DNA of 64,000 bases. Source: Buttiauxella gaviniae (GTDB lineage: Bacteria; Pseudomonadota; Gammaproteobacteria; Enterobacterales; Enterobacteriaceae). The notes under the pieces were generated by a model that saw only the letters and a list, made by a program, of their open reading frames with translations, was not told where the DNA came from and ran no database searches. Made by a program: the position numbers and the translations under genes. Shown here piece after piece: positions 1-64,000 of the stretch; the stretch's first letter is position 1, and every line of letters begins with the position of its first letter. Location of the stretch: NCBI RefSeq assembly GCF_040786275.1, contig NZ_JBFMVT010000002.1:1674001-1738000 (forward strand). The letters run 5' to 3'.

Positions 1-1226
1 AGGCCCGCGTCGCTCACTTTCTTACGCAGAACACCTGCACCCATCGCACTTGAGCCCATACCAGCATCGCAAGCAACAATGATTTTACGTACGTGGCTCA
101 GGTCGTTAGACAGGCCCGCACCCACCGCCAGCGGCGCAGTCGCCCCTTTGGATTCCGCTTTCATCTCAGCCATACGGCGAGCCGCTGCTTCGATGTCATC
201 TTCTTCTTTAACTTTGCTGGTTTTCAGCAGAATCGCAGAGACGACGAAGGATACCGCTGTCGCCGCAACGATTGCCGCAATGTTCGCGAAGTAAGCACCT
301 TTTGGCGTCATCGCCAGAACCGCCAGGATAGAACCCGGAGATGCCGGGGAAACCAGGCCGCCGTTCAGCACAGTCAGAGTGAACACGCCAGTCATACCGC
401 CAAGGATAACGGCCAGAATCAGACGTGGGTTCATCAGCACATACGGGAAGTAAATTTCGTGGATACCACCCAGGAAGTGGATGATTGCCGCGCCGCCCGC
501 AGACTGTTTAGCGTTACCGCGACCGAAGAACATATATGCCATCAGCACGCCCATACCCGGACCTGGGTTGGCTTCAATCAGGAAGAAGATTGATTTGCCC
601 AGTTCGTGGGACTGCTGAATACCCAGCGGCGAGAAGATACCGTGGTTGATGGCGTTGTTCAGGAAGAGGATTTTCGCCGGTTCGACGAAGATAGAAGCCA
701 GCGGCAGCATGTCATGGACAACCATGAAGTTAACGCCTGCTGCCAATACTTTGGAGAGCACTTCAACTGCCGGGCCGATACCCATAAACGCCAGAATCGC
801 CAGGATCATACCGATGATGCCAGCGGAGAAGTTGTTCACCAGCATTTCAAAGCCGGATTTGATCTTGCCATCAACCCATGCGTCAAAATGTTTAATCGCC
901 CAGCCGCCCAGCGGGCCTGCAATCATCGCGCCAAGGAACATTGGCATATCCGCACCGACGATAACACCCATCGTCGTGATGGCACCTACTACACCACCAC
1001 GATCGCCACCGATTAAGCGACCACCGGTATAACCGATGAGCAATGGCAGCAGGTAGGTGATCATCGGGCCTACCAGTTTCGCCAACGTCTCGTTTGGCAA
1101 CCATCCGGTTGGAATAAATAAAGCTGTGATAATACCCCAGGCGATAAATGCGCCAATGTTTGGCATTACCATGTTGCTCAGGAAGCGACCAAAGCTTTGC
1201 ACTCTGATCTTGATATCGGATGACAT
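1..1226 (-). CDS. mtlA: PTS mannitol transporter EIICBA MtlA (N-terminal part; gene runs off left edge)
   Basis: Imports mannitol through the inner membrane and phosphorylates it. The reverse strand is open from an ATG at 1224-1226 (MSSDIKIRVQSFGRFLSNMV) to the window edge, giving about 408 codons. The N-terminal part is the multi-spanning EIIC channel. It is followed by a charged linker (KVKEEDDIEAATRRMAEMKA) and the start of EIIB. The phosphocysteine is in the motif IVACDAGMGSSAMGAG; its codon at 69-71 is residue 386 here (Cys384 in E. coli). The rest of EIIB and all of EIIA lie outside the window. The plus-strand frames here are shadows. The upstream region carries several CRP-type sites, in line with catabolite control of mtlA in E. 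coli. Confidence 0.96.
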   Translation of the reverse strand, partial: MSSDIKIRVQSFGRFLSNMVMPNIGAFIAWGIITALFIPTGWLPNETLAKLVGPMITYLLPLLIGYTGGRLIGGDRGGVVGAITTMGVIVGADMPMFLGAMIAGPLGGWAIKHFDAWVDGKIKSGFEMLVNNFSAGIIGMILAILAFMGIGPAVEVLSKVLAAGVNFMVVHDMLPLASIFVEPAKILFLNNAINHGIFSPLGIQQSHELGKSIFFLIEANPGPGMGVLMAYMFFGRGNAKQSAGGAAIIHFLGGIHEIYFPYVLMNPRLILAVILGGMTGVFTLTVLNGGLVSPASPGSILAVLAMTPKGAYFANIAAIVAATAVSFVVSAILLKTSKVKEEDDIEAAARRMAEMKAESKGATAPLAVGAGLSNDLSHVRKIIVACDAGMGSSAMGAGVLRKKVSDAG

Positions 1227-1368
1227 ACGCACACCCCTTGTTGTGTTTACGCGCTTAAAAATTAGCCCGAGGTTTATTGTTTACGTGGCGGCAGGTTGCA
1301 CTGCCAGATGCTCTAAGTGAGGCGAATCTGGCACGTGATCGTGAAGCTGTCCAGTGGACGGAATTTTA

Positions 1369-1584
1369 TGTGACACACATCACCTATTGCAGGGTAGCAC
1401 TCACCACGATCAGGAGATCTTGATCACATAATTGCGGTGTAAAAAAAACACAGCGGTCATTTTTTACGCCTAAATGAAGCCTTTATGTGACTGGCGTCAC
1501 AATTTCAAATCAGAGATTTGTTGCTCGATTGTGATTTTAATCACAAAAAATTTTACGTGATTTTTTCCGAGTGTGATCCAGGGC
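1369..1584. promoter_or_regulatory. mtlA upstream region with multiple CRP-binding sites
   Basis: The 491-bp gap between the mtlA start (1226) and the yibF start (1718) contains several cAMP-CRP sites. TGTGA-N6-TCAC(A/C) palindromes lie at 1369-1384, 1486-1501 and 1530-1545; the last two are perfect consensus. Half-sites are seen near 1424-1428 and 1572-1576. E. coli mtlA is known for an array of CRP sites, so these most likely drive mtlA on the minus strand. They are 140-350 bp from the mtlA ATG, so a long leader or a distal promoter is implied. No small gene is evident in the gap. Confidence 0.8.
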
Positions 1585-1717
1585 ATTTCCCACCCCGAAC
1601 TTGATTTTGGATTTGTCAGAAAATTACAGCGCAGCGGCACACCTTTCACCGCTCATTTTTGATACGTTCGGCCTTTTAAACCATACTCATATTTTGTCGA
1701 TTAAAATGGACGATGTA

Positions 1718-2326
1718 ATGAAACTTATCGGTAATTACACCAGCCCGTATGTGCGCAAAATTTCCGTAATACTGCTGGAAAAAGGCATCACATTTGAGTT
1801 CGTAAACGACAACCCGTGGATCCCGGAAAGCACCACGCCGCACTTCAACCCACTGGGCAAAGTCCCGGCGCTCGTGACCGATGATGGCCAATACTGGTTC
1901 GATTCACCGATCATTGCGGAATACCTCGAATTATTGGATATCGCTCCGGCGCTGATTCCACGCGACCCGCTGGGCTCTCTGCAAATGCGCCAGATGGAAG
2001 CCTTGGCCGATGGCATTATGGACGCGGCCCTGGTTTCAGTACGCGAACGCCAACGCCCGATAGAGCAGCAATCCGAAACAGAACTCCTCCGCCAACGGGA
2101 AAAAATCACTCGTGGGCTGACCTTGCTTGAGCAGTACGCCGCAGATAAAAAACTGGATGCCGAAAACCTCAGCGTAGCGACCATCGCCGTAGCCTGCGCC
2201 GTGGGGTATATCAACTTCCGCCGGGTCTCTCCTGGCTGGTGCGTTGACCGCCCACATCTGGTGAAACTGGTTGAGAAACTTTTCGAACGGGAAAGTTTTG
2301 CTCGCACCGAACCGCCAACAGCATGA
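1718..2326 (+). CDS. yibF: Glutathione S-transferase family protein YibF
   Basis: A 202-residue GST-fold protein of the same length as E. coli YibF. The ATG at 1718 ([14 protein letters not shown]) was chosen because it matches the family start; upstream in-frame codons add an unrelated 39-residue tail. The thioredoxin-like N-terminal domain has the Pro-Leu-Gly-Lys-Val-Pro turn ([10 protein letters not shown]) and the glutathione-contact DSPII motif. The helical C-terminal domain ends in the conserved [16 protein letters not shown] stretch. The physiological substrate is unknown; YibF-type proteins bind glutathione. It lies between mtlA and selA, close to its K-12 neighbourhood. Confidence 0.93.
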
Positions 2327-2345
2327 TCTCCCGGCAAGACGGTAT

Positions 2346-2398
2346 CTCCCCTTGTCAGCTCCTCCACCTGGCAAGGGGGAGGCTGGGTTGGGGTCAAT
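2346..2398. repeat. GC-rich palindromic repeat, right-arm copy (copy A)
   Basis: An imperfect hairpin sequence (core around CCTGGCAAGGGGGAGGCTGG, then GGTTGGGGTCA) between yibF and selA. It matches the right arm of the element seen at 21591-21674, 32911-33032 and 63131-63211. Confidence 0.7.
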
Positions 2399-2459
2399 GA
2401 GTTCGACTCAACATCACCAGCACTTATGCTCAAAGATGTGACGATGAGAAAGCGCCATG

Positions 2460-2481
2460 ACAGGGGGCTAACTCCCCCTGT
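2460..2481. other. Hairpin between yibF and selA
   Basis: An 8-bp stem (ACAGGGGG / CCCCCTGT) with a 6-nt loop, 37 bp before selA. There is no T-tract on either strand, so it is not a standard intrinsic terminator. It may mark the end of yibF mRNA. Confidence 0.4.
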
Positions 2482-2517
2482 AAACTACCGCTAAATTTCA
2501 CCACTCTGCGGCTTGCC

Positions 2518-3906
2518 ATGACTACCCATCGCAACTTGTACAGCCAGCTTCCTGCCATCGACAAACTGTTACGCGACGCTTCATTCAGCACTTTGCTACG
2601 CGACTTCGGCCACACTCAGGTGGTTAGTACCCTACGAGAAATGCTGGAAACGGCGCGGGAACAGATTCGTCAGCAAGACACGCTTCCCGCCTGGAATGAT
2701 GATTGGGCGGCACAGGCGCAGTTAACACTCGAATCAGACCAGCGCAGCGCGCTTCAGCCGGTATTTAACCTGACGGGCACCGTGCTGCATACCAATCTGG
2801 GGCGCGCATTGCAGGCAGAGGCTGCCATTGACGCCGTAACCCAGGCGATGCGCTGCCCGATTACGCTGGAATATGATTTACAGGGGGCGGAGCGCGGGCA
2901 TCGTGACAAAGCCCTGGCTGATTTGCTCTGCGAGCTGACCGGCGCGGAAGATGCCTGCATCGTCAATAACAATGCAGCCGCGGTTTTGTTGATGTTAGCC
3001 GCCTGCGGCTGCGGTGAAGAGGTGGTGGTTTCGCGTGGTGAGCTAGTCGAAATCGGCGGCGCGTTCCGTATCCCGGATGTTATGCGCCAGGCAGGCTGCC
3101 AGTTAGTTGAAGTCGGTACCACCAACCGCACCCACTTGAAAGATTATCGTCAGGCTGCGGGTGAAAACACGGGGCTATTGATGAAAGTCCACACCAGCAA
3201 TTATCAGGTTGCGGGCTTTACAAAAGCCGTCGATGAAGCCGAACTGGTGGCGCTTGGCAATGAGCTGAACATTCCTGTCGTGACCGACCTTGGCAGCGGC
3301 TCGCTGGTCGATCTCACCCAATGGGGATTGCCAGAAGAACCTATGCCGCAACAGTTGATTGCGGCGGGTGTGAGCCTGGTGAGCTTCTCCGGAGATAAAC
3401 TCCTCGGCGGGCCGCAGGCAGGCATCATCGTCGGCAAAAAAGAGCTAATCGCCCGCATTCAAAGCCATCCGCTCAAACGCGCCCTGCGTGCCGATAAAAT
3501 GACGCTCGCCGCGCTGGAAGCTACTCTGCGCTTATATCAACACCCTGAAACGCTGGTTGAAAGGTTGCCGACGTTGCGTTTATTAACCCGAAATGCCAGT
3601 GAAATCACAGAGCTTGCGCGGCGTTTACTACCTGCGATGCAGGAGAAATACGGCGAGCAATTTACCGTGTCCGTCGAACCCTGCTTATCACAAATTGGTA
3701 GCGGCTCGCTGCCCGTGGACAGGCTGCCGAGCGCCGCGCTAACGTTCACGCCAAAAGATGGGCGCGGAACAACGCTTAGCGCCCTCGCACAAAGCTGGCG
3801 CGAGATCTCTAAACCGATAATTGGCCGCATCAATGACGGGCGTTTATGGCTGGATTTACGCTGCCTTGAAGATGAAGCCGGATTTATGGAGAGTTTGCAC
3901 TCGTGA
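2518..3906 (+). CDS. selA: L-seryl-tRNA(Sec) selenium transferase SelA
   Basis: Converts Ser-tRNA(Sec) to Sec-tRNA(Sec) using selenophosphate; a PLP-dependent enzyme forming a homodecamer in bacteria. The product is 462 residues (463 in E. coli) and aligns end to end. The PLP lysine is Lys294 in [14 protein letters not shown]. Other hallmarks are [12 protein letters not shown] (residues 86-97), [11 protein letters not shown] and the TDLGSGSL aspartate motif. The ATG at 2518 gives the family N-terminus ([20 protein letters not shown]). The stop overlaps the selB start by 4 bp (GTGA), so the pair is translationally coupled. Confidence 0.97.
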
Positions 3907-5744
3907 TTATTGCTACCGCCGGGCACGTTGACCACGGCAAAACCACCCTGCTGCAAGCCTTAACCGGCGTGAATGCCGACCGTCTGCCGGAAGAGAAAAA
4001 ACGCGGCATGACTATCGACCTCGGCTACGCCTACTGGCCGCAGCCCGATGGACGCATTCCCGGTTTTATTGACGTTCCGGGGCATGAAAAATTCCTCGCC
4101 AATATGCTGGCGGGCGTTGGCGGTATCGACCACGCGCTGTTAGTGGTCGCCTGCGATGACGGCGTGATGGCGCAAACGCGCGAGCATCTCGCTATTTTGC
4201 AATTAACCGGAAAACCATCGCTCACCGTCGCACTAACCAAAGCTGACCGAGTGAGTGACGAGCGAATTAGCGAAGTCCGCGAAGCGGTGCTGGAAACGCT
4301 TAAAGAGTTTGGCTGGCAAGACGCAGTTTTGTTTGTCACCGCAGCCACCAACGGTACAGGCATCGACGAACTTCGTGAGCACTTACTTACGCTGCCAGAA
4401 CGCGCCCATCCGCGTCAGCACCGCTTTCGTCTCGCCATCGACCGCGCTTTCACCGTGAAAGGTGCAGGCCTGGTGGTAACGGGAACCGCACTTAGCGGCG
4501 AAGTCAAAATTGGCGATACGCTTTGGTTAACCGGTGCTGACAAGCCGATGCGCATACGCGGTCTACACGCTCAGGATAATAAAACGGAGTGCGCATTTGC
4601 CGGGCAGCGCATTGCGCTCAATATCAGCGGCGATGCGGAAAAAATGGATATTAAACGCGGCGACTGGTTATTAGCCGAAAAGCCGCTTGAGCCGGTAGAA
4701 CGCGTGATTGTTCAGTTGCAAAGCCACGCGCCGCTGCAACAGTGGCAGCCGCTTCATATTCACCATGCCGCAAGCCACGTTACCGGGCGCATCTCCCTGC
4801 TGGAGGACGACCTCGCTGAACTGGTTCTGGATACTCCGCTGTGGCTTGCAGACAACGACCGCCTGGTATTACGCGATATCAGCGCTCGCGTCACGCTTGC
4901 GGGCGCAAGGGCGATCCTGCTCCACGCCCCGCGTCGTGGAAAACGCCAACCTGCGTTTCTGGCATGGCTACAACAGCTTAAACACGCCGAAAACGACCAA
5001 CAGGCGCTCAATACTCATTTGCAGCGCAGCGCCGTTACGCTGACCGACTTCGCCTGGGCGCGGCAGTTGACACCCCAGGGATTGCAGGAACTGCTTACCC
5101 GCGATTATCTGCGGGCGGGTAACAGCCTGCTCAGCGAGGAAATGGCTGCCCGCTGGAAACAGAAACTGCTCGATATACTCGAGCGTTATCACCAGCAACA
5201 TGATGACCAGCCCGGCCCCGGACGCGAGCGTCTGCGCCGCATGGCCTTGCCTGGGGAGGACGAAGCGCTGGTTCTGGCGCTGATTGAAAAAATGCGTCAG
5301 GAAGGGCTGCTCGCGAGCCGCCAGGGCTGGTTGCATCTGCCCGATCACAAACCGGGATTCTCCGCAGAACAACTGGCAGTCTGGCAAAAAGTGGACGCGT
5401 TATTTGGGGATGAACCGTGGTGGGTGCGCGACCTGGCGCGGGAAACACAGCAAGATGAACAAGCTATGCGCCAGTTGCTGCGTTTTGCCGCCCAGCTTGG
5501 GCTGGTAACGGCGATCCTGAAAGATCGTTATTACCGAAACGATCGGATTCAGGCGTTTGCCGATTTGATCCGCGACCTGGATCAAACCCAGGGCGCGACC
5601 AGCGCGGCGGATTTCCGCGATCAGCTCGGCGTTGGCCGTAAGCTGGCAGTACAGATACTGGAGTATTTTGACCGCATCGGCTTTACGCGCCGCCGTGGCA
5701 ATGACCATTTGTTGCGGGATAAGGCTTTGTTTCAGAGGGAGTAG
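3903..5744 (+). CDS. selB: Selenocysteine-specific elongation factor SelB
   Basis: A GTPase that carries Sec-tRNA(Sec) to the ribosome at UGA codons followed by a SECIS hairpin. It has 613 residues (614 in E. coli). The GTG start at 3903 overlaps the selA stop. The EF-Tu-like part shows G1 GHVDHGKT (residues 7-14), the G3 motif DVPGHEKF and the G4 motif TKAD. The C-terminal third contains the tandem winged-helix domains that bind SECIS RNA, ending [18 protein letters not shown]. The formate dehydrogenase later in this window (fdhF) does not need SelB because it encodes Cys at position 140, so SelAB must serve other selenoproteins outside the window. Confidence 0.97.
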
Positions 5745-5757
5745 TGTTTAACAAAGC

Positions 5758-5830
5758 GGTGGGTGGCGCTGAGCTTACCCACCCTACAACTGCGGTTCTC
5801 CATGTCGGATAAGCGTCAGCGCCATCCGAC
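5758..5830. repeat. Pair of inverted REP units
   Basis: Two head-to-head units (GGTGGGTGGCGCTGAGCTTA...CCTAC, then GTCGGATAAGCGTCAGCGCC...CGAC) between the convergent selB and ROK kinase genes. They are typical enterobacterial REP palindromes. Confidence 0.85.
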
Positions 5831-5846
5831 ACTTGCCCGGCATCAA

Positions 5847-6716
5847 TCACTTCTGTTTCGCCAGCCAGACAGCCCCCAGCATCCCGGCCTTGTTGCCGAG
5901 CTTGCATGGGCGAATCGGTACCTTCAGCACGTCCCAAAATTTAAACCCTTCGAGATGACGTTCAAGCATCGGGTACAACATCGGCTGGGTACTGACCCCG
6001 CCGCCGAGCAAAATAGCCTGCGGGTCAAATAGCGACACCACGCTATAAATGCCACGCGCCAAATATTTCACCCAATTATCGATAACTCCCTGAATGTGCA
6101 GATCCGTTTCGGCACGGGCAAAAATATCCTGGCCACGCACTTTTTCATCCGCCGGGATATTCATTTCACGGCGACACGCATCCATTAGCCCTTTGGCCGA
6201 AGCTAACTGGTGCATATCTTCGCCATATTTCCCCACCGGCAGCACGCCAAACTCACCCGCGCGGAAGTGCGAACCGCGCATCAGTTCGCGGTTTACAATA
6301 ATCCCCCCGCCGATCCCCGTACCAATCGTCACGCAAACCAGCGAATCATATTCATTGCCTGCCCCGAGCCACATTTCACCGAGTGCCGCACAGTTGGCAT
6401 CATTTTCAACGGTGATAGGGAGGTCTGTCAGTGCGCCAAAAATCTCCAGCAGATTGCAGCCATCGAGAAACGTTAGCGCCCCTGCTTTAGGGACATTCCC
6501 GGTATGAGGGTTGATGTAACCGGGAAAACTGATAGCAATTCCGGCAATTTCATTATGCTGCCGATAGCCCGCCACCACACTCTGCCAGGCATCCAGAAAT
6601 AGCTGCTTATCATAGTGAGTGTCATACTCTTCGGCGATCAGCACCTCCCCCTCTTCAGTAAATAAACCATGCTTCACATGGGTACCGCCTACATCAAAAC
6701 CAATAAACAGGCGCAT
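5847..6716 (-). CDS. ROK-family sugar kinase
   Basis: A 289-residue member of the ROK family (sugar kinases and repressors without a DNA-binding domain). The ATP-phosphate motif FDVGGTHVKHG is at the N-terminus, the catalytic-type VENDANCAALGE motif is mid-protein, IGTGIGGGI follows, and a glycine-rich ILLGGG motif is near the end. The usual ROK zinc motif CxCGxxGC is absent; the region after GEFGVLP has no such cysteines, as in BglK-type beta-glucoside kinases. The start is the ATG at 6714-6716, about 7 nt after AAGGA; a TTG two codons upstream is less likely. Substrate unknown. In K-12 this position between selB and aldB is occupied by yiaY. Confidence 0.85.
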   Translation of the reverse strand: MRLFIGFDVGGTHVKHGLFTEEGEVLIAEEYDTHYDKQLFLDAWQSVVAGYRQHNEIAGIAISFPGYINPHTGNVPKAGALTFLDGCNLLEIFGALTDLPITVENDANCAALGEMWLGAGNEYDSLVCVTIGTGIGGGIIVNRELMRGSHFRAGEFGVLPVGKYGEDMHQLASAKGLMDACRREMNIPADEKVRGQDIFARAETDLHIQGVIDNWVKYLARGIYSVVSLFDPQAILLGGGVSTQPMLYPMLERHLEGFKFWDVLKVPIRPCKLGNKAGMLGAVWLAKQK

Positions 6717-6905
6717 GAGCAATCCTTGTAACGAAACGGGAAAAGGTAAACTTTAAGTATGTATCAAAACGAATGAGCTGCTGGCTGATTACTCCGAATC
6801 ATTCGATTATTAATCCGTGACCTGTGTCGTAAAGCCTTCAAACATTGGCGAAGAAATCACCGCTGGCGACTACGCTTGAGAGTGCAAACCGACAAGGAGA
6901 ACCTC

Positions 6906-8444
6906 ATGACAAATAATCCTCCCGATACCCGAATTATCCCCGGCGAATATGGTTTCCCGCTCAAATTAAAACCGCGATACGATAATTTCATTGGTGGCCA
7001 ATGGGTGCCGCCGGTTGACGGCAAATACTACGAAAATCTTACCCCTGTAACCGGCCAGCCGCTGTGCGAGATCGCAAGTTCCAGCAAAGGCGATATCGAT
7101 TTAGCACTGGATGCGGCACACGAAGCAAAAGCAGGCTGGGGCGGCATGTCCGTGCAGGAACGCGCCAACATCTTGCTGAAAATTGCCGACCGCATGGAGC
7201 AGAATATTGAATTACTGGCGGCGGCAGAAACCTGGGACAACGGCAAACCCATTCGCGAAACCAGCGGCGCTGATGTCCCATTGGCTATCGACCATTTCCG
7301 TTATTTTGCCTCCTGTATCCGCGCACAAGAAGGGGGGATCAGCGAAGTTGACGGCGAAACCGTGGCCTATCACTTCCATGAACCGCTCGGGGTTGTCGCG
7401 CAGATTATCCCATGGAACTTCCCGCTGCTGATGGCGAGCTGGAAAATGGCTCCGGCGCTTGCGGCAGGAAACTGCATTGTCCTGAAACCCGCACGCCTTA
7501 CGCCGCTGTCCGTCTTGCTGCTGATGGAACTGGTAGGTGACCTGCTGCCACCGGGCGTGATTAACGTGGTCAACGGCGCGGGCGGCGAAATCGGTGAATA
7601 TCTGGCGACATCAAAACGCATCGCCAAGGTTGCCTTCACCGGTTCAACAGAAGTCGGCCAGCAAATTATGCAGTACGCCACGCAGAATATTATTCCGGTG
7701 ACGCTGGAGCTGGGCGGTAAATCGCCAAACATCTTCTTTGCCGATGTGATGGACGAAGAGGACGCCTTCTTCGATAAAGCGCTGGAAGGTTTTGCCCTGT
7801 TCGCTTTCAACCAGGGCGAAGTCTGCACCTGCCCGAGCCGCGCGCTGGTGCAGGAATCCATCTACGAACGCTTTATGGAACGCGCAATTCGCCGCGTGGA
7901 ATCGATCCGCAGTGGCAACCCGCTGGACGTAAACACGCAAATGGGCGCTCAGGTGTCGCAGGGGCAGATGGAAACTATCCTCAATTACATTGATATTGGT
8001 AAAAAAGAGGGGGCAGATGTATTAACCGGCGGGCGTCGTAAAGCGCTGGAAGGTGATTTGAAAGCCGGTTATTACCTGGAACCCACCATTCTGTTTGGCA
8101 AAAACAACATGCGCGTTTTCCAGGAGGAGATCTTCGGCCCGGTGCTGGCGGTGACAACGTTTAAAACCATGGAAGAAGCGTTGGAGCTGGCAAACGACAC
8201 CGAGTACGGCCTGGGCGCGGGCGTCTGGAGCCGCAACGGCAATGTGGCCTACAAAATGGGACGTGGCATTCAGGCGGGACGCGTATGGACCAACTGCTAC
8301 CACGCTTACCCGGCACACGCCGCGTTCGGCGGATATAAACAGTCCGGTATCGGCCGCGAAACCCATAAAATGATGCTGGAACATTACCAGCAGACCAAGT
8401 GCCTGCTGGTGAGTTATTCCGATAAACCGTTGGGGCTTTTTTAA
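6906..8444 (+). CDS. aldB: Aldehyde dehydrogenase AldB
   Basis: An NAD(P)+-dependent aldehyde dehydrogenase, in E. coli acting on acetaldehyde and other aldehydes in stationary phase. It has 512 residues, identical in length to E. coli AldB. The start is the ATG at 6906 ([21 protein letters not shown]), preceded by AAGGAGAACCTC. The cofactor/active-site motif [12 protein letters not shown] and the catalytic cysteine region [12 protein letters not shown] are intact, as are the [10 protein letters not shown] and QEEIFGPVL motifs. It is a single gene followed by REP units. The C-terminus [10 protein letters not shown] is the family end. Confidence 0.97.
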
Positions 8445-8467
8445 GGGTTGTTAGTCGGAGAATAACG

Positions 8468-8585
8468 TCGGGTGGCGCATGCGCTTACCCGGCCTACTTT
8501 CACCCGAATATCCGGTCACACGCTGCGCTTACCCGACCTACAAATGCATCGACATGTAGGTCGGATAAGCGCAGCGCCATCCGAC
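8468..8585. repeat. Cluster of three REP units
   Basis: Units at about 8468-8497, 8512-8541 and 8556-8585, alternating in orientation (GTCGGGTGGCGC...CCTA; CGCTGCGCTTACCCGACCTAC; GTAGGTCGGATAAGCGCAGC...CGAC). It forms a BIME-like array downstream of aldB. The 338-bp gap 8445-8782 holds only this array, the ERIC copy and a hairpin. Confidence 0.85.
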
Positions 8586-8624
8586 GTTTAAATCCGACAC
8601 GCCTCGCAAATAGAGTTAAACATA

Positions 8625-8751
8625 TATACCCAAAATAGTTCGAGTTGCAGGCAGGCGGCGCCGCAGTGAATACCCGGAAACTTACTCCAGTAAGTGACTG
8701 GGGTGAGTGAGGAAAGCCAACGCACATGCAATTTGAAGTATAACGGGCATA
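8625..8751. repeat. Full-length ERIC element (127 bp)
   Basis: Runs from TATACCCAAAATAGTTCGAG to TATAACGGGCATA and contains the ERIC core (CAGTAAGTGACTGGGGTGAG, then GCCAACGCACATGCA). The length is exactly the canonical 127 bp and the termini are inverted. It serves as the internal reference for the coding ERIC found in hycHI at 29320-29446. Confidence 0.92.
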
Positions 8752-8772
8752 GCTCCTTATCCGTAAGGAGCT
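8751..8772. other. Hairpin downstream of the yiaU-like gene
   Basis: A perfect 9-bp inverted repeat AGCTCCTTA / TAAGGAGCT around a 4-nt loop, 10 bp past the stop of the LysR gene on the minus strand. There is no clear T-tract, so a terminator role is only possible. Confidence 0.4.
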
Positions 8773-8782
8773 ATATGAGTAC

Positions 8783-9718
8783 TCACCCCGCGGTCACATA
8801 TTCATTAATAATCTCTACCATCTGGTCGAGAATATATTGCACACGGTAAGGCTGATAGTCTCTCTTTTTAAAAATAACAATTAATTCAAGTGGCCACTCT
8901 TCATTATTTTTAAAGCACGGCACGAGTTTTCCTGTATCTAAATCGTGTTTAATACTCGGTTTTGGTGCAAAAACAATCCCTAACCCATGCCTGGCTAATT
9001 CAATTCCGGCATGGGTATTATCACAAATATATTTCCCGGTAACGCTATACTCTTTTACGCTGCCAATATCTTGTTGCGTGAATTTCCAGATATTAGTTTC
9101 ATTAATTAACATCGACTGCATAAGAATACAGGAGTGCCCCGCCAGTTCTTCTGGGCTAGCAATGGGATTATTGGCTAAATAAGCGGGGCTTGCGTAAGCG
9201 CTGACGGAAAAAGAGGTCAATGAACAAGCAACCAGCGACTCATCTTTTGGCCTGGCATAGGTCAACATAATATCCGCGTCTGCGGGAAAGGTTAACCCAT
9301 CATAAAATTCATTACGTTCAAGATTATAGGTACGCAAGGCGATATGAATATCCCCTGTGTCTTTAAATTCAGAGAGCACTTTCTGAGACAGAAAACTCAC
9401 TATGCCAGTGGGCGCATAGATTGTGACCTTGCCACATTTTTCTTGTTTATAATCAGAAATAAATGTCGCGAGGTCTTCTGTCTGTTTAAGGTAATCATTC
9501 ACCTTCACCAGCAACGATTCCCCAAACAGCGTAAGCGATATGCGCCGCGTACTGCGTTCGAAGACTTTCAGCCCAATGCGTGATTCGAAATCCGTGAGGG
9601 CTTTGCTGATATTCGCCTGAGCGGTACCCAGAATTGCCGTTGCCTGGCTCAGGCTCCCGCAGGAAGCGACCACCGAGATAATCCTTAGCTCATTCAATTT
9701 AAATCGAATGTTACTCAT
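8783..9718 (-). CDS. yiaU: LysR-family transcriptional regulator (YiaU-like)
   Basis: A 311-residue LysR-type regulator. The N-terminal winged helix-turn-helix is LNELRIISVVASCGSLSQA...AQANISKALTDFE, followed by the linker helix and the two-lobed effector-binding domain to the C-terminus. The ATG at 9716-9718 (MSNIRFKLNELR) was chosen over a GTG at 9736 because it matches the family start and has GAGGG upstream. It is divergent from the YiaT-like porin with 133 bp between, the same arrangement as yiaU/yiaT in K-12, so it probably regulates that gene. Effector unknown. The symbol rests on synteny plus family. Confidence 0.78.
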   Translation of the reverse strand: MSNIRFKLNELRIISVVASCGSLSQATAILGTAQANISKALTDFESRIGLKVFERSTRRISLTLFGESLLVKVNDYLKQTEDLATFISDYKQEKCGKVTIYAPTGIVSFLSQKVLSEFKDTGDIHIALRTYNLERNEFYDGLTFPADADIMLTYARPKDESLVACSLTSFSVSAYASPAYLANNPIASPEELAGHSCILMQSMLINETNIWKFTQQDIGSVKEYSVTGKYICDNTHAGIELARHGLGIVFAPKPSIKHDLDTGKLVPCFKNNEEWPLELIVIFKKRDYQPYRVQYILDQMVEIINEYVTAG

Positions 9719-9851
9719 ATAATCTGCATCCCTCACCCTTCGAACCCTATAAATATTTATATAGTACTATATAAATATAACTATTGTGTAACGCACCGCT
9801 GCGTCCATAGAATACTCGCCAATTTATCAGTTTGGCAAACGGAATAACTTC

Positions 9852-10592
9852 ATGACGCTCAGGGCATCGCTTCTGCTAATACTTGCTGCAATCTCAATGA
9901 ATAATGCAAGGGCTAACATTTTATCTATCGGTGCCGGTAGTCTTTATCACCTTTCACCTTATGCAGAATATAAAGATGATGTTATAGCCATTCCTTTTGC
10001 ACATTATGAGAGCGATAAAATATACGTCAGAGAAACCTCTATCGGTTATATTTTTGCTAAAGATGAAAGCAATGAAATAAGCGCTATAGTTTCCTACCTG
10101 CCGTATGAATTTAAACCTGAAGACAGCGATAATAAAGCATTAAAAAATCTGGATAAGCGTGATACCACCGCACTGGCAGGTTTGGCCTTTTATCATCATG
10201 AAAAATGGGGAACGCTAAAAGCCAGTTTCTCGGGTGATATTCTTGATAAGAGCAACGGCTTTATCGGTGAACTCTCTTATTTGCGCGTCATCACTATGGG
10301 AGCCCTGAGTATTATTCCTTCTGCGGGTGTCACCTGGTATGACGATAAACTCACACAATATTATTTTGGCGTTTCCGATAAAGAAACCCATCGCAGCGGG
10401 CTATCCCGCTATCAGCCTGGGGATAGCTGGAATCCATTTGTCGGCCTCAGCGTGAGCTATAAAATTACCCCACAGCTCACTCTCCTCACCAGCGGGCGCT
10501 ACACCCAGTTGGATAACCAGATTGCAAACAGCCCGATGGCGGATAAAGACCATGATGCCAGCCTGATGGGCGGCGTTTCCTGGACCTTCTAA
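9852..10592 (+). CDS. yiaT: MipA/OmpV-family outer-membrane protein YiaT
   Basis: A 246-residue outer-membrane beta-barrel protein, identical in length to E. coli YiaT. The hydrophobic signal peptide is residues 1 to about 22 (cleavage near NARA). Family motifs include LSIGAGSLYHLSPY near the mature N-terminus, LDKRDTTALAGLAFYHHEKWGTL mid-protein, and a C-terminal aromatic residue (VSWTF), the usual outer-membrane insertion signal. MipA/OmpV proteins may act as scaffolds or small-molecule channels; the specific role is unknown. Codon use is AT-richer than in neighbouring genes. Confidence 0.88.
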   Translation: MTLRASLLLILAAISMNNARANILSIGAGSLYHLSPYAEYKDDVIAIPFAHYESDKIYVRETSIGYIFAKDESNEISAIVSYLPYEFKPEDSDNKALKNLDKRDTTALAGLAFYHHEKWGTLKASFSGDILDKSNGFIGELSYLRVITMGALSIIPSAGVTWYDDKLTQYYFGVSDKETHRSGLSRYQPGDSWNPFVGLSVSYKITPQLTLLTSGRYTQLDNQIANSPMADKDHDASLMGGVSWTF

Positions 10593-10599
10593 ATTGAAA

Positions 10600-10621
10600 A
10601 CGGCCCTTCGCAGAGGGCCGT
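10600..10621. terminator. Bidirectional intrinsic terminator between yiaT and the GH127 gene
   Basis: An 8-bp GC-rich stem (ACGGCCCT / AGGGCCGT) with a 6-nt loop between convergent genes. The T-tract is better on the minus strand (GCCGTTTTCAATTT), so it mainly ends the GH127 operon. Confidence 0.8.
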
Positions 10622-10625
10622 TACC

Positions 10626-12593
10626 TTATTCGCCGTTAACCCAAATCCGCATTTCCCCTTCCCCACGGTTGGCCCAACTAAACCAGGGAATAAAGGTCAG
10701 CTTCTGCATTTCGGCTTTTACCGGCGATTTATCGTAGTGATATAGCGCCTGGTGCCCGGCTTGCTCGCTTGCCATTCGCAGCCCGTCCGCCTGAATCAGC
10801 ACCTTATGAGCAAAAATACCTTTGCCTTTAATCAGGCTAAATGCGCTCTCTTTTGGCAGCCGCAGGTTATGCAGGCTCACGCCGTTATCCGCTTCTTCCA
10901 GGCAATAAACCAGCGGCCCGCGCTGCACCGCCACTTTCCCGGCAACGTGGCGCAATAGCGGATTACCATAAACGCGACGAACCGGCATCGGCAGCGTCAG
11001 GCTAATGCGGTCCCCCTCCTGCCATTCGCGATTAAGATGCAGATAACCTTTGCGCGTCTCTCCCGCGCAGGCCACGCCATTGAGCAGCACTTGCGGATTA
11101 TCACACCAGTCCGGTAAGCGTAGCGCGAGAGTGTGTTGCACCGTTTGCGGGGAAGTGACCGTGATATCTACCTGCTCGTCCCAAGGATAATTACCGCTGA
11201 TTTTCAGGCGCAGTAATTTTTCGCCAACCGGCACTTCCATCTCATTACCCACATACAAATGCACATACAGCGCGCTCGGTTGCGGCGTGTAGATGTAATG
11301 CCCGAGCGAAGTCAGCACGCGTGCGATATTCGGCGGGCAGCAGGCGCAACCAAACCAGCGCTGGCGAACCGGTTTCACATGGTCATAAATATGGTTAAAC
11401 GCCAGTGTTTTCGGGTGCACTTCCAGCGGATTCACATAGAAGAAGTGTTTGCCATCGAGCGCCATTCCGCCCAGCACCGTGTTATAAAGCGCACGCTCCA
11501 TCACGTCAGCAAAGCGGCTGTCAGCCTCCATTTGCAGCATGCGGCGGGCGTACATCATCAGGCCGATGGAGGCGCAGCTTTCGGCGTACACCGTGTCGTT
11601 CGGCAGATCGTAATCCGAGCTAAACGCCTCGCCGCTGCTCTGCGAGCCAATCCCGCCGGTGATGTACATCTGGCGCTGGACCATGTTGTCCCACAGGCGC
11701 AGGCAGGTCTGGCGTTTTTCTTCATCTTTATGCAGCCGCGCAAGGTGCGCCACGCCCGCCATGAGATAGACAAAACGAACCGCATGGCCAATCGCCGTTT
11801 GCTGCAATGCCAGCGGTTCATGTGCCTGGCTGTAGGCTTTATCTTTCACCATCCACGCCGGGCCGTGAGTGTTCCAGTGCGAGGTACGCCCCCGTTTTTC
11901 ATATTCAATGTCGTAGAAATGCGGCGCAGCTCCCCGTTCTTCAACAAAGTAATTCACCAGATCCAGATAGCGGCGGTTGTCTGTCACTTCATACAAACGC
12001 ATCAGCGCCAGTTCAATTTCCGGGTGCCCAGGGTAGCCGTGGAGCTGGTTAACGCCTGTGCCAAACACGCCGTCAATATGGTCAGCCAGGCGGCAAACCA
12101 CATCCAACAGGCGGCGCTTGCCGGTTGCCTGGAAGAACGCCACACCCGCTTCAATCATGTGTCCGGCGCAATAGAGCTCATGGCATTCGGCAAGATTAGT
12201 CCAGCGCTGCGTCGGCTCTTTGACGGTGAAATAAGTATTGAGGTAACCGTCTTCACACTGCGCCGCTTCGACCAGCTCAATCACTTCATCAGCGGTTCTT
12301 TCCAGTTCCGCATCCGGTTTCTGACACAGCGACCACGCCACCGCTTCCAGCCACTTCGCCACGTCACTGTCCTGGAACACCATGCCGTAGAACTCGCCGT
12401 CTTTGCGCCCTGCGGCAATCTCAAAGTTTTCGATGGCGTGGCTCGGGTCGGCCTCTGAAATACGGTCGTTTAAGGCATCCCATTGATAAGGGATCACCAC
12501 ATCGCGCACCAGGCGTTGGTACTGGCCTAAAAACGCATCGGTCACTTTCAGTTTGTGCAGGTCAACTTCCTGTAAAACATCGGGCTGATTCAT
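10626..12593 (-). CDS. GH127 beta-L-arabinofuranosidase-like glycoside hydrolase
   Basis: A 655-residue glycoside hydrolase of family GH127 (formerly DUF1680), whose best-studied member HypBA1 releases beta-L-arabinofuranose. The signature metal and catalytic residues are present: Glu338 and Cys340 in YAESCASIG, and the Cys pair 418/419 in RWFGCACCPPN, which correspond to the zinc-binding Glu338/Cys340/Cys417/Cys418 of HypBA1. The N-terminal two-thirds is the alpha/alpha barrel and the C-terminus is beta-rich. There is no signal peptide, so it should act in the cytoplasm on an imported oligosaccharide. It lies 9 bp downstream of the GPH symporter gene, with which it forms an operon. The exact substrate is not determined by sequence. 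Confidence 0.9.
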   Translation of the reverse strand: MNQPDVLQEVDLHKLKVTDAFLGQYQRLVRDVVIPYQWDALNDRISEADPSHAIENFEIAAGRKDGEFYGMVFQDSDVAKWLEAVAWSLCQKPDAELERTADEVIELVEAAQCEDGYLNTYFTVKEPTQRWTNLAECHELYCAGHMIEAGVAFFQATGKRRLLDVVCRLADHIDGVFGTGVNQLHGYPGHPEIELALMRLYEVTDNRRYLDLVNYFVEERGAAPHFYDIEYEKRGRTSHWNTHGPAWMVKDKAYSQAHEPLALQQTAIGHAVRFVYLMAGVAHLARLHKDEEKRQTCLRLWDNMVQRQMYITGGIGSQSSGEAFSSDYDLPNDTVYAESCASIGLMMYARRMLQMEADSRFADVMERALYNTVLGGMALDGKHFFYVNPLEVHPKTLAFNHIYDHVKPVRQRWFGCACCPPNIARVLTSLGHYIYTPQPSALYVHLYVGNEMEVPVGEKLLRLKISGNYPWDEQVDITVTSPQTVQHTLALRLPDWCDNPQVLLNGVACAGETRKGYLHLNREWQEGDRISLTLPMPVRRVYGNPLLRHVAGKVAVQRGPLVYCLEEADNGVSLHNLRLPKESAFSLIKGKGIFAHKVLIQADGLRMASEQAGHQALYHYDKSPVKAEMQKLTFIPWFSWANRGEGEMRIWVNGE

Positions 12594-12602
12594 AACAACT
12601 CC

Positions 12603-14006
12603 TCAGGCGGTCTGGACATGGCGCTGACGTAAGTCAGTGGAGATCTGCGCCATCATGGGGTTACTCAGGCGGCAACGGCGAATCGCCAGAGCCAGTAATA
12701 GGTGGAATGCGGCAGGCAGCAAGGTTTCCAGCGCGGTAATACCGGAGAGCGACGCTGCCGTTTGGTGCTCAGGGCCAGGCTGATAGGCCACGAAGATAAA
12801 CACCAGGCTGATGATTCCGGCGCTGGCCGCCCAGGCCAATTTGATAAAGAACAGGTTGAAGGCGAAATTCATGCCAGATGAGCGCACGCCGGTTTTCCAT
12901 TCACCGTAATCATCGGCGAACGCCATGATGGAAAAGTGCAGCGGCAGGGTGAATCCAAGAATAATGCCGTTCGCCAGAATCACCAGCAGCCACAAGGTCT
13001 GGAACGCCGCACCGGTCGGCAATAGCCACATCCCCGCGGCGAGCACAGCCAGCACCAGATTGGTGTAGTAATAGAGTTTTACGGTATCGAAACGCTTAGC
13101 CAGCGGGTTGACAATCACTGCACCAAGAATCGAGGCAAAAGTGACCATGGTAAAGAACAGCGAGGCAAACCCGGCGCTGCCCTGCAGCACATAGGTGATG
13201 AAATACATGTAGCCGCCGCCTCTGAGGTTAAACACGTTAATCAGCAGGAACGACATCACCAGGCTCAGTAATAGCTGGTCGTTTTTGCGCAAGCCTGCCA
13301 GGTGTTCGCGCAGGGTAAATTTTCCCATCAGCGCCAACGGCACACGCTCGCGAACCCAGAAGAAACAGCACAGGAACATCACGACCGCCACCGCGCACAG
13401 CACGCCGACGCCCATCTGGTAGCCTTTTGCCGCGTTACCCTGGCCGATGATTTCGACAAGCCACGGCAGGCCAACCGAAACTAAAAAACCCGCTACGCCA
13501 CACAGAACAAACCGCCAGGACTGGCAGGAAATCACCTCGTCGTGACGCGTGGTCATGGTGTTAATCAGCGCGCAATACGGCACGTTGATGGCGGTATAAC
13601 TCATGGAAAGTAAAAGATAAGTGCCAAACGCCCAAAGGATTTTCATATTGGCGCTGAGGTCAGGCACGGTGAACGTCAGCACGCCTATGATGCCAATCGG
13701 CACGGCAATCCATAGCTGCCACGGGCGAAAACGCCCAAAACGGCTTTGGGTGCGGTCAGCAAGGATCCCCATCAGCGGGTCAGAAATGGCGTCAATCACA
13801 CGAAGAGCGATAAACAATGTGCCGACGATCGCGGGAGTTAAACCAAAAACATCGGTATAGAAAAAGGTCAGGAAGTTCATGATTAAGCAGGTTATTACCG
13901 TCCCGCCTGCATCACCCAGTCCGTAGCCTATTTTCTCGCGGATAGAGAGTCTGTCATTTAAAGCTGAAGTTACAATATCAGTATTATTTATAGGGGTAGA
14001 GGTCAT
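12603..14006 (-). CDS. GPH-family (MelB/YicJ-type) sugar:cation symporter
   Basis: A 467-residue, 12-TM inner-membrane transporter of the glycoside-pentoside-hexuronide:cation symporter family. Visible family features are the N-terminal [14 protein letters not shown] motif, [21 protein letters not shown] in the first cytoplasmic loop, and [12 protein letters not shown] in TM4. It is the first gene of a two-gene operon with the GH127 hydrolase, so it probably imports an arabinose-containing oligosaccharide or glycoside. The start is the ATG at 14004-14006, preceded by AGAGG. The cargo is inferred from the neighbour only. Confidence 0.88.
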
Positions 14007-14160
14007 GATTTACGCCTCGATTTATCGGGTTAGAAACCTGGATTTATTATTTTTGTGTCCGTAAGACCCGAATAATTTTGCATCCAAACTAAAAACCCAC
14101 AAGGCGATAAAAAAGTATAAAAAGGTGACGATTCCGACCTAAAGATAAAACTGTGAAGGA

Positions 14161-14184
14161 GATCGCCAAACGCCAATAGCGATC
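14161..14184. promoter_or_regulatory. Inverted repeat in the symporter/AraC divergent promoter region
   Basis: GATCGC-N12-GCGATC in the 238-bp gap between the divergent symporter and AraC genes, next to a CRP-like half-site (TGTGA at about 14152-14156). It is a candidate operator for the local AraC regulator. Weak evidence, based on symmetry and position. Confidence 0.35.
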
Positions 14185-14244
14185 CCACTGACCAATGGAT
14201 TTTATCTACACTACGTCAGTAACATGGATGGAGGTAAATTATAA

Positions 14245-15069
14245 TTGTTTGATTTAAAAATATCTTTACCCATAAAAGTACAAAATGGCGGCTTGTTTAT
14301 TTCACGAGGCGTGGGCAGCCATCCGCAACGCGAGCTGGATTCGTGGGAATTGATTTTCGTAGAAAAAGGGACACTTACGATCCGGGAAAATGACACGCTA
14401 TTTTGCGTAAAGGCGGGAGAAAGTTTATTACTTTGGCCACACAGAAAACATGTTGGAGCGGGAACCTTCCCGGCAGATTTAAAATTCTACTGGCTCCACT
14501 TTGAACTCAATTCATTATGCGATAAAAAACCGGATATTCCGGCTTCGTTAATTTCATTACCGCAGCATGGAAAAGTCTTGAATCCCCAGCAGGTTATTTC
14601 TTTATTTCGTCAGTTTTTAAGTGAACAAGAAACGCTGATTCGCAGCAGCGCGCTGGAATTAATTTTATTGCTTATTATGCAGCAGCTTTCAATGGCGGCG
14701 AACGACAATCCGCAGGCCGATAACAGCGGCGTTGCGCTGGCATACAAAGCGCAGCAATTAATCCGCACGCAATTTCACCTGCCGGTTTCCACCTCAACAC
14801 TTGCCAGCCAGTTACACTGCAATGCAGATTATCTGGGCCGCGTATACCGCCAGACATTCCAGTTAACGGTCACCGAGGCGATTCACCGCCAGCGCGTAAT
14901 GAGTGCGGAAAAAATGCTGATAGGCGATTCTTGCTCGCTAAGTGAAGTCGCCGAACGCTGTGGATTTCAGGATGTGGGGTATTTCAGGAAGGTGTTTCGC
15001 AAAGCGATGGGATTAACGCCCGCGGCATGGAAGCGGCGCTATTGTAAGGTGCATATCAATTCGGATTGA
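14245..15069 (+). CDS. AraC-family transcriptional regulator
   Basis: A 274-residue regulator with an N-terminal cupin-like effector domain (RENDTLFCVKAGESLLLWPHRKH, residues about 48-70) and a C-terminal double helix-turn-helix AraC domain from about residue 170. The second HTH reads SLSEVAERCGFQDVGYFRKVFRKAMGLTPAAWKRR. The start is a TTG at 14245, 10 nt after GGAGG (14230-14234); no in-frame ATG fits. It is divergent from the symporter-GH127 operon and probably activates it in response to the imported sugar. The sugar is not identifiable from sequence. Confidence 0.87.
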   Translation: MFDLKISLPIKVQNGGLFISRGVGSHPQRELDSWELIFVEKGTLTIRENDTLFCVKAGESLLLWPHRKHVGAGTFPADLKFYWLHFELNSLCDKKPDIPASLISLPQHGKVLNPQQVISLFRQFLSEQETLIRSSALELILLLIMQQLSMAANDNPQADNSGVALAYKAQQLIRTQFHLPVSTSTLASQLHCNADYLGRVYRQTFQLTVTEAIHRQRVMSAEKMLIGDSCSLSEVAERCGFQDVGYFRKVFRKAMGLTPAAWKRRYCKVHINSD

Positions 15070-15102
15070 AGGGGTAGCGCTAATCGCTTACCCCCGCCCT
15101 AC
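15070..15102. repeat. REP unit
   Basis: A single unit (GGGGTAGCGCTAATCGCTTA...GCCCTAC) between convergent araC-type and yajD genes. Confidence 0.75.
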
Positions 15103-15125
15103 AAGCTCGTTGAGTTTTGGCTCAG

Positions 15126-15473
15126 TTACTTCTTCTTATTCAGCATCGACTTTAAATCCGCGAACGGATTATACGTTGCCTCGCCAACATCTTTTTGCGC
15201 ATCTTCACCGGCAACGACTGTCGAGCCGTACTGTTCAGCCTCGGTGTATTTCGAGTGCTCGTGATCGTGGCAGTACAGGCACAACAGCTCCCAGTTGCTG
15301 CCGTCTTCCGGGTTGTTGGTGTGGTCGTGGTCCATGTGGTGGACAGTCAATTCACGCAGATTCGAATAGACGAATTCGCGGGAACAGCGCCCACACACCC
15401 ACGGGAACAGCTTCAGCGCTTTTTCACGGTAGCCGCTTTCCAGCCGCGTGTAGTTTTTCGGGATAAGAGCCAT
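15126..15473 (-). CDS. yajD: HNH-endonuclease-family protein YajD
   Basis: A 115-residue small HNH nuclease-like protein, identical in length to E. coli YajD. Zinc-type cysteines are in CGRCSREF and CLYCHDHEHSKY; the HNH catalytic region is TVHHMDHDHTNNPEDGSNWELLC. The role in the cell is not established. In K-12 yajD lies far away (near 9 min), so its position next to fhlA reflects rearrangement. It reads in the same direction as fhlA, 38 bp downstream of the fhlA stop. Confidence 0.93.
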   Translation of the reverse strand: MALIPKNYTRLESGYREKALKLFPWVCGRCSREFVYSNLRELTVHHMDHDHTNNPEDGSNWELLCLYCHDHEHSKYTEAEQYGSTVVAGEDAQKDVGEATYNPFADLKSMLNKKK

Positions 15474-15511
15474 GGTTGATACCTGGTAGAAAATAGAGGG
15501 TTATAGTTAGT

Positions 15512-17596
15512 TTATATCCCCTCTTTATCAATCCCCAAACGCTTCATGCGCGAAAGCAACGTCGTGCGCTTTAAGCCCAGGCGTTGTGCCGCGCCTCGCG
15601 GGCCCGCAACCACGCCGTTCGTCTCTTTTAAGACACGCAAAATGCGCTGCGCCTCATCTTCCCCTTCACGGATTTCCACGCTTGCGACCATTGGCTGCAC
15701 TTTTGCTTCAGGCTGGCTGTAGTCCATTTCAGGCAAAGAAAGATGCAACACATTGCCGCGCGTGAGCAGCACGGCTCGTTCAATGACGTTTTCCAGCTCC
15801 CGCACGTTGCCCGGCCAGTCCATACGGCTGAGTGCACGCAGGGTTTCGGCAGGAATACTGTCGATATTGCGGTTCATCCGATGGGCGATTTTGAAGGTGA
15901 AGGATTTCACCAGCAGCGGAATATCTTCCGGGCGTTCGCGCAGCGGTGGCAGCATGATGGGGAACACGTTCAGGCGATAATAGAGGTCGCTTCGAAATTC
16001 ACGCTCATTCACCATCTCTTTGAGATTACGGTTAGTCGCGGCAATCAGGCGCACATCAACCTGCTGCACTTTGTTACTGCCGAGGCGTTCAAACTCCTGC
16101 TCTTGCAGCACGCGCAGTAATTTAGGCTGCAGCTCAAGCGGCATATCCCCCACTTCATCGAGGAATAGCGAGCTTTTATCCGCCAGTTCGAAACGCCCGA
16201 TGCGCTGGGTGTTCGCGCCGGTAAATGCGCCGCGCTCGTGGCCAAAGAGATCGCTTTCCAGCAATCCGGCAGGCATCGCCGCGCAGTTAATTTTCACCAT
16301 CCGGCGGCTGTTGCGCTCGCTCAGGTTGTGAATAGCGCGGGCAATCAGCTCTTTACCGGTGCCGGTTTCGCCGAGGATTAGCACAGTACTGTCGCTTTTC
16401 GCCACCATTTCGACCTGTTTGAGCACATTCGACATCACGTCGCTGCGGCCAATAATCTCGCCAAAATCGCTGGCAACATTATTGATTTGCTCGGTCAAAT
16501 AGAGGTTTTCATCCACCAGATTTTCTTTCAGGCGATGAATTTCCTGGTATGCCAGCGCGTTATCCACCGCAATGGAAATACGCTCGGCAATCTGGCGCAG
16601 CAGCTTGAGGTTTTGCGGCGTAAAGACGCCCGCCTCGCATTGCGCCAACTTCAGCACGCCGAGCATGTTATTGCCGAATGTCAGCGGCAGCAAGCACAGC
16701 GTCTGAATTTGGTTGCCCCACATTTCAAACAGCATACGTTCGTACGGCGCGAGTTGGTCGCCATGATGTAAATTTAACAGCAACATTTCACCGCTTTTCA
16801 GCACGCGTTCAGAAAGCGTGCCCGCCAGCGCCACATCGCTTTGGTCGTTAATCGGCGACTGCTCTTTCACAAAATGGGTGGAATAAACGGTGAGCCGGTC
16901 TTTGCGGTTGCCGCGCAATACGATGCTTATCGAGTCGATAGAAAAATAGTGGTGAATTTCGCTGGCGATTTCACTGATCAGTTCATCGAGATCGAGCTTT
17001 GAAAGTACCGCGTTTGTGACCGCCACCAGGATACGGAAATCGTCACGTTCCCGGCACAGTTGTTGATAATCGAGATTGGTATCAAGGCGAGTCTGAATTT
17101 GTTCTGCCGCCAGACCGACGATTTGCGCCAGGGTGTGCAGACGGTTGAGTTCTTTGTCCGTCCACGGCATATCGCCATTACGAATAAATTCACAGCCACC
17201 AAAAATTTTGCCTTCTGCTGCCAGAGGCAGTAGGCAGTAACGGCCAAAAGGGGCATACAGTTCAAGACTGGTCACCTGCGGCCAGGTATCATTGAACTCT
17301 TCCTGGGTACAAATGAGCGCTTCCGGGCGGGAAAGCACACGCCGCACCGGGCCATTTGCCAGCACCATTTCATCTTCGTAATGCAGGTCCTTGCCATGTT
17401 TATCCATGCCATAAAAGGCCACGCGCTGATGCAGCGGATGATAAAGCAGAATATTCACTCGTTCTGCCAGCGCACCTTGTTTTGCCATTTGTGTCAGGCA
17501 GTTAGCAAGCGCCGGTAGATCGGGCTGCTGCAACAGGGTGCGTGTAATATCAAATAAACCCTGCTGCCCGAGATCGCTCATCGGTGTGTATGGCAT
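15512..17596 (-). CDS. fhlA: Formate hydrogenlyase transcriptional activator FhlA
   Basis: A sigma-54-dependent activator of the formate regulon that responds to formate and binds upstream activating sequences of hyc, hyp, hydN and fdhF promoters. It has 694 residues (692 in E. coli). The unique N-terminal domain and a GAF domain (about 200-345) precede the AAA+ domain: Walker A GETGTGKE 409-416, sigma-54-contact GAFTGA 456-461, Walker B LFLDE 477-481. A Fis-type helix-turn-helix is at the C-terminus (AAQRLGLKRTTLLSRMKRLGI). The start MPYTPMSDLG matches the family. It lies downstream of hypE, separated by 255 bp with a REP unit, more than in K-12. Confidence 0.97.
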   Translation of the reverse strand: MPYTPMSDLGQQGLFDITRTLLQQPDLPALANCLTQMAKQGALAERVNILLYHPLHQRVAFYGMDKHGKDLHYEDEMVLANGPVRRVLSRPEALICTQEEFNDTWPQVTSLELYAPFGRYCLLPLAAEGKIFGGCEFIRNGDMPWTDKELNRLHTLAQIVGLAAEQIQTRLDTNLDYQQLCRERDDFRILVAVTNAVLSKLDLDELISEIASEIHHYFSIDSISIVLRGNRKDRLTVYSTHFVKEQSPINDQSDVALAGTLSERVLKSGEMLLLNLHHGDQLAPYERMLFEMWGNQIQTLCLLPLTFGNNMLGVLKLAQCEAGVFTPQNLKLLRQIAERISIAVDNALAYQEIHRLKENLVDENLYLTEQINNVASDFGEIIGRSDVMSNVLKQVEMVAKSDSTVLILGETGTGKELIARAIHNLSERNSRRMVKINCAAMPAGLLESDLFGHERGAFTGANTQRIGRFELADKSSLFLDEVGDMPLELQPKLLRVLQEQEFERLGSNKVQQVDVRLIAATNRNLKEMVNEREFRSDLYYRLNVFPIMLPPLRERPEDIPLLVKSFTFKIAHRMNRNIDSIPAETLRALSRMDWPGNVRELENVIERAVLLTRGNVLHLSLPEMDYSQPEAKVQPMVASVEIREGEDEAQRILRVLKETNGVVAGPRGAAQRLGLKRTTLLSRMKRLGIDKEGI

Positions 17597-17669
17597 TTTG
17601 CTAATCCAAAATAGAGACCCGGCGAGTTACCAGGCAAGGAATATATGGGACGGATGACAAGCTTTTTTG

Positions 17670-17700
17670 TCGGTCGGATGAGCGCTGCGACATCCGACGG
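17670..17700. repeat. REP unit between hypE and fhlA
   Basis: A unit of the GTCGGATGAGCGCTGCGACATCCGAC type in the fhlA-hypE gap. A 73-codon ORF over this area has no family features and is treated as noise. Confidence 0.75.
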
Positions 17701-17851
17701 CATCACGTCAAGAACGGCATAAATAGTAGATATAACTGACGCTAATCCTCCCTCCAAGGCCCGTTTATCGGGCTCTGTCAGCAATCTGGTATTCATCATA
17801 TAAATAGCGTCAAAGTGTAGCGCTGAGCGTGCGAAACGTTCCTGCCTCAGG

Positions 17852-18862
17852 TCAACAAATGCGTGGCAGTGGCTCAGAGTGAGGCAAATCCAGCGTGCGT
17901 TTCACGCCATAAAGCCCGGCTACACGGACCCCTTTACGCTCGACAACTTCACCAATAATGGCTGCATTTTGTCCGAGCGGGTGAGCTTGTAAAGCGTCGA
18001 TTACGTTTTGTGCGGCGTTCCTCGCAACGGCGATAACTAACTTGCCTTCATTGGCAAAATTAAGCGCATCGAGGCCGAGCAATTCACACACGCCACGCAC
18101 CGCCGGGTTCAACGGCAGTTGGCTTTCGCAGACTTCCATCCCGCAGCCGCACGTCGCTGCAAACTCATGCAGAACAGCATTCACGCCGCCGCGCGTCGCA
18201 TCACGCAGGGCTTTAACGCCTGAAATGTTCAGCAATGGCGCGATCAACGGGGCCAGCACCGCACAGTCACTCACCAGCGCACCTTCCAGCCCCAGCGATT
18301 CGCGCAGGTTAAGGATAGTCGCTCCGTGGTCACCCAGCGTCCCGCTGACAATTAGCACGTCGCCAGTGCTAATCTGCTGCGCGCCCCAGTTCAGGCCCGC
18401 AGGAATCGCGCCGATACCCGCCGTATTGATAAACAGTTTATCTGCCGCGCCTTTTTGCACGACTTTGGTATCACCCGTTACCACCGCGATCCCCGCCGCT
18501 TTCGCCGTCGCCGCCATGCTGGTGACAACGCGCTCCAATGTTTCAAGCGGCAAGCCTTCTTCAAGTATAAATCCGCAAGATAACCAGCGCGGCGTCGCAC
18601 CGCTGACGGCTACGTCATTCGCCGTGCCACAAACGGCTAATTTACCGATGTCACCGCCGGGGAAAAACAGCGGGTCGATAACGTAGCTGTCCGTTGAAAA
18701 TGCTAAACGGTCGCCGCTGGCAGTGAGTTCAGCCAGAGGTAATCGCGCCTGGTCTTCTTGTTCGGCAAGCCAGGGATTATCAAATGCCTGCATAAACAAG
18801 TCAGCTACCAACTTTTGCATTGCCTGGCCGCCGCTGCCGTGGGCTAGTTCGATCGTTTTCAT
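17852..18862 (-). CDS. hypE: Hydrogenase maturation factor HypE
   Basis: An ATP-dependent dehydratase that converts the carbamoyl group, received from HypF on its C-terminal cysteine, into the thiocyanate used for the CN ligands of the NiFe site. It has 336 residues and ends with the diagnostic PRIC motif (Cys336). The N-terminal ELAHGSGGQAM nucleotide motif and a PurM-like fold region (FSTDSYVIDPLFFPGGDIGKLAVCGTANDVA) are intact. It is last in hypABCDE. The hypD-hypE junction holds REP DNA (87-bp gap), whereas these genes are tightly packed in K-12. Confidence 0.96.
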   Translation of the reverse strand: MKTIELAHGSGGQAMQKLVADLFMQAFDNPWLAEQEDQARLPLAELTASGDRLAFSTDSYVIDPLFFPGGDIGKLAVCGTANDVAVSGATPRWLSCGFILEEGLPLETLERVVTSMAATAKAAGIAVVTGDTKVVQKGAADKLFINTAGIGAIPAGLNWGAQQISTGDVLIVSGTLGDHGATILNLRESLGLEGALVSDCAVLAPLIAPLLNISGVKALRDATRGGVNAVLHEFAATCGCGMEVCESQLPLNPAVRGVCELLGLDALNFANEGKLVIAVARNAAQNVIDALQAHPLGQNAAIIGEVVERKGVRVAGLYGVKRTLDLPHSEPLPRIC

Positions 18863-18876
18863 ATTATTTCACCTGT

Positions 18877-18945
18877 GTCGGGTGGCACTTCGTTTACCCG
18901 ACCTACGCATGAATCTTAGGGGGATAAGCGTTAGCGCCATCCACC
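18877..18945. repeat. Inverted REP pair inside the hyp operon (hypD/hypE gap)
   Basis: Units at about 18877-18906 (GTCGGGTGGCACTTCGTTTA...CTAC) and 18918-18945 (GGGATAAGCGTTAGCGCCAT). It occupies nearly the whole hypD-hypE gap. Confidence 0.82.
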
Positions 18946-18949
18946 ATTT

Positions 18950-20071
18950 TTAGGCTTCGCATTCCTGGCCGCGATATTGATACCACGCCGCGCATGCGCC
19001 TTCGGATGACACCATCAGCGCGCCAAAAGCATTTTGCGGATTGCAGGTTTTGCCAAACATCGGGCACTGATGCGGTTTACAACGCCCGGTGAGCACATCG
19101 CCGCAGCGAGCGAGCGGGTCGTCATAAACTTGCTGTGGGGCAGGTTTGAAGTGATCTTCCGCATCGAACTGGCGGAACGCGTCCGTCAGTTGAACGCCGG
19201 AATCGCTAATGGTACCCAGGCCGCGCCATTCGGCGTCGCCGCGCACAGTAAACACTTCAGCAATCGCCTGCTGCGCAAGATTATTGCCCGCATCGGGTAC
19301 CACGCGTTTGTACTGGTTTTCCACCGCGCTGTGCTGCTGGATTTTTTGTTCCACCAGCATCACCACGCCCTGCAATAGATCCAGCGGTTCAAAGCCCGCA
19401 ACCACCAGCGGGCGTTGGTATTGAGTGGCAATAAAATCATATTCGGCAGTGCCAATCACCATGCTGACGTGACCCGGTGCCAGGAAAGCATCAATGCCGT
19501 TATCCGGCTGTTCCAGCAAACTGCGCAGCGTGGGAATTAGCGTAATGTGCTGGCAGAAAAAGTAGAAATTATTAGTGCCCTGCGCTTTCGCCTGTTTGAG
19601 CGTGATTGCGGTGGTCGGCATAGTGGTTTCAAAGCCAAGGCCGAAAAACACCACTTTGCGATCCGGATTTTGGGTCGCAAGCGCCAGCGCATCCATCGGC
19701 GAATACACCACACGCACATCTGCGCCACGCGCTTTGGCCTGCATCAGCGAGCCATTTTTCCCCGGCACGCGCATCGCATCGCCAAAGGTGCAAAAAATCA
19801 CTTCGGGATGGCTGGCGATTTCAATACAGGCGTCAATGCGCCCCATCGGCAAGACGCACACCGGGCAGCCTGGGCCATGGATAAACTCAATGTTTTCCGG
19901 CAGCAGTTGGTCGAGGCCAAACTTAAAGATGGCATGAGTATGGCCGCCGCAAACTTCCATAATGCGCAGCGGGCGTTGGGTGGTGTAACCCAGCAGAGGG
20001 GCGCGCTCGCGCAGCACATCAATCAACTGCATGACTTTTTCCGGTGCGCGGTATTCGTCAACAAAACGCAT
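18950..20071 (-). CDS. hypD: Hydrogenase maturation factor HypD
   Basis: An iron-sulfur scaffold on which, with HypC, the Fe(CN)2CO moiety is assembled. It has 373 residues, the family length. Key residues visible are Cys41 in VCGGHTH, Cys69 and Cys72 in GPGCPVCVLP, and the C-terminal cluster-binding cysteines in TGRCKPHQCPMFGKTCNP and SSEGACAAWYQY. The start ATG (20069-20071) shares one base with the hypC stop (TAATG), so translation is coupled. Confidence 0.97.
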   Translation of the reverse strand: MRFVDEYRAPEKVMQLIDVLRERAPLLGYTTQRPLRIMEVCGGHTHAIFKFGLDQLLPENIEFIHGPGCPVCVLPMGRIDACIEIASHPEVIFCTFGDAMRVPGKNGSLMQAKARGADVRVVYSPMDALALATQNPDRKVVFFGLGFETTMPTTAITLKQAKAQGTNNFYFFCQHITLIPTLRSLLEQPDNGIDAFLAPGHVSMVIGTAEYDFIATQYQRPLVVAGFEPLDLLQGVVMLVEQKIQQHSAVENQYKRVVPDAGNNLAQQAIAEVFTVRGDAEWRGLGTISDSGVQLTDAFRQFDAEDHFKPAPQQVYDDPLARCGDVLTGRCKPHQCPMFGKTCNPQNAFGALMVSSEGACAAWYQYRGQECEA

Positions 20072-20331
20072 TAGCCACGCTCCTCGCCGAACAGCAGGCC
20101 GCCGACATCAGGTTCCACTTCAAACATATTTTGCAGCGCGTCCAGCGTGTCGCGGGCTTCCGCTTCATCAATAATACTCATCGCAAAACCGACGTGAACC
20201 AGCACCCATTGGCCGATTTGCGCATCACCCACCAGCATGAGGTTTACATCACGCTGAATGCCGCACACATCTACTTTTGCGCTGCCGTCCGGCAGTTTCT
20301 CTACAATTTGACCGGGAATGCCTATGCACAT
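20071..20331 (-). CDS. hypC: Hydrogenase maturation chaperone HypC
   Basis: A small chaperone (86 residues) that binds HypD and delivers the Fe ligand complex to the hydrogenase-3 precursor HycE. The start is the ATG at 20329-20331 so that the essential Cys follows Met (MCIGIPGQI); the longer frame extends into hypB and would bury this cysteine. The conserved histidine is in VLVHVGFAM. It overlaps the end of hypB by 10 bp and hypD by 1 bp. Confidence 0.96.
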
Positions 20332-21185
20332 CGTTGCGTCTCCAGCCAGTTCAGCCATTTATCCATGCCTTCGCCACTGGTGGCGGAAACCAGAATGATT
20401 TCAATGTTCGGGTTCACCTGACGGGCGTAATCGAGGCACTTTTCAACGTCGAACTGCAAATAAGGCAGCAGGTCGATTTTGTTGAGCAACATGAGTGAAG
20501 CGGCGGCGAACATATGCGGATATTTCAGCGGCTTGTCTTCGCCTTCGGTGACGGACAGCACCGCCACTTTATGGCGTTCACCGAGATCAAAGCTCGCCGG
20601 GCAAACCAGGTTGCCGACGTTTTCGATAAACAAAATGCCGTTGCGCTCAAGCGGCAGTCGCTGCATAGCGTCGCGGATCATCTGCGCATCGAGATGGCAG
20701 CCTTTACCGGTGTTCACCTGAATCGCAGGCGTGCCGGTGGCGCGAATACGGGCGGCGTCGTTCACGGTTTGCTGATCGCCTTCTATTACCGCGCAGGGCA
20801 CACGCCCGTGCAGGCATTTCAGGCTTTCCGTCAGTAGCGTCGTTTTACCGGAGCCAGGGCTTGAGACGAGATTCAGCACCAGTTGCTGCTGCTTCGCAAA
20901 CTGCTCACGGTTATAGACGGCCAACTGGTTGTTTTTATCCAGCACGTTGAGTTCGATTTCCAGCATACGACGCTGGGTCATGCCCGGCGCATGTGTCCCT
21001 GCGGCACCGTGACCATAATGCAGATCGCCCTGTTCATCGGCGGTTGGCGCGAATTTCACGCCGGTGATTTGCATTGTTGAACGCGCGGCTGGCGCGAAAG
21101 GTGCGCTACGAAAACCGGAATGGGGGTTGCGTTCGTCGCCTTCTATATACAAGTTGCCTTCAGCACAACCACAAGTACTACACAT
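20322..21185 (-). CDS. hypB: Hydrogenase nickel-insertion GTPase HypB
   Basis: A GTPase that with HypA inserts nickel into hydrogenase large subunits. It has 287 residues from the ATG at 21183-21185, giving the E. coli-type high-affinity nickel motif CxxCGC right after Met (MCSTCGC). The G-domain is intact: [10 protein letters not shown]-loop, EGDQQT, the metal-binding GCHLD region (TGKGCHLDA), [10 protein letters not shown], and LNKIDLLPY (NKxD). It ends [11 protein letters not shown]. It overlaps hypA by 8 bp at the start and hypC by 10 bp at the end. Confidence 0.97.
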
Positions 21186-21537
21186 GATTTGTCTCCTCCA
21201 CTTCCAGACGCTTAATCTGCACGCCATCGTCTGCCACTACGCGTAAATTGCTGCCTTCACAAAGCGGGCAGCGCCGCACCAGGGAAGATAAAAGCTGAAC
21301 ATGCTGTTGGCAGTCATGGCACCAGCATTCTGCTTCTTGCTGATGAATGTGAAGCTCGCAGCCTTCGGCGAGGGTGTCGCGGCACACTAATTCGAAACAG
21401 AACTCCAGCGCGCTTTGCTCAACGCATGAGAAAGCGCCCACTTCCAGCCATACGCCGGTAACGCGTGTCGCGCCATGTTGACGGGCTTGAGTTTCGATGA
21501 GTTCCAGTGCGCGTTGGCAGAGGGTGATTTCGTGCAT
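21178..21537 (-). CDS. hypA: Hydrogenase nickel-insertion protein HypA
   Basis: A 119-residue zinc and nickel protein working with HypB on hydrogenase-3. The nickel site is at the N-terminus (MHEITLC, His2). The zinc site is two CxxC pairs: Cys73/Cys76 (CHDC) and Cys90/Cys93 (CPLC). It is the first gene of hypABCDE. A sigma-54 promoter lies just upstream (21567-21584) and a strong ribosome site (CCCCGGAGGC) precedes the ATG at 21535-21537. It is divergent from hycA. Confidence 0.96.
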
Positions 21538-21566
21538 ATTGCCTCCGGGGTATCTGGCAGAGGTAA

Positions 21567-21584
21567 TGCAAGGATGATGCCAAA
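21567..21584 (-). promoter_or_regulatory. Sigma-54 promoter of hypA
   Basis: On the minus strand TTGGCATCATCCTTGCA has GG-N10-GC spacing, a near-perfect -24/-12 element. The predicted transcript start is about 20 nt before the hypA ATG. FhlA-dependent sigma-54 control of hypA is known in E. coli. Confidence 0.88.
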
Positions 21585-21590
21585 ATCACC

Positions 21591-21674
21591 CTGACCCCAC
21601 CCCAGCCCTCCCCTTCCTAGGGGAGGGAGCAGTTAGCGCCTCCCCCTGGAAAGGGGGAGGTTGGGTGGGGGTCA
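21591..21674. repeat. GC-rich palindromic repeat, two-arm copy (copy B)
   Basis: The left hairpin (CCCAGCCCTCCCC...GGGGAGGGAGC) and right hairpin (CCTCCCCCTGG...AGGGGGAGG) are flanked by GACCCCACC and GGTGGGGGTC. The whole 84 bp is itself an inverted repeat. It sits between the hypA promoter and the FhlA site. Confidence 0.85.
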
Positions 21675-21695
21675 ATTAAACCGGACCAAAACCTT

Positions 21696-21745
21696 TGGTT
21701 TCGACTTATGTCACCGCGCGTCAAAGATGTCGAAATGACATGTCA
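21696..21745. promoter_or_regulatory. Putative FhlA upstream activating sequence in the hypA-hycA gap
   Basis: Contains the palindrome ATGTC-GAAAT-GACAT (21727-21741) and a related TTTCGACTTATGTCA stretch just upstream. The core TGTCGAAATGrCA recurs at 22337-22349 and, degenerate, at 30044-30054, all near FHL promoters. It is about 100 bp before the hycA sigma-54 promoter. The remainder of the 321-bp hypA-hycA gap holds only the two promoters and repeat copy B. Confidence 0.7.
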
Positions 21746-21805
21746 ATCCTGTGGCTATTCGCTCACTAATTAGAACAAAACCAACAATTTCAATTAAATA
21801 CAACT

Positions 21806-21822
21806 TTGGCACGAAACGTGCT
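21806..21822 (+). promoter_or_regulatory. Sigma-54 promoter of the hyc operon
   Basis: TTGGCACGAAACGTGCT, with GG at 21808-21809 and GC at 21820-21821 (N10 spacing), about 37 bp before the hycA ATG. It matches the sigma-54 consensus well. Confidence 0.9.
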
Positions 21823-21858
21823 CTGTAGCTGCATCAGCAAAAACAGAGTGATTTAATA

Positions 21859-22314
21859 ATGAACATTTGGGAATTGAGCGAAAAAGCCGAATACATTGCC
21901 GACAAGCACCAGCGCTTGCTCTCGCAGTGGCAACACTACTGCAATACCCTCATTCAGGGCATTACCCTTTCTAAGGCAAAACTGCATCACGCCGTGGGCT
22001 GCAATCCCGATGACTCCCTGCGCTTCTTCTTATTCGATCATTTCGTCATCCACGTGACGCTGGCTGAAGGCTTCAATAGCCACACCATCGAATACTACGT
22101 AGAGAAGCGTAACGGCGAAGATAGAGTCTTGATTGCACAAGCAATGCTTGATGACGAAGGCCGCGTAGACAACAGCATCAGCAACCGTAGCCGCGAAAAC
22201 GTTCTTGAGCATTATCTCGAAAAAATTCGCCCGGTTTACGAAAACCTGTACAGCGCCGTTCACACCGATACCCCGGTATCGATGGGTCAACTGCAGCAAA
22301 ACACCCAGGCCTGA
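21859..22314 (+). CDS. hycA: Formate regulon anti-activator HycA
   Basis: A negative regulator that counteracts FhlA and lowers formate regulon expression. It has 151 residues (153 in E. coli) and the same family sequence (MNIWELSEKAEYIADKHQRL; GFNSHTIEYYVEKRNGED; ENVLEHYLEKI). No DNA-binding or enzyme motif is visible; the protein is soluble. It is first in the hyc operon, directly after the sigma-54 promoter, and divergent from hypA. An FhlA-type motif follows before hycB. Confidence 0.94.
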   Translation: MNIWELSEKAEYIADKHQRLLSQWQHYCNTLIQGITLSKAKLHHAVGCNPDDSLRFFLFDHFVIHVTLAEGFNSHTIEYYVEKRNGEDRVLIAQAMLDDEGRVDNSISNRSRENVLEHYLEKIRPVYENLYSAVHTDTPVSMGQLQQNTQA

Positions 22315-22326
22315 CACTATGTTGGG

Positions 22327-22383
22327 TGTCGAAAACTGTCGAAATGGCAGTCGTCGGCACAATTTCGTCAAAAATGATGACAT
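22327..22383. promoter_or_regulatory. Putative FhlA binding site in the hycA-hycB gap
   Basis: TGTCGAAAACTGTCGAAATGGCA (two TGTCGAAA cores, 22327 on) and then TTTCGTCAAAAATGATGACAT. An intergenic FhlA site between hycA and hycB is known in E. coli, where it supports the divergent hyp promoter. Confidence 0.6.
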
Positions 22384-22398
22384 GCCCAAGGAACAATT

Positions 22399-23004
22399 GT
22401 GAATCGCTTTATAATCGCCGACTCCAAACTCTGCATGGGTTGCCATACCTGTGAGGCGGCCTGCTCTGAAACGCACCGTCTACACGGCTTGCAATCGATG
22501 CCACGCCTGAAAGTGATGCGTGATGCTAATGATTCCGCGCCGCAAATGTGCCACCACTGTGAAGATGCGCCTTGCGCGGGTGTTTGCCCTGCCAACGCCA
22601 TCACGCGTGTTGATGGTGCGGTGCAGCTTAATGAAAGCCTGTGCGTAAGTTGCAAACTGTGTGGCATCGCCTGCCCATTTGGTTCTATTGAATTCTCCGG
22701 CAGCCGCCCGATTCATATTCCTGCCAATGCTAACAGCCCGAAAGCCCCCGCGGCACCTCCCGCACCTGCACGCGTCAGCTCGCTGATCGACTGGGTACCG
22801 GGCGTTCGCGCCATCGCCGTGAAATGCGATCTATGCAGCTTTGATGAAAACGGCCCGGCGTGCGTGCGCACCTGCCCAACCAAAGCGCTGCGTGTGGTTG
22901 ATAACAATGACATTGCTAAATCAAGCCGTCGCAAACGTGAGCTGACCCTGAGCGCAACGCTTGGCGATCTCACGATGTTTACCCAGCCTGAGGTGAAAAA
23001 ATGA
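22399..23004 (+). CDS. hycB: Hydrogenase-3 / FHL iron-sulfur subunit HycB
   Basis: A four-cluster ferredoxin-like subunit that passes electrons from formate dehydrogenase FdhF to the hydrogenase module. It has 201 residues (203 in E. coli). Four [4Fe-4S] motifs are visible: CMGCHTCEAAC (Cys12 onward), CHHCEDAPCAGVCP, CVSCKLCGIACP and CDLC...CVRTCP. The start is a GTG at 22399. It ends with an ATGA overlap into hycC. Closely related to HydN. Confidence 0.96.
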   Translation: MNRFIIADSKLCMGCHTCEAACSETHRLHGLQSMPRLKVMRDANDSAPQMCHHCEDAPCAGVCPANAITRVDGAVQLNESLCVSCKLCGIACPFGSIEFSGSRPIHIPANANSPKAPAAPPAPARVSSLIDWVPGVRAIAVKCDLCSFDENGPACVRTCPTKALRVVDNNDIAKSSRRKRELTLSATLGDLTMFTQPEVKK

Positions 23005-24809
23005 GTGCTTTTATCCTGATTCATTGGGCGCTGATGGGTTTTGTGCTGAGTGCAGTCCTGGCGGGCGTCACGGCATTTAATAAGCTGCTTAGCGGTTTTA
23101 TTGCCGGGCTTGGCGGCGCAATCAGCTCGGTGCTGGTTCTGATTGCCGGTTTCGATGCGCTGACCGGTTTTGGCGGTATGGCACAAGTCTGGCACCTGCA
23201 TTTACAGCTCAACGCGTTTAACGGCGTGTGGCTGATAACCCTGGGCCTGCCTGGCCTGTTTATCTCTCTGTTTAATATCGACTGGCATCGCCATGAAGGC
23301 GTAAAAGCCAATGGCCTGCTGGTAAACCTGGTGATGGCGGCAGCGGTGGCTGCGCTGGTGGCTGATAACCTCGGCATGCTCGTTGTGCTGGCGGAGATCG
23401 TCGCCCTGAGCGGCTACTTCCTGACAGGCTGCCAGAAATCCGGGCAACTGTGGTTCGCGCTGGGCCGTCTTGGCACCGTGCTGCTCGCCGTGGCGTGCTG
23501 GTTATTGTGGAAACAGTACGGCTCTCTGAGCTATGCCGAATTACACCTGCTGACTAACGGCGCGCCGATTAGCTCTGTCGTCTGGCTGCTGGGTTTGGTG
23601 GGTTTCGGTTTGCTGGCGGGCATTATTCCTCTGCACGGCTGGGTTCCGCAGGCACATGCCAACGCATCGGCTCCGGCTGCGGCGCTGTTCTCCGCTGTGG
23701 TGCTGAAAATTGGCCTGTACGGCATCATGAGTTTCTCCCTGATCAGCAACGCAATGCCGCTATGGTGGGGCGTTCTGGTGGTGATTCTGGGGATGATCAC
23801 GGCGTTTATCGGCGGCCTTTACGCGCTGATGGAGCACAACATCAACCGCCTGCTCGCCTACCACTCTCTGGAAAACATCGGCATTATTCTGCTCGGTCTG
23901 GGCTGCGGCCTGATGGGGCTTGCGCTGAATGAACCTACTCTGATTGCGCTCGGTATGATTGGCGGCCTGTACCACCTGTTCAACCATAGCGTGTTCAAAA
24001 CTACGCTGTTCCTTGGCGCGGGCGCGGTATGGTTCCGCACCGGTCATCGCGACATCGAAAAACTGGGCGGAATTGGCAAGCGTATGCCGCTGATCTCTAT
24101 CGCCATGCTGGTCGGGTTAATGGCCATGGCCGCCCTGCCGCCGCTGAACGGTTTTGCAGGCGAATGGGTGATTTACCAGTCGTTCTTCCATCTCGGCACT
24201 TTGCCGCTGTTTATCGCCCGCTTCCTGGGGCCACTGCTGGCCGTGGGCCTGGCGATTACCGGTGCGCTGGCGGTGATGTGTATGGCGAAGGTTTATGGCG
24301 TCACATTCCTCGGTGCGCCTCGCACACCGGAAGCTGAAAACGCCACGTCCGCGCCATTCCTGATGAGCCTGTCTGTGGCAGCCCTTGCCGCATGCTGTGT
24401 CATTGCGGGTGTCGCCGCGCCGTGGCTCATTCCGCTTTTGCACAACGCGATTCCTATGCCGCTGCAAACCGCCAACACCACCGTTTCACAACCGATGATC
24501 ACCCTGCTGCTGATTGCCAGCCCGCTGCTGCCATTCATTCTGATGGTGATTTTCCGTGGCGATCGCCTGCCAAACCGCACGCGCGGCACGGCCTGGGTCT
24601 GCGGTTACGACCACGAACAAGCGATGGTGATTACTGCGGGTGGTTTTGCTCAACCAGTAAAAGCGGCCTTCGCGCCACTGCTGAAACTGCGCAAAACCCT
24701 GAACCCGGTGAAATGGGTGCCTGGCTGGCAGTGTGATTGCCTGGCCGGGACGTTCCGTCGCCTGGCGATGATTGAACTGGCCGTGTTGCTGGTTGCGGTT
24801 TGCGCTTGA
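23001..24809 (+). CDS. hycC: Formate hydrogenlyase membrane subunit HycC
   Basis: A large integral membrane subunit of the FHL complex, homologous to the NuoL/MrpD antiporter-like subunits of complex I. It has 602 residues (608 in E. coli) with about 14-16 hydrophobic helices. Conserved features include PLHGWVPQAHANASAPAAALFSA (TM8-type lysine/histidine helix region), YHSLENIGIILLGLG, LYHLFNHSVFKTTLFLGAG and ALPPLNGFAGEWV. It overlaps hycB by 4 bp. Confidence 0.96.
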   Translation: MSAFILIHWALMGFVLSAVLAGVTAFNKLLSGFIAGLGGAISSVLVLIAGFDALTGFGGMAQVWHLHLQLNAFNGVWLITLGLPGLFISLFNIDWHRHEGVKANGLLVNLVMAAAVAALVADNLGMLVVLAEIVALSGYFLTGCQKSGQLWFALGRLGTVLLAVACWLLWKQYGSLSYAELHLLTNGAPISSVVWLLGLVGFGLLAGIIPLHGWVPQAHANASAPAAALFSAVVLKIGLYGIMSFSLISNAMPLWWGVLVVILGMITAFIGGLYALMEHNINRLLAYHSLENIGIILLGLGCGLMGLALNEPTLIALGMIGGLYHLFNHSVFKTTLFLGAGAVWFRTGHRDIEKLGGIGKRMPLISIAMLVGLMAMAALPPLNGFAGEWVIYQSFFHLGTLPLFIARFLGPLLAVGLAITGALAVMCMAKVYGVTFLGAPRTPEAENATSAPFLMSLSVAALAACCVIAGVAAPWLIPLLHNAIPMPLQTANTTVSQPMITLLLIASPLLPFILMVIFRGDRLPNRTRGTAWVCGYDHEQAMVITAGGFAQPVKAAFAPLLKLRKTLNPVKWVPGWQCDCLAGTFRRLAMIELAVLLVAVCA

Positions 24810-24819
24810 GGAGCCTGAG

Positions 24820-25746
24820 ATGAATACCGTTTTCTTATCCCTGATTCAGGCGCTGGTGCTGTTCGCCGTTGCGCCGTTGTTATCCGGCATTACCCGCGTC
24901 ACTCGCGCCCGCATGCACAATCGCCGCGGGCCTGGCGTGATGCAGGAATATCGCGATCTGTTCAAATTACTGAGCCGCCAGAGCGTGGCACCTGCCGCCT
25001 CCGGCTGGGTGTTCCGCCTGATGCCGTTTGTGATGGTTGGCGTAATGCTAACGATTGCCACCGCACTACCGGTAGTGACGCTCTGGTCACCGCTGCCGCA
25101 GCTTGGGGATTTAATCACCCTGATTTATCTGTTCGCCATCGCCCGTTTCTTCTTCGCGATTGCAGGCCTGGATACCGGCAGCCCGTTTACGGCTATCGGC
25201 GCAAGCCGTGAAGCCATGCTCGGTGTGTTAGTTGAGCCGATTTTGATTCTCGGCCTGTGGGTTGCCGCACAGGTGGCGGGCAGCACACACATCAGCAATA
25301 TCGCTTCCACGATTTACCACTGGCCAACGGCACAGAGCTTAACGCTAATTCTGGCACTCGCCGCCTGCGCTTTCGCCACGTTTATCGAGATGGGCAAACT
25401 GCCCTTCGACCTCGCAGAAGCCGAGCAAGAGCTGCAGGAAGGCCCGCTGACCGAATACAGCGGCGCGGGTTTTGCGGTGCTGAAATGGGGGATTTCCCTC
25501 AAGCAACTGGTGGTGCTGCAAATGTTCGTTGGCGTGTTCCTGCCGTGGGGCCAGATGAGTGAATTTAGCTGGGGCGGCTTAGGTTTAGCGCTGGTTCTGG
25601 CGGCAGTGAAACTGGTGCTCGGCGTGCTGATCATCGCACTGTTTGAGAACAGCATGGCGCGCTTGCGGATGCTGGAAACCTCAACGGTAACCTGGGCCGG
25701 TTTTGGCTTTGCCTTTTTAGCCTTCGTCTCCTTGCTGGCGGCGTGA
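24820..25746 (+). CDS. hycD: Formate hydrogenlyase membrane subunit HycD
   Basis: The NuoH-like membrane subunit that joins the peripheral hydrogenase arm to the membrane arm. It has 308 residues (307 in E. coli) from the ATG at 24820 (MNTVFLSLIQALV), preceded by GAGGAGCCTGAG; an earlier in-frame start overlapping hycC is not family-like. Conserved segments are RMHNRRGPGVMQEYRDLFKLL near TM1 and the loop FDLAEAEQELQEGPLTEYSG, which contacts the catalytic arm. Confidence 0.96.
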   Translation: MNTVFLSLIQALVLFAVAPLLSGITRVTRARMHNRRGPGVMQEYRDLFKLLSRQSVAPAASGWVFRLMPFVMVGVMLTIATALPVVTLWSPLPQLGDLITLIYLFAIARFFFAIAGLDTGSPFTAIGASREAMLGVLVEPILILGLWVAAQVAGSTHISNIASTIYHWPTAQSLTLILALAACAFATFIEMGKLPFDLAEAEQELQEGPLTEYSGAGFAVLKWGISLKQLVVLQMFVGVFLPWGQMSEFSWGGLGLALVLAAVKLVLGVLIIALFENSMARLRMLETSTVTWAGFGFAFLAFVSLLAA

Positions 25747-25763
25747 TTTAAGAGAATTTATCT

Positions 25764-27473
25764 ATGTCTGAAGAAAAGATTGGTCAACATTATATCGCCG
25801 CGCTGCATAAGCAATTCCCGCATGCGGTTATCGACGAAGCCTGGCAGACCAAAGACCAAATCACCGTCAATGTGAAGCTCAACATGCTGCCAGAAGTGGT
25901 GGAGTGGCTTTACTACCAGCAAGGTGGCTGGTTATCCGTATTGTTCGGGAACGATGAGCGCCAACTGTGCGGCAGCTACGCCGTTTACTACGTGCTTTCC
26001 ATGGAGAGCGGCGTGAAATGCTGGATCACCGTGCGCGTAGAAGTGGACGCTGATAAACCAGAATTCCCGTCCGTGACACCGCGCGTGCCAGCCGCCGTTT
26101 GGGGCGAGCGTGAAGTGCGTGATATGTACGGCCTGCAACCTGTTGGCCTGCCGGATGAACGCCGTTTAGTACTGCCCGATGACTGGCCAGACGATCTCTA
26201 TCCGCTGCGTAAAGACAGCATGGATTATCGCCAGCGTCCGGCCCCTACCAGCGACCAGGAAACGTATCAGTTCATCAACGAACTGGGCAGCAAGAAAAAC
26301 AATGTGGTGCCGATTGGCCCACTGCACGTCACTTCTGACGAACCGGGCCACTTCCGCCTGTTCGTCGATGGCGAAAACATTATCGACGCCGATTACCGCC
26401 TGTTCTACGTCCACCGTGGCATGGAAAAACTGGCGGAAACCCGCATGGGCTATAACGAAGTTACCTTCCTGTCTGACCGCGTGTGTGGCATCTGTGGTTT
26501 CGCCCACAGCACCGCCTACACCACATCGGTTGAGAATGCGATGGGCATCGTGGTGCCGGAACGCGCCCAGATGATCCGCGCCATTTTGCTGGAAGTGGAA
26601 CGTCTGCACAGCCACCTGCTGAACCTCGGCCTGGCCTGCCACTTTGTTGGCTTCGACTCAGGCTTCATGCAGTTCTTCCGCGTGCGTGAGATGTCCATGA
26701 AAATGGCGGAAATCCTCACCGGCGCGCGTAAAACTTACGGCCTGAACCTGATCGGCGGGATTCGTCGCGATCTGCTCAAAGACGACATGATCCAGACCCG
26801 CCAGCTTGCCCAGCAGATGCGCCGCGAAGTGAAAGATCTGGTCGATATTCTGATGAGCACGCCAAACATCGAGCAGCGTACCGTCGGCATTGGCCGCCTC
26901 GACCCACAAATCGCCCGCGATTTCAGTAACGTTGGCCCGATGGTTCGCGCCAGCGGTCACGCCCGCGACACCCGCGCCGATCACCCGTTTGTCGGTTACG
27001 GCCTGCTGCCAATGGAAGTGCATAGCGAAACCGGCTGCGACGTGCTGTCACGCCTGAAAGTGCGTATCAACGAAGTCTATACCGCGCTGAATATGATTGA
27101 TTTTGGTCTGGATAACTTGCCTGGCGGCCCGCTGGCCGTTGACGGATTTACCTATATTCCAAACCGCTTCGCGCTTGGTTTCTCTGAAGCTCCGCGCGGG
27201 GATGATATTCACTGGTCAATGACCGGCGATAACCAGAAGTTGTACCGCTGGCGCTGCCGTGCGGCGACCTACGCCAACTGGCCAACGCTGCGTTACATGC
27301 TGCGCGGTAACACCGTTTCTGATGCGCCGCTGATCATCGGCAGCCTCGACCCTTGCTACTCCTGCACCGACCGCATGACGGTGGTTGATGTGCGCAAGCG
27401 CAAGACCAAAGTGGTGCCGTACAAAGAGCTTGAGCGTTACAGCATTGAACGCACTAATTCGCCGCTGAAATGA
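25764..27473 (+). CDS. hycE: Hydrogenase-3 large (catalytic NiFe) subunit HycE, precursor
   Basis: Evolves H2 in the cytoplasmic FHL complex. It has 569 residues, as in E. coli. A NuoC-like N-terminal domain (about 1-165) is fused to a NuoD-like catalytic domain. NiFe ligands are Cys241/Cys244 (RVCGICG) and Cys531/Cys534 (DPCYSCTDR). After Arg537 there is a 32-residue tail (MTVVDVR...NSPLK) that the HycI protease removes once nickel is in place. In this genome that protease exists only as part of the HycH-HycI fusion. It is followed by an unusual 132-bp gap with REP units before hycF. Confidence 0.98.
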   Translation: MSEEKIGQHYIAALHKQFPHAVIDEAWQTKDQITVNVKLNMLPEVVEWLYYQQGGWLSVLFGNDERQLCGSYAVYYVLSMESGVKCWITVRVEVDADKPEFPSVTPRVPAAVWGEREVRDMYGLQPVGLPDERRLVLPDDWPDDLYPLRKDSMDYRQRPAPTSDQETYQFINELGSKKNNVVPIGPLHVTSDEPGHFRLFVDGENIIDADYRLFYVHRGMEKLAETRMGYNEVTFLSDRVCGICGFAHSTAYTTSVENAMGIVVPERAQMIRAILLEVERLHSHLLNLGLACHFVGFDSGFMQFFRVREMSMKMAEILTGARKTYGLNLIGGIRRDLLKDDMIQTRQLAQQMRREVKDLVDILMSTPNIEQRTVGIGRLDPQIARDFSNVGPMVRASGHARDTRADHPFVGYGLLPMEVHSETGCDVLSRLKVRINEVYTALNMIDFGLDNLPGGPLAVDGFTYIPNRFALGFSEAPRGDDIHWSMTGDNQKLYRWRCRAATYANWPTLRYMLRGNTVSDAPLIIGSLDPCYSCTDRMTVVDVRKRKTKVVPYKELERYSIERTNSPLK

Positions 27474-27498
27474 TTTTGATGCCTTCCCGCCGGCTTAT

Positions 27499-27569
27499 GT
27501 CGGGTGGCGCAGGGCTTACCCGACCTACCACTTTTGCGCGTAGGTCGGATAAGCGAAGCACCATCCGAC
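27499..27569. repeat. Inverted REP pair inside the hyc operon (hycE/hycF gap)
   Basis: Units at about 27499-27528 (GTCGGGTGGCGCAGGGCTTA...CTAC) and 27541-27569 (TAGGTCGGATAAGCGAAGCA...CGAC). They fill most of the gap between hycE and hycF. Confidence 0.85.
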
Positions 27570-27605
27570 GCGAAAACGGCCGGGAGACAAAGCAAAGGAA
27601 CGACC

Positions 27606-28148
27606 ATGTTTAATTTCATCAAAAAAGCCATTAAAGGCGGCGTGGCCACCGAGTCGTACCCGCTCCAACCGATTGCCGTGGACCCCAATTTCCGTGGCAA
27701 ACCGGAACACAATCCGCAGCAGTGTATCGGCTGCGCCGCGTGCGTTAACGCCTGCCCGTCCAACGCATTAAGCGTGGAAACCGACCTGGTGGCCGGGCAA
27801 CTGGCGTGGACCTTCAATCTGGGGCGCTGCATTTTCTGCGCACGCTGCGAAGAAGTCTGCCCAACGGCGGCCATCAAGCTTTCTCAGGAATATGAGCTGG
27901 CCGTCTGGAACAAAGCAGATTTCCTGCAACAGGCGCGTTTTGACCTGTGCAACTGCCGCCAGTGCAAACGGCCTTTTGCGGTGCAAAAAGAGATTGATTA
28001 CGCCATTGCTCTGCTTGAGCACAACGGCGACAAACTTGCCGAAGCGCACCGCACGACTTTTGAAACCTGCCCGGAATGCAAGCGCCAGCAAAGCCTGGTC
28101 TCTTCCGACCGAATCGACCTTAGCCGCCAGATAAGAGAGGCCAGCTAA
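27606..28148 (+). CDS. hycF: Formate hydrogenlyase ferredoxin subunit HycF
   Basis: A NuoI-like electron-transfer subunit with two [4Fe-4S] clusters ([12 protein letters not shown] and [12 protein letters not shown]) between HycB and HycG. It has 180 residues from the ATG at 27606 ([12 protein letters not shown]), the E. coli length; the frame upstream is REP DNA. A C-terminal extension carries extra cysteine pairs ([10 protein letters not shown] and CPECKRQ) that resemble a zinc-binding site. The ribosome site AAAGGAACGACC precedes the start. The stop shares a base with hycG (TAATG). Confidence 0.96.
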
Positions 28149-28912
28149 TGAGTAATTTACTCGGCCCACGTGACGATAAAGGCATGCCCGTGCCAATGAC
28201 GGTGGATGAATCCATCGCCGCCATGAAAACGTCGCTGCTGAAAAAAATTAAACGCTCTGCATATGTTTATCGCGTTGACTGCGGAGGCTGTAACGGCTGC
28301 GAAATTGAAATTTTCGCCACCCTTTCGCCACTTTTCGATGCAGAACGCTTCGGGATTAAAGTGGTTCCATCGCCACGCCATGCGGATATTTTACTGTTCA
28401 CGGGCGCAGTGACGCGAGCCATGCGCTCCCCTGCGCTGCGTGCCTGGGAATCCGCGCCGGACCCTAAAATCTGCATCTCTTACGGCGCGTGCGGTAACAG
28501 CGGCGGCATCTTCCACGACCTGTATTGCGTCTGGGGCGGCACCGACAAAATCGTTCCTGTCGATGTCTATATTCCTGGCTGCCCGCCAACGCCTGCGGCA
28601 ACGCTGTACGGTTTTGCCATGGCGCTGGGGCTGCTGGAGCAAAAAATCCACGCCCGCGAAGCCAGTGAATTGGACGCGCAACCGGCGCAAATTCTGCATC
28701 CGGATATGGTTCAACCGCTGCGTGTGCGAATCGATCGCGAAGCGCGTCGTCTGGCAGGCTACCGCTATGGCCGTCAAATTGCTGACAGCTATATGGAAAA
28801 CCTCACCGCCGGTGGCGGCAGCGTTCAGCAGTGGCTGGCCCACGAGAACGATCCACGTCTGACGGAAATTGTCGGCAACCTTGAAGCACTGGTGAAGCAG
28901 GAGCGCGTGTAA
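28148..28912 (+). CDS. hycG: Hydrogenase-3 small subunit HycG
   Basis: The NuoB-like small subunit holding the [4Fe-4S] cluster next to the NiFe site of HycE. It has 254 residues (255 in E. coli). Cluster ligands are in [11 protein letters not shown] (Cys45, Cys48, Cys51), [11 protein letters not shown] and [10 protein letters not shown]. The start overlaps the hycF stop by one base and the end overlaps the hycHI start by one base, so translation is coupled across all three genes. Confidence 0.97.
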
Positions 28913-29913
28913 TGAGCGAGTCGGTGGTGTTTTGCCAGCTTAGCCGTAAGTTTGTCGATGAAAACGACAACACACCGAGTGATGCACAGCAGGTGGTCTA
29001 TTACAGCCTGGCAATCGGCCATCATCTCGGCGTTATCGACTGCCTGAAAGAGAACCTGGTTTGTTCCTTTGAGCCTTACAAAGCGTGGATTGCCACGCTT
29101 GAAGAAGGCAGCGAAGCGCGACGCAAAATGGAAGGGGTGCCGCGTTACGGTGAAATTGTTATCGATCAAAGCCATGTAGTTTTGCTGGCAAAAGCGTTTG
29201 ATGCCGCAAAACCAACGCAAACCGAGCAGCAGCAAAAGTGGAGTCAGGAATTGCTCGACATGCTGCAAGCGATTCAACAAGAACCCGCCATCTATTTGAT
29301 GGTGCGCAGGCGCTATGACCTCGACCAAAATAATTCGAGTTGCAGTCAGGCGGCAACTGAGCAAGTCCCCGAGAGCATAGATAACTCTGCGACCGGGGCG
29401 AGCGAAAGCAGCCAACGCGACTGCGGCTCGAAGAATGAAGGTCGTAACGTTTTACTTTGTGTCGGCAACAGCATGATGGGCGACGATGGCGCAGGCCCAT
29501 TGCTGGCCGAAAAGTGCCTGGCCGCCCCACAAGGCGACTGGGTGGTTATCGACGGCGGCACCGCACCTGAAAATGACGTGGTGGCCATTCGTGAATTGCG
29601 CCCGGAACGTTTGCTGCTGGTCGATGCTACGGACATGGGTCTTAACCCCGGCGAAATCCGCATTATTGACCCGGATGACATCGCCGAAATGTTTATGATG
29701 ACCACCCACAATATGCCGCTTAACTATCTGATCGATCAGTTGAAGGATGATATTGGCGAAGTGATTTTCCTCGGCATTCAGCCTGATATCGTCGGGTTTT
29801 ACTACCCAATGACCGATGCCGTGAAAGCGGCGGTTGAGACGGTGTATCAGCGTCTGGCTGGCTGGGAAGGCAACGGCGGTTTTGCGGAGCTGGAAGCGCC
29901 TGAGTTTGAGTGA
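28912..29913 (+). CDS. hycH-hycI: HycH-HycI fusion: FHL assembly factor joined to the hydrogenase-3 maturation protease through an ERIC-encoded linker
   Basis: One uninterrupted 333-codon frame replaces the two separate genes of E. coli. Residues 1-136 are HycH ([14 protein letters not shown]...AIYLMVRR), the assembly factor, usual length 136. Residues about 177-333 are HycI, the endopeptidase that trims HycE, with its three metal-site residues at fusion Asp192 (GDDGAGP), Asp238 (LLVDATDMG) and His266 (TTHNMP), equivalent to HycI 16, 62 and 90. Residues 137-176 are a polar, Ser/Asn/Gln-rich linker translated from an ERIC repeat (29320-29446). The probable old hycI ATG (29315-29317) survives out of frame and ends at TAG 29378-29380. 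No in-frame start lies between Met130 and the HycI active-site motif, so HycI should exist only as the fusion. Confidence 0.93.
   Translation: MSESVVFCQLSRKFVDENDNTPSDAQQVVYYSLAIGHHLGVIDCLKENLVCSFEPYKAWIATLEEGSEARRKMEGVPRYGEIVIDQSHVVLLAKAFDAAKPTQTEQQQKWSQELLDMLQAIQQEPAIYLMVRRRYDLDQNNSSCSQAATEQVPESIDNSATGASESSQRDCGSKNEGRNVLLCVGNSMMGDDGAGPLLAEKCLAAPQGDWVVIDGGTAPENDVVAIRELRPERLLLVDATDMGLNPGEIRIIDPDDIAEMFMMTTHNMPLNYLIDQLKDDIGEVIFLGIQPDIVGFYYPMTDAVKAAVETVYQRLAGWEGNGGFAELEAPEFE
29320..29446. repeat. Coding ERIC element inside hycHI
   Basis: About 127 bp aligning with the ERIC at 8625-8751: CCAAAATAATTCGAGTTGCAG at the left, GGGGCGAGCGAAAGCAGCC in the middle, and CTCGAAGAATGAAGGTCG at the right, with inverted termini. 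The centre has diverged from the ERIC consensus and contains no stop codon in the hycHI frame. Confidence 0.88.
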
Positions 29914-29917
29914 TGTT

Positions 29918-29996
29918 CATCGGATGACGCTGCGCTTATCCGACCTACGAATATAAGCATCAGGTAGGTCGGATAAGGCGCCAGCCGCCAGCCGAC
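29918..29996. repeat. Inverted REP pair between hycHI and hydN
   Basis: Units at about 29918-29948 (CGGATGACGCTGCGCTTATC...CTAC) and 29964-29996 (GTAGGTCGGATAAGGCGCCA...CGAC). Confidence 0.83.
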
Positions 29997-30020
29997 CTAA
30001 TTCCCTCCCCCTTTGTCATC

Positions 30021-30060
30021 TGCCCAAATGACATCGTCAAATGTGTCGATGTCACTGTCA
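30021..30060. promoter_or_regulatory. Putative FhlA upstream activating sequence of hydN
   Basis: AAATGACATCGTCAAATG followed by TGTCGATGTCACTGTCA, variants of the TGTCGAAATGaCA motif found at the other FHL promoters. It is 50-90 bp upstream of the -24 element. A one-mismatch IHF-like sequence (TAAGCCCTTGAAT, 30081-30093) lies between. Confidence 0.55.
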
Positions 30061-30109
30061 TCCCGCCCCGGATCAATACCTAAGCCCTTGAATCACGCTA
30101 CTTTGAAAG

Positions 30110-30126
30110 TTGGCACACTTTATGTA
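30110..30126 (+). promoter_or_regulatory. Sigma-54-type promoter of hydN-fdhF (imperfect -12)
   Basis: TTGGCACACTTTATGTA: the -24 half is consensus (GG at 30112-30113), but at N10 spacing the -12 dinucleotide is GT instead of GC. About 50 bp before the hydN ATG. Confidence 0.6.
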
Positions 30127-30172
30127 TGTCTATGGTCGACGTATAAATAAAACACTCTTTCAGGAGTTCATG

Positions 30173-30718
30173 ATGAACCGCTTCATCATTGCTGATTCCA
30201 GCAAATGTATTGGCTGTCGCACTTGCGAAGTGGCCTGTGTCGTGTCCCACCAGGAAGCGCAGGATTGTGCGGCATTAACCCCACAGACCTTTCTTCCGCG
30301 TATTCATGTGATTAAAGGCGTCAATGTTTCCACCGCGACGATGTGCCGCCAGTGCGAAGACGCACCTTGCGCCAACGTCTGCCCGAACGGGGCGATTAGC
30401 CGCGAGCATGGTTTTGTGAACGTGATGCAAGAACGTTGCATCGGCTGCAAAACCTGCGTGGTTGCCTGCCCGTATGGCGCAATGGAAGTGGTTGTTCGTC
30501 CGGTTGTTCGCAACAGCGGCGCGGGTCTTAATGTGATTGCAGAAAAAGCAGAAGCCAATAAATGCGACCTCTGCCACACCCGCGCAGAAGGCCCTGCCTG
30601 CATGGAAGCCTGCCCAACCAACGCCATTATCTGCGTTGATCGCAATAAACTTGAGCAAATGAGTGCCGAAAAACGCCGCCGCGCGGCGTTCGATGCCACT
30701 TCATCCCTGATTTTCTAA
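30173..30718 (+). CDS. hydN: Electron-transport protein HydN
   Basis: A 181-residue four-cluster ferredoxin-like protein (175 in E. coli), close to HycB, that supports formate dehydrogenase-H activity. Cluster motifs are CIGCRTCEVAC (Cys12 onward), CRQCEDAPCANVCP, CIGCKTCVVACP and CDLC...CMEACP. The start is the second of two adjacent ATGs (30173), giving MNRFIIADS as in HycB; CAGGAG lies 6 nt upstream. It is followed after 37 bp by fdhF, an arrangement absent from K-12, where hydN pairs directly with hypF and fdhF is elsewhere. Confidence 0.95.
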   Translation: MNRFIIADSSKCIGCRTCEVACVVSHQEAQDCAALTPQTFLPRIHVIKGVNVSTATMCRQCEDAPCANVCPNGAISREHGFVNVMQERCIGCKTCVVACPYGAMEVVVRPVVRNSGAGLNVIAEKAEANKCDLCHTRAEGPACMEACPTNAIICVDRNKLEQMSAEKRRRAAFDATSSLIF

Positions 30719-30755
30719 TTTAACTGCATTTCAACTTTTAACAGGTCTGTTACTG

Positions 30756-32906
30756 ATGAAAAAAATTACCAGCGTCTGCCCTTACTGTGGCGCAGGCTGC
30801 AAACTGAAATTGGTTGTTGAGAAGAACAAAATTATCCGCGCCGAAGCGGCTGATGGCGTGACAAACCAGAACGAACTCTGCCTGAAAGGTTATTACGGCT
30901 GGGATTTCCTCAACGATACCAAGCTGCTCACACCGCGTCTGACGCAGCCGATGATTCGTTACGAAAAAGGCGGCAAACTCCAGCCGGTAAGCTGGGAGGA
31001 AGCGATCAGCTATACCGCCAAACGCCTGAAAGCGATTAAAGAGCAGCACGGCCCGCGTTCAATTATGACCACGGGTTCGTCACGCGGAACCGGTAACGAA
31101 ACTAACTATGTGATGCAGAAGTTTGCACGCGGCGTTCTGAACACCAACAACGTTGACTGCTGCGCGCGCGTTTGCCACGGGCCATCGGTTGCCGGTTTGC
31201 AGGTGACCCTGGGTAATGGCGCGATGAGTAACTCCATCGGCGATATAGAAAACTCAAAATGCCTGTTGGTGTTTGGCTATAACTGCGCCGATTCGCACCC
31301 GATCGTGGCGCGTCGTGTGATTAAAGCCAAAGAAAATGGCGCGAAAATCATTGTTTGCGATCCACGCCGCATCGAAACCGCTCGCATTGCCGACCAGCAT
31401 CTGCAACTGAAAAACGGCTGCAATATGGCGCTGGTTAACGCCTTCGGTTATGTGCTGCTCGAAGAGAATCTTTACGATAAAGAGTACGTTGCGAAATTCA
31501 CTGAAGGGCTGGACGCTTACCGCGAAGTCGTCAAAGGCTATGCGCCGGAAGATGTTGAACATCTGACCGGCGTCCCGGCACAACAGGTTCGCCAGGCGAT
31601 GCGCACCTTTGCCGCAGCCCCTTCCGCCACCATTATGTGGGGCATGGGTGTCACACAATTTGGTCAGGCGGTGGATGTCGTCAAAGGGCTTTCAAGCCTT
31701 GCGTTGTTGACCGGAAACCTGGGCCGTGAACACGTCGGCGTTGGCCCGGTGCGTGGGCAGAACAACGTACAGGGCGCGTGTGATATGGGCGTACTGCCAA
31801 ACCAGTTCCCTGGCTATCAAGATGTGGTAGACCCGGAAGTGCGCGCGAAATTCGCCAAAGCCTGGGGCATTAACGTCGATGATATGGACGATAAAGTGGG
31901 CGTGCGTATTACCGAAGTCCCGCATATGGCTATCCACGGCGAGATGAAAGCCTACTACATCATGGGCGAAGATCCGTTGCAGACCGAAGCTGACCTGGGC
32001 CTGGTGCGCAAAGGTTTCGAGGCGCTCGATTTTGTGGTGGTGCAAGACATCTTCATGACCAAAACCGCTGAAGTGGCCGATGTGATTTTACCTGCCACCT
32101 CCTGGGGCGAACACGGCGGCGTGTTTACCTGCGCTGACCGCGGTTTCCAGCGCTTTGAAAAAGCCATCGAACCGAAATACAACGTCAAACGTGACTGGGA
32201 AATTATCAGCCTGATCGCCACCGAGATGGGCTACCCAATGCACTACGACAACAACCAGCAAATCTGGGACGAACTGCGCGAGCTTTGCCCGCTGTTCTAC
32301 GGCGTGACCTACGAGAAAATGGGCGATATGGGCCATGTGCAGTGGCCGTGCCCGACGCTTGATCACCCCGGTACACCTTATCTCTACAAAGACAGTAAGT
32401 TCGATACGCCAACCGGCAAAGGTCAGTTGTTTGCCGCGCAGTGGCGTGCACCTGCTGAAACACCGGATGCCGAATATCCGCTGGTGCTGTGCACCGTGCG
32501 CGAAGTGGGCCACTACTCTTGCCGCTCAATGACCGGCAACTGTGCGGCGCTGCAAACTCTGGCAGATGAACCGGGTTTTGTGCAGATGAACCCGGCAGAT
32601 GCGGAACAGCTCGGCATTAAAGATAAGCAGCTGGTGTGGGTCAGTTCACGTCGCGGCAAAGTGATCAGCCGTGCAGAAGTGAACGAGCGCATCAACCTGG
32701 GTTCGGTGTACATGACGTATCAATGGTGGATTGGGGCGTGTAACGAGCTGACACAAGACAACCTCGACCCGATTTCCAAAACGCCGGAAACCAAATATTG
32801 CGCGGTTAATGTGAGCGGTATTGCCGACCAGGCGTGGGCGGAAAATTATGCGCAGACGACTTATAGCGATATGAAGGCGAGATTGCGTGAGGCGGTAGAA
32901 GTTTAA
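30756..32906 (+). CDS. fdhF: Formate dehydrogenase-H FdhF, cysteine (non-seleno) form
   Basis: A molybdopterin formate dehydrogenase of the FHL complex, oxidising formate to CO2. It has 716 residues (715 in E. coli). The [4Fe-4S] ligands are Cys8, Cys11, Cys15 (VCPYCGAGC) and Cys42 (ELCLKG), with Lys44 following. The molybdenum ligand position 140 is Cys, codon TGC at 31173-31175, in CCARVCHGPSVAG; E. coli has the UGA-encoded selenocysteine here. His141 is conserved. No UGA readthrough is needed: the frame is open throughout. It lies between hydN and hypF and is probably transcribed with hydN. Cys forms are generally slower than Sec forms. Confidence 0.97.
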   Translation: MKKITSVCPYCGAGCKLKLVVEKNKIIRAEAADGVTNQNELCLKGYYGWDFLNDTKLLTPRLTQPMIRYEKGGKLQPVSWEEAISYTAKRLKAIKEQHGPRSIMTTGSSRGTGNETNYVMQKFARGVLNTNNVDCCARVCHGPSVAGLQVTLGNGAMSNSIGDIENSKCLLVFGYNCADSHPIVARRVIKAKENGAKIIVCDPRRIETARIADQHLQLKNGCNMALVNAFGYVLLEENLYDKEYVAKFTEGLDAYREVVKGYAPEDVEHLTGVPAQQVRQAMRTFAAAPSATIMWGMGVTQFGQAVDVVKGLSSLALLTGNLGREHVGVGPVRGQNNVQGACDMGVLPNQFPGYQDVVDPEVRAKFAKAWGINVDDMDDKVGVRITEVPHMAIHGEMKAYYIMGEDPLQTEADLGLVRKGFEALDFVVVQDIFMTKTAEVADVILPATSWGEHGGVFTCADRGFQRFEKAIEPKYNVKRDWEIISLIATEMGYPMHYDNNQQIWDELRELCPLFYGVTYEKMGDMGHVQWPCPTLDHPGTPYLYKDSKFDTPTGKGQLFAAQWRAPAETPDAEYPLVLCTVREVGHYSCRSMTGNCAALQTLADEPGFVQMNPADAEQLGIKDKQLVWVSSRRGKVISRAEVNERINLGSVYMTYQWWIGACNELTQDNLDPISKTPETKYCAVNVSGIADQAWAENYAQTTYSDMKARLREAVEV

Positions 32907-32910
32907 AACC

Positions 32911-33032
32911 AGACCCCCTCCCAGCCTCCCCCTTGCCAGGGGGAGGAGCTAAAGACGGTAAGCCCCCTCACTTGCCAGGGGGAGGAGTTAATTGCTCCCT
33001 CCCCTGGCAAGGGGAGGGTTGGGGTGGGGTCA
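32911..33032. repeat. GC-rich palindromic repeat, expanded copy (copy C)
   Basis: Three hairpin modules in series: CTCCCAGCCTCCCCC...GGGGGAGGAGC, CCCCTCACTTGCCAGGGGGAGG, and CTCCCTCCCCTGGCAAGGGGAGG, then TTGGGGTGGGGTCA. It fills the fdhF-hypF gap. Confidence 0.85.
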
Positions 33033-33062
33033 ACGTGTTCCACACTTAATGCAGGATAAATT

Positions 33063-35300
33063 GTGAAATTTAACGGCGTGATACTGCGCATTCGCGGCAA
33101 AGTTCAGGGCGTAGGCTTCCGGCCTTTCGTCTGGCAACTGGCACAACAACTCAACCTTACCGGCGACGTATGCAACGACGGCGCGGGGGTGGTGGTGCGC
33201 CTGACTTCAAATGCCGATGCGTTTATCCGCCTGCTTCACGCGAACTGCCCGCCGTTGGCACGCATAGACAGCATTGAACACGCAACAATCCTCTGGGATA
33301 CACTCCCTCAAGATTTCTCCATTCGCCATAGCGCCAGCAGCACGATGGACACGCAAATCGTCCCCGACGCCGCAACCTGCCCGGACTGCCTGCGTGAATT
33401 GAACGATCCTGACGATCGCCGCTATCGCTATCCGTTTATCAATTGCACCCACTGCGGCCCACGCTTCACGATCATCAATGCGATGCCGTATGACCGGCCA
33501 AACACGGTGATGTCGGCCTTTCCGCTCTGCCCGGCCTGTGAAAAAGAGTATCGCAACCCGATGGACCGGCGTTTTCACGCACAGCCTGTCGCTTGCCCGG
33601 AATGCGGGCCGCAAATTACCTGGCAATGTGGCGAGCAGATTCTTGAGCGTGAAGAGGCTTTGCAGGCGGCGGTCGCTGCGTTAAAAGCTGGAAAAACCGT
33701 CGCAATAAAAGGGCTGGGCGGGTTCCATCTGGCGGTGGATGCACGTAACGATGCCGCTGTTTCCCGTTTACGTGAACGCAAGCATCGCCCGACCAAACCG
33801 CTGGCGGTAATGCTGCCAGACTCAAACGCTTTACCTGAAGATGTAACGGCACAACTCCACACGCCAGCGGCACCGATTGTGCTTATGGCTAAGTCAGCTT
33901 TGACGGAATTAAGTCCGTTTATTGCGCCTGGTTTGAACGAAGTCGGCGTGATGCTTCCCGCCAACCCATTACAGCATCTTTTAATGCAGGATTTTGGTGG
34001 GCCGTTGGTCATGACCTCCGGAAATTTAAATGGCAAACCGCCTGCGATCGCCAATCAACAAGCGCTCGATGAACTGGCCGGCATTGCCGACGGGTGGCTG
34101 CTGCATAACCGCGATATTATTCAGCGCATGGATGACTCGGTGGTACGCGCCAGTGGCGAAGTGCTACGCCGCGCCAGAGGATTTGTACCTGATGCCCTGC
34201 CCCTGCCTCCGGGTTTTGATGCGCTACCGCCGATTTTCGCCGTGGGTGCCGACCTGAAAAATACCTTCTGTTTGCTACGCGGAAACCAGGCTGTCCTCAG
34301 CCAGCATCTGGGGGATCTCGCTGAAGAGGGCGTTGAAGAGCAGTGGCAAAAAGCACGAGCGCTGATGTGCGAAGCCTACGATTTTAAACCGCAGTTAGTT
34401 GCGGTGGATGCACACCCCGGTTACCACAGTACGCGCCTCGGGCGCGAAATGAATTTCCCCGTGAGTGAAGTTTTGCACCACCACGCCCATGCGGTGGCAT
34501 GCCTTGCTGAACACGGCTGGCCGCTTGACGGCGGCGATGTGATTGCGCTGACGCTGGATGGCATCGGCTATGGCGAGAACGACCAGCTTTGGGGCGGCGA
34601 ATGCCTGCGGGTGAACTATCGGGATTGCGAACATCTCGGCGGTTTACCTGCGGTGGCGCTACCGGGTGGCGATCTCGCCGCTCGCCAGCCATGGCGTAAT
34701 TTGCTTGCCCATTGCGAGGCGTTTGTTCCTGCCTGGCAACAGCATCCTGAAACTGCGGTAGTGCAGACACAAAACTGGCAACTGCTGGCGACGGCTATTG
34801 CGCGTGGAATTAACGCCCCCATTGCCTCCTCCGCAGGCCGTTTATTTGATGCCGCCGCAGCAGCGCTAGGCTGCATCCCGCTGCAACAAAGCTATGAAGG
34901 GGAAGCGGCCTGTTGTTTTGAAGCGCTGGCGTCACAAAGTGGCGAGCGCTCACACCCTGTCTCGCTACCGGTCATCGCAGGCAAACTGGATTTAGCCACG
35001 TTCTGGCAGCAATGGTTAAACTGGCATGAAAGCGCCCCTGCCCGCGCCTGGGCATTTCATGATGCGCTGGCTAAGGGCTTCGCCGATTTGGCCCGGATAT
35101 ATGCGCGTAAGTTTGCGCTTAATACCATCGTGTTCAGCGGTGGCGTATTGCATAACCAACTGATGCGCGAGCGATTCTCGCATCACCTCGCAGATTTCAC
35201 TCTGCTCTTCCCGACACGGTTACCTGCCGGTGACGGTGCCCTTGCATTGGGCCAGGCTCTTGTTGCCGCCGCCCGCTCCACCCTTCCTTCACAAGGATAA
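33063..35300 (+). CDS. hypF: Carbamoyltransferase HypF
   Basis: Makes the carbamoyl group for the cyanide ligands of NiFe hydrogenases from carbamoyl phosphate and loads it on HypE. It has 745 residues (750 in E. coli), from a GTG at 33063 ([22 protein letters not shown]). Domain order: acylphosphatase domain (about 1-90, [14 protein letters not shown]), zinc fingers with paired cysteines ([31 protein letters not shown]), a YrdC-like domain ([26 protein letters not shown]), and a Kae1-like domain with HHHAHAVA and the C-terminal [12 protein letters not shown]. It is coupled to the nickel permease gene one base downstream of its stop. Confidence 0.97.
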
Positions 35301-35301
35301 A

Positions 35302-36330
35302 ATGATGTTATTGCGTGTTCTTCGTGACAATCCACGCGCCGCTGTGTTGCTAGCGGCTTTAGTCGCAGCCAATCTTGCCGCGTGGGCATGGGCGCTGGTT
35401 TCATTTCACCACAGCACCGCGCTGATGGCGGCGAGTCTGCTGGCCTGGTGTTACGGCCTGCGCCACGCGGTGGATGCCGACCACATTGCAGCGATTGATA
35501 ACGTGACGCGCAAAATGATGCAGCAGGGGAAACGCCCGTTTGGAATTGGCGCGTGGTTCTCCCTCGGCCATTCCAGCATTGTGGTGCTGGCTTCGGTGGC
35601 AATCGCTGCGACAGCCGCCGCTTTTCAAAGTGATATGGATTGGTTCCATGACGTTGGCGGCGTAATCGGCACCGCCGTTTCAGCCTGTTTCCTGCTGGCC
35701 ATGGCGCTGGTTAACCTGATTATTTTACGTGGCGTATGGCGCAACTTCCGCCAGCTAAAACGCGGCGAATCGCTTTCTGCCGAGGCGACCGATTTCAACG
35801 GCGGCGGCGTGATGAGCTGGTTATTCCGCTCCACATTTCGGCTTATCGGCAAAAGCTGGCATATGTATTTGGTCGGTTTTTTATTTGGTTTAGGTTTTGA
35901 TACCGCAACAGAAATTGGCGTGTTGGGCATTTCTGCCGCCAGCGCATCCAGTGGAATGTCGATTTGGTCGATTCTGGTGTTCCCGGCGCTGTTTGCCAGC
36001 GGCATGGCGCTGATTGACACCCTCGACAACGTGATTATGGTTGGCGCGTACGGTTGGGCGTTCAGCAAGCCACAGCGCAAACTCTATTACAACATGACGA
36101 TTACCGGCACATCCGTTGTGGTGGCGTTGTTTATTGGCGGAATGGAAGCGTTAGGTTTGCTGGCGGATAAATTCGACTTGCATAGCGGCCTGTGGAAATG
36201 GGTCGATGCGCTCAATGAAAATCTGGGCAACGCGGGCTTTATCGTGGTTGGGCTGTTTATCGCCTGCTGGGGTATTTCGATGCTGAACTATCGCCTGAAA
36301 GGTTATGACACCTTACCCGTTATTCACTGA
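35302..36330 (+). CDS. NiCoT-family nickel/cobalt permease (HoxN/NixA type)
   Basis: An inner-membrane high-affinity Ni2+ (or Co2+) transporter with about 8 TM segments. It has 342 residues from the ATG at 35302; the ATG at 35305 is equally possible, and the earlier frame lies inside hypF. The NiCoT signature LRHAVDADHIAAIDN is in TM2, with LGFDTATEIG and ALIDTLDNVIM later, all diagnostic. It lies just after hypF, so the obvious role is to supply nickel for hydrogenase-3. In K-12 nickel enters by NikABCDE and this gene is absent from the hyc region. Confidence 0.93.
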   Translation: MMLLRVLRDNPRAAVLLAALVAANLAAWAWALVSFHHSTALMAASLLAWCYGLRHAVDADHIAAIDNVTRKMMQQGKRPFGIGAWFSLGHSSIVVLASVAIAATAAAFQSDMDWFHDVGGVIGTAVSACFLLAMALVNLIILRGVWRNFRQLKRGESLSAEATDFNGGGVMSWLFRSTFRLIGKSWHMYLVGFLFGLGFDTATEIGVLGISAASASSGMSIWSILVFPALFASGMALIDTLDNVIMVGAYGWAFSKPQRKLYYNMTITGTSVVVALFIGGMEALGLLADKFDLHSGLWKWVDALNENLGNAGFIVVGLFIACWGISMLNYRLKGYDTLPVIH

Positions 36331-36335
36331 TCGAG

Positions 36336-36356
36336 GGGCAAGATATATTCTTGCCC
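36336..36356 (+). terminator. Hairpin after the nickel permease gene
   Basis: A 7-bp stem GGGCAAG / CTTGCCC with a 7-nt AT loop, 5 bp past the stop; the following T-tract is poor (CAAAACCTCTT). A possible end of the FHL transcript. The 220-bp region to the next gene is AT-rich with no further gene. Confidence 0.5.
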
Positions 36357-36550
36357 AAAACCTCTTAATATATACCAATTATTAAAATTGGATTTTATTA
36401 GCCCTTAAATATCACCACACCCCACTCCCGCACAAACATAATAGATTGCTCACTCTCTCAATATTGATTAGATTGTGCAGCCGGAATTTCGGCTTCGATT
36501 CGTCTTATTTAAATTAATCATTTATATTATATATAATATTGAGGGCATAC

Positions 36551-37969
36551 ATGAAATTACGTAATTGCGTTATTTCTTCTATTATATTGGTTTCACCAAT
36601 ATATTCATGGGCACACGGTTATATTTCATCCCCGGAAAGCCGTGTTTATAGCTGCAACTTAAACCATAATTCCGGCTGTGGCTCCGCACAATATGAACCG
36701 CAGAGCCTGGAAGCAACGAGCGGATTTCCGACCAGCGGTCCCGCTGACGGCAGCCTCGCCAGCGCCGGGCACAGCAACTTCTCGAACATGGACGAGCAGA
36801 CCGCTGGCCGTTGGGCAAAACAGCCAATGAGCGCGGGCCAGCATAACTTTGTCTGGACGCATACCGCCCCGCATCGCACCACAAACTGGCGCTACTACAT
36901 CACCAAACAGGACTGGTCCCCTAACCAGCCGCTCTCCCGCGCAGCCTTTGAAAGCAAGCCGTTCTGCCAGTACGAAGGCAATGGCCAGGCACCGAACGCC
37001 ACGGTCACACATAGCTGTAACGTCCCTTCCCGTACCGGCTATCAGGTCATTTATGGCGTATGGGAAATCGCAGATACTTCTAACAGCTTCTATCAGGTCA
37101 TTGACGTCGATTTCGGCGGTGGTAGCGATGTGGTGGTGGATCAGTGGAGTAAACAAGTTGGTCAGATTCAGCCACGCGAAGATCTGAACACCGGTGATAA
37201 AGTGATTGCCCGTTTATTCAACAATACGACTGAACTTACCTCTCAAAATATTACCTGGACGGTGCCAAACGCAACGCAGGGAAAAGCCAGCAACTGGGGT
37301 TATAATTTCGCCAGCCAAATTAATAATACGAATAATACTTTACGCGCGGGCGTGAAAGATGGTGCGGGAAATATTTCTCCAGCTTATGGAGATAACAATA
37401 TTTATACCGCTGCAAATAGTAATTTAAGCCGGGTTGAAATTGAGATTCAGCAGCAGGCACCGGTTAATGTGAATAGCTTCACGCTGTCTAACCTCAATCC
37501 GAATTATGACGCAGCTCGTAAAACGCTTAATCTGAAATATGATGTGGCGGTGAAGGGATCGTTAGATTTGACGATGAGCGTTTTTGGATCAGATAACAGC
37601 CAGAAAGCACAGCAGAAGGCCTCAGTAACAAACAAAACCGTGACCTATACGCTTCCTGTAAGCAATGTCTCGCCGGGGAATTACACGCTGGTAGTCGTAG
37701 CAAAAGACGCGGCCGGCACACTGTCACAGCAAAGCCAGGCATTTAGCCTCACTGACAGCGCCGCAAGCGGTGAATATGACTACGTGTTCCCGCAGGGCCT
37801 GGCTAACTACAAAGCCGGTACCCGCGTTTTGCAACCTAAGGATAAAAAGGTTTATCAGTGCCGTCCGCTGCCATATGCAGGCTACTGCAAGCAGTGGTCG
37901 AAAAGCGCATTTGGCTATGAGCCTGGCTATGGTTTCGCATGGGAACAGGCCTGGACCCTGGCTAAGTAA
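36551..37969 (+). CDS. Secreted AA10 lytic polysaccharide monooxygenase (GbpA-like, chitin-binding)
   Basis: A copper-dependent enzyme that oxidatively cleaves crystalline chitin (or cellulose). It has 472 residues. The signal peptide (1-21) ends at SWA|HGY, so His22 becomes the mature N-terminal residue of the copper histidine brace. The second brace histidine is His108 in TAPHRTTNWRYYITK, and the axial aromatic is Phe180 in NSFYQVIDVDF. A GbpA-type second domain (about 200-300) and an Ig-like region follow. The C-terminal about 65 residues form a small chitin-binding module (YQCRPLPYAGYCKQWS...FAWEQAWTLAK), CBM73-like. The start is the ATG at 36551, after GAGGG. A stand-alone gene in an AT-rich setting, possibly acquired. 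Confidence 0.92.
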   Translation: MKLRNCVISSIILVSPIYSWAHGYISSPESRVYSCNLNHNSGCGSAQYEPQSLEATSGFPTSGPADGSLASAGHSNFSNMDEQTAGRWAKQPMSAGQHNFVWTHTAPHRTTNWRYYITKQDWSPNQPLSRAAFESKPFCQYEGNGQAPNATVTHSCNVPSRTGYQVIYGVWEIADTSNSFYQVIDVDFGGGSDVVVDQWSKQVGQIQPREDLNTGDKVIARLFNNTTELTSQNITWTVPNATQGKASNWGYNFASQINNTNNTLRAGVKDGAGNISPAYGDNNIYTAANSNLSRVEIEIQQQAPVNVNSFTLSNLNPNYDAARKTLNLKYDVAVKGSLDLTMSVFGSDNSQKAQQKASVTNKTVTYTLPVSNVSPGNYTLVVVAKDAAGTLSQQSQAFSLTDSAASGEYDYVFPQGLANYKAGTRVLQPKDKKVYQCRPLPYAGYCKQWSKSAFGYEPGYGFAWEQAWTLAK

Positions 37970-37974
37970 TTTTA

Positions 37975-37996
37975 AAGCGGGAGGATTCTCCCGCTT
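37975..37996 (+). terminator. Hairpin after the LPMO gene
   Basis: A perfect 9-bp stem AAGCGGGAG / CTCCCGCTT with a GATT loop immediately after the stop; no strong T-tract. Confidence 0.55.
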
Positions 37997-38020
37997 GAGA
38001 TGATTTGGTTAGGTTAGTTT

Positions 38021-38052
38021 GTGGCGGGTGGCGCTTCACTTACCCGCCCTAC
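38021..38052. repeat. REP unit next to the tandem repeat
   Basis: A GTGGCGGGTGGCGCTTCACT...CCTAC unit abutting the 7-bp tandem repeats. Confidence 0.75.
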
Positions 38053-38116
38053 TTCTTACTTCTTACTTCTTACTTCTTACTTCTTACTTCTTACTTCTTA
38101 CTTCTTACTTCTTACT
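38051..38116. repeat. 7-bp tandem repeat (ACTTCTT x9) at the avtA 3' end
   Basis: Nine perfect head-to-tail copies of ACTTCTT (38051-38113) plus a partial ACT. The avtA stop codon (TTA on this strand, 38112-38114) lies in the last copy. Such arrays are prone to slippage. Confidence 0.95.
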
Positions 38117-39365
38117 GCGCTTCAGCCCACGCGCGTTCAATCTCTTCGGCAAGAATCTTCACACCCGCTTCGATTTTTTCCGGCTCCGGCACGTAGTTCA
38201 TACGCATGCACTGGTGCGTGTGCGGCCACGGTTTATCAAGGCCCGGGAAGAAGTAGTCGCCAGGCACCATCAATACGCCACGTTTTTTCAGGCGCTGGTA
38301 GAGCAATTCCGTTGAGATCGGTAAGTCTTTGAACCATAGCCAGAGGAAAATTGCCCCTTCCGGTTTATGGATCAAGCAGCGTTCTGGCGATAAATAGCGG
38401 CGAATAATCGCAATTGTGTCCTGAACACGCTGGTAATAGAACGGTTTGATAACCGTTTCAGACAGGCGCAGCAAATCATTACGTTTAATCATTTCGCAGG
38501 CCATTGCCGGGCCAATACCACCCGGTGCCAGGCTGATTATCCCGTTCATATTGCTGATTGCCGAGATGATTTTTTCATTGGCGATGATGATACCGCAGCG
38601 GCTGCCCGGTAAACCCAGCTTCGACAGACTCATGCAAAGAATGATATTCGGATTCCACAGCGGGCGCGCTTCGCTGAAAATAATGCCCGGGAACGGGACG
38701 CCATAAGCGTTATCAATCACCAGCGGAATGCCATGCTGATGTGCCAGCGCGTCGAGCTTAATCAGCTCTTCATCGGTGATGACGTTGCCTGTCGGGTTGG
38801 TTGGGCGCGACACGCAAATCATCCCGGTATCCGGGCCAATGTGCAGATGCTCAAAATCTACGTGGTACTTGAACTGGCCTTCCGGCAGCAATTCGATATT
38901 CGGTCGCGTTGAGACAAACAGATCTTCTTCAAGGCCAGAATCGGCATAGCCGATGTATTCCGGGGCCAGTGGGAAAAGTACCTTTTTAGTACTGCCATCC
39001 GCGTAACGCCCCGCGAACAGGTTAAACAAGTAGAAAAACGCGCTCTGACTGCCGTTTGTCAGTGCAATATTCTGTGGTGCAATATCCCAACCTAATTCGG
39101 TGCGCAGCATATCCGCCAGCGCGTCCAGTAGCTCACTTTTCCCCTGCGGGCCGTCGTAATTGCAGAGTGCGTCGGCCATTTTCCCGTTTGCCAGCATGTC
39201 GGCCAGGAGATCCTGGAAGTAGTCATTCATCGCTGGAATTTGCGCAGGATTACCGCCGCCGAGCATGATCGCTCCAGGCGTGCGTAGACCGTCGTTGAGG
39301 TCCTCCATCAGGCGGGTAATGCCTGCATGGCGGGTAAATTTGTCGCCGAAAAGTGAAAACGTCAT
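38112..39365 (-). CDS. avtA: Valine-pyruvate aminotransferase AvtA
   Basis: A PLP-dependent class-I/II aminotransferase exchanging amino groups between valine, alanine and their keto acids. It has 417 residues, the E. coli length. The PLP lysine region is CMSLSKLGLPGSRCGI, with the substrate/cofactor motifs SRPTNPTGNV and VIDNAYGVPFPG upstream. The start is the ATG at 39363-39365 (MTFSLFGDKFTRHAGITRLMED). The stop codon sits at the very edge of the 7-bp tandem repeat array, so the 3' UTR begins with repeats. A 182-bp gap separates it from malS. Confidence 0.97.
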   Translation of the reverse strand: MTFSLFGDKFTRHAGITRLMEDLNDGLRTPGAIMLGGGNPAQIPAMNDYFQDLLADMLANGKMADALCNYDGPQGKSELLDALADMLRTELGWDIAPQNIALTNGSQSAFFYLFNLFAGRYADGSTKKVLFPLAPEYIGYADSGLEEDLFVSTRPNIELLPEGQFKYHVDFEHLHIGPDTGMICVSRPTNPTGNVITDEELIKLDALAHQHGIPLVIDNAYGVPFPGIIFSEARPLWNPNIILCMSLSKLGLPGSRCGIIIANEKIISAISNMNGIISLAPGGIGPAMACEMIKRNDLLRLSETVIKPFYYQRVQDTIAIIRRYLSPERCLIHKPEGAIFLWLWFKDLPISTELLYQRLKKRGVLMVPGDYFFPGLDKPWPHTHQCMRMNYVPEPEKIEAGVKILAEEIERAWAEAQ

Positions 39366-39504
39366 AACGTAGATCTGTCTTTGACTATCAAAAGAGGCTA
39401 ACCATAACGCCGGAGAAGACGCGGTGCAAACGCATTAAGGATAGTCTCTGATGGGTATTGTGCTGCAGATTTTTGGTTAGACAGTGAATTGTATTGATGG
39501 AAGC

Positions 39505-39529
39505 TACTCTCACCCTGAGGGTGAGAGTA
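39505..39529 (-). terminator. Hairpin downstream of malS
   Basis: A perfect 11-bp inverted repeat TACTCTCACCC / GGGTGAGAGTA around TGA, 20 bp after the malS stop. There is no T-tract, so a factor-dependent or processing role is also possible. Confidence 0.5.
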
Positions 39530-39548
39530 TCCAGCGCTAAACCACTAT

Positions 39549-41567
39549 CTACTGCTCTCCCGCCCACACCACCATTACTTTGTCATCACCCGACACACGG
39601 CTAAATCCGTAGCCCTGCTTCATACTGAGCGTGTTCTGCTGACCCGCGCCTATTGCCGGATGGCGAGCGCGGAATTGGCTAATTTTCTGCCAGTGGGAAA
39701 GCGTTGCTACGTTTTGCCCCCAGTTCATATCCGAACGGGTTCCCTGGAGCGGGTCAGAACCGGTTGGGCCAAACGGGCGTTCCGTCTCATCTCCATAGAA
39801 AATCTGTACCGCACCTGGTGCCAACAGTAATAGCTCCGCCGCACGCTGGCCCCCTTCACGGAACAGGCGGGTATCATGGGAAGATAGGTAGCTAAGAACG
39901 TTGAAATCCTGCAATTTGGTCGCCATTTGCTGCCAGGTGAGATCCATATTCGCCAGGCAATCCACCGCTTTAGCCGCTTGTTCCTGATAATCAAAATTGA
40001 TCATCGCATCAAAGCCACTGGCGTAATAATCACTTTTCATCACACCGTGCCCCCAGGATTCACCGGTCATCCAGAACGGCGTATCATCCAGCTTCTTGTC
40101 TGGATTGGCTTTTTTCCATTCGGCCAGGGCGCTCACAGACTGCTCTTTGAGCTGCTGCCAGCTCGCTTTCTCCACATGTTTTGCGGTATCAACCCTAAAT
40201 CCATCGATGCCATAATCGCGCACCCATTGGCTTAGCCAATGGGTCAGGTAATCTCGCACGGTGTAGTCTGCAACCTCTTTGGCGTGGGTGTCAGGTTTAT
40301 GGCGATAAAAAATTGGCAATCCCGCCGATTGGGTGGATTCCGTTTTTAAATCCGGCAGGAAGGCCAGCGACATCGTTAGATCATCAAAACCTGGATTGTC
40401 GTAATTGCCAATGTCGGTGCGAATCCAGTTTTTACCCCACCAGTTTTGCCACGCGGTTTGATCGCTGAAATTGATATAATCATTAAAGCTATGCCAGCTT
40501 TGACCTGGGCCTGGTTTCCAGTCCGTCCAGCGCTTGCCAAGCGTTTTAGTGAGTTCATCCCCTTTGAGATACAACGCGCCAAATTGGTATTCCTGCATAT
40601 CCGCAAGCGTGGCGTAACCGGCGTGGTTCATTACGATGTCGAACAAAATGCGGATGCCGCGTTTGTGGGCTTCATCCACAAGCCGGCGCAATTCGTCCTC
40701 GGTGCCCATATTGGCGTCGAGTTTCGTCCAGTCCATGGTGTAGTAGCCGTGATAGGCGTAATGCGGGAAATCCCCTTTCGTGCCGCCTCCGACCCAGCCG
40801 TGAATTTGTTCCAGCGGGGAGCTAATCCATAAAGCATTCACGCCCAACTGTTGCAGGTAGTCCAGCTTTTGGGTTAAACCCGCGAGGTCACCGCCGTGAA
40901 AAGTAGCGATCTCTTGCATACCGTCTTTGTGGCGACCATAACTGTTGTCGTTTTGCGGGTTACCGTTTTCGAAGCGGTCCGTCAGCACAAAATAGACCGT
41001 GGCGTTGTGCCAGCTAAACGGAGCTGTCTGTTGGGTGCTGGTCGACTCCAGCAATAACAGGCCGTTGCTGTTCGCCGCAGGCATCAGGGTAATGTTGCCC
41101 TGCGTGACCGTAGCCGTCGCACCGCTGTAGAAATCACGCACCTCGCTTCCTTCAGGGAAGGTTTTACTGACATCTACGGTTAACGGTTTGCCATCCCATT
41201 TCGGGCATTGCCGGGTCACATCCACCGGCGCCGCTTGCGCCTCGCTGTTCACGCTCAGGCTAAGGGTAGGAGTGCCGCTGCGTGTATCAATTTGCACCCG
41301 ATACTCACCTTCACGGAATAAACGCCAGACAGGCGCGTCTCCTTCGCAGGGTTTTAACGAAAGCACCTGATTTAATTTGATAGCCTCTGCCGGCTGCCAG
41401 CAGGTTTTATCTAATTTGAGACTTAGCGGAAGCGTGCCTTTCGCAAGTTTTGCGTCACTAATAAATAAGCCTGGATTTTGCTCTTTAAACGCTGGCAAAC
41501 CGGGAGCCGTCCAGGTGGCGTGTGCAAGACCTGGAAGCAGAAGAAATAGCAGAGGGATTGTTTTCAT
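39549..41567 (-). CDS. malS: Periplasmic alpha-amylase MalS
   Basis: A GH13 alpha-amylase that trims long maltodextrins in the periplasm. It has 672 residues (676 in E. coli). The signal peptide MKTIPLLFLLLPGLAHA is cleaved before TW. GH13 conserved regions are present: FDIVMNHAG (region I), GFRVDTAKH with the nucleophile Asp (II), MTGESWGHG with the acid/base Glu (III) and YLSSHDT with the stabilising Asp (IV). Cysteines in the N-terminal domain (TCWQ, PCEG, QCPKW) suggest disulfides. Two MalT-box-like sequences lie upstream. Confidence 0.97.
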   Translation of the reverse strand: MKTIPLLFLLLPGLAHATWTAPGLPAFKEQNPGLFISDAKLAKGTLPLSLKLDKTCWQPAEAIKLNQVLSLKPCEGDAPVWRLFREGEYRVQIDTRSGTPTLSLSVNSEAQAAPVDVTRQCPKWDGKPLTVDVSKTFPEGSEVRDFYSGATATVTQGNITLMPAANSNGLLLLESTSTQQTAPFSWHNATVYFVLTDRFENGNPQNDNSYGRHKDGMQEIATFHGGDLAGLTQKLDYLQQLGVNALWISSPLEQIHGWVGGGTKGDFPHYAYHGYYTMDWTKLDANMGTEDELRRLVDEAHKRGIRILFDIVMNHAGYATLADMQEYQFGALYLKGDELTKTLGKRWTDWKPGPGQSWHSFNDYINFSDQTAWQNWWGKNWIRTDIGNYDNPGFDDLTMSLAFLPDLKTESTQSAGLPIFYRHKPDTHAKEVADYTVRDYLTHWLSQWVRDYGIDGFRVDTAKHVEKASWQQLKEQSVSALAEWKKANPDKKLDDTPFWMTGESWGHGVMKSDYYASGFDAMINFDYQEQAAKAVDCLANMDLTWQQMATKLQDFNVLSYLSSHDTRLFREGGQRAAELLLLAPGAVQIFYGDETERPFGPTGSDPLQGTRSDMNWGQNVATLSHWQKISQFRARHPAIGAGQQNTLSMKQGYGFSRVSGDDKVMVVWAGEQ

Positions 41568-41622
41568 AGGGGTTTACCCGCGATTATGTTTTATACAGTG
41601 TGGCACTGTTTTAAATAGTGGA

Positions 41623-41656
41623 GTTCATCCCCGAAACGGGATAGATGGGGAGGAGA
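41623..41656. promoter_or_regulatory. MalT-box-like sites upstream of malS
   Basis: GGGGAGGAGA on the plus strand (41647-41656, 9/10 to GGGGA(T/G)GAGG) and GGGGATGAAC on the minus strand (41623-41632, 8/10), 55-90 bp before the malS ATG. malS belongs to the MalT regulon in E. coli. Apart from this the 315-bp malS-bax divergent gap shows no gene; AT-rich bax promoter sequence fills the right half. Confidence 0.6.
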
Positions 41657-41882
41657 TATCAGGGTGAGTGACGGCGTTATCAATTCGATAAATTATGCGA
41701 TAACCATCGCATAATACGACACTTTTTATCGTCATAAGAAGATCGTACGTGACTTAGTTTCAGAATCGGATTATTTCTTTTGGTGCTCTTGAGGTCTATT
41801 TTTGGTACTATCTGCGTTTACTTTATTCGAAACCTTTGACAAATAAGGCACAGGAAACGTAACGATCCGACCAGGAGATCCA

Positions 41883-42746
41883 ATGATATCAACCCCAATC
41901 CGACGATTTGGGGCTGCGATACTTATGTTACTGACCTTCAGTTTTTCAACTGGGGTATTAGCAAGTAAACATGAGCCAAAATCGCATAAAGCCCATTTAG
42001 TGACGAAAAAAAGCACTGCTCCAAAAAGCATTGCAGCGAAAAGTAAGACGACACACAGTAAGAAACTGGCAAAGAGTAAAAAAGAGTATTCTCGCAATAG
42101 TGAAATTGCATCGCTCCCTGATTTGCGAAAATACCCTTCCGGAACACCTAGAAAAAAAGCGTTTCTCCGGACAGTCATGCCATATATTACTAGTCAAAAT
42201 GCAGCGATCACTGCTGACCGTAACTGGCTGGTTTCTAAGCAATATGAGAAACGCTGGTCACCGTCAGAGCGTACACGCCTGAAAGATATTACCAAGCGCT
42301 ATAAAATTGCGTGGAACGGTAATACGAAGCGCGTGCCGTGGAACACGCTGATGGAAAAAGTCGACATCATTCCTACCAACATGGTAGCAACGATGGCCGC
42401 AGCCGAAAGTGGCTGGGGTACGTCTAAACTCGCGCGTAGTAATAACAACTTGTTTGGTATGAAATGCAGCAAGCGCCATTGCAACAGCGAGCCAGGCAAA
42501 GTAAAAGGCTATTCGCATTATGATTCTGTTAAAGAAGGCGTTAACGCTTACGTAACAAATCTTAATACACATCCAGCCTACAATTCTTTCCGTAAATCAC
42601 GCGCTCAATTGCGTAAAGCGGATCAAGAAGTGACTGCCAGCAATATGATTCATAAGCTGAAAGGGTATTCCACAAAAGGTAATAGCTATAACAACTACCT
42701 ATTTGCGATGTATCAATCCAATCAGCGTTTTATGGCACCGAACTAA
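41883..42746 (+). CDS. bax: Bax protein, GH73-type N-acetylglucosaminidase family
   Basis: A predicted cell-envelope peptidoglycan hydrolase of the glucosaminidase (FlgJ/LytG-like) family. It has 287 residues (274 in E. coli). A signal peptide or N-terminal anchor (GAAILMLLTFSFSTGVLAS) is followed by a Lys/Ser-rich stretch (residues about 28-70), longer than in E. coli. The enzymatic domain has the catalytic Glu in AAAESGWGTSKLARSNNNLFG and HYDSVKEGVNAYVTNLN. Good ribosome site (AGGAGATCC). A strong terminator follows. The true role of Bax is not established. Confidence 0.94.
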   Translation: MISTPIRRFGAAILMLLTFSFSTGVLASKHEPKSHKAHLVTKKSTAPKSIAAKSKTTHSKKLAKSKKEYSRNSEIASLPDLRKYPSGTPRKKAFLRTVMPYITSQNAAITADRNWLVSKQYEKRWSPSERTRLKDITKRYKIAWNGNTKRVPWNTLMEKVDIIPTNMVATMAAAESGWGTSKLARSNNNLFGMKCSKRHCNSEPGKVKGYSHYDSVKEGVNAYVTNLNTHPAYNSFRKSRAQLRKADQEVTASNMIHKLKGYSTKGNSYNNYLFAMYQSNQRFMAPN

Positions 42747-42783
42747 TTAACTAAAATAAGATGTTAATAATAAGTAATAATTT

Positions 42784-42811
42784 ACGCCTTCAATCTGAAG
42801 GCGTTTTTTTT
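42784..42811 (+). terminator. Intrinsic terminator of bax
   Basis: A 7-bp stem CGCCTTC / GAAGGCG with loop AATCT followed by eight T residues. It lies between convergent bax and xylR. Confidence 0.93.
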
Positions 42812-42826
42812 ATCAAGAATTAGCAT

Positions 42827-44005
42827 TTAAACCAGAATTTCGCTGTGCCGCTCGCGGTGCTCTTTCGGCGTTGCGTCATACTCTTTCTTAAAGACGGAAT
42901 AGAAATATTGCAGCGAAGGGTAACCGCACATCTGCGATATTTCATTAATCGACAAAGACGTAGACACCAGCAGGCTACGCGCTTTTTCGAGTTTTTCGGC
43001 ATGAATCATCGCGTGAATCGTCTCACCAACTTCCTCTTTAAAACGCTTCTCCAGATTGGACCGCGAAATCCCGACGGCATCCAATACCTGCTCAACTTTA
43101 ATGCCTTTGCAGGCATGATTACGGATGTAGTGCATGGCCTGAATCACCGCCGGATCATGCAAAGAACGGTAGTCCGTTGAACGACGCTCCACTACGCGCA
43201 CCGGTGGCACCAGAACACGCTGCAATGCCAGCGGCTCGTTGTCCATCAAACGATGCAGTAATTTAGCGGCCTGATACCCCATCTGCCTTGTCCCCTGCGC
43301 CACCGATGAGAGCGCCACGCGCGATAAATAACGCGTTAGCTCCTCGTTATCGATGCCAATCACACAAAGTTTTTCGGGGACGGGAATATGCAGATGCTCG
43401 CAAACCTGCAGCAAATGGCGTGCGCGTGCATCCGTCACGGCAATAATGCCGGTTTGCGGAGGTAATGTTTGCACCCAGTCTGCCAGGCGATTTTGCGCGT
43501 GTTGCCAGTTTTCAGGTGCCGTTTCTATGCCCTGATAAACCACGCCGCGGTATTTTTCTTTTGCCACCAGTTGGTTAAAAGCGTATTCCCGCTCCATCGC
43601 CCAGCGCTTGCCGCTGGAGTTCGGTAAACCGTAGAAGGCGAAACGCTGAACACCCTTTTCTTTGAGGTGTAAAAAGGCGCTTTCCACCAGCGCGTGGTTG
43701 TCGGTCGCGATGTAATGCACCGGTGGATAGTGTTCAGGCAAGTGATAGGAGCCCCCGACACCAACAATCGGGACATCAGCCCCATCTAACAACCGTTGGA
43801 TTTCGGCGTCATCAAAATCGGCAATGACGCCATCGCCCAGCCACTCTTTGATGTTATCGATACGGGCGCGAAAATCCTCTTCAATAAAAATATCCCACTC
43901 AGATTGAGATGCCTGCAAATATTCGCCAACCCCTTCCACCACCTGGCGGTCGTAGGCTTTATTGGCATTGAATAACAACGTAATGCGGTGACGTTTCTCA
44001 AACAT
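42827..44005 (-). CDS. xylR: D-xylose operon activator XylR
   Basis: Activates xylAB and xylFGH when bound to D-xylose. It has 392 residues, the same as E. coli. The N-terminal periplasmic-binding-like sugar domain (LacI/GalR type, about 1-280) contains IGIDNEELTRYLSRVALSS, and the C-terminal AraC-type double HTH (about 288-392) contains ISRSNLEKRFKEEVGETIH and SINEISQMCGYPSLQYFYSVFKKEYDATPKEHRE. It lies 95 bp downstream of xylH on the same strand, with a hairpin in the gap. Confidence 0.97.
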   Translation of the reverse strand: MFEKRHRITLLFNANKAYDRQVVEGVGEYLQASQSEWDIFIEEDFRARIDNIKEWLGDGVIADFDDAEIQRLLDGADVPIVGVGGSYHLPEHYPPVHYIATDNHALVESAFLHLKEKGVQRFAFYGLPNSSGKRWAMEREYAFNQLVAKEKYRGVVYQGIETAPENWQHAQNRLADWVQTLPPQTGIIAVTDARARHLLQVCEHLHIPVPEKLCVIGIDNEELTRYLSRVALSSVAQGTRQMGYQAAKLLHRLMDNEPLALQRVLVPPVRVVERRSTDYRSLHDPAVIQAMHYIRNHACKGIKVEQVLDAVGISRSNLEKRFKEEVGETIHAMIHAEKLEKARSLLVSTSLSINEISQMCGYPSLQYFYSVFKKEYDATPKEHRERHSEILV

Positions 44006-44052
44006 ACTTTTTTCCCTGATAACAAACCCGTATGTGCAATATCACAAGTGCA

Positions 44053-44084
44053 ACAATGCCGTGGGAACCTTCCCCCGGCATTGT
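44053..44084 (-). terminator. Hairpin between xylH and xylR
   Basis: A 9-bp stem ACAATGCCG / CGGCATTGT with a 14-nt loop, nested in a further GTGCAA/TTGCAC pair (44048-44096). It could partly terminate xylFGH transcripts before xylR. No clear T-tract. Confidence 0.5.
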
Positions 44085-44100
44085 GATCGCTTGCACACTC

Positions 44101-45282
44101 TTACGTTCTGCGTTTCGTGGCCGAATCCATCCACACCGCCAGCAACAAGATTGCGCCTTTGACGATGTACTGCCAGAACGTCGGCACATCCATCATGCTC
44201 ATGCCGTTATCCAGTGACGCCATGATAAATGCGCCCATTACCGCTCCGGCAACGCTTCCTACGCCTCCCGCAAGGCTGGTACCGCCAATCACGCATGCGG
44301 CAATAGCATCAAGTTCAGCAATGTTCCCGGCTGATGGAGAGCCCGCCCCCAGACGCGAGCTGAGAATCAGCCCGGCAATGGCAACCATCAGTCCATTGAT
44401 GGCGAACACCGCAAGCTTAGTGCGCTCGACGTTAATCCCAGAAAGCCGGGCCGCTTCGATATTGCCGCCAATGGCATAAATGCGCCGCCCAAACGCGGTG
44501 CGGGTCGCCATAAACATTCCGGCCAGCAGCAGAAGTGTGAGGATTAGCACCGGCGTGGGGACACCGCGATAATCATTGAGCAGCCAGATGGCCCCTAACA
44601 CGATGATGGCAGTGATTGCCTGACGCCCAACCACACCCGTCGATGCAGGCGTTGCCAGCCCTAATGCCTGGCGGCGAGTCCGCATCCGCCATTGCCAGGC
44701 TACAAAAATGACTAACGCTAATGCGCCAATACCAAAACCTATACCGTCAGGCAGGTAACTTTGCCCAATTTGAGACATCGCAGCGCTGGTAGGTGAAACG
44801 GTCGTGCCATTGGTAATCCCAATCAGCACGCCGCGAAACGCCAGCATCCCGGCAAGCGTGACGATAAATGACGGCACTTTACGATATGCCACCCACCAAC
44901 CATTCCACGCCCCCAAAATCAGGCCGAGGAGTAACGTTACAACGATAGTCAGCGGCAAAGGCCACCCTAGCCAGACGTCAAAAATTGCTGCCACGCCGCC
45001 CAGCAGGCCCATCATTGAGCCCACAGAAAGGTCAATTTCTGCCGAGATAATGACAAACACCATGCCTACCGCCAGAATCCCGGTGATCGCCGTTTGGCGT
45101 AGCAGGTTAGAAACATTTCGGGCGCTGAGATAAGCGCCATCGGTGGTCCAGGTGAAAAACAGCATGATCACAACGATCGCGGCGATCATGACAAAAACCT
45201 GAAGGTTAAGCGCCCGCAAGCTCGCAAAAGGTGACGCCGGGGGTGCCGTGAGTTTCATTTCAGACGGATTGCTTTTCGACAT
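44101..45282 (-). CDS. xylH: D-xylose ABC transporter permease XylH
   Basis: Membrane permease of the high-affinity D-xylose importer, about 10 TM segments, branched RbsC/AraH family. It has 393 residues from the ATG at 45280-45282 ([11 protein letters not shown]), as in E. coli; three further in-frame codons upstream are not needed. Conserved stretches include [22 protein letters not shown] and [24 protein letters not shown]. Its start overlaps the end of xylG by 23 bp, the same overlap expected from the E. coli genes. Confidence 0.97.
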
Positions 45283-46801
45283 GCTTTTCACTCCTCAGTG
45301 CGGCTTCCATTACCTGCTCCTGGGTCAGATTATGGTTTACCAGGTCAGCTTTGATTCGCCCTTCGTGCATCACCAAAACTCTGTCGCTCAGGCCGAGCAC
45401 TTCCGGCAGTTCAGAAGAGATAACAATCACCGCGATCCCCTGCTGAACCAGTTGATTAATCAGTTTGTAGATTTCGTATTTCGCCCCGATATCAATCCCG
45501 CGAGTGGGTTCATCGAGAATCAGAATGCGCGGGTTGAGCAGCAGGCAGCGCGCCAGAATCGCTTTTTGCTGATTGCCTCCGCTCAGGCGGCCAATCGCCA
45601 GATCGGGTGAAGAGGTTTTTACTTTCAGTCGCCCAATTGATTGCAGGATGCAGTTAAGTTCTGCGGCATCATCAAGATGGGATAACGCGCCAGAAAATTG
45701 GCTTAGTGCGGCAAGCGTGATGTTTTGCCCAACCGCCATCACCGGCACGATGCCATCTTTTTTACGATCTTCAGGCACCATCGCAATACCGTGGGCAATG
45801 GCTTGTTGGCAATTACCGAGCACGACGGGCTGGTTATCAATGAAAATATGGCCTTCAGATTTACCCGGCCAGACGCCAAACAAACATTGCACCGCTTCAG
45901 TACGCCCGGCCCCCACCAAACCCGCAATCCCCAAGATTTCGCCTTTATGCAGTGAAAACGAAATATCGTTCACCCGTTTGATATGCCGGTTAACCGGATG
46001 CCAGGCGGTGAGATGCTCCACGCGCAGGATTTCATCCCCGATGTGGTGAGGTTCATTGGGGTAAAGCGCCGTGAGCTCACGCCCGACCATCATAGTGATG
46101 ATGTCTTCCTCACTCATTAGCGCCGCATCACGTGTGCCAATCGGCTTGCCGTCGCGGATAACGCAGATGGAGTCAGAAATGGCTTTCACTTCATTGAGCT
46201 TGTGGGAGATATAAATGCAGGCGATACCGTGCGCTTGCAGGTCGCGAATGATCCCCAGAAGCACCGCCGTTTCTTGCTCGGTTAGTGAAGCGGTAGGTTC
46301 ATCAAGAATCAGCAAGCGCACCTGTTTATTCAGCGCTTTGGCAATTTCAACCAGCTGCTGCTGGCCCAATCCGAGGGAGCCCACGCGCGTATCCGGAGAA
46401 ATATTTAAACTCACCTGCGCCAGGAGTTTCTGGCAACGCAGCGTCATGCTGTCGTAATCCAGTACCCCATGACGTGATATTTCAGCGCCGAGGAAAATAT
46501 TCTCCAGCACCGTCAAATGCTTAACCAGTGCCAGCTCCTGGTGGATAATCGCAATACCTTTGCGTTCAGTATCACGGATATGGCTGGCCTGAAGTTTTTC
46601 ACCGGCAAACCAAATTTCACCTTCGTAGCTACCAAAGGGGTAAATGCCGCACAGCACTTTCATCAGCGTGGATTTTCCTGAGCCGTTTTCACCGCAAAGC
46701 GACATCACTTCACCAGCATTAACGGACACGCTGACGCTATCCACGGCCTTCACGACACCAAAGGCTTTGGTGATATTTTTCATTTCCAGTAAACAAGGCA
46801 T
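45260..46801 (-). CDS. xylG: D-xylose ABC transporter ATP-binding protein XylG
   Basis: Duplicated ABC ATPase powering D-xylose uptake. It has 513 residues from the ATG at 46799-46801 ([15 protein letters not shown]), the E. coli length; the longer frame reads through the intergenic hairpin. The first cassette has Walker [10 protein letters not shown], signature LGLGQQQ and Walker [11 protein letters not shown]. The second has degenerate Walker [10 protein letters not shown], signature RLSGGNQQK and [10 protein letters not shown]. It ends HVEKQSV within the xylH overlap. Confidence 0.97.
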
Positions 46802-46830
46802 AGCCCCTCCTTTACCTCTTTTAAGGGTAT

Positions 46831-46858
46831 CGCCCGTGCAAAGCATGCCGCACGGGCG
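46831..46858 (-). other. xylF-xylG intercistronic hairpin
   Basis: A perfect 9-bp stem CGCCCGTGC / GCACGGGCG with a 10-nt loop in the 64-bp xylF-xylG gap, no T-tract. Such hairpins usually stabilise the upstream binding-protein mRNA, giving more XylF than XylGH. Confidence 0.65.
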
Positions 46859-46865
46859 CAGCGGG

Positions 46866-47864
46866 TTACAGCTCGTTCTTTTTGTGGAAACCGTCTGCCA
46901 CAACGGTGGTATCAATATTGGATTTATCCACTTCGATTGGCGTCAGAAGGCGGGAAGGGACATCCTTAACACCGTTATTCAGTTTGGCGTCGGAGGCAGG
47001 TTGTTTGCCCTCGCCCAATTCCACCGCAATTTCAGCAGCGGTATTCGCAAGTTTGGTAATGGGTTTGTATACCGTCATAGTTTGGGTACCGGCGATGATG
47101 CGCTTAACCCCTGCTAAGTCCGCATCCTGCCCGGAAATTGCCACTTTACCCGCTAACCCTTGGGCACTGAGCGCCTGAATTGCACCGCCCGCTGTTGCAT
47201 CGTTTGATGCCACAACCGCATCAATTTTGTTGTTATTGGCCGTCAGCGCATTCTCCATAATTTTCAGCGCATTTTCTGGCAGCCAACCGTCAGCCCATTG
47301 ATCGCCGACGACTTTTATTTTCCCACTCTCAATATAAGGTTTTAATACTTTCATCTGGCCTTCACGGAATAGCTTGGCATTATTATCTACAGGCGAGCCG
47401 CCCATTAAGAAATAATTACCAGAAGGCACTTTATTAACAATGCTTTGGGCTTGTAACTCGCCGACTTTTTCATTATCAAAAGAGATATAATAATCAATGT
47501 CGGCATTATTAATCATGCGATCGTACGCTAATACTTTTATCCCTTCTCTTTTTGCTTCGGCAATCACATTACTTAATACCTGGCCGTTGTAAGGAATAAT
47601 GACCAGGACATCAACACCACGGTTAATCATGTTTTCGATTTGCGACATCTGCGTCTCTTCATTGCCGTTGGCAGACTGAACAAACACCTTCGCCCCTAGC
47701 GATTCGGCTTTTTTAACAAAAATATCGCGGTCTTTCTGCCAGCGTTCAAGACGTAAATCATCTATCGCCATACCGATTTTAACTTCTTTAGCGATACCGC
47801 TGATGCTGGTTAGAACGAGTGAGGCACACAACGTTAGCAAGAGGTTCTTAATCTTCATTTTCAT
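46866..47864 (-). CDS. xylF: D-xylose-binding periplasmic protein XylF
   Basis: Binds D-xylose in the periplasm and delivers it to XylGH. It has 332 residues from the ATG at 47862-47864; the ATG two codons later gives the E. coli-like [11 protein letters not shown] start (330 residues) but sits further from the likely ribosome site (ACAGG), so both are possible. The signal peptide ends near [10 protein letters not shown]. The mature type-I binding fold contains [35 protein letters not shown] and [16 protein letters not shown], all XylF hallmarks. Confidence 0.96.
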
Positions 47865-48235
47865 CTTTTTATACCTGTGTAGGGTGGGATAAATCGGATT
47901 AAAAATTATTAACAGCTATCGACCGGAGGGAATTGTTGTCTGTGAATAGTGATTCAGCAATTACAGATATTTATCTTCTTATTACGTTTTTTTGTTTAAT
48001 TGTTAATTTATGATGGCGATCGTATTTTAAATTAACAAAGTCATGTGTTGCGGTATTTATTGGAATAACACTCGAGATATTAGCTTGCTTATTTTCACCA
48101 TTTTTTGCGAGACAGCGCACATTTGAGCATTCTCTTAATCGCAGTGTGAAATAACGTAATTGAGCAACGTCCAAGGAAAATAGAGGATGGTTACAGAATC
48201 GCTTACTTGCCGTTCCCCTGATTACGGAGTCAATT
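47865..48235. promoter_or_regulatory. xylF-xylA divergent promoter region with XylR/CRP sites
   Basis: A 371-bp AT-rich gap. The segment 48122-48168 (TTTGAGCATTCTCTTAATCG then CAGTGTGAAATAACGTAATT) closely resembles the XylR operator and CRP region of the E. coli xylA promoter, recalled from memory. The left part, towards xylF, contains AT-rich sequence with TGTGAATAGTGATTCA-like elements. No gene is seen in it. Confidence 0.75.
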
Positions 48236-49558
48236 ATGCAAGCCTATTTCGACCAACTTGATCGTGTACGTTTTGAAGGCCCTAAAACCACTAACCCACT
48301 GGCATTCCGCCATTACAATCCTGATGAAATCGTTCTTGGCAAACGCATGGAAGAGCACCTGCGCTTTGCGGCATGTTACTGGCATAACTTCTGCTGGAAC
48401 GGTGCGGATATGTTCGGCGTTGGCTCGTTTGAACGTCCGTGGCAGCAGCCCGGTGACGCGCTTGCGTTGGCAAAAGGCAAAGCCGATGTGGCCTTTGAGT
48501 TTTTCCACAAACTCAACGTGCCGTATTACTGTTTCCACGATGTAGACGTTTCTCCGGAAGGGGCATCGCTCAAAGAGTATTTGAATAACTTCGCGCACAT
48601 GACCGATGTGCTGGCGCAAAAACAGCAAGAAACCGGTGTGAAACTGCTGTGGGGTACGGCTAACTGCTTTACCAATCCACGTTACGGCGCGGGTGCGTCC
48701 ACCAACCCTGATCCGGAAGTGTTCTCCTGGGCGGCTACGCAAGTCGCCACGGCGATGAATGCTACACACAAGCTGGGTGGGGAAAACTATGTCTTATGGG
48801 GTGGGCGTGAAGGTTACGAATCCCTGCTGAATACCGATCTGCGCCAGGAACGCGAGCAAATTGGCCGCTTCATGCAGATGGTCGTTGAGCATAAACACAA
48901 AATCGGTTTCCGCGGCACGCTGCTTATCGAACCGAAACCGCAAGAGCCAACGAAACATCAGTACGATTATGATGTTGCCACCGTCTACGGCTTCCTGAAA
49001 CAGTTTGGTCTGGAAAAAGAGATCAAAGTAAATATTGAAGCCAACCACGCAACGCTTGCCGGTCACTCGTTCCATCACGAAATCGCCAGCGCCATTGCGC
49101 TGGGCATCTTCGGCTCTGTTGACGCCAACCGCGGCGATCCGCAGTTGGGTTGGGACACCGATCAGTTCCCGAACAGCGTGGAAGAGAACGCGTTAGTGAT
49201 GTACGAAATCCTTAAAGCAGGCGGCTTCACCACCGGTGGCCTGAACTTTGACGCCAAAGTTCGTCGCCAAAGCACCGATAAGTACGATCTGTTCTATGGT
49301 CATATTGGTGCGATGGACGTGATGGCGCTGTCGCTGAAAATCGCCGCGCGTATGATTGAAGACGGTGAACTGGATAAGCGTGTCGCGAAGCGTTATGCCG
49401 GTTGGAACAGTGAGATTGGCCAGCAAATTCTGAAAGGGCAAATGTCGCTCGCACAAGTTGCACAGTATGCTGAACAGCATAACCTGGCACCGCAGCATCA
49501 AAGCGGGCATCAGGAACTGCTGGAAAACCTGGTAAATCATTACCTGTTTGATAAATAA
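48236..49558 (+). CDS. xylA: Xylose isomerase XylA
   Basis: Interconverts D-xylose and D-xylulose in the cytoplasm; a metal-dependent TIM barrel. It has 440 residues, exactly the E. coli length. Metal and substrate motifs are present: the catalytic histidine region [25 protein letters not shown] (Glu and Lys ligands), [17 protein letters not shown], and [17 protein letters not shown]. It is first in xylAB, after the XylR-controlled promoter. REP DNA separates it from xylB. Confidence 0.98.
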
Positions 49559-49578
49559 AAACTCCTGATGGAGCCAAA

Positions 49579-49607
49579 GGGTGGATGGCGCATGCGCTTT
49601 TCCACCC
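49579..49607. repeat. REP-like unit in the xylA/xylB gap
   Basis: GGGTGGATGGCGCATGCGCTTTTCCACCC, a diverged REP palindrome in the 89-bp gap. Confidence 0.65.
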
Positions 49608-49647
49608 GACTATTTCGAAACCAAACCTTCTGCAAGGAACGGCCACT

Positions 49648-51102
49648 ATGTACATCGGAATCGATCTCGGAACATCAGGTGTGAAGGTCATTTTGCTCGG
49701 AGAGCAAGGCGAGGTGCTCGCTTCACGGACTGAAACGCTGAATGTGTCACGCCCGCACCCGTTATGGTCTGAGCAAGATCCAGAAGACTGGTGGCAAGCG
49801 ACGGACAGGGCAATGAAAGCGCTCGGTGAACAGCATTCCCTGCAGGGCGTAAAAGCGCTGGGGATAGCCGGGCAAATGCACGGGGCTACACTGCTTGATA
49901 GCCAGCAGAAAGTATTGCGCCCGGCTATTTTATGGAACGACGGCCGCTGCGGAGAAGAGTGCGCCTTGCTTGAAGCCAACGTGCCGGAATCACGTGAGAT
50001 TACTGGCAACCTGATGATGCCTGGTTTTACCGCGCCAAAACTACTCTGGGTTCAACGTCAAGAACCTGAAGTTTTCGCGCAAATCGATAAAGTGCTGTTA
50101 CCGAAAGATTACCTGCGTCTGCGTATGACCGGTATTTTCGCAAGCGATATGTCCGATGCCGCAGGTACCCTGTGGCTGGATGTCGCGAAGCGAGACTGGA
50201 GCGACAAAATGCTCGACGCCTGCAAGCTAAGCCGCCAACAAATGCCGGATTTATACGAAGGTAGCGAAATTACCGGTATGCTCAAAGCAGACGTTGCCAG
50301 GCCGTGGAATATGCCCGCCGTGCCCGTCGTTGCAGGCGGTGGTGATAACGCCGCTGGAGCCGTGGGGGTGGGCATGATGGATGTCGGCCAGGCGATGTTA
50401 TCGCTCGGAACATCAGGCGTTTACTTCGCGGTTAGCGATGGTTTTCGAAGTAAACCAGAAAGTGCCGTGCACAGTTTTTGCCACGCCTTACCCAACCGCT
50501 GGCATTTAATGTCCGTCATGCTGAGCGCCGCCTCCTGTCTTGACTGTGCCGCAAAACTGACCGGCATGGAAAGCGTACCAAAATTATTAGCCGCAGCCGA
50601 AAATGCCAACGAAGAAGCCGGAGATATCTGGTTCCTGCCGTATCTTTCGGGCGAGCGCACCCCCCACAATAACCCCCAGGCAAAAGGCGTTTTCTTTGGC
50701 TTAACCCATCAGCATGGGCCCGCCGAACTCGCTCGTGCGGTGCTGGAAGGCGTGGGTTATGCATTAGCGGATGGGATGGATGTGGTGCATTCCTGCGGTG
50801 TGACACCACAAAGCGTGACGCTAATCGGTGGCGGAGCGCGTAGCCCGTACTGGCGGCAAATGCTGGCAGATATAAGCGGGCAGACGCTGGATTATCGCAC
50901 CGGGGGCGACGTGGGCCCGGCGCTTGGTGCTGCTCGTCTGGCCCAAATCGCAATGTCTCCGGAAAAACCGTTGCAAGCGCTGCTTCCGCAGTTGCCGCTT
51001 GAACAACGCCATCAACCCGATATGACCCGTCACGAAGTCTACACATCTCGCCGCAAAGTGTTTAACCAGATTTATCAGCAGTTGTTGCCGTTGATGTCGT
51101 GA
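49648..51102 (+). CDS. xylB: Xylulokinase XylB
   Basis: Phosphorylates D-xylulose to D-xylulose 5-phosphate (FGGY kinase). It has 484 residues, as in E. coli, from the ATG at 49648 (MYIGIDLGTSGVKVILLGEQG) with AAGGAACGGCC upstream. The FGGY features include the N-terminal DLGTSGVK phosphate loop, GIAGQMHGATLLD, the catalytic Asp region in VAGGGDNAAGAVG, and TLIGGGARSPYWRQMLADI. It is followed by a terminator hairpin and, convergently, by gntU; in K-12 gntU is not next to xylB. Confidence 0.97.
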   Translation: MYIGIDLGTSGVKVILLGEQGEVLASRTETLNVSRPHPLWSEQDPEDWWQATDRAMKALGEQHSLQGVKALGIAGQMHGATLLDSQQKVLRPAILWNDGRCGEECALLEANVPESREITGNLMMPGFTAPKLLWVQRQEPEVFAQIDKVLLPKDYLRLRMTGIFASDMSDAAGTLWLDVAKRDWSDKMLDACKLSRQQMPDLYEGSEITGMLKADVARPWNMPAVPVVAGGGDNAAGAVGVGMMDVGQAMLSLGTSGVYFAVSDGFRSKPESAVHSFCHALPNRWHLMSVMLSAASCLDCAAKLTGMESVPKLLAAAENANEEAGDIWFLPYLSGERTPHNNPQAKGVFFGLTHQHGPAELARAVLEGVGYALADGMDVVHSCGVTPQSVTLIGGGARSPYWRQMLADISGQTLDYRTGGDVGPALGAARLAQIAMSPEKPLQALLPQLPLEQRHQPDMTRHEVYTSRRKVFNQIYQQLLPLMS

Positions 51103-51111
51103 GTTTTGACA

Positions 51112-51140
51112 GTTCGCTCTGGCAAATGACCAGAGCGAAC
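51112..51140. terminator. Hairpin between convergent xylB and gntU
   Basis: A perfect 11-bp stem GTTCGCTCTGG / CCAGAGCGAAC with a 7-nt loop; T-tracts are weak on both sides. Confidence 0.65.
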
Positions 51141-51147
51141 GTCCCTT

Positions 51148-52488
51148 CTAGGATAAGAGCGAAAAGGCGATCATGCCGACCACGGCACCCGTAGTGCCGA
51201 GAATCGTTTCCATCATGGTCCAAGTTTTTAGGGTTTGCGCTTCGGTCGCACCGGTAAACTTACCAAATAGCCAGAAACCAGCGTCGTTTACATGGCTAAC
51301 GACAATGGAGCCACCCGCAATACAAATCGACAGGGCGGCCATTTGCGCACCGCTATAATTCAGCTGTTCGATAACCGGCATGACCAGGCCAACCGCAGTC
51401 AGGCAGGCAACCGTTGCAGACCCCTGAATAATACGAACCGCTGCCGCTAACACGAAGCAGGTTAAGGCGATAGGTAACCCCAGGCCGGTCAGTGCTTCAC
51501 CCAACGCAGGGCCAACGCCTGAATCGACCAGCACCTGCTTGAACACGCCACCTGCGCCAATGACCAGCAGAATAATGCCCGCCGGTTGCAGCGCATGGCC
51601 GCAGATTTCCATCACCTTCTCTTTCGCCATTCCCTGACGGTACGCAAGGCCATAAATAGCCACCAGGCAAGCCACCAGAATCGCGGTGAAAGGATGGCCG
51701 ATAAATTCAAGCCATTCGTACAGCGTGGAGCCTTCCGTCACGAAACGCGCAGCGATGGTTTTCATCCCAACCAGCACCAGCGGCAGCAGGATCAGCGCCA
51801 GGCTGAATCCAAACGATGGCAGTTTGCCCTCGCCTAAATGGGGCTCGCTAATGTCTTCCGGAATATGCAGCTCAACGTATTTGCTGATGAAATTACCGAA
51901 CAGCGGCCCGGCAATAATCATGCTTGGGATCGCAGCGCAAATACCCAGAAGAATCATCCAGCCGAAATCAGCATGCATTTGGGAAGCGAGGAGCATCGGC
52001 GCAGGCCCCGGCAACAAAAACGCAGCGGCGGCGGCAACACCAGCAAACAAGGGAATTACCAACTTAACGAGGTTGGTGCCCGTGTGGCGGGCCATAGAAA
52101 ACGCCACGCTAATCAACAGGACAATGGCAACTTCAAAGAAGAGCGGCAGAGCACAAATTAAACCCGCCACGCCAATCGCATAATGCGCCCGATTATGCCC
52201 GAAGGACTTGAGCATTTTGACGGCGATTTGGTCTACGGCACCCGTTTCGTGAAGGATTTTGCCAAACATCGCACCGAGTGCGACGACGATAGCCAGAAAG
52301 CCAAGCGTTCCACCCATGCCTTTTTCCATGGTTGCCGCGATTTTATCGAGCGGCATTCCAGAAAATATCCCGGCACCAATTGAAACCACCATCAATGCCA
52401 CGAAGGCATGCATTCGCGCCTTCATGACTAAAAATAACAGCAGTAAAACCGAGCCCACCGCTGTTAAAACAAGCGTTAATGTACTCAC
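51148..52488 (-). CDS. gntU: Low-affinity gluconate transporter GntU
   Basis: A gluconate:H+ symporter of the GntP family with about 12-14 TM segments. It has 446 residues, the E. coli length, starting at a GTG (52486-52488) that overlaps the gntK stop (GTGA). Family motifs seen are MEKGMGGTLGFLAIVVALGAMFGKILHETGA, LLPGPAPMLLASQM, and IAGGSIVVSHVNDAGFWLFGKF near the C-terminus. It forms an operon with gntK under GntR control. Confidence 0.96.
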   Translation of the reverse strand: MSTLTLVLTAVGSVLLLLFLVMKARMHAFVALMVVSIGAGIFSGMPLDKIAATMEKGMGGTLGFLAIVVALGAMFGKILHETGAVDQIAVKMLKSFGHNRAHYAIGVAGLICALPLFFEVAIVLLISVAFSMARHTGTNLVKLVIPLFAGVAAAAAFLLPGPAPMLLASQMHADFGWMILLGICAAIPSMIIAGPLFGNFISKYVELHIPEDISEPHLGEGKLPSFGFSLALILLPLVLVGMKTIAARFVTEGSTLYEWLEFIGHPFTAILVACLVAIYGLAYRQGMAKEKVMEICGHALQPAGIILLVIGAGGVFKQVLVDSGVGPALGEALTGLGLPIALTCFVLAAAVRIIQGSATVACLTAVGLVMPVIEQLNYSGAQMAALSICIAGGSIVVSHVNDAGFWLFGKFTGATEAQTLKTWTMMETILGTTGAVVGMIAFSLLS

Positions 52489-53018
52489 TGCTCACGGCCT
52501 TTATTAATCACATCAATCGTGCTTGCAACAACACCTTCAAGCGGTTGATCGATATTTACCACCAGCACATCCGGTTCATCAGATTTTGGCTCTTCCAGCG
52601 TTTCGAACTGCGTCACCAGCATCTGCGTTTTGAAGAAGTGCCCTTTGCGTGCTTTCAGGCGGCTTTCAATTACTTCAAAGTCGCCTTTCATGTAGATGAA
52701 AGAGAGATTCGGATTGCCGTCGCGCAGTTGGTCGCGGTAAACCTTTTTCAGCGCCGAGCAAACAATCAGGGAAACTTTGTTAGTACGCTGCATGGCGAAA
52801 GCCGCGTCGTTTAAAGCTTGCAGCCAGGGTTTACGGTCGTCATCGTTGAGAGGCTCGCCGGATGCCATTTTCATGATATTGCTGCGGGGATGCAGAAAAT
52901 CACCGTCGAGGAATGCGGCTTTAAGCTGATGAGCAACTTCGCCTGCAACAGCAGATTTACCGCTGCCAGAGACGCCCATCAGGACGTAGATATGGTGGTC
53001 ATGGTTGGTAGTGCTCAT
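52485..53018 (-). CDS. gntK: Gluconokinase GntK
   Basis: Phosphorylates gluconate to 6-phosphogluconate. It has 177 residues (175 in E. coli). The P-loop is GVSGSGKS (residues 15-22); the substrate region is LDGDFLHPRSNIMKMASGEPLNDDDRKPWL, and CSALKKVYRDQLR follows. It is the thermoresistant GntK type rather than IdnK by context (next to gntU and gntR). The upstream region carries GntR operators. Confidence 0.96.
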   Translation of the reverse strand: MSTTNHDHHIYVLMGVSGSGKSAVAGEVAHQLKAAFLDGDFLHPRSNIMKMASGEPLNDDDRKPWLQALNDAAFAMQRTNKVSLIVCSALKKVYRDQLRDGNPNLSFIYMKGDFEVIESRLKARKGHFFKTQMLVTQFETLEEPKSDEPDVLVVNIDQPLEGVVASTIDVINKGREQ

Positions 53019-53055
53019 AGCGTAGCTCCGACTGGCCCAACAATATTATTAAGAA

Positions 53056-53084
53056 TTGTTACGGGTAACTGTTATCGGTAACAT
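53056..53084. promoter_or_regulatory. GntR operators upstream of gntK
   Basis: Two adjacent imperfect palindromes, TTGTTACGGGTAAC (53056-53069) and TGTTATCGGTAACAT (53070-53084). These resemble the GntR operator pattern (ATGTTA-CC-type) and are 38-66 bp before the gntK ATG. Confidence 0.72.
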
Positions 53085-53165
53085 TGTCAGTAGAGTCTAT
53101 GGAATAAGCAATAACCATTAATCTAAAAAGTGAGTAAGTGTGAACTGCATCAAAAAACAGCCGCG

Positions 53166-54161
53166 TTAAATGGAACCACCCGGCGACAATGTAAAACCTA
53201 AGTCGAGCATTTGCGGAGTGACGGTTTCACCGCGGATCCTCGCCAGTAAACGCTCAGCCCCAATGCGCCCCATTCGTTCACGCGGCGTCAGTACGCTGGC
53301 AAGACGCGGCTCCATGACCTGGCCGATATCATGCCCGTGGAAACCGGCAATCGCCATATCCCCCGGAATACTCAGCCCCTGACGCTGGCATTCAAACGCC
53401 GCCCCAATCGCTAAGTCATCGTTGGTACAGAAGATACTGTCGAGCTGCGGATATTCACGGCGTGCCTGGCGGAACAGTTCAATACCGGTGGAATAAGAAG
53501 AAGAGTTTTCAACCATCACGCTATACGGCACAAGACCCGCATCACGCATCGCCTGCTCATACCCTTTTTTCTTAATCACGGTACGTTCATCGAGACGCGC
53601 GCCAAGATAAGCGACGTGACGATGGCCACGCGCAATAATCGCGGCGGTCATCTGGCGTGCGGCTTCAAAGTTATCGAACCCGACAGCAATGTCGAGACAC
53701 GGTGACACGCTGTCCATTAATTCCACAACGGGAATCCCGGCCACTTCAATCATTTTTAAGGTGCGCGGAGTATGGGTGCGTTCGGTGAGAATAAGACCGT
53801 CAATATTCCAGGAAAGCATGGATTCCAGACGCTCTTCTTCCAGCTCCGGTTTATAGCCGTAGTGAGCAAGCATAGTCTGGTAGCCGTAAGCATCTATGAC
53901 ATTTTCAATGCCACGCAAAACTTCCGCGAAAACCTGGTTGGTCAGCGAGGGCAATAACACGCCGATAGCGCGGCTGGTCGAATTTGAAAGGATGTCTGGT
54001 GCGCGGTTGGGAATGTAGCCAAGCTCATCAAGGGCTGCGGCAATTTTTACCTGTAACGCGGCAGAAACCTGGTCGGGGTTTCGCAAAAAGCGACTGACCG
54101 TCATTTTGGTTATGCCAACGCGGTCCGCAACGTCCTGTAATACCGGTCTTTTCTTTTTCAT
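53166..54161 (-). CDS. gntR: Gluconate utilisation repressor GntR
   Basis: LacI/GalR-family repressor of gluconate genes, released by gluconate. It has 331 residues from the ATG at 54159-54161 (MKKKRPVLQDVADRVGITKMT), the E. coli length; a longer frame adds ten unsupported residues. The N-terminal HTH is VLQDVADRVGITKMTVSRFLRNP with the hinge NRAPDILSNSTSRAIGVLLPS. The effector domain contains FCTNDDLAIGAAFECQRQG and GFHGHDIGQVMEPRLASV. It is the last gene of the gnt group here and is transcribed in the same direction as gntK. Confidence 0.97.
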   Translation of the reverse strand: MKKKRPVLQDVADRVGITKMTVSRFLRNPDQVSAALQVKIAAALDELGYIPNRAPDILSNSTSRAIGVLLPSLTNQVFAEVLRGIENVIDAYGYQTMLAHYGYKPELEEERLESMLSWNIDGLILTERTHTPRTLKMIEVAGIPVVELMDSVSPCLDIAVGFDNFEAARQMTAAIIARGHRHVAYLGARLDERTVIKKKGYEQAMRDAGLVPYSVMVENSSSYSTGIELFRQARREYPQLDSIFCTNDDLAIGAAFECQRQGLSIPGDMAIAGFHGHDIGQVMEPRLASVLTPRERMGRIGAERLLARIRGETVTPQMLDLGFTLSPGGSI

Positions 54162-54212
54162 TGTCCAGCTGTGTGGGTTAACTATCGACAACGAAGTTTA
54201 GCACGGACAAAG

Positions 54213-54245
54213 CACAACCTTCCCCTGTTTCAGGAGAAGGTTGTG
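54213..54245 (-). terminator. Terminator hairpin between yhhW and gntR
   Basis: A 10-bp outer stem CACAACCTTC / GAAGGTTGTG with an inner CCTG/CAGG pairing. On the minus strand it is followed by CTTTGTCC and lies 22 bp after the yhhW stop. Confidence 0.7.
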
Positions 54246-54266
54246 ACCGGTAACTATTGGAAAATG

Positions 54267-54962
54267 TTAGACTGGCGGTAAATCAAACAGCAGAACTTCG
54301 CTCGCTTCGTTGGCATGAATCGAAATCGCTTGTTCATCCCACACGGCAACCGCATCGCTGGTTTTGGCCGTTGTGCCATTGATAGACACTTCACCTTTCA
54401 CCACCTGAACCCAGATACGGCGGTCTGCCGGGATCTGATAGACAGATTGCTCGTCTTTTGCCAGCGCCCAGCGCGACAGTTCCATATCCTGATTCACTTT
54501 CAATGAACCGTCTCGCGCATCCGGTGAAAGCACCAGTTGGCGGCCCTGCGGCGCATCAAAACGGCGCTGGTCGTAACGCGGTGTGATGCCTGTTTTTTCT
54601 GGGATGATCCAGATTTGGTACAAACGCAGGCGCTCGGTTTGGCTTGGGTTGTACTCGGAGTGAGTAATCCCGGTACCGGCACTCATAATCTGAAATTCGC
54701 CCGCAGGCACTTTTTCTTCGTTGCCCATGCTGTCCCGGTGCGCAACCGCGCCTTCCAGCACATAGGTCAGGATTTCCATATCTTTGTGCGGATGGGTACC
54801 AAAACCTTCACCAGCTTCCACCACGTCTTCGTTAATCACACGTAATGCCGAGAAACCCATGAAATTGGCATCGTAATAATTAGCGAAAGAGAAGGTATGC
54901 CAGCTATCCAACCAGCCATGATTCGCGTGACCACGTTCTTCAGCTTTTCTTAAAAAGATCAT
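54267..54962 (-). CDS. yhhW: Pirin-family quercetin 2,3-dioxygenase-like protein YhhW
   Basis: A bicupin pirin-family protein; E. coli YhhW has quercetinase activity in vitro, and its role in the cell is unclear. It has 231 residues from the ATG at 54960-54962, the E. coli length. This start is 8 nt from GGAG, whereas the ATG two codons upstream is only 2-3 nt from it. Metal-binding cupin motifs are HANHGWLDSWHTFSFANYYD and GFGTHPHKDMEILTYVLEG, with GTGITHSEYNP after. Confidence 0.94.
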   Translation of the reverse strand: MIFLRKAEERGHANHGWLDSWHTFSFANYYDANFMGFSALRVINEDVVEAGEGFGTHPHKDMEILTYVLEGAVAHRDSMGNEEKVPAGEFQIMSAGTGITHSEYNPSQTERLRLYQIWIIPEKTGITPRYDQRRFDAPQGRQLVLSPDARDGSLKVNQDMELSRWALAKDEQSVYQIPADRRIWVQVVKGEVSINGTTAKTSDAVAVWDEQAISIHANEASEVLLFDLPPV

Positions 54963-55086
54963 TTTCATTTCTCCGCATTCGTTTGATGGGGCTAAGTGTG
55001 GACCCGAATCGGAAATGATCATAGAGGGTGAAAATTGACGCCTCTGTTCAAAAAATATGAATGAGTCAGCGGCGTCATTTTTCAGG

Positions 55087-56124
55087 TCAGGCGAGGGTTA
55101 CCGTTGATGGAGAAGCCTGCTCGAAACCACGTTCGAGGATCTCAAGGTTGGTGAAAGCTTCAATTTCTCTGACGTAATTAGGCTTGCCGTTCAGAATGGT
55201 TTCGTACAGCGCGTCATACACGCGGCCATAATCACCCGTTTCCGGTTTCAACTCTTCACGCACCGTTTCGCCAGCGTCGTTCACATACTCAAGCACACCT
55301 ACGCTGCTGTCTGCCGCAAATCCCGGTTCACCCGGCATGATATACGCTTTCAGGCTGGTTTCTTGCTGATCGATACCGTACTTAATGAATGACCCTTTGG
55401 TGCCGTGAACCTGGAATTTCGGGTAGTCAATTTTCACCAGGTGGCTGGTTTTGACAATGGCTTTCATATCGCCATAGAAAAGCTGCGCTTCGAAAGTGTC
55501 ATCCGGATTGGCTTTATTGCGCACGCTACGAATGTCGTAAGCGACGTGATCCGGGCGGCCAAATAGCGAAATAATTTGGTCCATGGTGTGCACGCCAAGG
55601 CCATAAAATGCGCCATCCGCCGGTAAACCAGGTTTAGTTTCTGCAACCGGGCGATACATATCAAAGTGGCTTTCTATCTCAACAATTTCACCCAGCTTCC
55701 CGCTTTCGATGGCTTTTTTCATCGTCAAGAAACAGGAGTCGAAACGGCGGTTCTGGTAAGGCGTGACGGTCAGGCCCTTGGATCTTGCCAGTTCAAACAG
55801 CTCTTTAGCTTCGGCAAGCGTCGGGGTAAAGGGCTTTTCCACCAGCACATTTTTACCCGCTTCCAGCGCCCGTTTCGCGTATTCGAAATGGCTGTCGGCA
55901 TGGGTACAAACCACCACCAGTTTCACCTGCGGATCGTTCAGGACTTCGTCTAAATCGCTGGTGAAATGAATGTGGCTATATTCCGGCTGCTGCTCGATTT
56001 CGGGCTTTTCATGGCGACGGAAAATATGGGCAACGTGGAATTTATCTTTACGAACCAGTACGTAAGGGAGGTGGTAACGGGTGGTGCTTTTGCCAAAACC
56101 TATAAAAGCGCAGTGTAGGGTCAT
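55087..56124 (-). CDS. yhhX: Gfo/Idh/MocA-family oxidoreductase YhhX
   Basis: A predicted NAD(P)-dependent oxidoreductase of unknown substrate. It has 345 residues, the E. coli length. The N-terminal Rossmann region starts CAFIGFGKSTTRYHLPYVL, followed by VVVCTHADSHFEYAKRALEAGKNVLVEKPF (EKP motif with catalytic Lys) and GLGVHTMDQIISLFG. It lies upstream of ryhB, with REP units between, as in K-12. Confidence 0.94.
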   Translation of the reverse strand: MTLHCAFIGFGKSTTRYHLPYVLVRKDKFHVAHIFRRHEKPEIEQQPEYSHIHFTSDLDEVLNDPQVKLVVVCTHADSHFEYAKRALEAGKNVLVEKPFTPTLAEAKELFELARSKGLTVTPYQNRRFDSCFLTMKKAIESGKLGEIVEIESHFDMYRPVAETKPGLPADGAFYGLGVHTMDQIISLFGRPDHVAYDIRSVRNKANPDDTFEAQLFYGDMKAIVKTSHLVKIDYPKFQVHGTKGSFIKYGIDQQETSLKAYIMPGEPGFAADSSVGVLEYVNDAGETVREELKPETGDYGRVYDALYETILNGKPNYVREIEAFTNLEILERGFEQASPSTVTLA

Positions 56125-56173
56125 TGCTTCATCCTTTTTGATTTTGAATGGTATTTACCCTACTGCAAATTCC

Positions 56174-56252
56174 GGCGGATGGCACTTCGTTTATCCGCCC
56201 TACCATTACCTTACCCCCTTCGTAGGGTGGATAAGCGAAAGCGCCATCCACC
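56174..56252. repeat. Inverted REP pair between yhhX and ryhB
   Basis: Units at about 56174-56203 (GGCGGATGGCACTTCGTTTA...CTAC) and 56222-56252 (GTAGGGTGGATAAGCGAAAG...CACC). Confidence 0.85.
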
Positions 56253-56261
56253 GAAAGGGCA

Positions 56262-56359
56262 AAAAAAAAGCCAGCGCTAGGCTGGCTAAAGTAATACTGG
56301 AAGCAATGTGAGCAATGTCGTGCTTTCAGGATGTCTCCGTAGGGGTCTCCCCTGAACGC
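56262..56359 (-). ncRNA. ryhB: RyhB small RNA (iron-sparing regulator)
   Basis: Hfq-dependent antisense RNA that represses non-essential iron-using genes under iron starvation. On the minus strand the gene runs from about 56359 (GCGTTCAGGGGAGACCCC) through the conserved core CTGAAAGCACGACATTGCTC and CACATTGCTTCCAGTATTAC to the terminator stem GCCAGC...GCTGGC followed by nine T residues. It is about 98 nt (about 90 in E. coli). The 5' stem-loop differs from E. coli, but the seed core is identical as far as I recall it. It lies between yhhX and yhhY, exactly the K-12 context, with a Fur box just upstream. It may target the Fe-S-rich hyc products, which is not shown here. Confidence 0.95.
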
Positions 56360-56364
56360 ATGGC

Positions 56365-56383
56365 AATAATAATCATTATCATT
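56365..56383. promoter_or_regulatory. Fur box of ryhB
   Basis: AATAATAATCATTATCATT, close to the 19-bp Fur consensus GATAATGATAATCATTATC, immediately before the ryhB 5' end. The rest of the 357-bp yhhX-yhhY gap is REP DNA, ryhB and the yhhY ribosome site. Confidence 0.9.
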
Positions 56384-56481
56384 CGCACTTGTCTACTTTT
56401 TTTTAGAAAAAATTGGCAGTTGACGAATACTACAAAGTCAATGATGTTGAAGGGGTTACTTAACCAATTGAGGAAAAAGGA

Positions 56482-56979
56482 ATGAGCGAGATAGTGATAC
56501 GCCACGCGGAATTAAGAGATCTGGATGCGTTACGTCAGATTAATGCCCAACCGGAGGTTTATCACAACACGCTACAAATTCCTCATCCTTCTCTCGAAAT
56601 GTGGCAAGAACGTATGCAAAATCCGCCCGCTGGCCTTAAACATCTGGTGGCGTGCATTAATGATGTGGTTGCCGGGCATCTTGTCTTGTCGGTCGAGCCA
56701 AACCCACGTCGCAGCCACGTTGCGACTTTCGGCCTGAGCGTTTGCGGGCAGTACCGTAACCGCGGCGTCGCCAGCGCGCTAATGCAAGCGATGGTGGATT
56801 TATGCGACAACTGGCTGCGCATCGAGCGTATTGAGCTGACGGTATTTGTCGATAACGAACCTGGCGTTACGGTTTACCGTAAATTCGGTTTCGAAATTGA
56901 AGGCACCGGGAAGAATTATGCGCTGCGAAACGGGCAGCTTGTGGATGCGTATTTTATGGCGCGGTTTAGACCGGTGTAA
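56482..56979 (+). CDS. yhhY: GNAT-family N-acetyltransferase YhhY
   Basis: A 165-residue acetyltransferase (162 in E. coli) of the GNAT family; E. coli YhhY has been linked to amino-acid N-acetylation. The acetyl-CoA binding motif is GLSVCGQYRNRGVASALMQAMVD, with the C-terminal strand FVDNEPGVTVYRKFGFEIEGTGKNYALR. The ATG at 56482 is preceded by GAGGAAAAAGGA. Confidence 0.93.
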   Translation: MSEIVIRHAELRDLDALRQINAQPEVYHNTLQIPHPSLEMWQERMQNPPAGLKHLVACINDVVAGHLVLSVEPNPRRSHVATFGLSVCGQYRNRGVASALMQAMVDLCDNWLRIERIELTVFVDNEPGVTVYRKFGFEIEGTGKNYALRNGQLVDAYFMARFRPV

Positions 56980-56992
56980 TTTGGAGTAAGAA

Positions 56993-57064
56993 GGCGGATG
57001 GCGCTTGCGCTTATCCGCCCTACGACTCTGATTTGTAGGGTGGATAAGCGCAAGCGCCATCCAC
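56993..57064. repeat. Inverted REP pair between yhhY and ggt
   Basis: Units at about 56993-57023 (GGCGGATGGCGCTTGCGCTTA...CTAC) and 57034-57064 (GTAGGGTGGATAAGCGCAAG...CACC) in the convergent gap. Confidence 0.87.
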
Positions 57065-57072
57065 CGAATTAT

Positions 57073-58845
57073 TTAGAATCCCGCCGTCAAATCATCCACC
57101 GAACGCGGATCTGACGCACCGTACAATGCGCCATCCGGCCCGATCATAATGCTCTGCGTGCTGCCCATCGCCTCTTTAACTTCCACCTTTTGCCCTTTAT
57201 CTTTCAATAATTTGAGCGTATCCGGGCTAAAGCCCTTTTCGACTCTTAACTCGTCCGGCAACCATTGATGATGGAAACGCGGCGCGTTGGTCGCTTCGGC
57301 GACGTTCATGCCGTAATCGATAGTGTTCATCACCATTTGCAGCACGGTCGTGATAATTCGGCTCCCGCCTGGGCTGCCAGTCACCAGCCAGGTTTTACCG
57401 TCTTTCACCACAATCGTTGGCGACATCGACGAAAGCGGGCGCTTGTGTGGCCCGACGGCGTTTGCATCGCCGCCCACCAATCCGTAAACGTTCGGCACGC
57501 CAGGTTTGGCTGAGAAATCATCCATTTGGTTATTCATCAGAATACCGGTGTTACCCGCCACAATACCTGTCCCGAACACAGTATTCAGTGTGTAAGTCAC
57601 CGCCACGGCGTTACCGTCTTTATCCACCACCGAGAAATGCGTGGTCTGGTTACTTTCATACGGCGCGAGGTTGCCCGGCTTGATTTCGCTCGACGGGCGC
57701 GCTTTGTTAATGTCGATCTTATCCGCCAGAGATTTGGCGTACGCTTTGTCCGTCAGCGCCTGCCACGGCACTTTCACAAAGTCTGGGTCGCCAAGATATT
57801 CCGAGCGGTCGGCATAGGCATATTTCTCAGCTTCAGCGGTTAGCTGCATGGCATCGGCGCTACCAAAGCCGTATTTGGCGAGATCGAAGTTTTCCAGAAT
57901 ATTCAGGATTTCAACGATATGGATACCGCCTGATGACGGTGGCGGCATGGAGAAAATCTGGTAGCCACGGTAATCACCGCTAATTGGCGCACGTTCAACG
58001 GCTTTGTAATTCGCCAGATCGGCCTTGCTAATCAGCCCGCCGTTTTTTGCCATCTCTTCGGCGATTTGGTCGGCAATCGTCCCTTTATAGAAAGCATCCG
58101 GGCCAATCTCAGCAATCATCTCCAGGCTTTTGGCGAGGTTGGTTTGCACCAGTTTGTCGCCCTTTTGCAGCGGCTCGCCGTCTGCTTTCCAGAAAATAGC
58201 TTTGCTGTTTGGGTGATTTGGAAGCACTTCCGCGCCGTAGACTTTCAGGTCTTCAGCCAGCGCATCGTTGACGGTAAATCCGTCCTGCGCCAGTTTGATT
58301 GCCGGTTGGATAACTTTGTTGAGCGGCAGCGTACCGTATTTTTCCAGCGCCATCGAGAAACCAGCGACCGTTCCTGGCGTGCCGGATGCCAGATGAGAAG
58401 TGAGGGATTTTTTACTGTCGGCGTTGCCCTGCGCATCCAGGAACATATCGCGCGTGGCTTTTTCTGGAGCCATTTCCCGGAAATCAATGGCGGTGGTTTT
58501 ACCGTCTTTGGTACGCAGCATCATGAAACCGCCGCCGCCAATATTCCCCGCCTGCGGGTGTGTCACCGCCAGCGCAAAGCCCACGGCAACGGCAGCATCA
58601 ACGGCATTCCCACCTTGTTTTAGAATATCGACGCCCACTTGTGTGGCGAGTGAATCTTGCGAGGCAACCATGCCGTTTTCAGCACGTACCGGGTGAAACA
58701 CATCCGCTTCCACGCCGTAGGATACGGGAGCCGGAGCCGCAACCGGCGGTGGCGCGGCACTCACCGAGAGGCACAGTCCTATCATTAGCGCGGGAACGGT
58801 CATCCAGCGCAGAATTTCCAGACGAGTTGTTTTCCACTGCTTCAT
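57073..58845 (-). CDS. ggt: Gamma-glutamyltranspeptidase Ggt, periplasmic
   Basis: Hydrolyses or transfers the gamma-glutamyl group of glutathione in the periplasm; an Ntn hydrolase that cleaves itself into large and small subunits. It has 590 residues from the ATG at 58843-58845 (580 in E. coli), 9 nt from TGGAG. The signal peptide runs to about SVSAAPPPVAA, with a slightly longer Ala/Pro-rich mature start. Autocleavage occurs before the threonine in SNQTTHFSVV. The substrate-binding PLSSMSPTIVVKDGKTWLVTGSPGGSRIITT is intact. Confidence 0.97.
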   Translation of the reverse strand: MKQWKTTRLEILRWMTVPALMIGLCLSVSAAPPPVAAPAPVSYGVEADVFHPVRAENGMVASQDSLATQVGVDILKQGGNAVDAAVAVGFALAVTHPQAGNIGGGGFMMLRTKDGKTTAIDFREMAPEKATRDMFLDAQGNADSKKSLTSHLASGTPGTVAGFSMALEKYGTLPLNKVIQPAIKLAQDGFTVNDALAEDLKVYGAEVLPNHPNSKAIFWKADGEPLQKGDKLVQTNLAKSLEMIAEIGPDAFYKGTIADQIAEEMAKNGGLISKADLANYKAVERAPISGDYRGYQIFSMPPPSSGGIHIVEILNILENFDLAKYGFGSADAMQLTAEAEKYAYADRSEYLGDPDFVKVPWQALTDKAYAKSLADKIDINKARPSSEIKPGNLAPYESNQTTHFSVVDKDGNAVAVTYTLNTVFGTGIVAGNTGILMNNQMDDFSAKPGVPNVYGLVGGDANAVGPHKRPLSSMSPTIVVKDGKTWLVTGSPGGSRIITTVLQMVMNTIDYGMNVAEATNAPRFHHQWLPDELRVEKGFSPDTLKLLKDKGQKVEVKEAMGSTQSIMIGPDGALYGASDPRSVDDLTAGF

Positions 58846-58969
58846 CGTTATTTTCTCCATTTTTCAATGAGGTCAATCGCCCAATAAGCCTGGTCCACAA
58901 TTCCTAAATAATCTTCATATGGATAGAAAAGGATTAAACTTAATAGATCCCCCACTGGAGGAAATGAAG

Positions 58970-59422
58970 ATGAAAAAAATATTATTACTGGCGGCCCTGC
59001 TGCCATTGACCTGTTTGGCGCAGCCGATTAATACCCTGAATAATCCCAACCAACCGGATTACCAGATCCCCAGTCAGCAACGGATGCAGCAGCAGATGCA
59101 AACTCAGCAGACACAGCAAAAAGGGATGTTAAATCAGCAGTTACAAACGCAAACACGCGTACAGCAGCAGCACCTGGAATCGCAGATAAATAACAATTCG
59201 CAGCAGGATGTTTTCAAAGTGAAAAGGGCGTTACCGAATGAATTAGATGTCGGGTCGCAGCAGGTATTACCGAATAACAATGGTGGCATGCTAAATAATA
59301 GCGGCACTGGCACGGGGCAGGATCACATGCTGCAACCGAAAACCAATGGCAGTATGCTTAATCAGAATAGTCATTCGGCACCGTTACAGCCGAATATTCC
59401 GCTGAAGACGATTGGGCCTTAA
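58970..59422 (+). CDS. yhhA: DUF2756-family protein YhhA
   Basis: A small exported protein of unknown function. It has 150 residues from the ATG at 58970, 8 nt after GGAGG (58957-58961); an ATG two codons earlier is too close to that site. The signal peptide ([17 protein letters not shown]) is cleaved before [21 protein letters not shown]. The mature part is very rich in Gln and Asn ([21 protein letters not shown]), without cysteines. E. coli YhhA has the same start of the mature protein and the same place between ggt and ugpQ. Confidence 0.9.
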
Positions 59423-59465
59423 AGATTTTCCCCTTAGCCTACAACGGCTGGGCAAGCACCCGGTT

Positions 59466-59506
59466 CAGACCCCACCCCAGCCCTCCCCTTTCCAGGGGAG
59501 GGAGCA
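59466..59506. repeat. GC-rich palindromic repeat, left-arm copy (copy D)
   Basis: ACCCCACCCCAGCCCTCCCC then TTTCCAGGGGAGGGAGCA, matching the left arm of copies B and E. It lies between convergent yhhA and ugpQ. Confidence 0.82.
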
Positions 59507-59512
59507 GCCGTT

Positions 59513-59543
59513 GTAGGTCGGGTAAGCGCTAGCGCCACCCGAC
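59513..59543. repeat. REP unit before ugpQ 3' end
   Basis: GTAGGTCGGGTAAGCGCTAG...CCCGAC, 18 bp beyond the ugpQ stop. Confidence 0.8.
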
Positions 59544-59561
59544 ATTTACCACCCGATGCAA

Positions 59562-60298
59562 TCACGCGGTAAAACCGGGCCCGATCTCATCAATCCTGTC
59601 GGTGCAAATCGTATCAACTCCCCAGCGCAGCAGGGTGGCTGCTCGTTGGGGAATATTCACGGTATAAACCAGAATATATAAGCCCGCCGCTTTCAGCTCC
59701 CGCACGCGAGATTCATCCAGCAATTTATGATTCAAGTGAATAGAAACGCAGCCCAGGCGAGTCGTCAGATCGCGCCAGTCGTCACGCCATTCATCGAGCA
59801 ATAATCCACGCGGTAATTCCGGAACGGCAAGCTGTGCGGCTTCCAGCGCTTCGATAGAAAATGATGAGAGTAATGGCGCGGTTTGCCCGAACCATAATTC
59901 CCGAGCCGCCAGGGCGATAACTTTGCCGGTTTCCATATCGGTGCCGGTCGTCGGTTTAATTTCGATATTCGCCATCATGCCGTGCTGTTTACAACGCGCG
60001 GCGACCTGCGAAAGCAGCGGCAGCGGTTCGCCTTTAAAGTCACGGCTAAACCAGCTTCCGGCATCAACGCTGAGCAATTTATCCCACGGTAAATCACCGG
60101 CAATTCCCCAGCCGTTGCTGGTGCGCTCCAGCGTGTCGTCGTGCAGCAAGAAAATTTGCCCGTCTTTTGAAAGTTTGGCGTCAAACTCAATCATGGTGTG
60201 GCCGTAACGCGCACCGACGTCAATCGCTGCCAGGGTGTTTTCCGGTGCCAGTTTGCCACCGCCGCGATGCGCAGCGACTTTCGGGTAAGGCCAGTTAC

Positions 60299-60302
<4 letters not shown>
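59562..60302 (-). CDS. ugpQ: Glycerophosphodiester phosphodiesterase UgpQ
   Basis: Cytoplasmic enzyme that hydrolyses imported glycerophosphodiesters to glycerol 3-phosphate plus an alcohol. It has 246 residues (247 in E. coli). The GDPD catalytic motifs are at the start: [19 protein letters not shown], then [41 protein letters not shown] follows. It overlaps ugpC by 4 bp (ATGA). Last gene of the ugp operon. Confidence 0.97.
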
Positions 60303-61369
<1,067 letters not shown>

Positions 61370-61372
61370 GGG

Positions 61373-62218
61373 TTATTTCTCACTATCAACCAGGCCACGC
61401 ACAAACGCGCGTTGCATTACTAAAACGATAATTACCGGAGGAATCAGGGTCAGCAACATGGCCGCCATCACCTGGTTCCACTGAGTGCTGCCTTCGCCAG
61501 AAGACATCATGCCTTTGATGCCCGCCACCGCCGTGCCGAGGTTTACGTCGCTGATAATCAGCAGCGGCCACAGATACTGGTTCCAGCCGTAGATAAAGGT
61601 GATAACGAACAGCGCTGCCAAATTAGTTTTTGAAAGCGGCAGCACGATGTCGCGGAAGAAACGCATGGGCGATGCGCCGTCGATGCGTGCCGCTTCCATT
61701 AACTCATCGGGCAGCGTCATAAAGAACTGGCGGAATAAAAACGTGGCGGTCGCCGAAGCCATTAACGGCAGCGTTAAACCGGTGTAGCTGTCGAGCATTT
61801 TGAGATTGGCGATAACCTCGACCGTTGGAAAAATTCGCACTTCGACCGGCAGCATCAGGGTGATAAAAATCATCCAGAAGAAGAGGTTACGCAGCGGAAA
61901 GCGGAACCAGACGATGGCGAATGCGGAGAGCATCGAAACCGTGATTTTGCCGGTGGTGATTACCAGTGCCATCACGAAACTGTTGAATAGCATCAGGCCG
62001 AACGGCGCGCTGTTCGCCCCCACGCCGTGCGTCCAGATATACGCCATATTTTCCAGCAGGTGCGTGCCGGGAATCAGCGTCATTGGCGTCTGAAAGACGG
62101 CTTCGTTATCCAGCGTCGCTGCGACAAACGCGACATACAGCGGGAACAAAATCACGATGATGCCAAGGATGAGCATCGTATGGCTGAAAATCGTCAGCCC
62201 GCGGCGGTTCTCAATCAT
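61373..62218 (-). CDS. ugpE: sn-Glycerol-3-phosphate ABC transporter permease UgpE
   Basis: One of two inner-membrane permeases of the Ugp importer, 6 TM segments. It has 281 residues, as in E. coli. The EAA loop that docks on UgpC is [32 protein letters not shown]. The start overlaps the ugpA stop by 4 bp (ATGA). Confidence 0.97.
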
Positions 62219-63102
62219 TGGTAGCGCACCTTACGTTCCACGAAACGAAACTGAACCACGGTCAGGATTATCACTAAGAACATCAGCACGACGGACTGCG
62301 CCGCCGAGGCGGAAAGGTCAAGCCCGGCAAAACCTTCGCGATAAATTTTGTAGATAAGTGTGGTGGTCGCCTGCACAGGGCCACCGCCCGTTGCCGCGTC
62401 GATAACCGGGAAAGTATCGAAAAAGGCGTACACCAGGTTCACCACCAGCAGGAAGAAACTCACCGGCGCAATCAGCGGCAGCGATAAACGGAAGAAGCGG
62501 CGGATCGGGCCTGCGCCGTCGATAGAAGCGGCTTCAACCAGCGAGCGCGGAATGGATTGCAAGGCTGCAAAAAAGAATAAGAAGTTGTAGCTGATTTGCT
62601 TCCACACGGAGGCGAACACCACCAGGAACATCGCCTGGCCGCTGTTTTGCGCGTGGTTCCAGTGGTAGCCAAATTGCTCAAGTACATGCGTTATCAGCCC
62701 GCGTCCGGGGTTAAACAGGAAAATCCACAGTACGGCGGCAATCGCTGGCGCAACGGCATAAGGCAGCAGCATGAGTGTTTGATATAAACGGCTGCCACGA
62801 ATGACGTAATCCGTCAGCGCGGCGAAAAACAGCGACACCAGCAAACCGCTCCCCGCGACTAATCCACTGAAAATTAACGTGGTGTAGAAAGAGTCGAGGT
62901 AGTAGCTGTCGTGGAAAAGTTGTTTGAAGTTATCGAGCCCAACAAAGGTACTGGAAAGCCCAAAAGGATCGACGTTTTGCAGCGAATACCACAGCGCTTC
63001 GCCCGCAGGCCAGATGAAAAAGATAATGGTGATAATCAGTTGCGGCAGGACTAGCGCATACGGCAGCCAGCCAGAACGGAACACCGGGCGAGATGATGAC
63101 AT
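62215..63102 (-). CDS. ugpA: sn-Glycerol-3-phosphate ABC transporter permease UgpA
   Basis: The second Ugp permease, 6 TM segments. It has 295 residues from the ATG at 63100-63102 ([22 protein letters not shown]), the E. coli length; the longer frame reads into the repeat in the ugpB-ugpA gap. The EAA loop is [30 protein letters not shown]. Confidence 0.97.
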
Positions 63103-63130
63103 AGTATTGCTCTTATAGGTGACTCTGGAC

Positions 63131-63211
63131 GACCCCACCCCAACCCTCCCCTTTTCAGGGGAGGGAGCTTTAACTCCTCCCCCTGGCAAGGGGGAGGCTG
63201 GGAGGGGGTTA
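63131..63211. repeat. GC-rich palindromic repeat inside the ugp operon (copy E)
   Basis: A two-arm copy: GACCCCACCCCAACCCTCCCC...GGGGAGGGAGC and CTCCTCCCCCTGG...GGGGGAGGCTGGGAGGGGGTTA. It occupies most of the 125-bp ugpB-ugpA gap, where its strong hairpins could tune expression after ugpB. Confidence 0.87.
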
Positions 63212-63227
63212 AGGCGATGGTAAGGTT

Positions 63228-64000
63228 TTACGACTTCGTCGATTGCTCAAAACGGCGTAGAAGCTGGTTCCCACGCTCAACCGCGCTATCTAACGCCTGC
63301 TGCGGGGTTTTCTTGCCGGTCCAGACCGATTCCAGCTCTTCATCCACAATGGTGCGAATCTGCGGCATATTGCCCAGGCGCAGACCTTTGGTGAACGGCA
63401 ACGGCGGCTTGTTCAGCATCTGGCGCGTGGCAATATCCGCACCTGGGTTTTTCTCGTAGAAGCCTTGCTCCCGCGTCAGGTCGTAAGCCGCTTTGGTGAT
63501 AGGCAGATAGCCGGTTTTCTGGTGCCATTCGGCGGCGATTTCTGGCTGTGCGAGGAACTGCATAAATTCAGCCACGCCTTTGTAAGTCGCCGCGTCTTTA
63601 CCCTGCATCACCCACAGACTTGCCCCGCCTATAATGGCGTTTTGTGGCGCATTCGGAATGGTCGAGTCGTAAGGCATCATGCCCACGCCGTAGTTGAATT
63701 TGGCATAGTGGCGAATATCAGCCAGCGAGCCAGAAGACGCGGTAGTGATCGCGCAGTCGCCGTTATAGAACTTCTCGGTGGATTCGTCTTTACGGCCAAA
63801 GTAGCTGAAATCGCCTTTCTTATTCAGCGCTTCCAGCAGGGCGATATGTTTTACCTGCTCGGGTTTATTAAATTCCAGAACTGCGTCGGTGCCATCGAAG
63901 CCGTTGTTTTTGGTGGCTACCGGCAGGCCGTTCCATGCGCTGAAGTTTTCGATTTGAATCCAGCCCTGCCAGCCGCTGGCATAACCGCATTTCATGCCCG
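63228..64000 (-). CDS. ugpB: sn-Glycerol-3-phosphate-binding periplasmic protein UgpB (C-terminal part; runs off right edge)
   Basis: Periplasmic binding protein that delivers sn-glycerol 3-phosphate and glycerophosphodiesters to UgpAEC. Only the C-terminal about 257 residues are in the window, of 438 in E. coli. The frame continues past the edge, so the Met at 63993-63995 ([18 protein letters not shown]) is internal. Ligand-binding stretches visible are [11 protein letters not shown] and [10 protein letters not shown], then [12 protein letters not shown]. The C-terminus [12 protein letters not shown] is the family end. In K-12 ugpB is the first gene of the operon. Confidence 0.96.

Follow-up and report, generated by a model that had tools for sequence, protein, structure and literature searches.

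ERIC (RU-1) in-frame fusions were described by Delihas in 2007 (PMC2759123), in whose examples a 127-bp ERIC is read as coding and, in the ECA3499 amidase, seems also to have eliminated the usual stop. In the cases set out in the available portion of that paper, the repeat forms the tail or the head of one gene. In-frame MITE fusions have also been reviewed (PMC10969869), and the Rickettsia palindromic elements treated there are likewise small palindromic mobile repeats in frame within protein genes, which, in the available text of that review, modify single gene products.

At the Buttiauxella locus described here, unlike in either of these groups, an ERIC links two complete, functionally linked neighbouring genes, hycH and hycI. 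The same two families stand at the end of the E. coli hyc operon, where hycH and hycI are separate genes in the 20 records listed, whereas the Buttiauxella fusion is encoded as a single chain. A Providencia HycH-HycI protein is alike in its domains, their order and its single frame, and differs in having junctions of variable length without an ERIC match. Our search of the open-licence literature turned up neither an ERIC that joins two whole genes nor a naturally occurring HycH-HycI protein. What is known is an ERIC in frame inside genes; what appears from these sequences to be new is an ERIC joining two whole genes.

The fused frame and its ERIC junction

The window, i.e., the whole 64,000-nt stretch of Buttiauxella gaviniae DNA that was analysed, contains what we take, by recognising translations, to be the hyc (formate hydrogenlyase) operon followed by hydN-, fdhF- and hypF-like genes; the other hyc genes are recognised in it as long open frames. 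The hycH-hycI fusion gene (28912..29913, plus strand) is a single open frame of 333 codons plus stop. Its HycH part (residues 1-136; 28912..29319, plus strand) matches PF07450 over residues 5-133, with 194.1 bits against a curated cut-off of 25, and the NCBIfam model NF011664 over residues 1-134. Linker codons for residues 137-178 follow (29320..29445, plus strand). The HycI part (residues 179-333 plus stop; 29446..29913, plus strand) matches the Pfam HycI domain over residues 205-316 and TIGR00142 (hycI) over 180-323, with 213.7 bits against a curated equivalog cut-off of 119.1, so that both NCBIfam matches exceed their cut-offs. A structure search added the known HycI fold only, the HycI part being 86-87% identical to the E. 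coli HycI structures 2E85 and 2I8L. D192, D238 and H266, which we take to be the nickel-binding-type Asp, Asp and His residues, are present. The presumed substrate is encoded at 25764..27473 (plus strand) by a frame that we named hycE; its translation carries a C-terminal extension after VVDVRKR, the presumed cleavage region.

The first-pass annotation, made from the letters of the window, had proposed the 333-codon frame, its coordinates, the extent of HycH (1-136) and the three retained residues, and both the translation and the domain matches agree with it. Its account of the linker as a 40-residue, ~127-bp ERIC derivative stands as to origin, and not as to length: the linker has 42 residues (137-178) and the net insert is 125 nt.

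The similarity of the linker to ERIC is far beyond chance. By blastn, 28 other places in the same genome match it at E <= 0.001 (the best at 9.1e-15), and many of these matches span query positions 414-530 at unchanged length. Aligned with 30 own-genome ERIC copies (30 of 44 places were taken, a few of them partial), the linker spans the whole element; copies in register are mostly 126 long. A canonical copy for comparison lies at 8625..8751 (plus strand) of the window. Alignment of ERIC copies and empty sites places the net insert at 29320..29444 (plus strand), and these 125 nt, together with the TA at 29445-29446, make up a 127-bp ERIC. The terminal inverted repeat consists of a left arm, CGACC (29322..29326, plus strand), and a right arm, GGTCG (29440..29444, plus strand), which pair with each other in the RNA fold. 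Among the copies L176-L205, the ERIC termini vary (CGACC/GGTCG, AAACC/GGTTT, AACAC/GTGTT and others), and by eye many copies keep their internal complementarity.

HycH is found in 12 of 12 Buttiauxella genomes, fused to HycI in three (the window's genome, G000; B. agrestis ATCC 33320, G002; and Buttiauxella sp. B2, G006) and encoded next to hycI as a separate, overlapping gene in nine. The open frames have 342, 392 and 342 codons in the fused genomes and 141-178 in the unfused ones, and the fused proteins of G002 and G006 are 94-95% identical to that of the window. The nine unfused congeners, in which HycH has 136 aa, display the empty site, TATGAC-TAA: the hycH TAA lies within ...TATGACTAA..., and the hycI ATG is inside the same stretch. 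In the three fused genomes, 125 nt stand between GAC and TAACG (TAGTG in G006). Compared with the nine unfused genomes, the hycH stop codon TAA thus remains at 29445..29447 (plus strand), out of the reading frame. The target of ERIC is TA, according to the available text of PMC2759123, and this target together with the end-to-end alignment indicates that the ERIC entered the TA of the hycH TAA stop. Relative to the frame of hycH, that of hycI is one base ahead, so an insert of 125 nt joins the two exactly in frame without any later indel. The earlier proposal that an ERIC at a normal hycH/hycI junction had joined the two frames is supported, the empty site being directly visible in nine congeners. 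Where a stop or frameshift within 29320-29446 would have spoken against it, the same open insert occurs in three assemblies and the three linkers are free of indels. At the ends of the insert, the right TA is present, the empty site holds TA and the left copy reads CT in all three fused genomes; this shared CT argues for a single original insertion.

As RNA, the linker folds as the ERIC hairpin, like other copies: the three fused linkers reach -54 to -56 kcal/mol (z -5.3 to -6.3), and 20 own-genome ERIC copies span -36 to -70 kcal/mol (z -1.3 to -9.4). We considered selection on the RNA structure of the linker and rejected it: two pairs are changed on both sides among the three sequences, and 49 of 500 shuffles reach the same, which is a hint only.

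Linker evolution and the HycI domain

Ser, Asn, Gln, Glu and Ala abound in the linker, whose residues 137-176 are predicted to be disordered (pLDDT <50, from a shallow alignment of 21 sequences), so that composition and prediction both agree with the polar flexible linker suggested at first. The structure model as a whole is weak (mean pLDDT 67, pTM 0.47, the same 21 sequences) and is uninformative on domain packing.

Among the three fused genomes, the linkers differ pairwise by 0.071-0.079 and carry no indels. Their dN/dS is 0.51-0.89, from few changes in 42 codons of three species, and dS is 0.08-0.12 in the linker, 0.40-0.67 in HycH and 0.68-1.05 in HycI. Intergenic DNA differs by 0.11-0.26 between the fused genomes, with 66 indels in 1889 aligned nt (11 stretches) for G000/G002 and 37 in 1426 aligned nt (eight stretches; three more were without flanks) for G000/G006, figures that are inflated, as is the divergence, by stretches that hold replaced sequence. 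Nine other orthologous ERIC pairs differ by 0-0.126, five of them with two gap columns; by the same measure, with short flanks included, the linker pairs differ by 0.079-0.113 without a gap. Because other orthologous ERICs diverge equally little, the low divergence of the linker is weak evidence of constraint, and a younger linker age through exchange would also fit it. Comparing dN/dS across the linker, as had been suggested, gave no support for selection on it, and we rejected protein-level selection on the linker as its ratio is indistinguishable from neutral.

The first-pass annotation had also seen in the ERIC centre a divergence that kept the frame open, and had taken this as a sign of selection. 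This argument fails, because the centre belongs to a common ERIC subtype (CATAGATAACTATG, at most one mismatch: 68 matches, present in 12 of 12 Buttiauxella genomes) and other copies of it are open. Among 30 fetched centre matches, three are the linker itself, and six of the other 27 are open throughout in this frame; judged by their flanks, these six represent about three distinct sites. Copies most like the canonical ERIC usually have, in this frame, a TGA at residue 151, a TAA at residue 159 or both, and an in-register stop occurs in 29 of the 30 G000 copies (30 of 44 places); the remaining one (L170) is open from end to end by way of two compensating indels. The ERIC could, from these comparisons, have been open when it was inserted. 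A stop mutated away after insertion is unnecessary given the open subtype copies, although canonical copies carry TGA and TAA here.

The old hycI start (ATG at 29315..29317, plus strand; ACG in Buttiauxella sp. B2) is orphaned in the window. As first described, it is out of frame and reads 21 codons to the TAG at 29378-29380. The further claim that HycI has no start of its own holds, as to standard starts, for G000 and G006, whose sequence from HycH to the GNSMMGDD motif is free of in-frame ATG, GTG and TTG codons. B. agrestis has no stop between the domains but does have an in-frame GTG160 and TTG181, which could start a free HycI. The next in-frame ATG is codon 188, and a start there would leave out the first HycI strand (residues 178-184 of the model).

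Each of the three fused genomes has one match to PF01750, the fused one. Across the 12 Buttiauxella genomes the family has 13 places, and only G005 has two, its second HycI-family protease lying elsewhere (G005:C1:198233-198610). As ratios of means, dN/dS of HycI is 0.047 between fused genomes, 0.042 between fused and unfused and 0.040 between unfused genomes; for HycH the values are 0.020, 0.026 and 0.032. The Ser of the GNS motif is kept in the nine unfused genomes and in the window, and is Thr in B. agrestis (L040) and Pro in Buttiauxella sp. B2 (L039); this change in two fused genomes could be a hint of relaxed constraint. Lindenstrauss in 2017 reportedly described HycH as a chaperone with two functions in the assembly of formate hydrogenlyase. 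In E. coli and Pectobacterium, H2 production requires a HycI-type protease, as stated in the available text of PMC7654741. Given that requirement, a sole HycI-family protease and a conserved HycI, the fused species should mature HycE with the single chain.

Fused and separate genes across species

For the history of the junction within the genus, trees were built from five partitions of 11 of the 12 Buttiauxella genomes, one MAG and two Cedecea genomes. The fused genomes form a clade in none of the five partitions, and the fused state is thus not fixed. B. agrestis pairs with the unfused B. warmboldiae in the upstream (support 0.990), downstream (0.999), HycI (0.969) and all-flanks (1.000) trees; in the HycH tree it falls weakly among other unfused species, apart from B. 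warmboldiae. G000 and G006 take positions that have poor support or depend on the partition. To the left of the insert, B. agrestis and B. warmboldiae share 81 identical nt ending at its edge, and to the right they have two differences in about the first 83 nt. There are two histories that these sequences would fit: (i) precise loss of the ERIC in several lineages or (ii) exchange of the junction by recombination in very short tracts. The discordant trees would favour recombination in the region, and the shared flanks would favour loss or gain without exchange.

Several observations concern the surroundings of the junction and the records used. Six extra nt stand at the hycI start in the junctions of G003, G007, G010 and G011 (L013, L012, L014 and L018), and G007 and G003 share them though G007 is closest to G008 in HycH, a pattern that suggests local recombination or an excision trace. 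Between hycI and hydN (29914-30174 of the window), G001, G002 and G005 have a segment of about 0.7 kb, on whose minus strand lie two small ORFs, a pair that by its look is presumably a HigB/HigA-type toxin-antitoxin; G000 and G006 are without this segment, and G000 has, by eye, REP-like palindromes there. L056 and L040 carry the same label, B. agrestis ATCC 33320, but are about 9% different and do not agree in fusion state; one of them is probably mislabelled, and L056 is marked UNVERIFIED_ORG. The MAG labelled Buttiauxella (L060) is unfused and falls on the Cedecea side of the tree. A further B. gaviniae junction (L052) is unfused. Gas from B. gaviniae is mentioned in the available text of PMC6752017.

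Wider samples were also searched for fused-length frames. HycH was present in 52 of 394 genomes of the order sample, with fused-length frames only in two Buttiauxella; in 178 of 392 genomes of the family sample, where, among the matches listed, only two Buttiauxella and three Providencia-type genomes had fused-length frames; and in 1 of 369 genomes of the class sample, the window's own. In E. coli, 2907 of 5426 genomes matched, none over more than 80% of the query, and the 20 matches listed cover hycI only, so this search alone is no test for fusion. Among 80 named loci taken from 268 relatives, a single frame holds both domains in six cases, two of them in Buttiauxella and four in Providencia. 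Between hycH and hycI, Intestinirhabdus alba has a gap of about 0.3 kb and Superficieibacter one of about 0.8 kb, so this junction is disturbed in several genera.

The Providencia-type genus, to which G650 belongs and which has some junctions in common, letter for letter, with named Providencia loci, has HycH in 14 of 24 genomes, nine with fused-length frames (325-343) and five without (146-167). In the five unfused members, the hycI ATG overlaps the hycH TGA. Six of the nine fused ones keep the old hycI ATG at a distance one base longer (16 in two of the six), which brings it into the hycH frame, and three have lost it, the codon being GTA, GTA or GCG. From YLIVKR to GNS, the junction measures 144-180 nt in the nine as against 71 in the five. 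A single branch of the unrooted tree (support 0.998) separates the nine from the five, and none of the nine has a broken frame despite the differing junction lengths; as being in frame was how the nine were chosen, the independent point is the single branch without a broken member. Searched against 62 ERIC rows at E 0.1, the nine junctions matched none, and the Buttiauxella linker gave 66 hits; some of these rows are repeats or linker copies. The Providencia-type fusion thus looks independent of that in Buttiauxella and apparently arose by a one-base shift at the hycH/hycI overlap. Where its ATG remains, free HycI could also be made. The database search for single-chain HycH-HycI that had been proposed at the outset accordingly turned up Buttiauxella and the Providencia-type genus, and only the Buttiauxella junction matches ERIC.

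Origin and meaning of the proposed single chain

We put at about 0.85 the probability that an ERIC insertion fused hycH and hycI, that the product works as one chain with both HycH and HycI functions and that a separate fusion arose in the Providencia-type genus. On this reading, an ERIC with a CATAG centre would have inserted, in a Buttiauxella ancestor, into the TA of the hycH TAA that overlaps the hycI start. The net gain of 125 nt would have removed the stop, severed the hycI start and brought the hycH frame into that of hycI. One chain of 37 kDa would then be translated, consisting of the HycH chaperone, a disordered linker of 42 residues and the HycI protease, and both ends would act on pre-HycE, HycH holding the precursor and HycI trimming its C-terminus. 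The fused allele would later have been lost or exchanged between species, and the Providencia-type genus would have reached the same fusion separately, apparently by the one-base shift. Genome comparison demonstrates the insertion site, the frame, the absence of a second HycI-family protease and the conservation of both domains; the earlier reading appears right on the origin, and a two-function protein is likely.

Whether the fusion benefits its hosts is a separate matter. It may be translated and working yet merely tolerated, the ERIC linker being an inert spacer without benefit, a reading compatible with the one just given and, in our judgement, an even bet. The near-neutral dN/dS of the linker and the patchy presence in Buttiauxella are as it would predict, and open copies of the ERIC subtype are not rare, so that no special selection would be needed. 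Against it stand the independent Providencia-type fusion, with one group of nine, several junction lengths and no broken frame, and the indel-free Buttiauxella linker; these two observations speak for retention of the fusion and not for its superiority. Selection for retaining it would be better argued from the sole protease, the conservation of HycI, the lack of linker indels and the independent Providencia-type fusion than from the ERIC centre. A stronger version, in which joining chaperone to protease is useful, has been found at least twice and uses the ERIC as a switchable linker that toggles fused and separate states among species, is in our view doubtful.

The remaining readings question the single chain itself. 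Separate HycI might still be made from a non-standard start, by ribosomal slippage or by cleavage within the linker, whose predicted disorder could expose it to cutting; the GTG160 and TTG181 of B. agrestis and the old ATG in frame in six of the nine Providencia-type fusions fit this, but G000 and G006 offer no in-frame ATG, GTG or TTG, ATG188 would cost the first HycI strand and the old frame ends at a TAG after 21 codons, so we consider it improbable. That the insertion broke hycI, leaving a decaying gene and unprocessed hydrogenase-3 in the fused species, is far less probable still: the GNS Ser replaced by Thr or Pro in two genomes is what such decay might look like, whereas HycI dN/dS between fused species is 0.047, the active-type residues are kept in the window, the frame is intact in three divergent species, no second HycI-family protease occurs in the fused genomes and the other hyc frames of the window are long and open. 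An assembly or sequencing error can be practically dismissed, as three separate assemblies have the same insert with lineage-specific substitutions.

With the ERIC-made chaperone-protease chain as the preferred reading, Buttiauxella would offer a natural case in which a short mobile repeat has turned neighbours in the same pathway into a two-domain protein, with the empty site preserved in congeners. It may serve as a test of whether one chain can, or should, combine the hand-over of a [NiFe]-hydrogenase precursor by its chaperone with the trimming of the precursor's C-terminus, and as a natural fusion with which to try trapping a HycH/pre-HycE/HycI complex. The Providencia-type fusion would make that question a comparative one.
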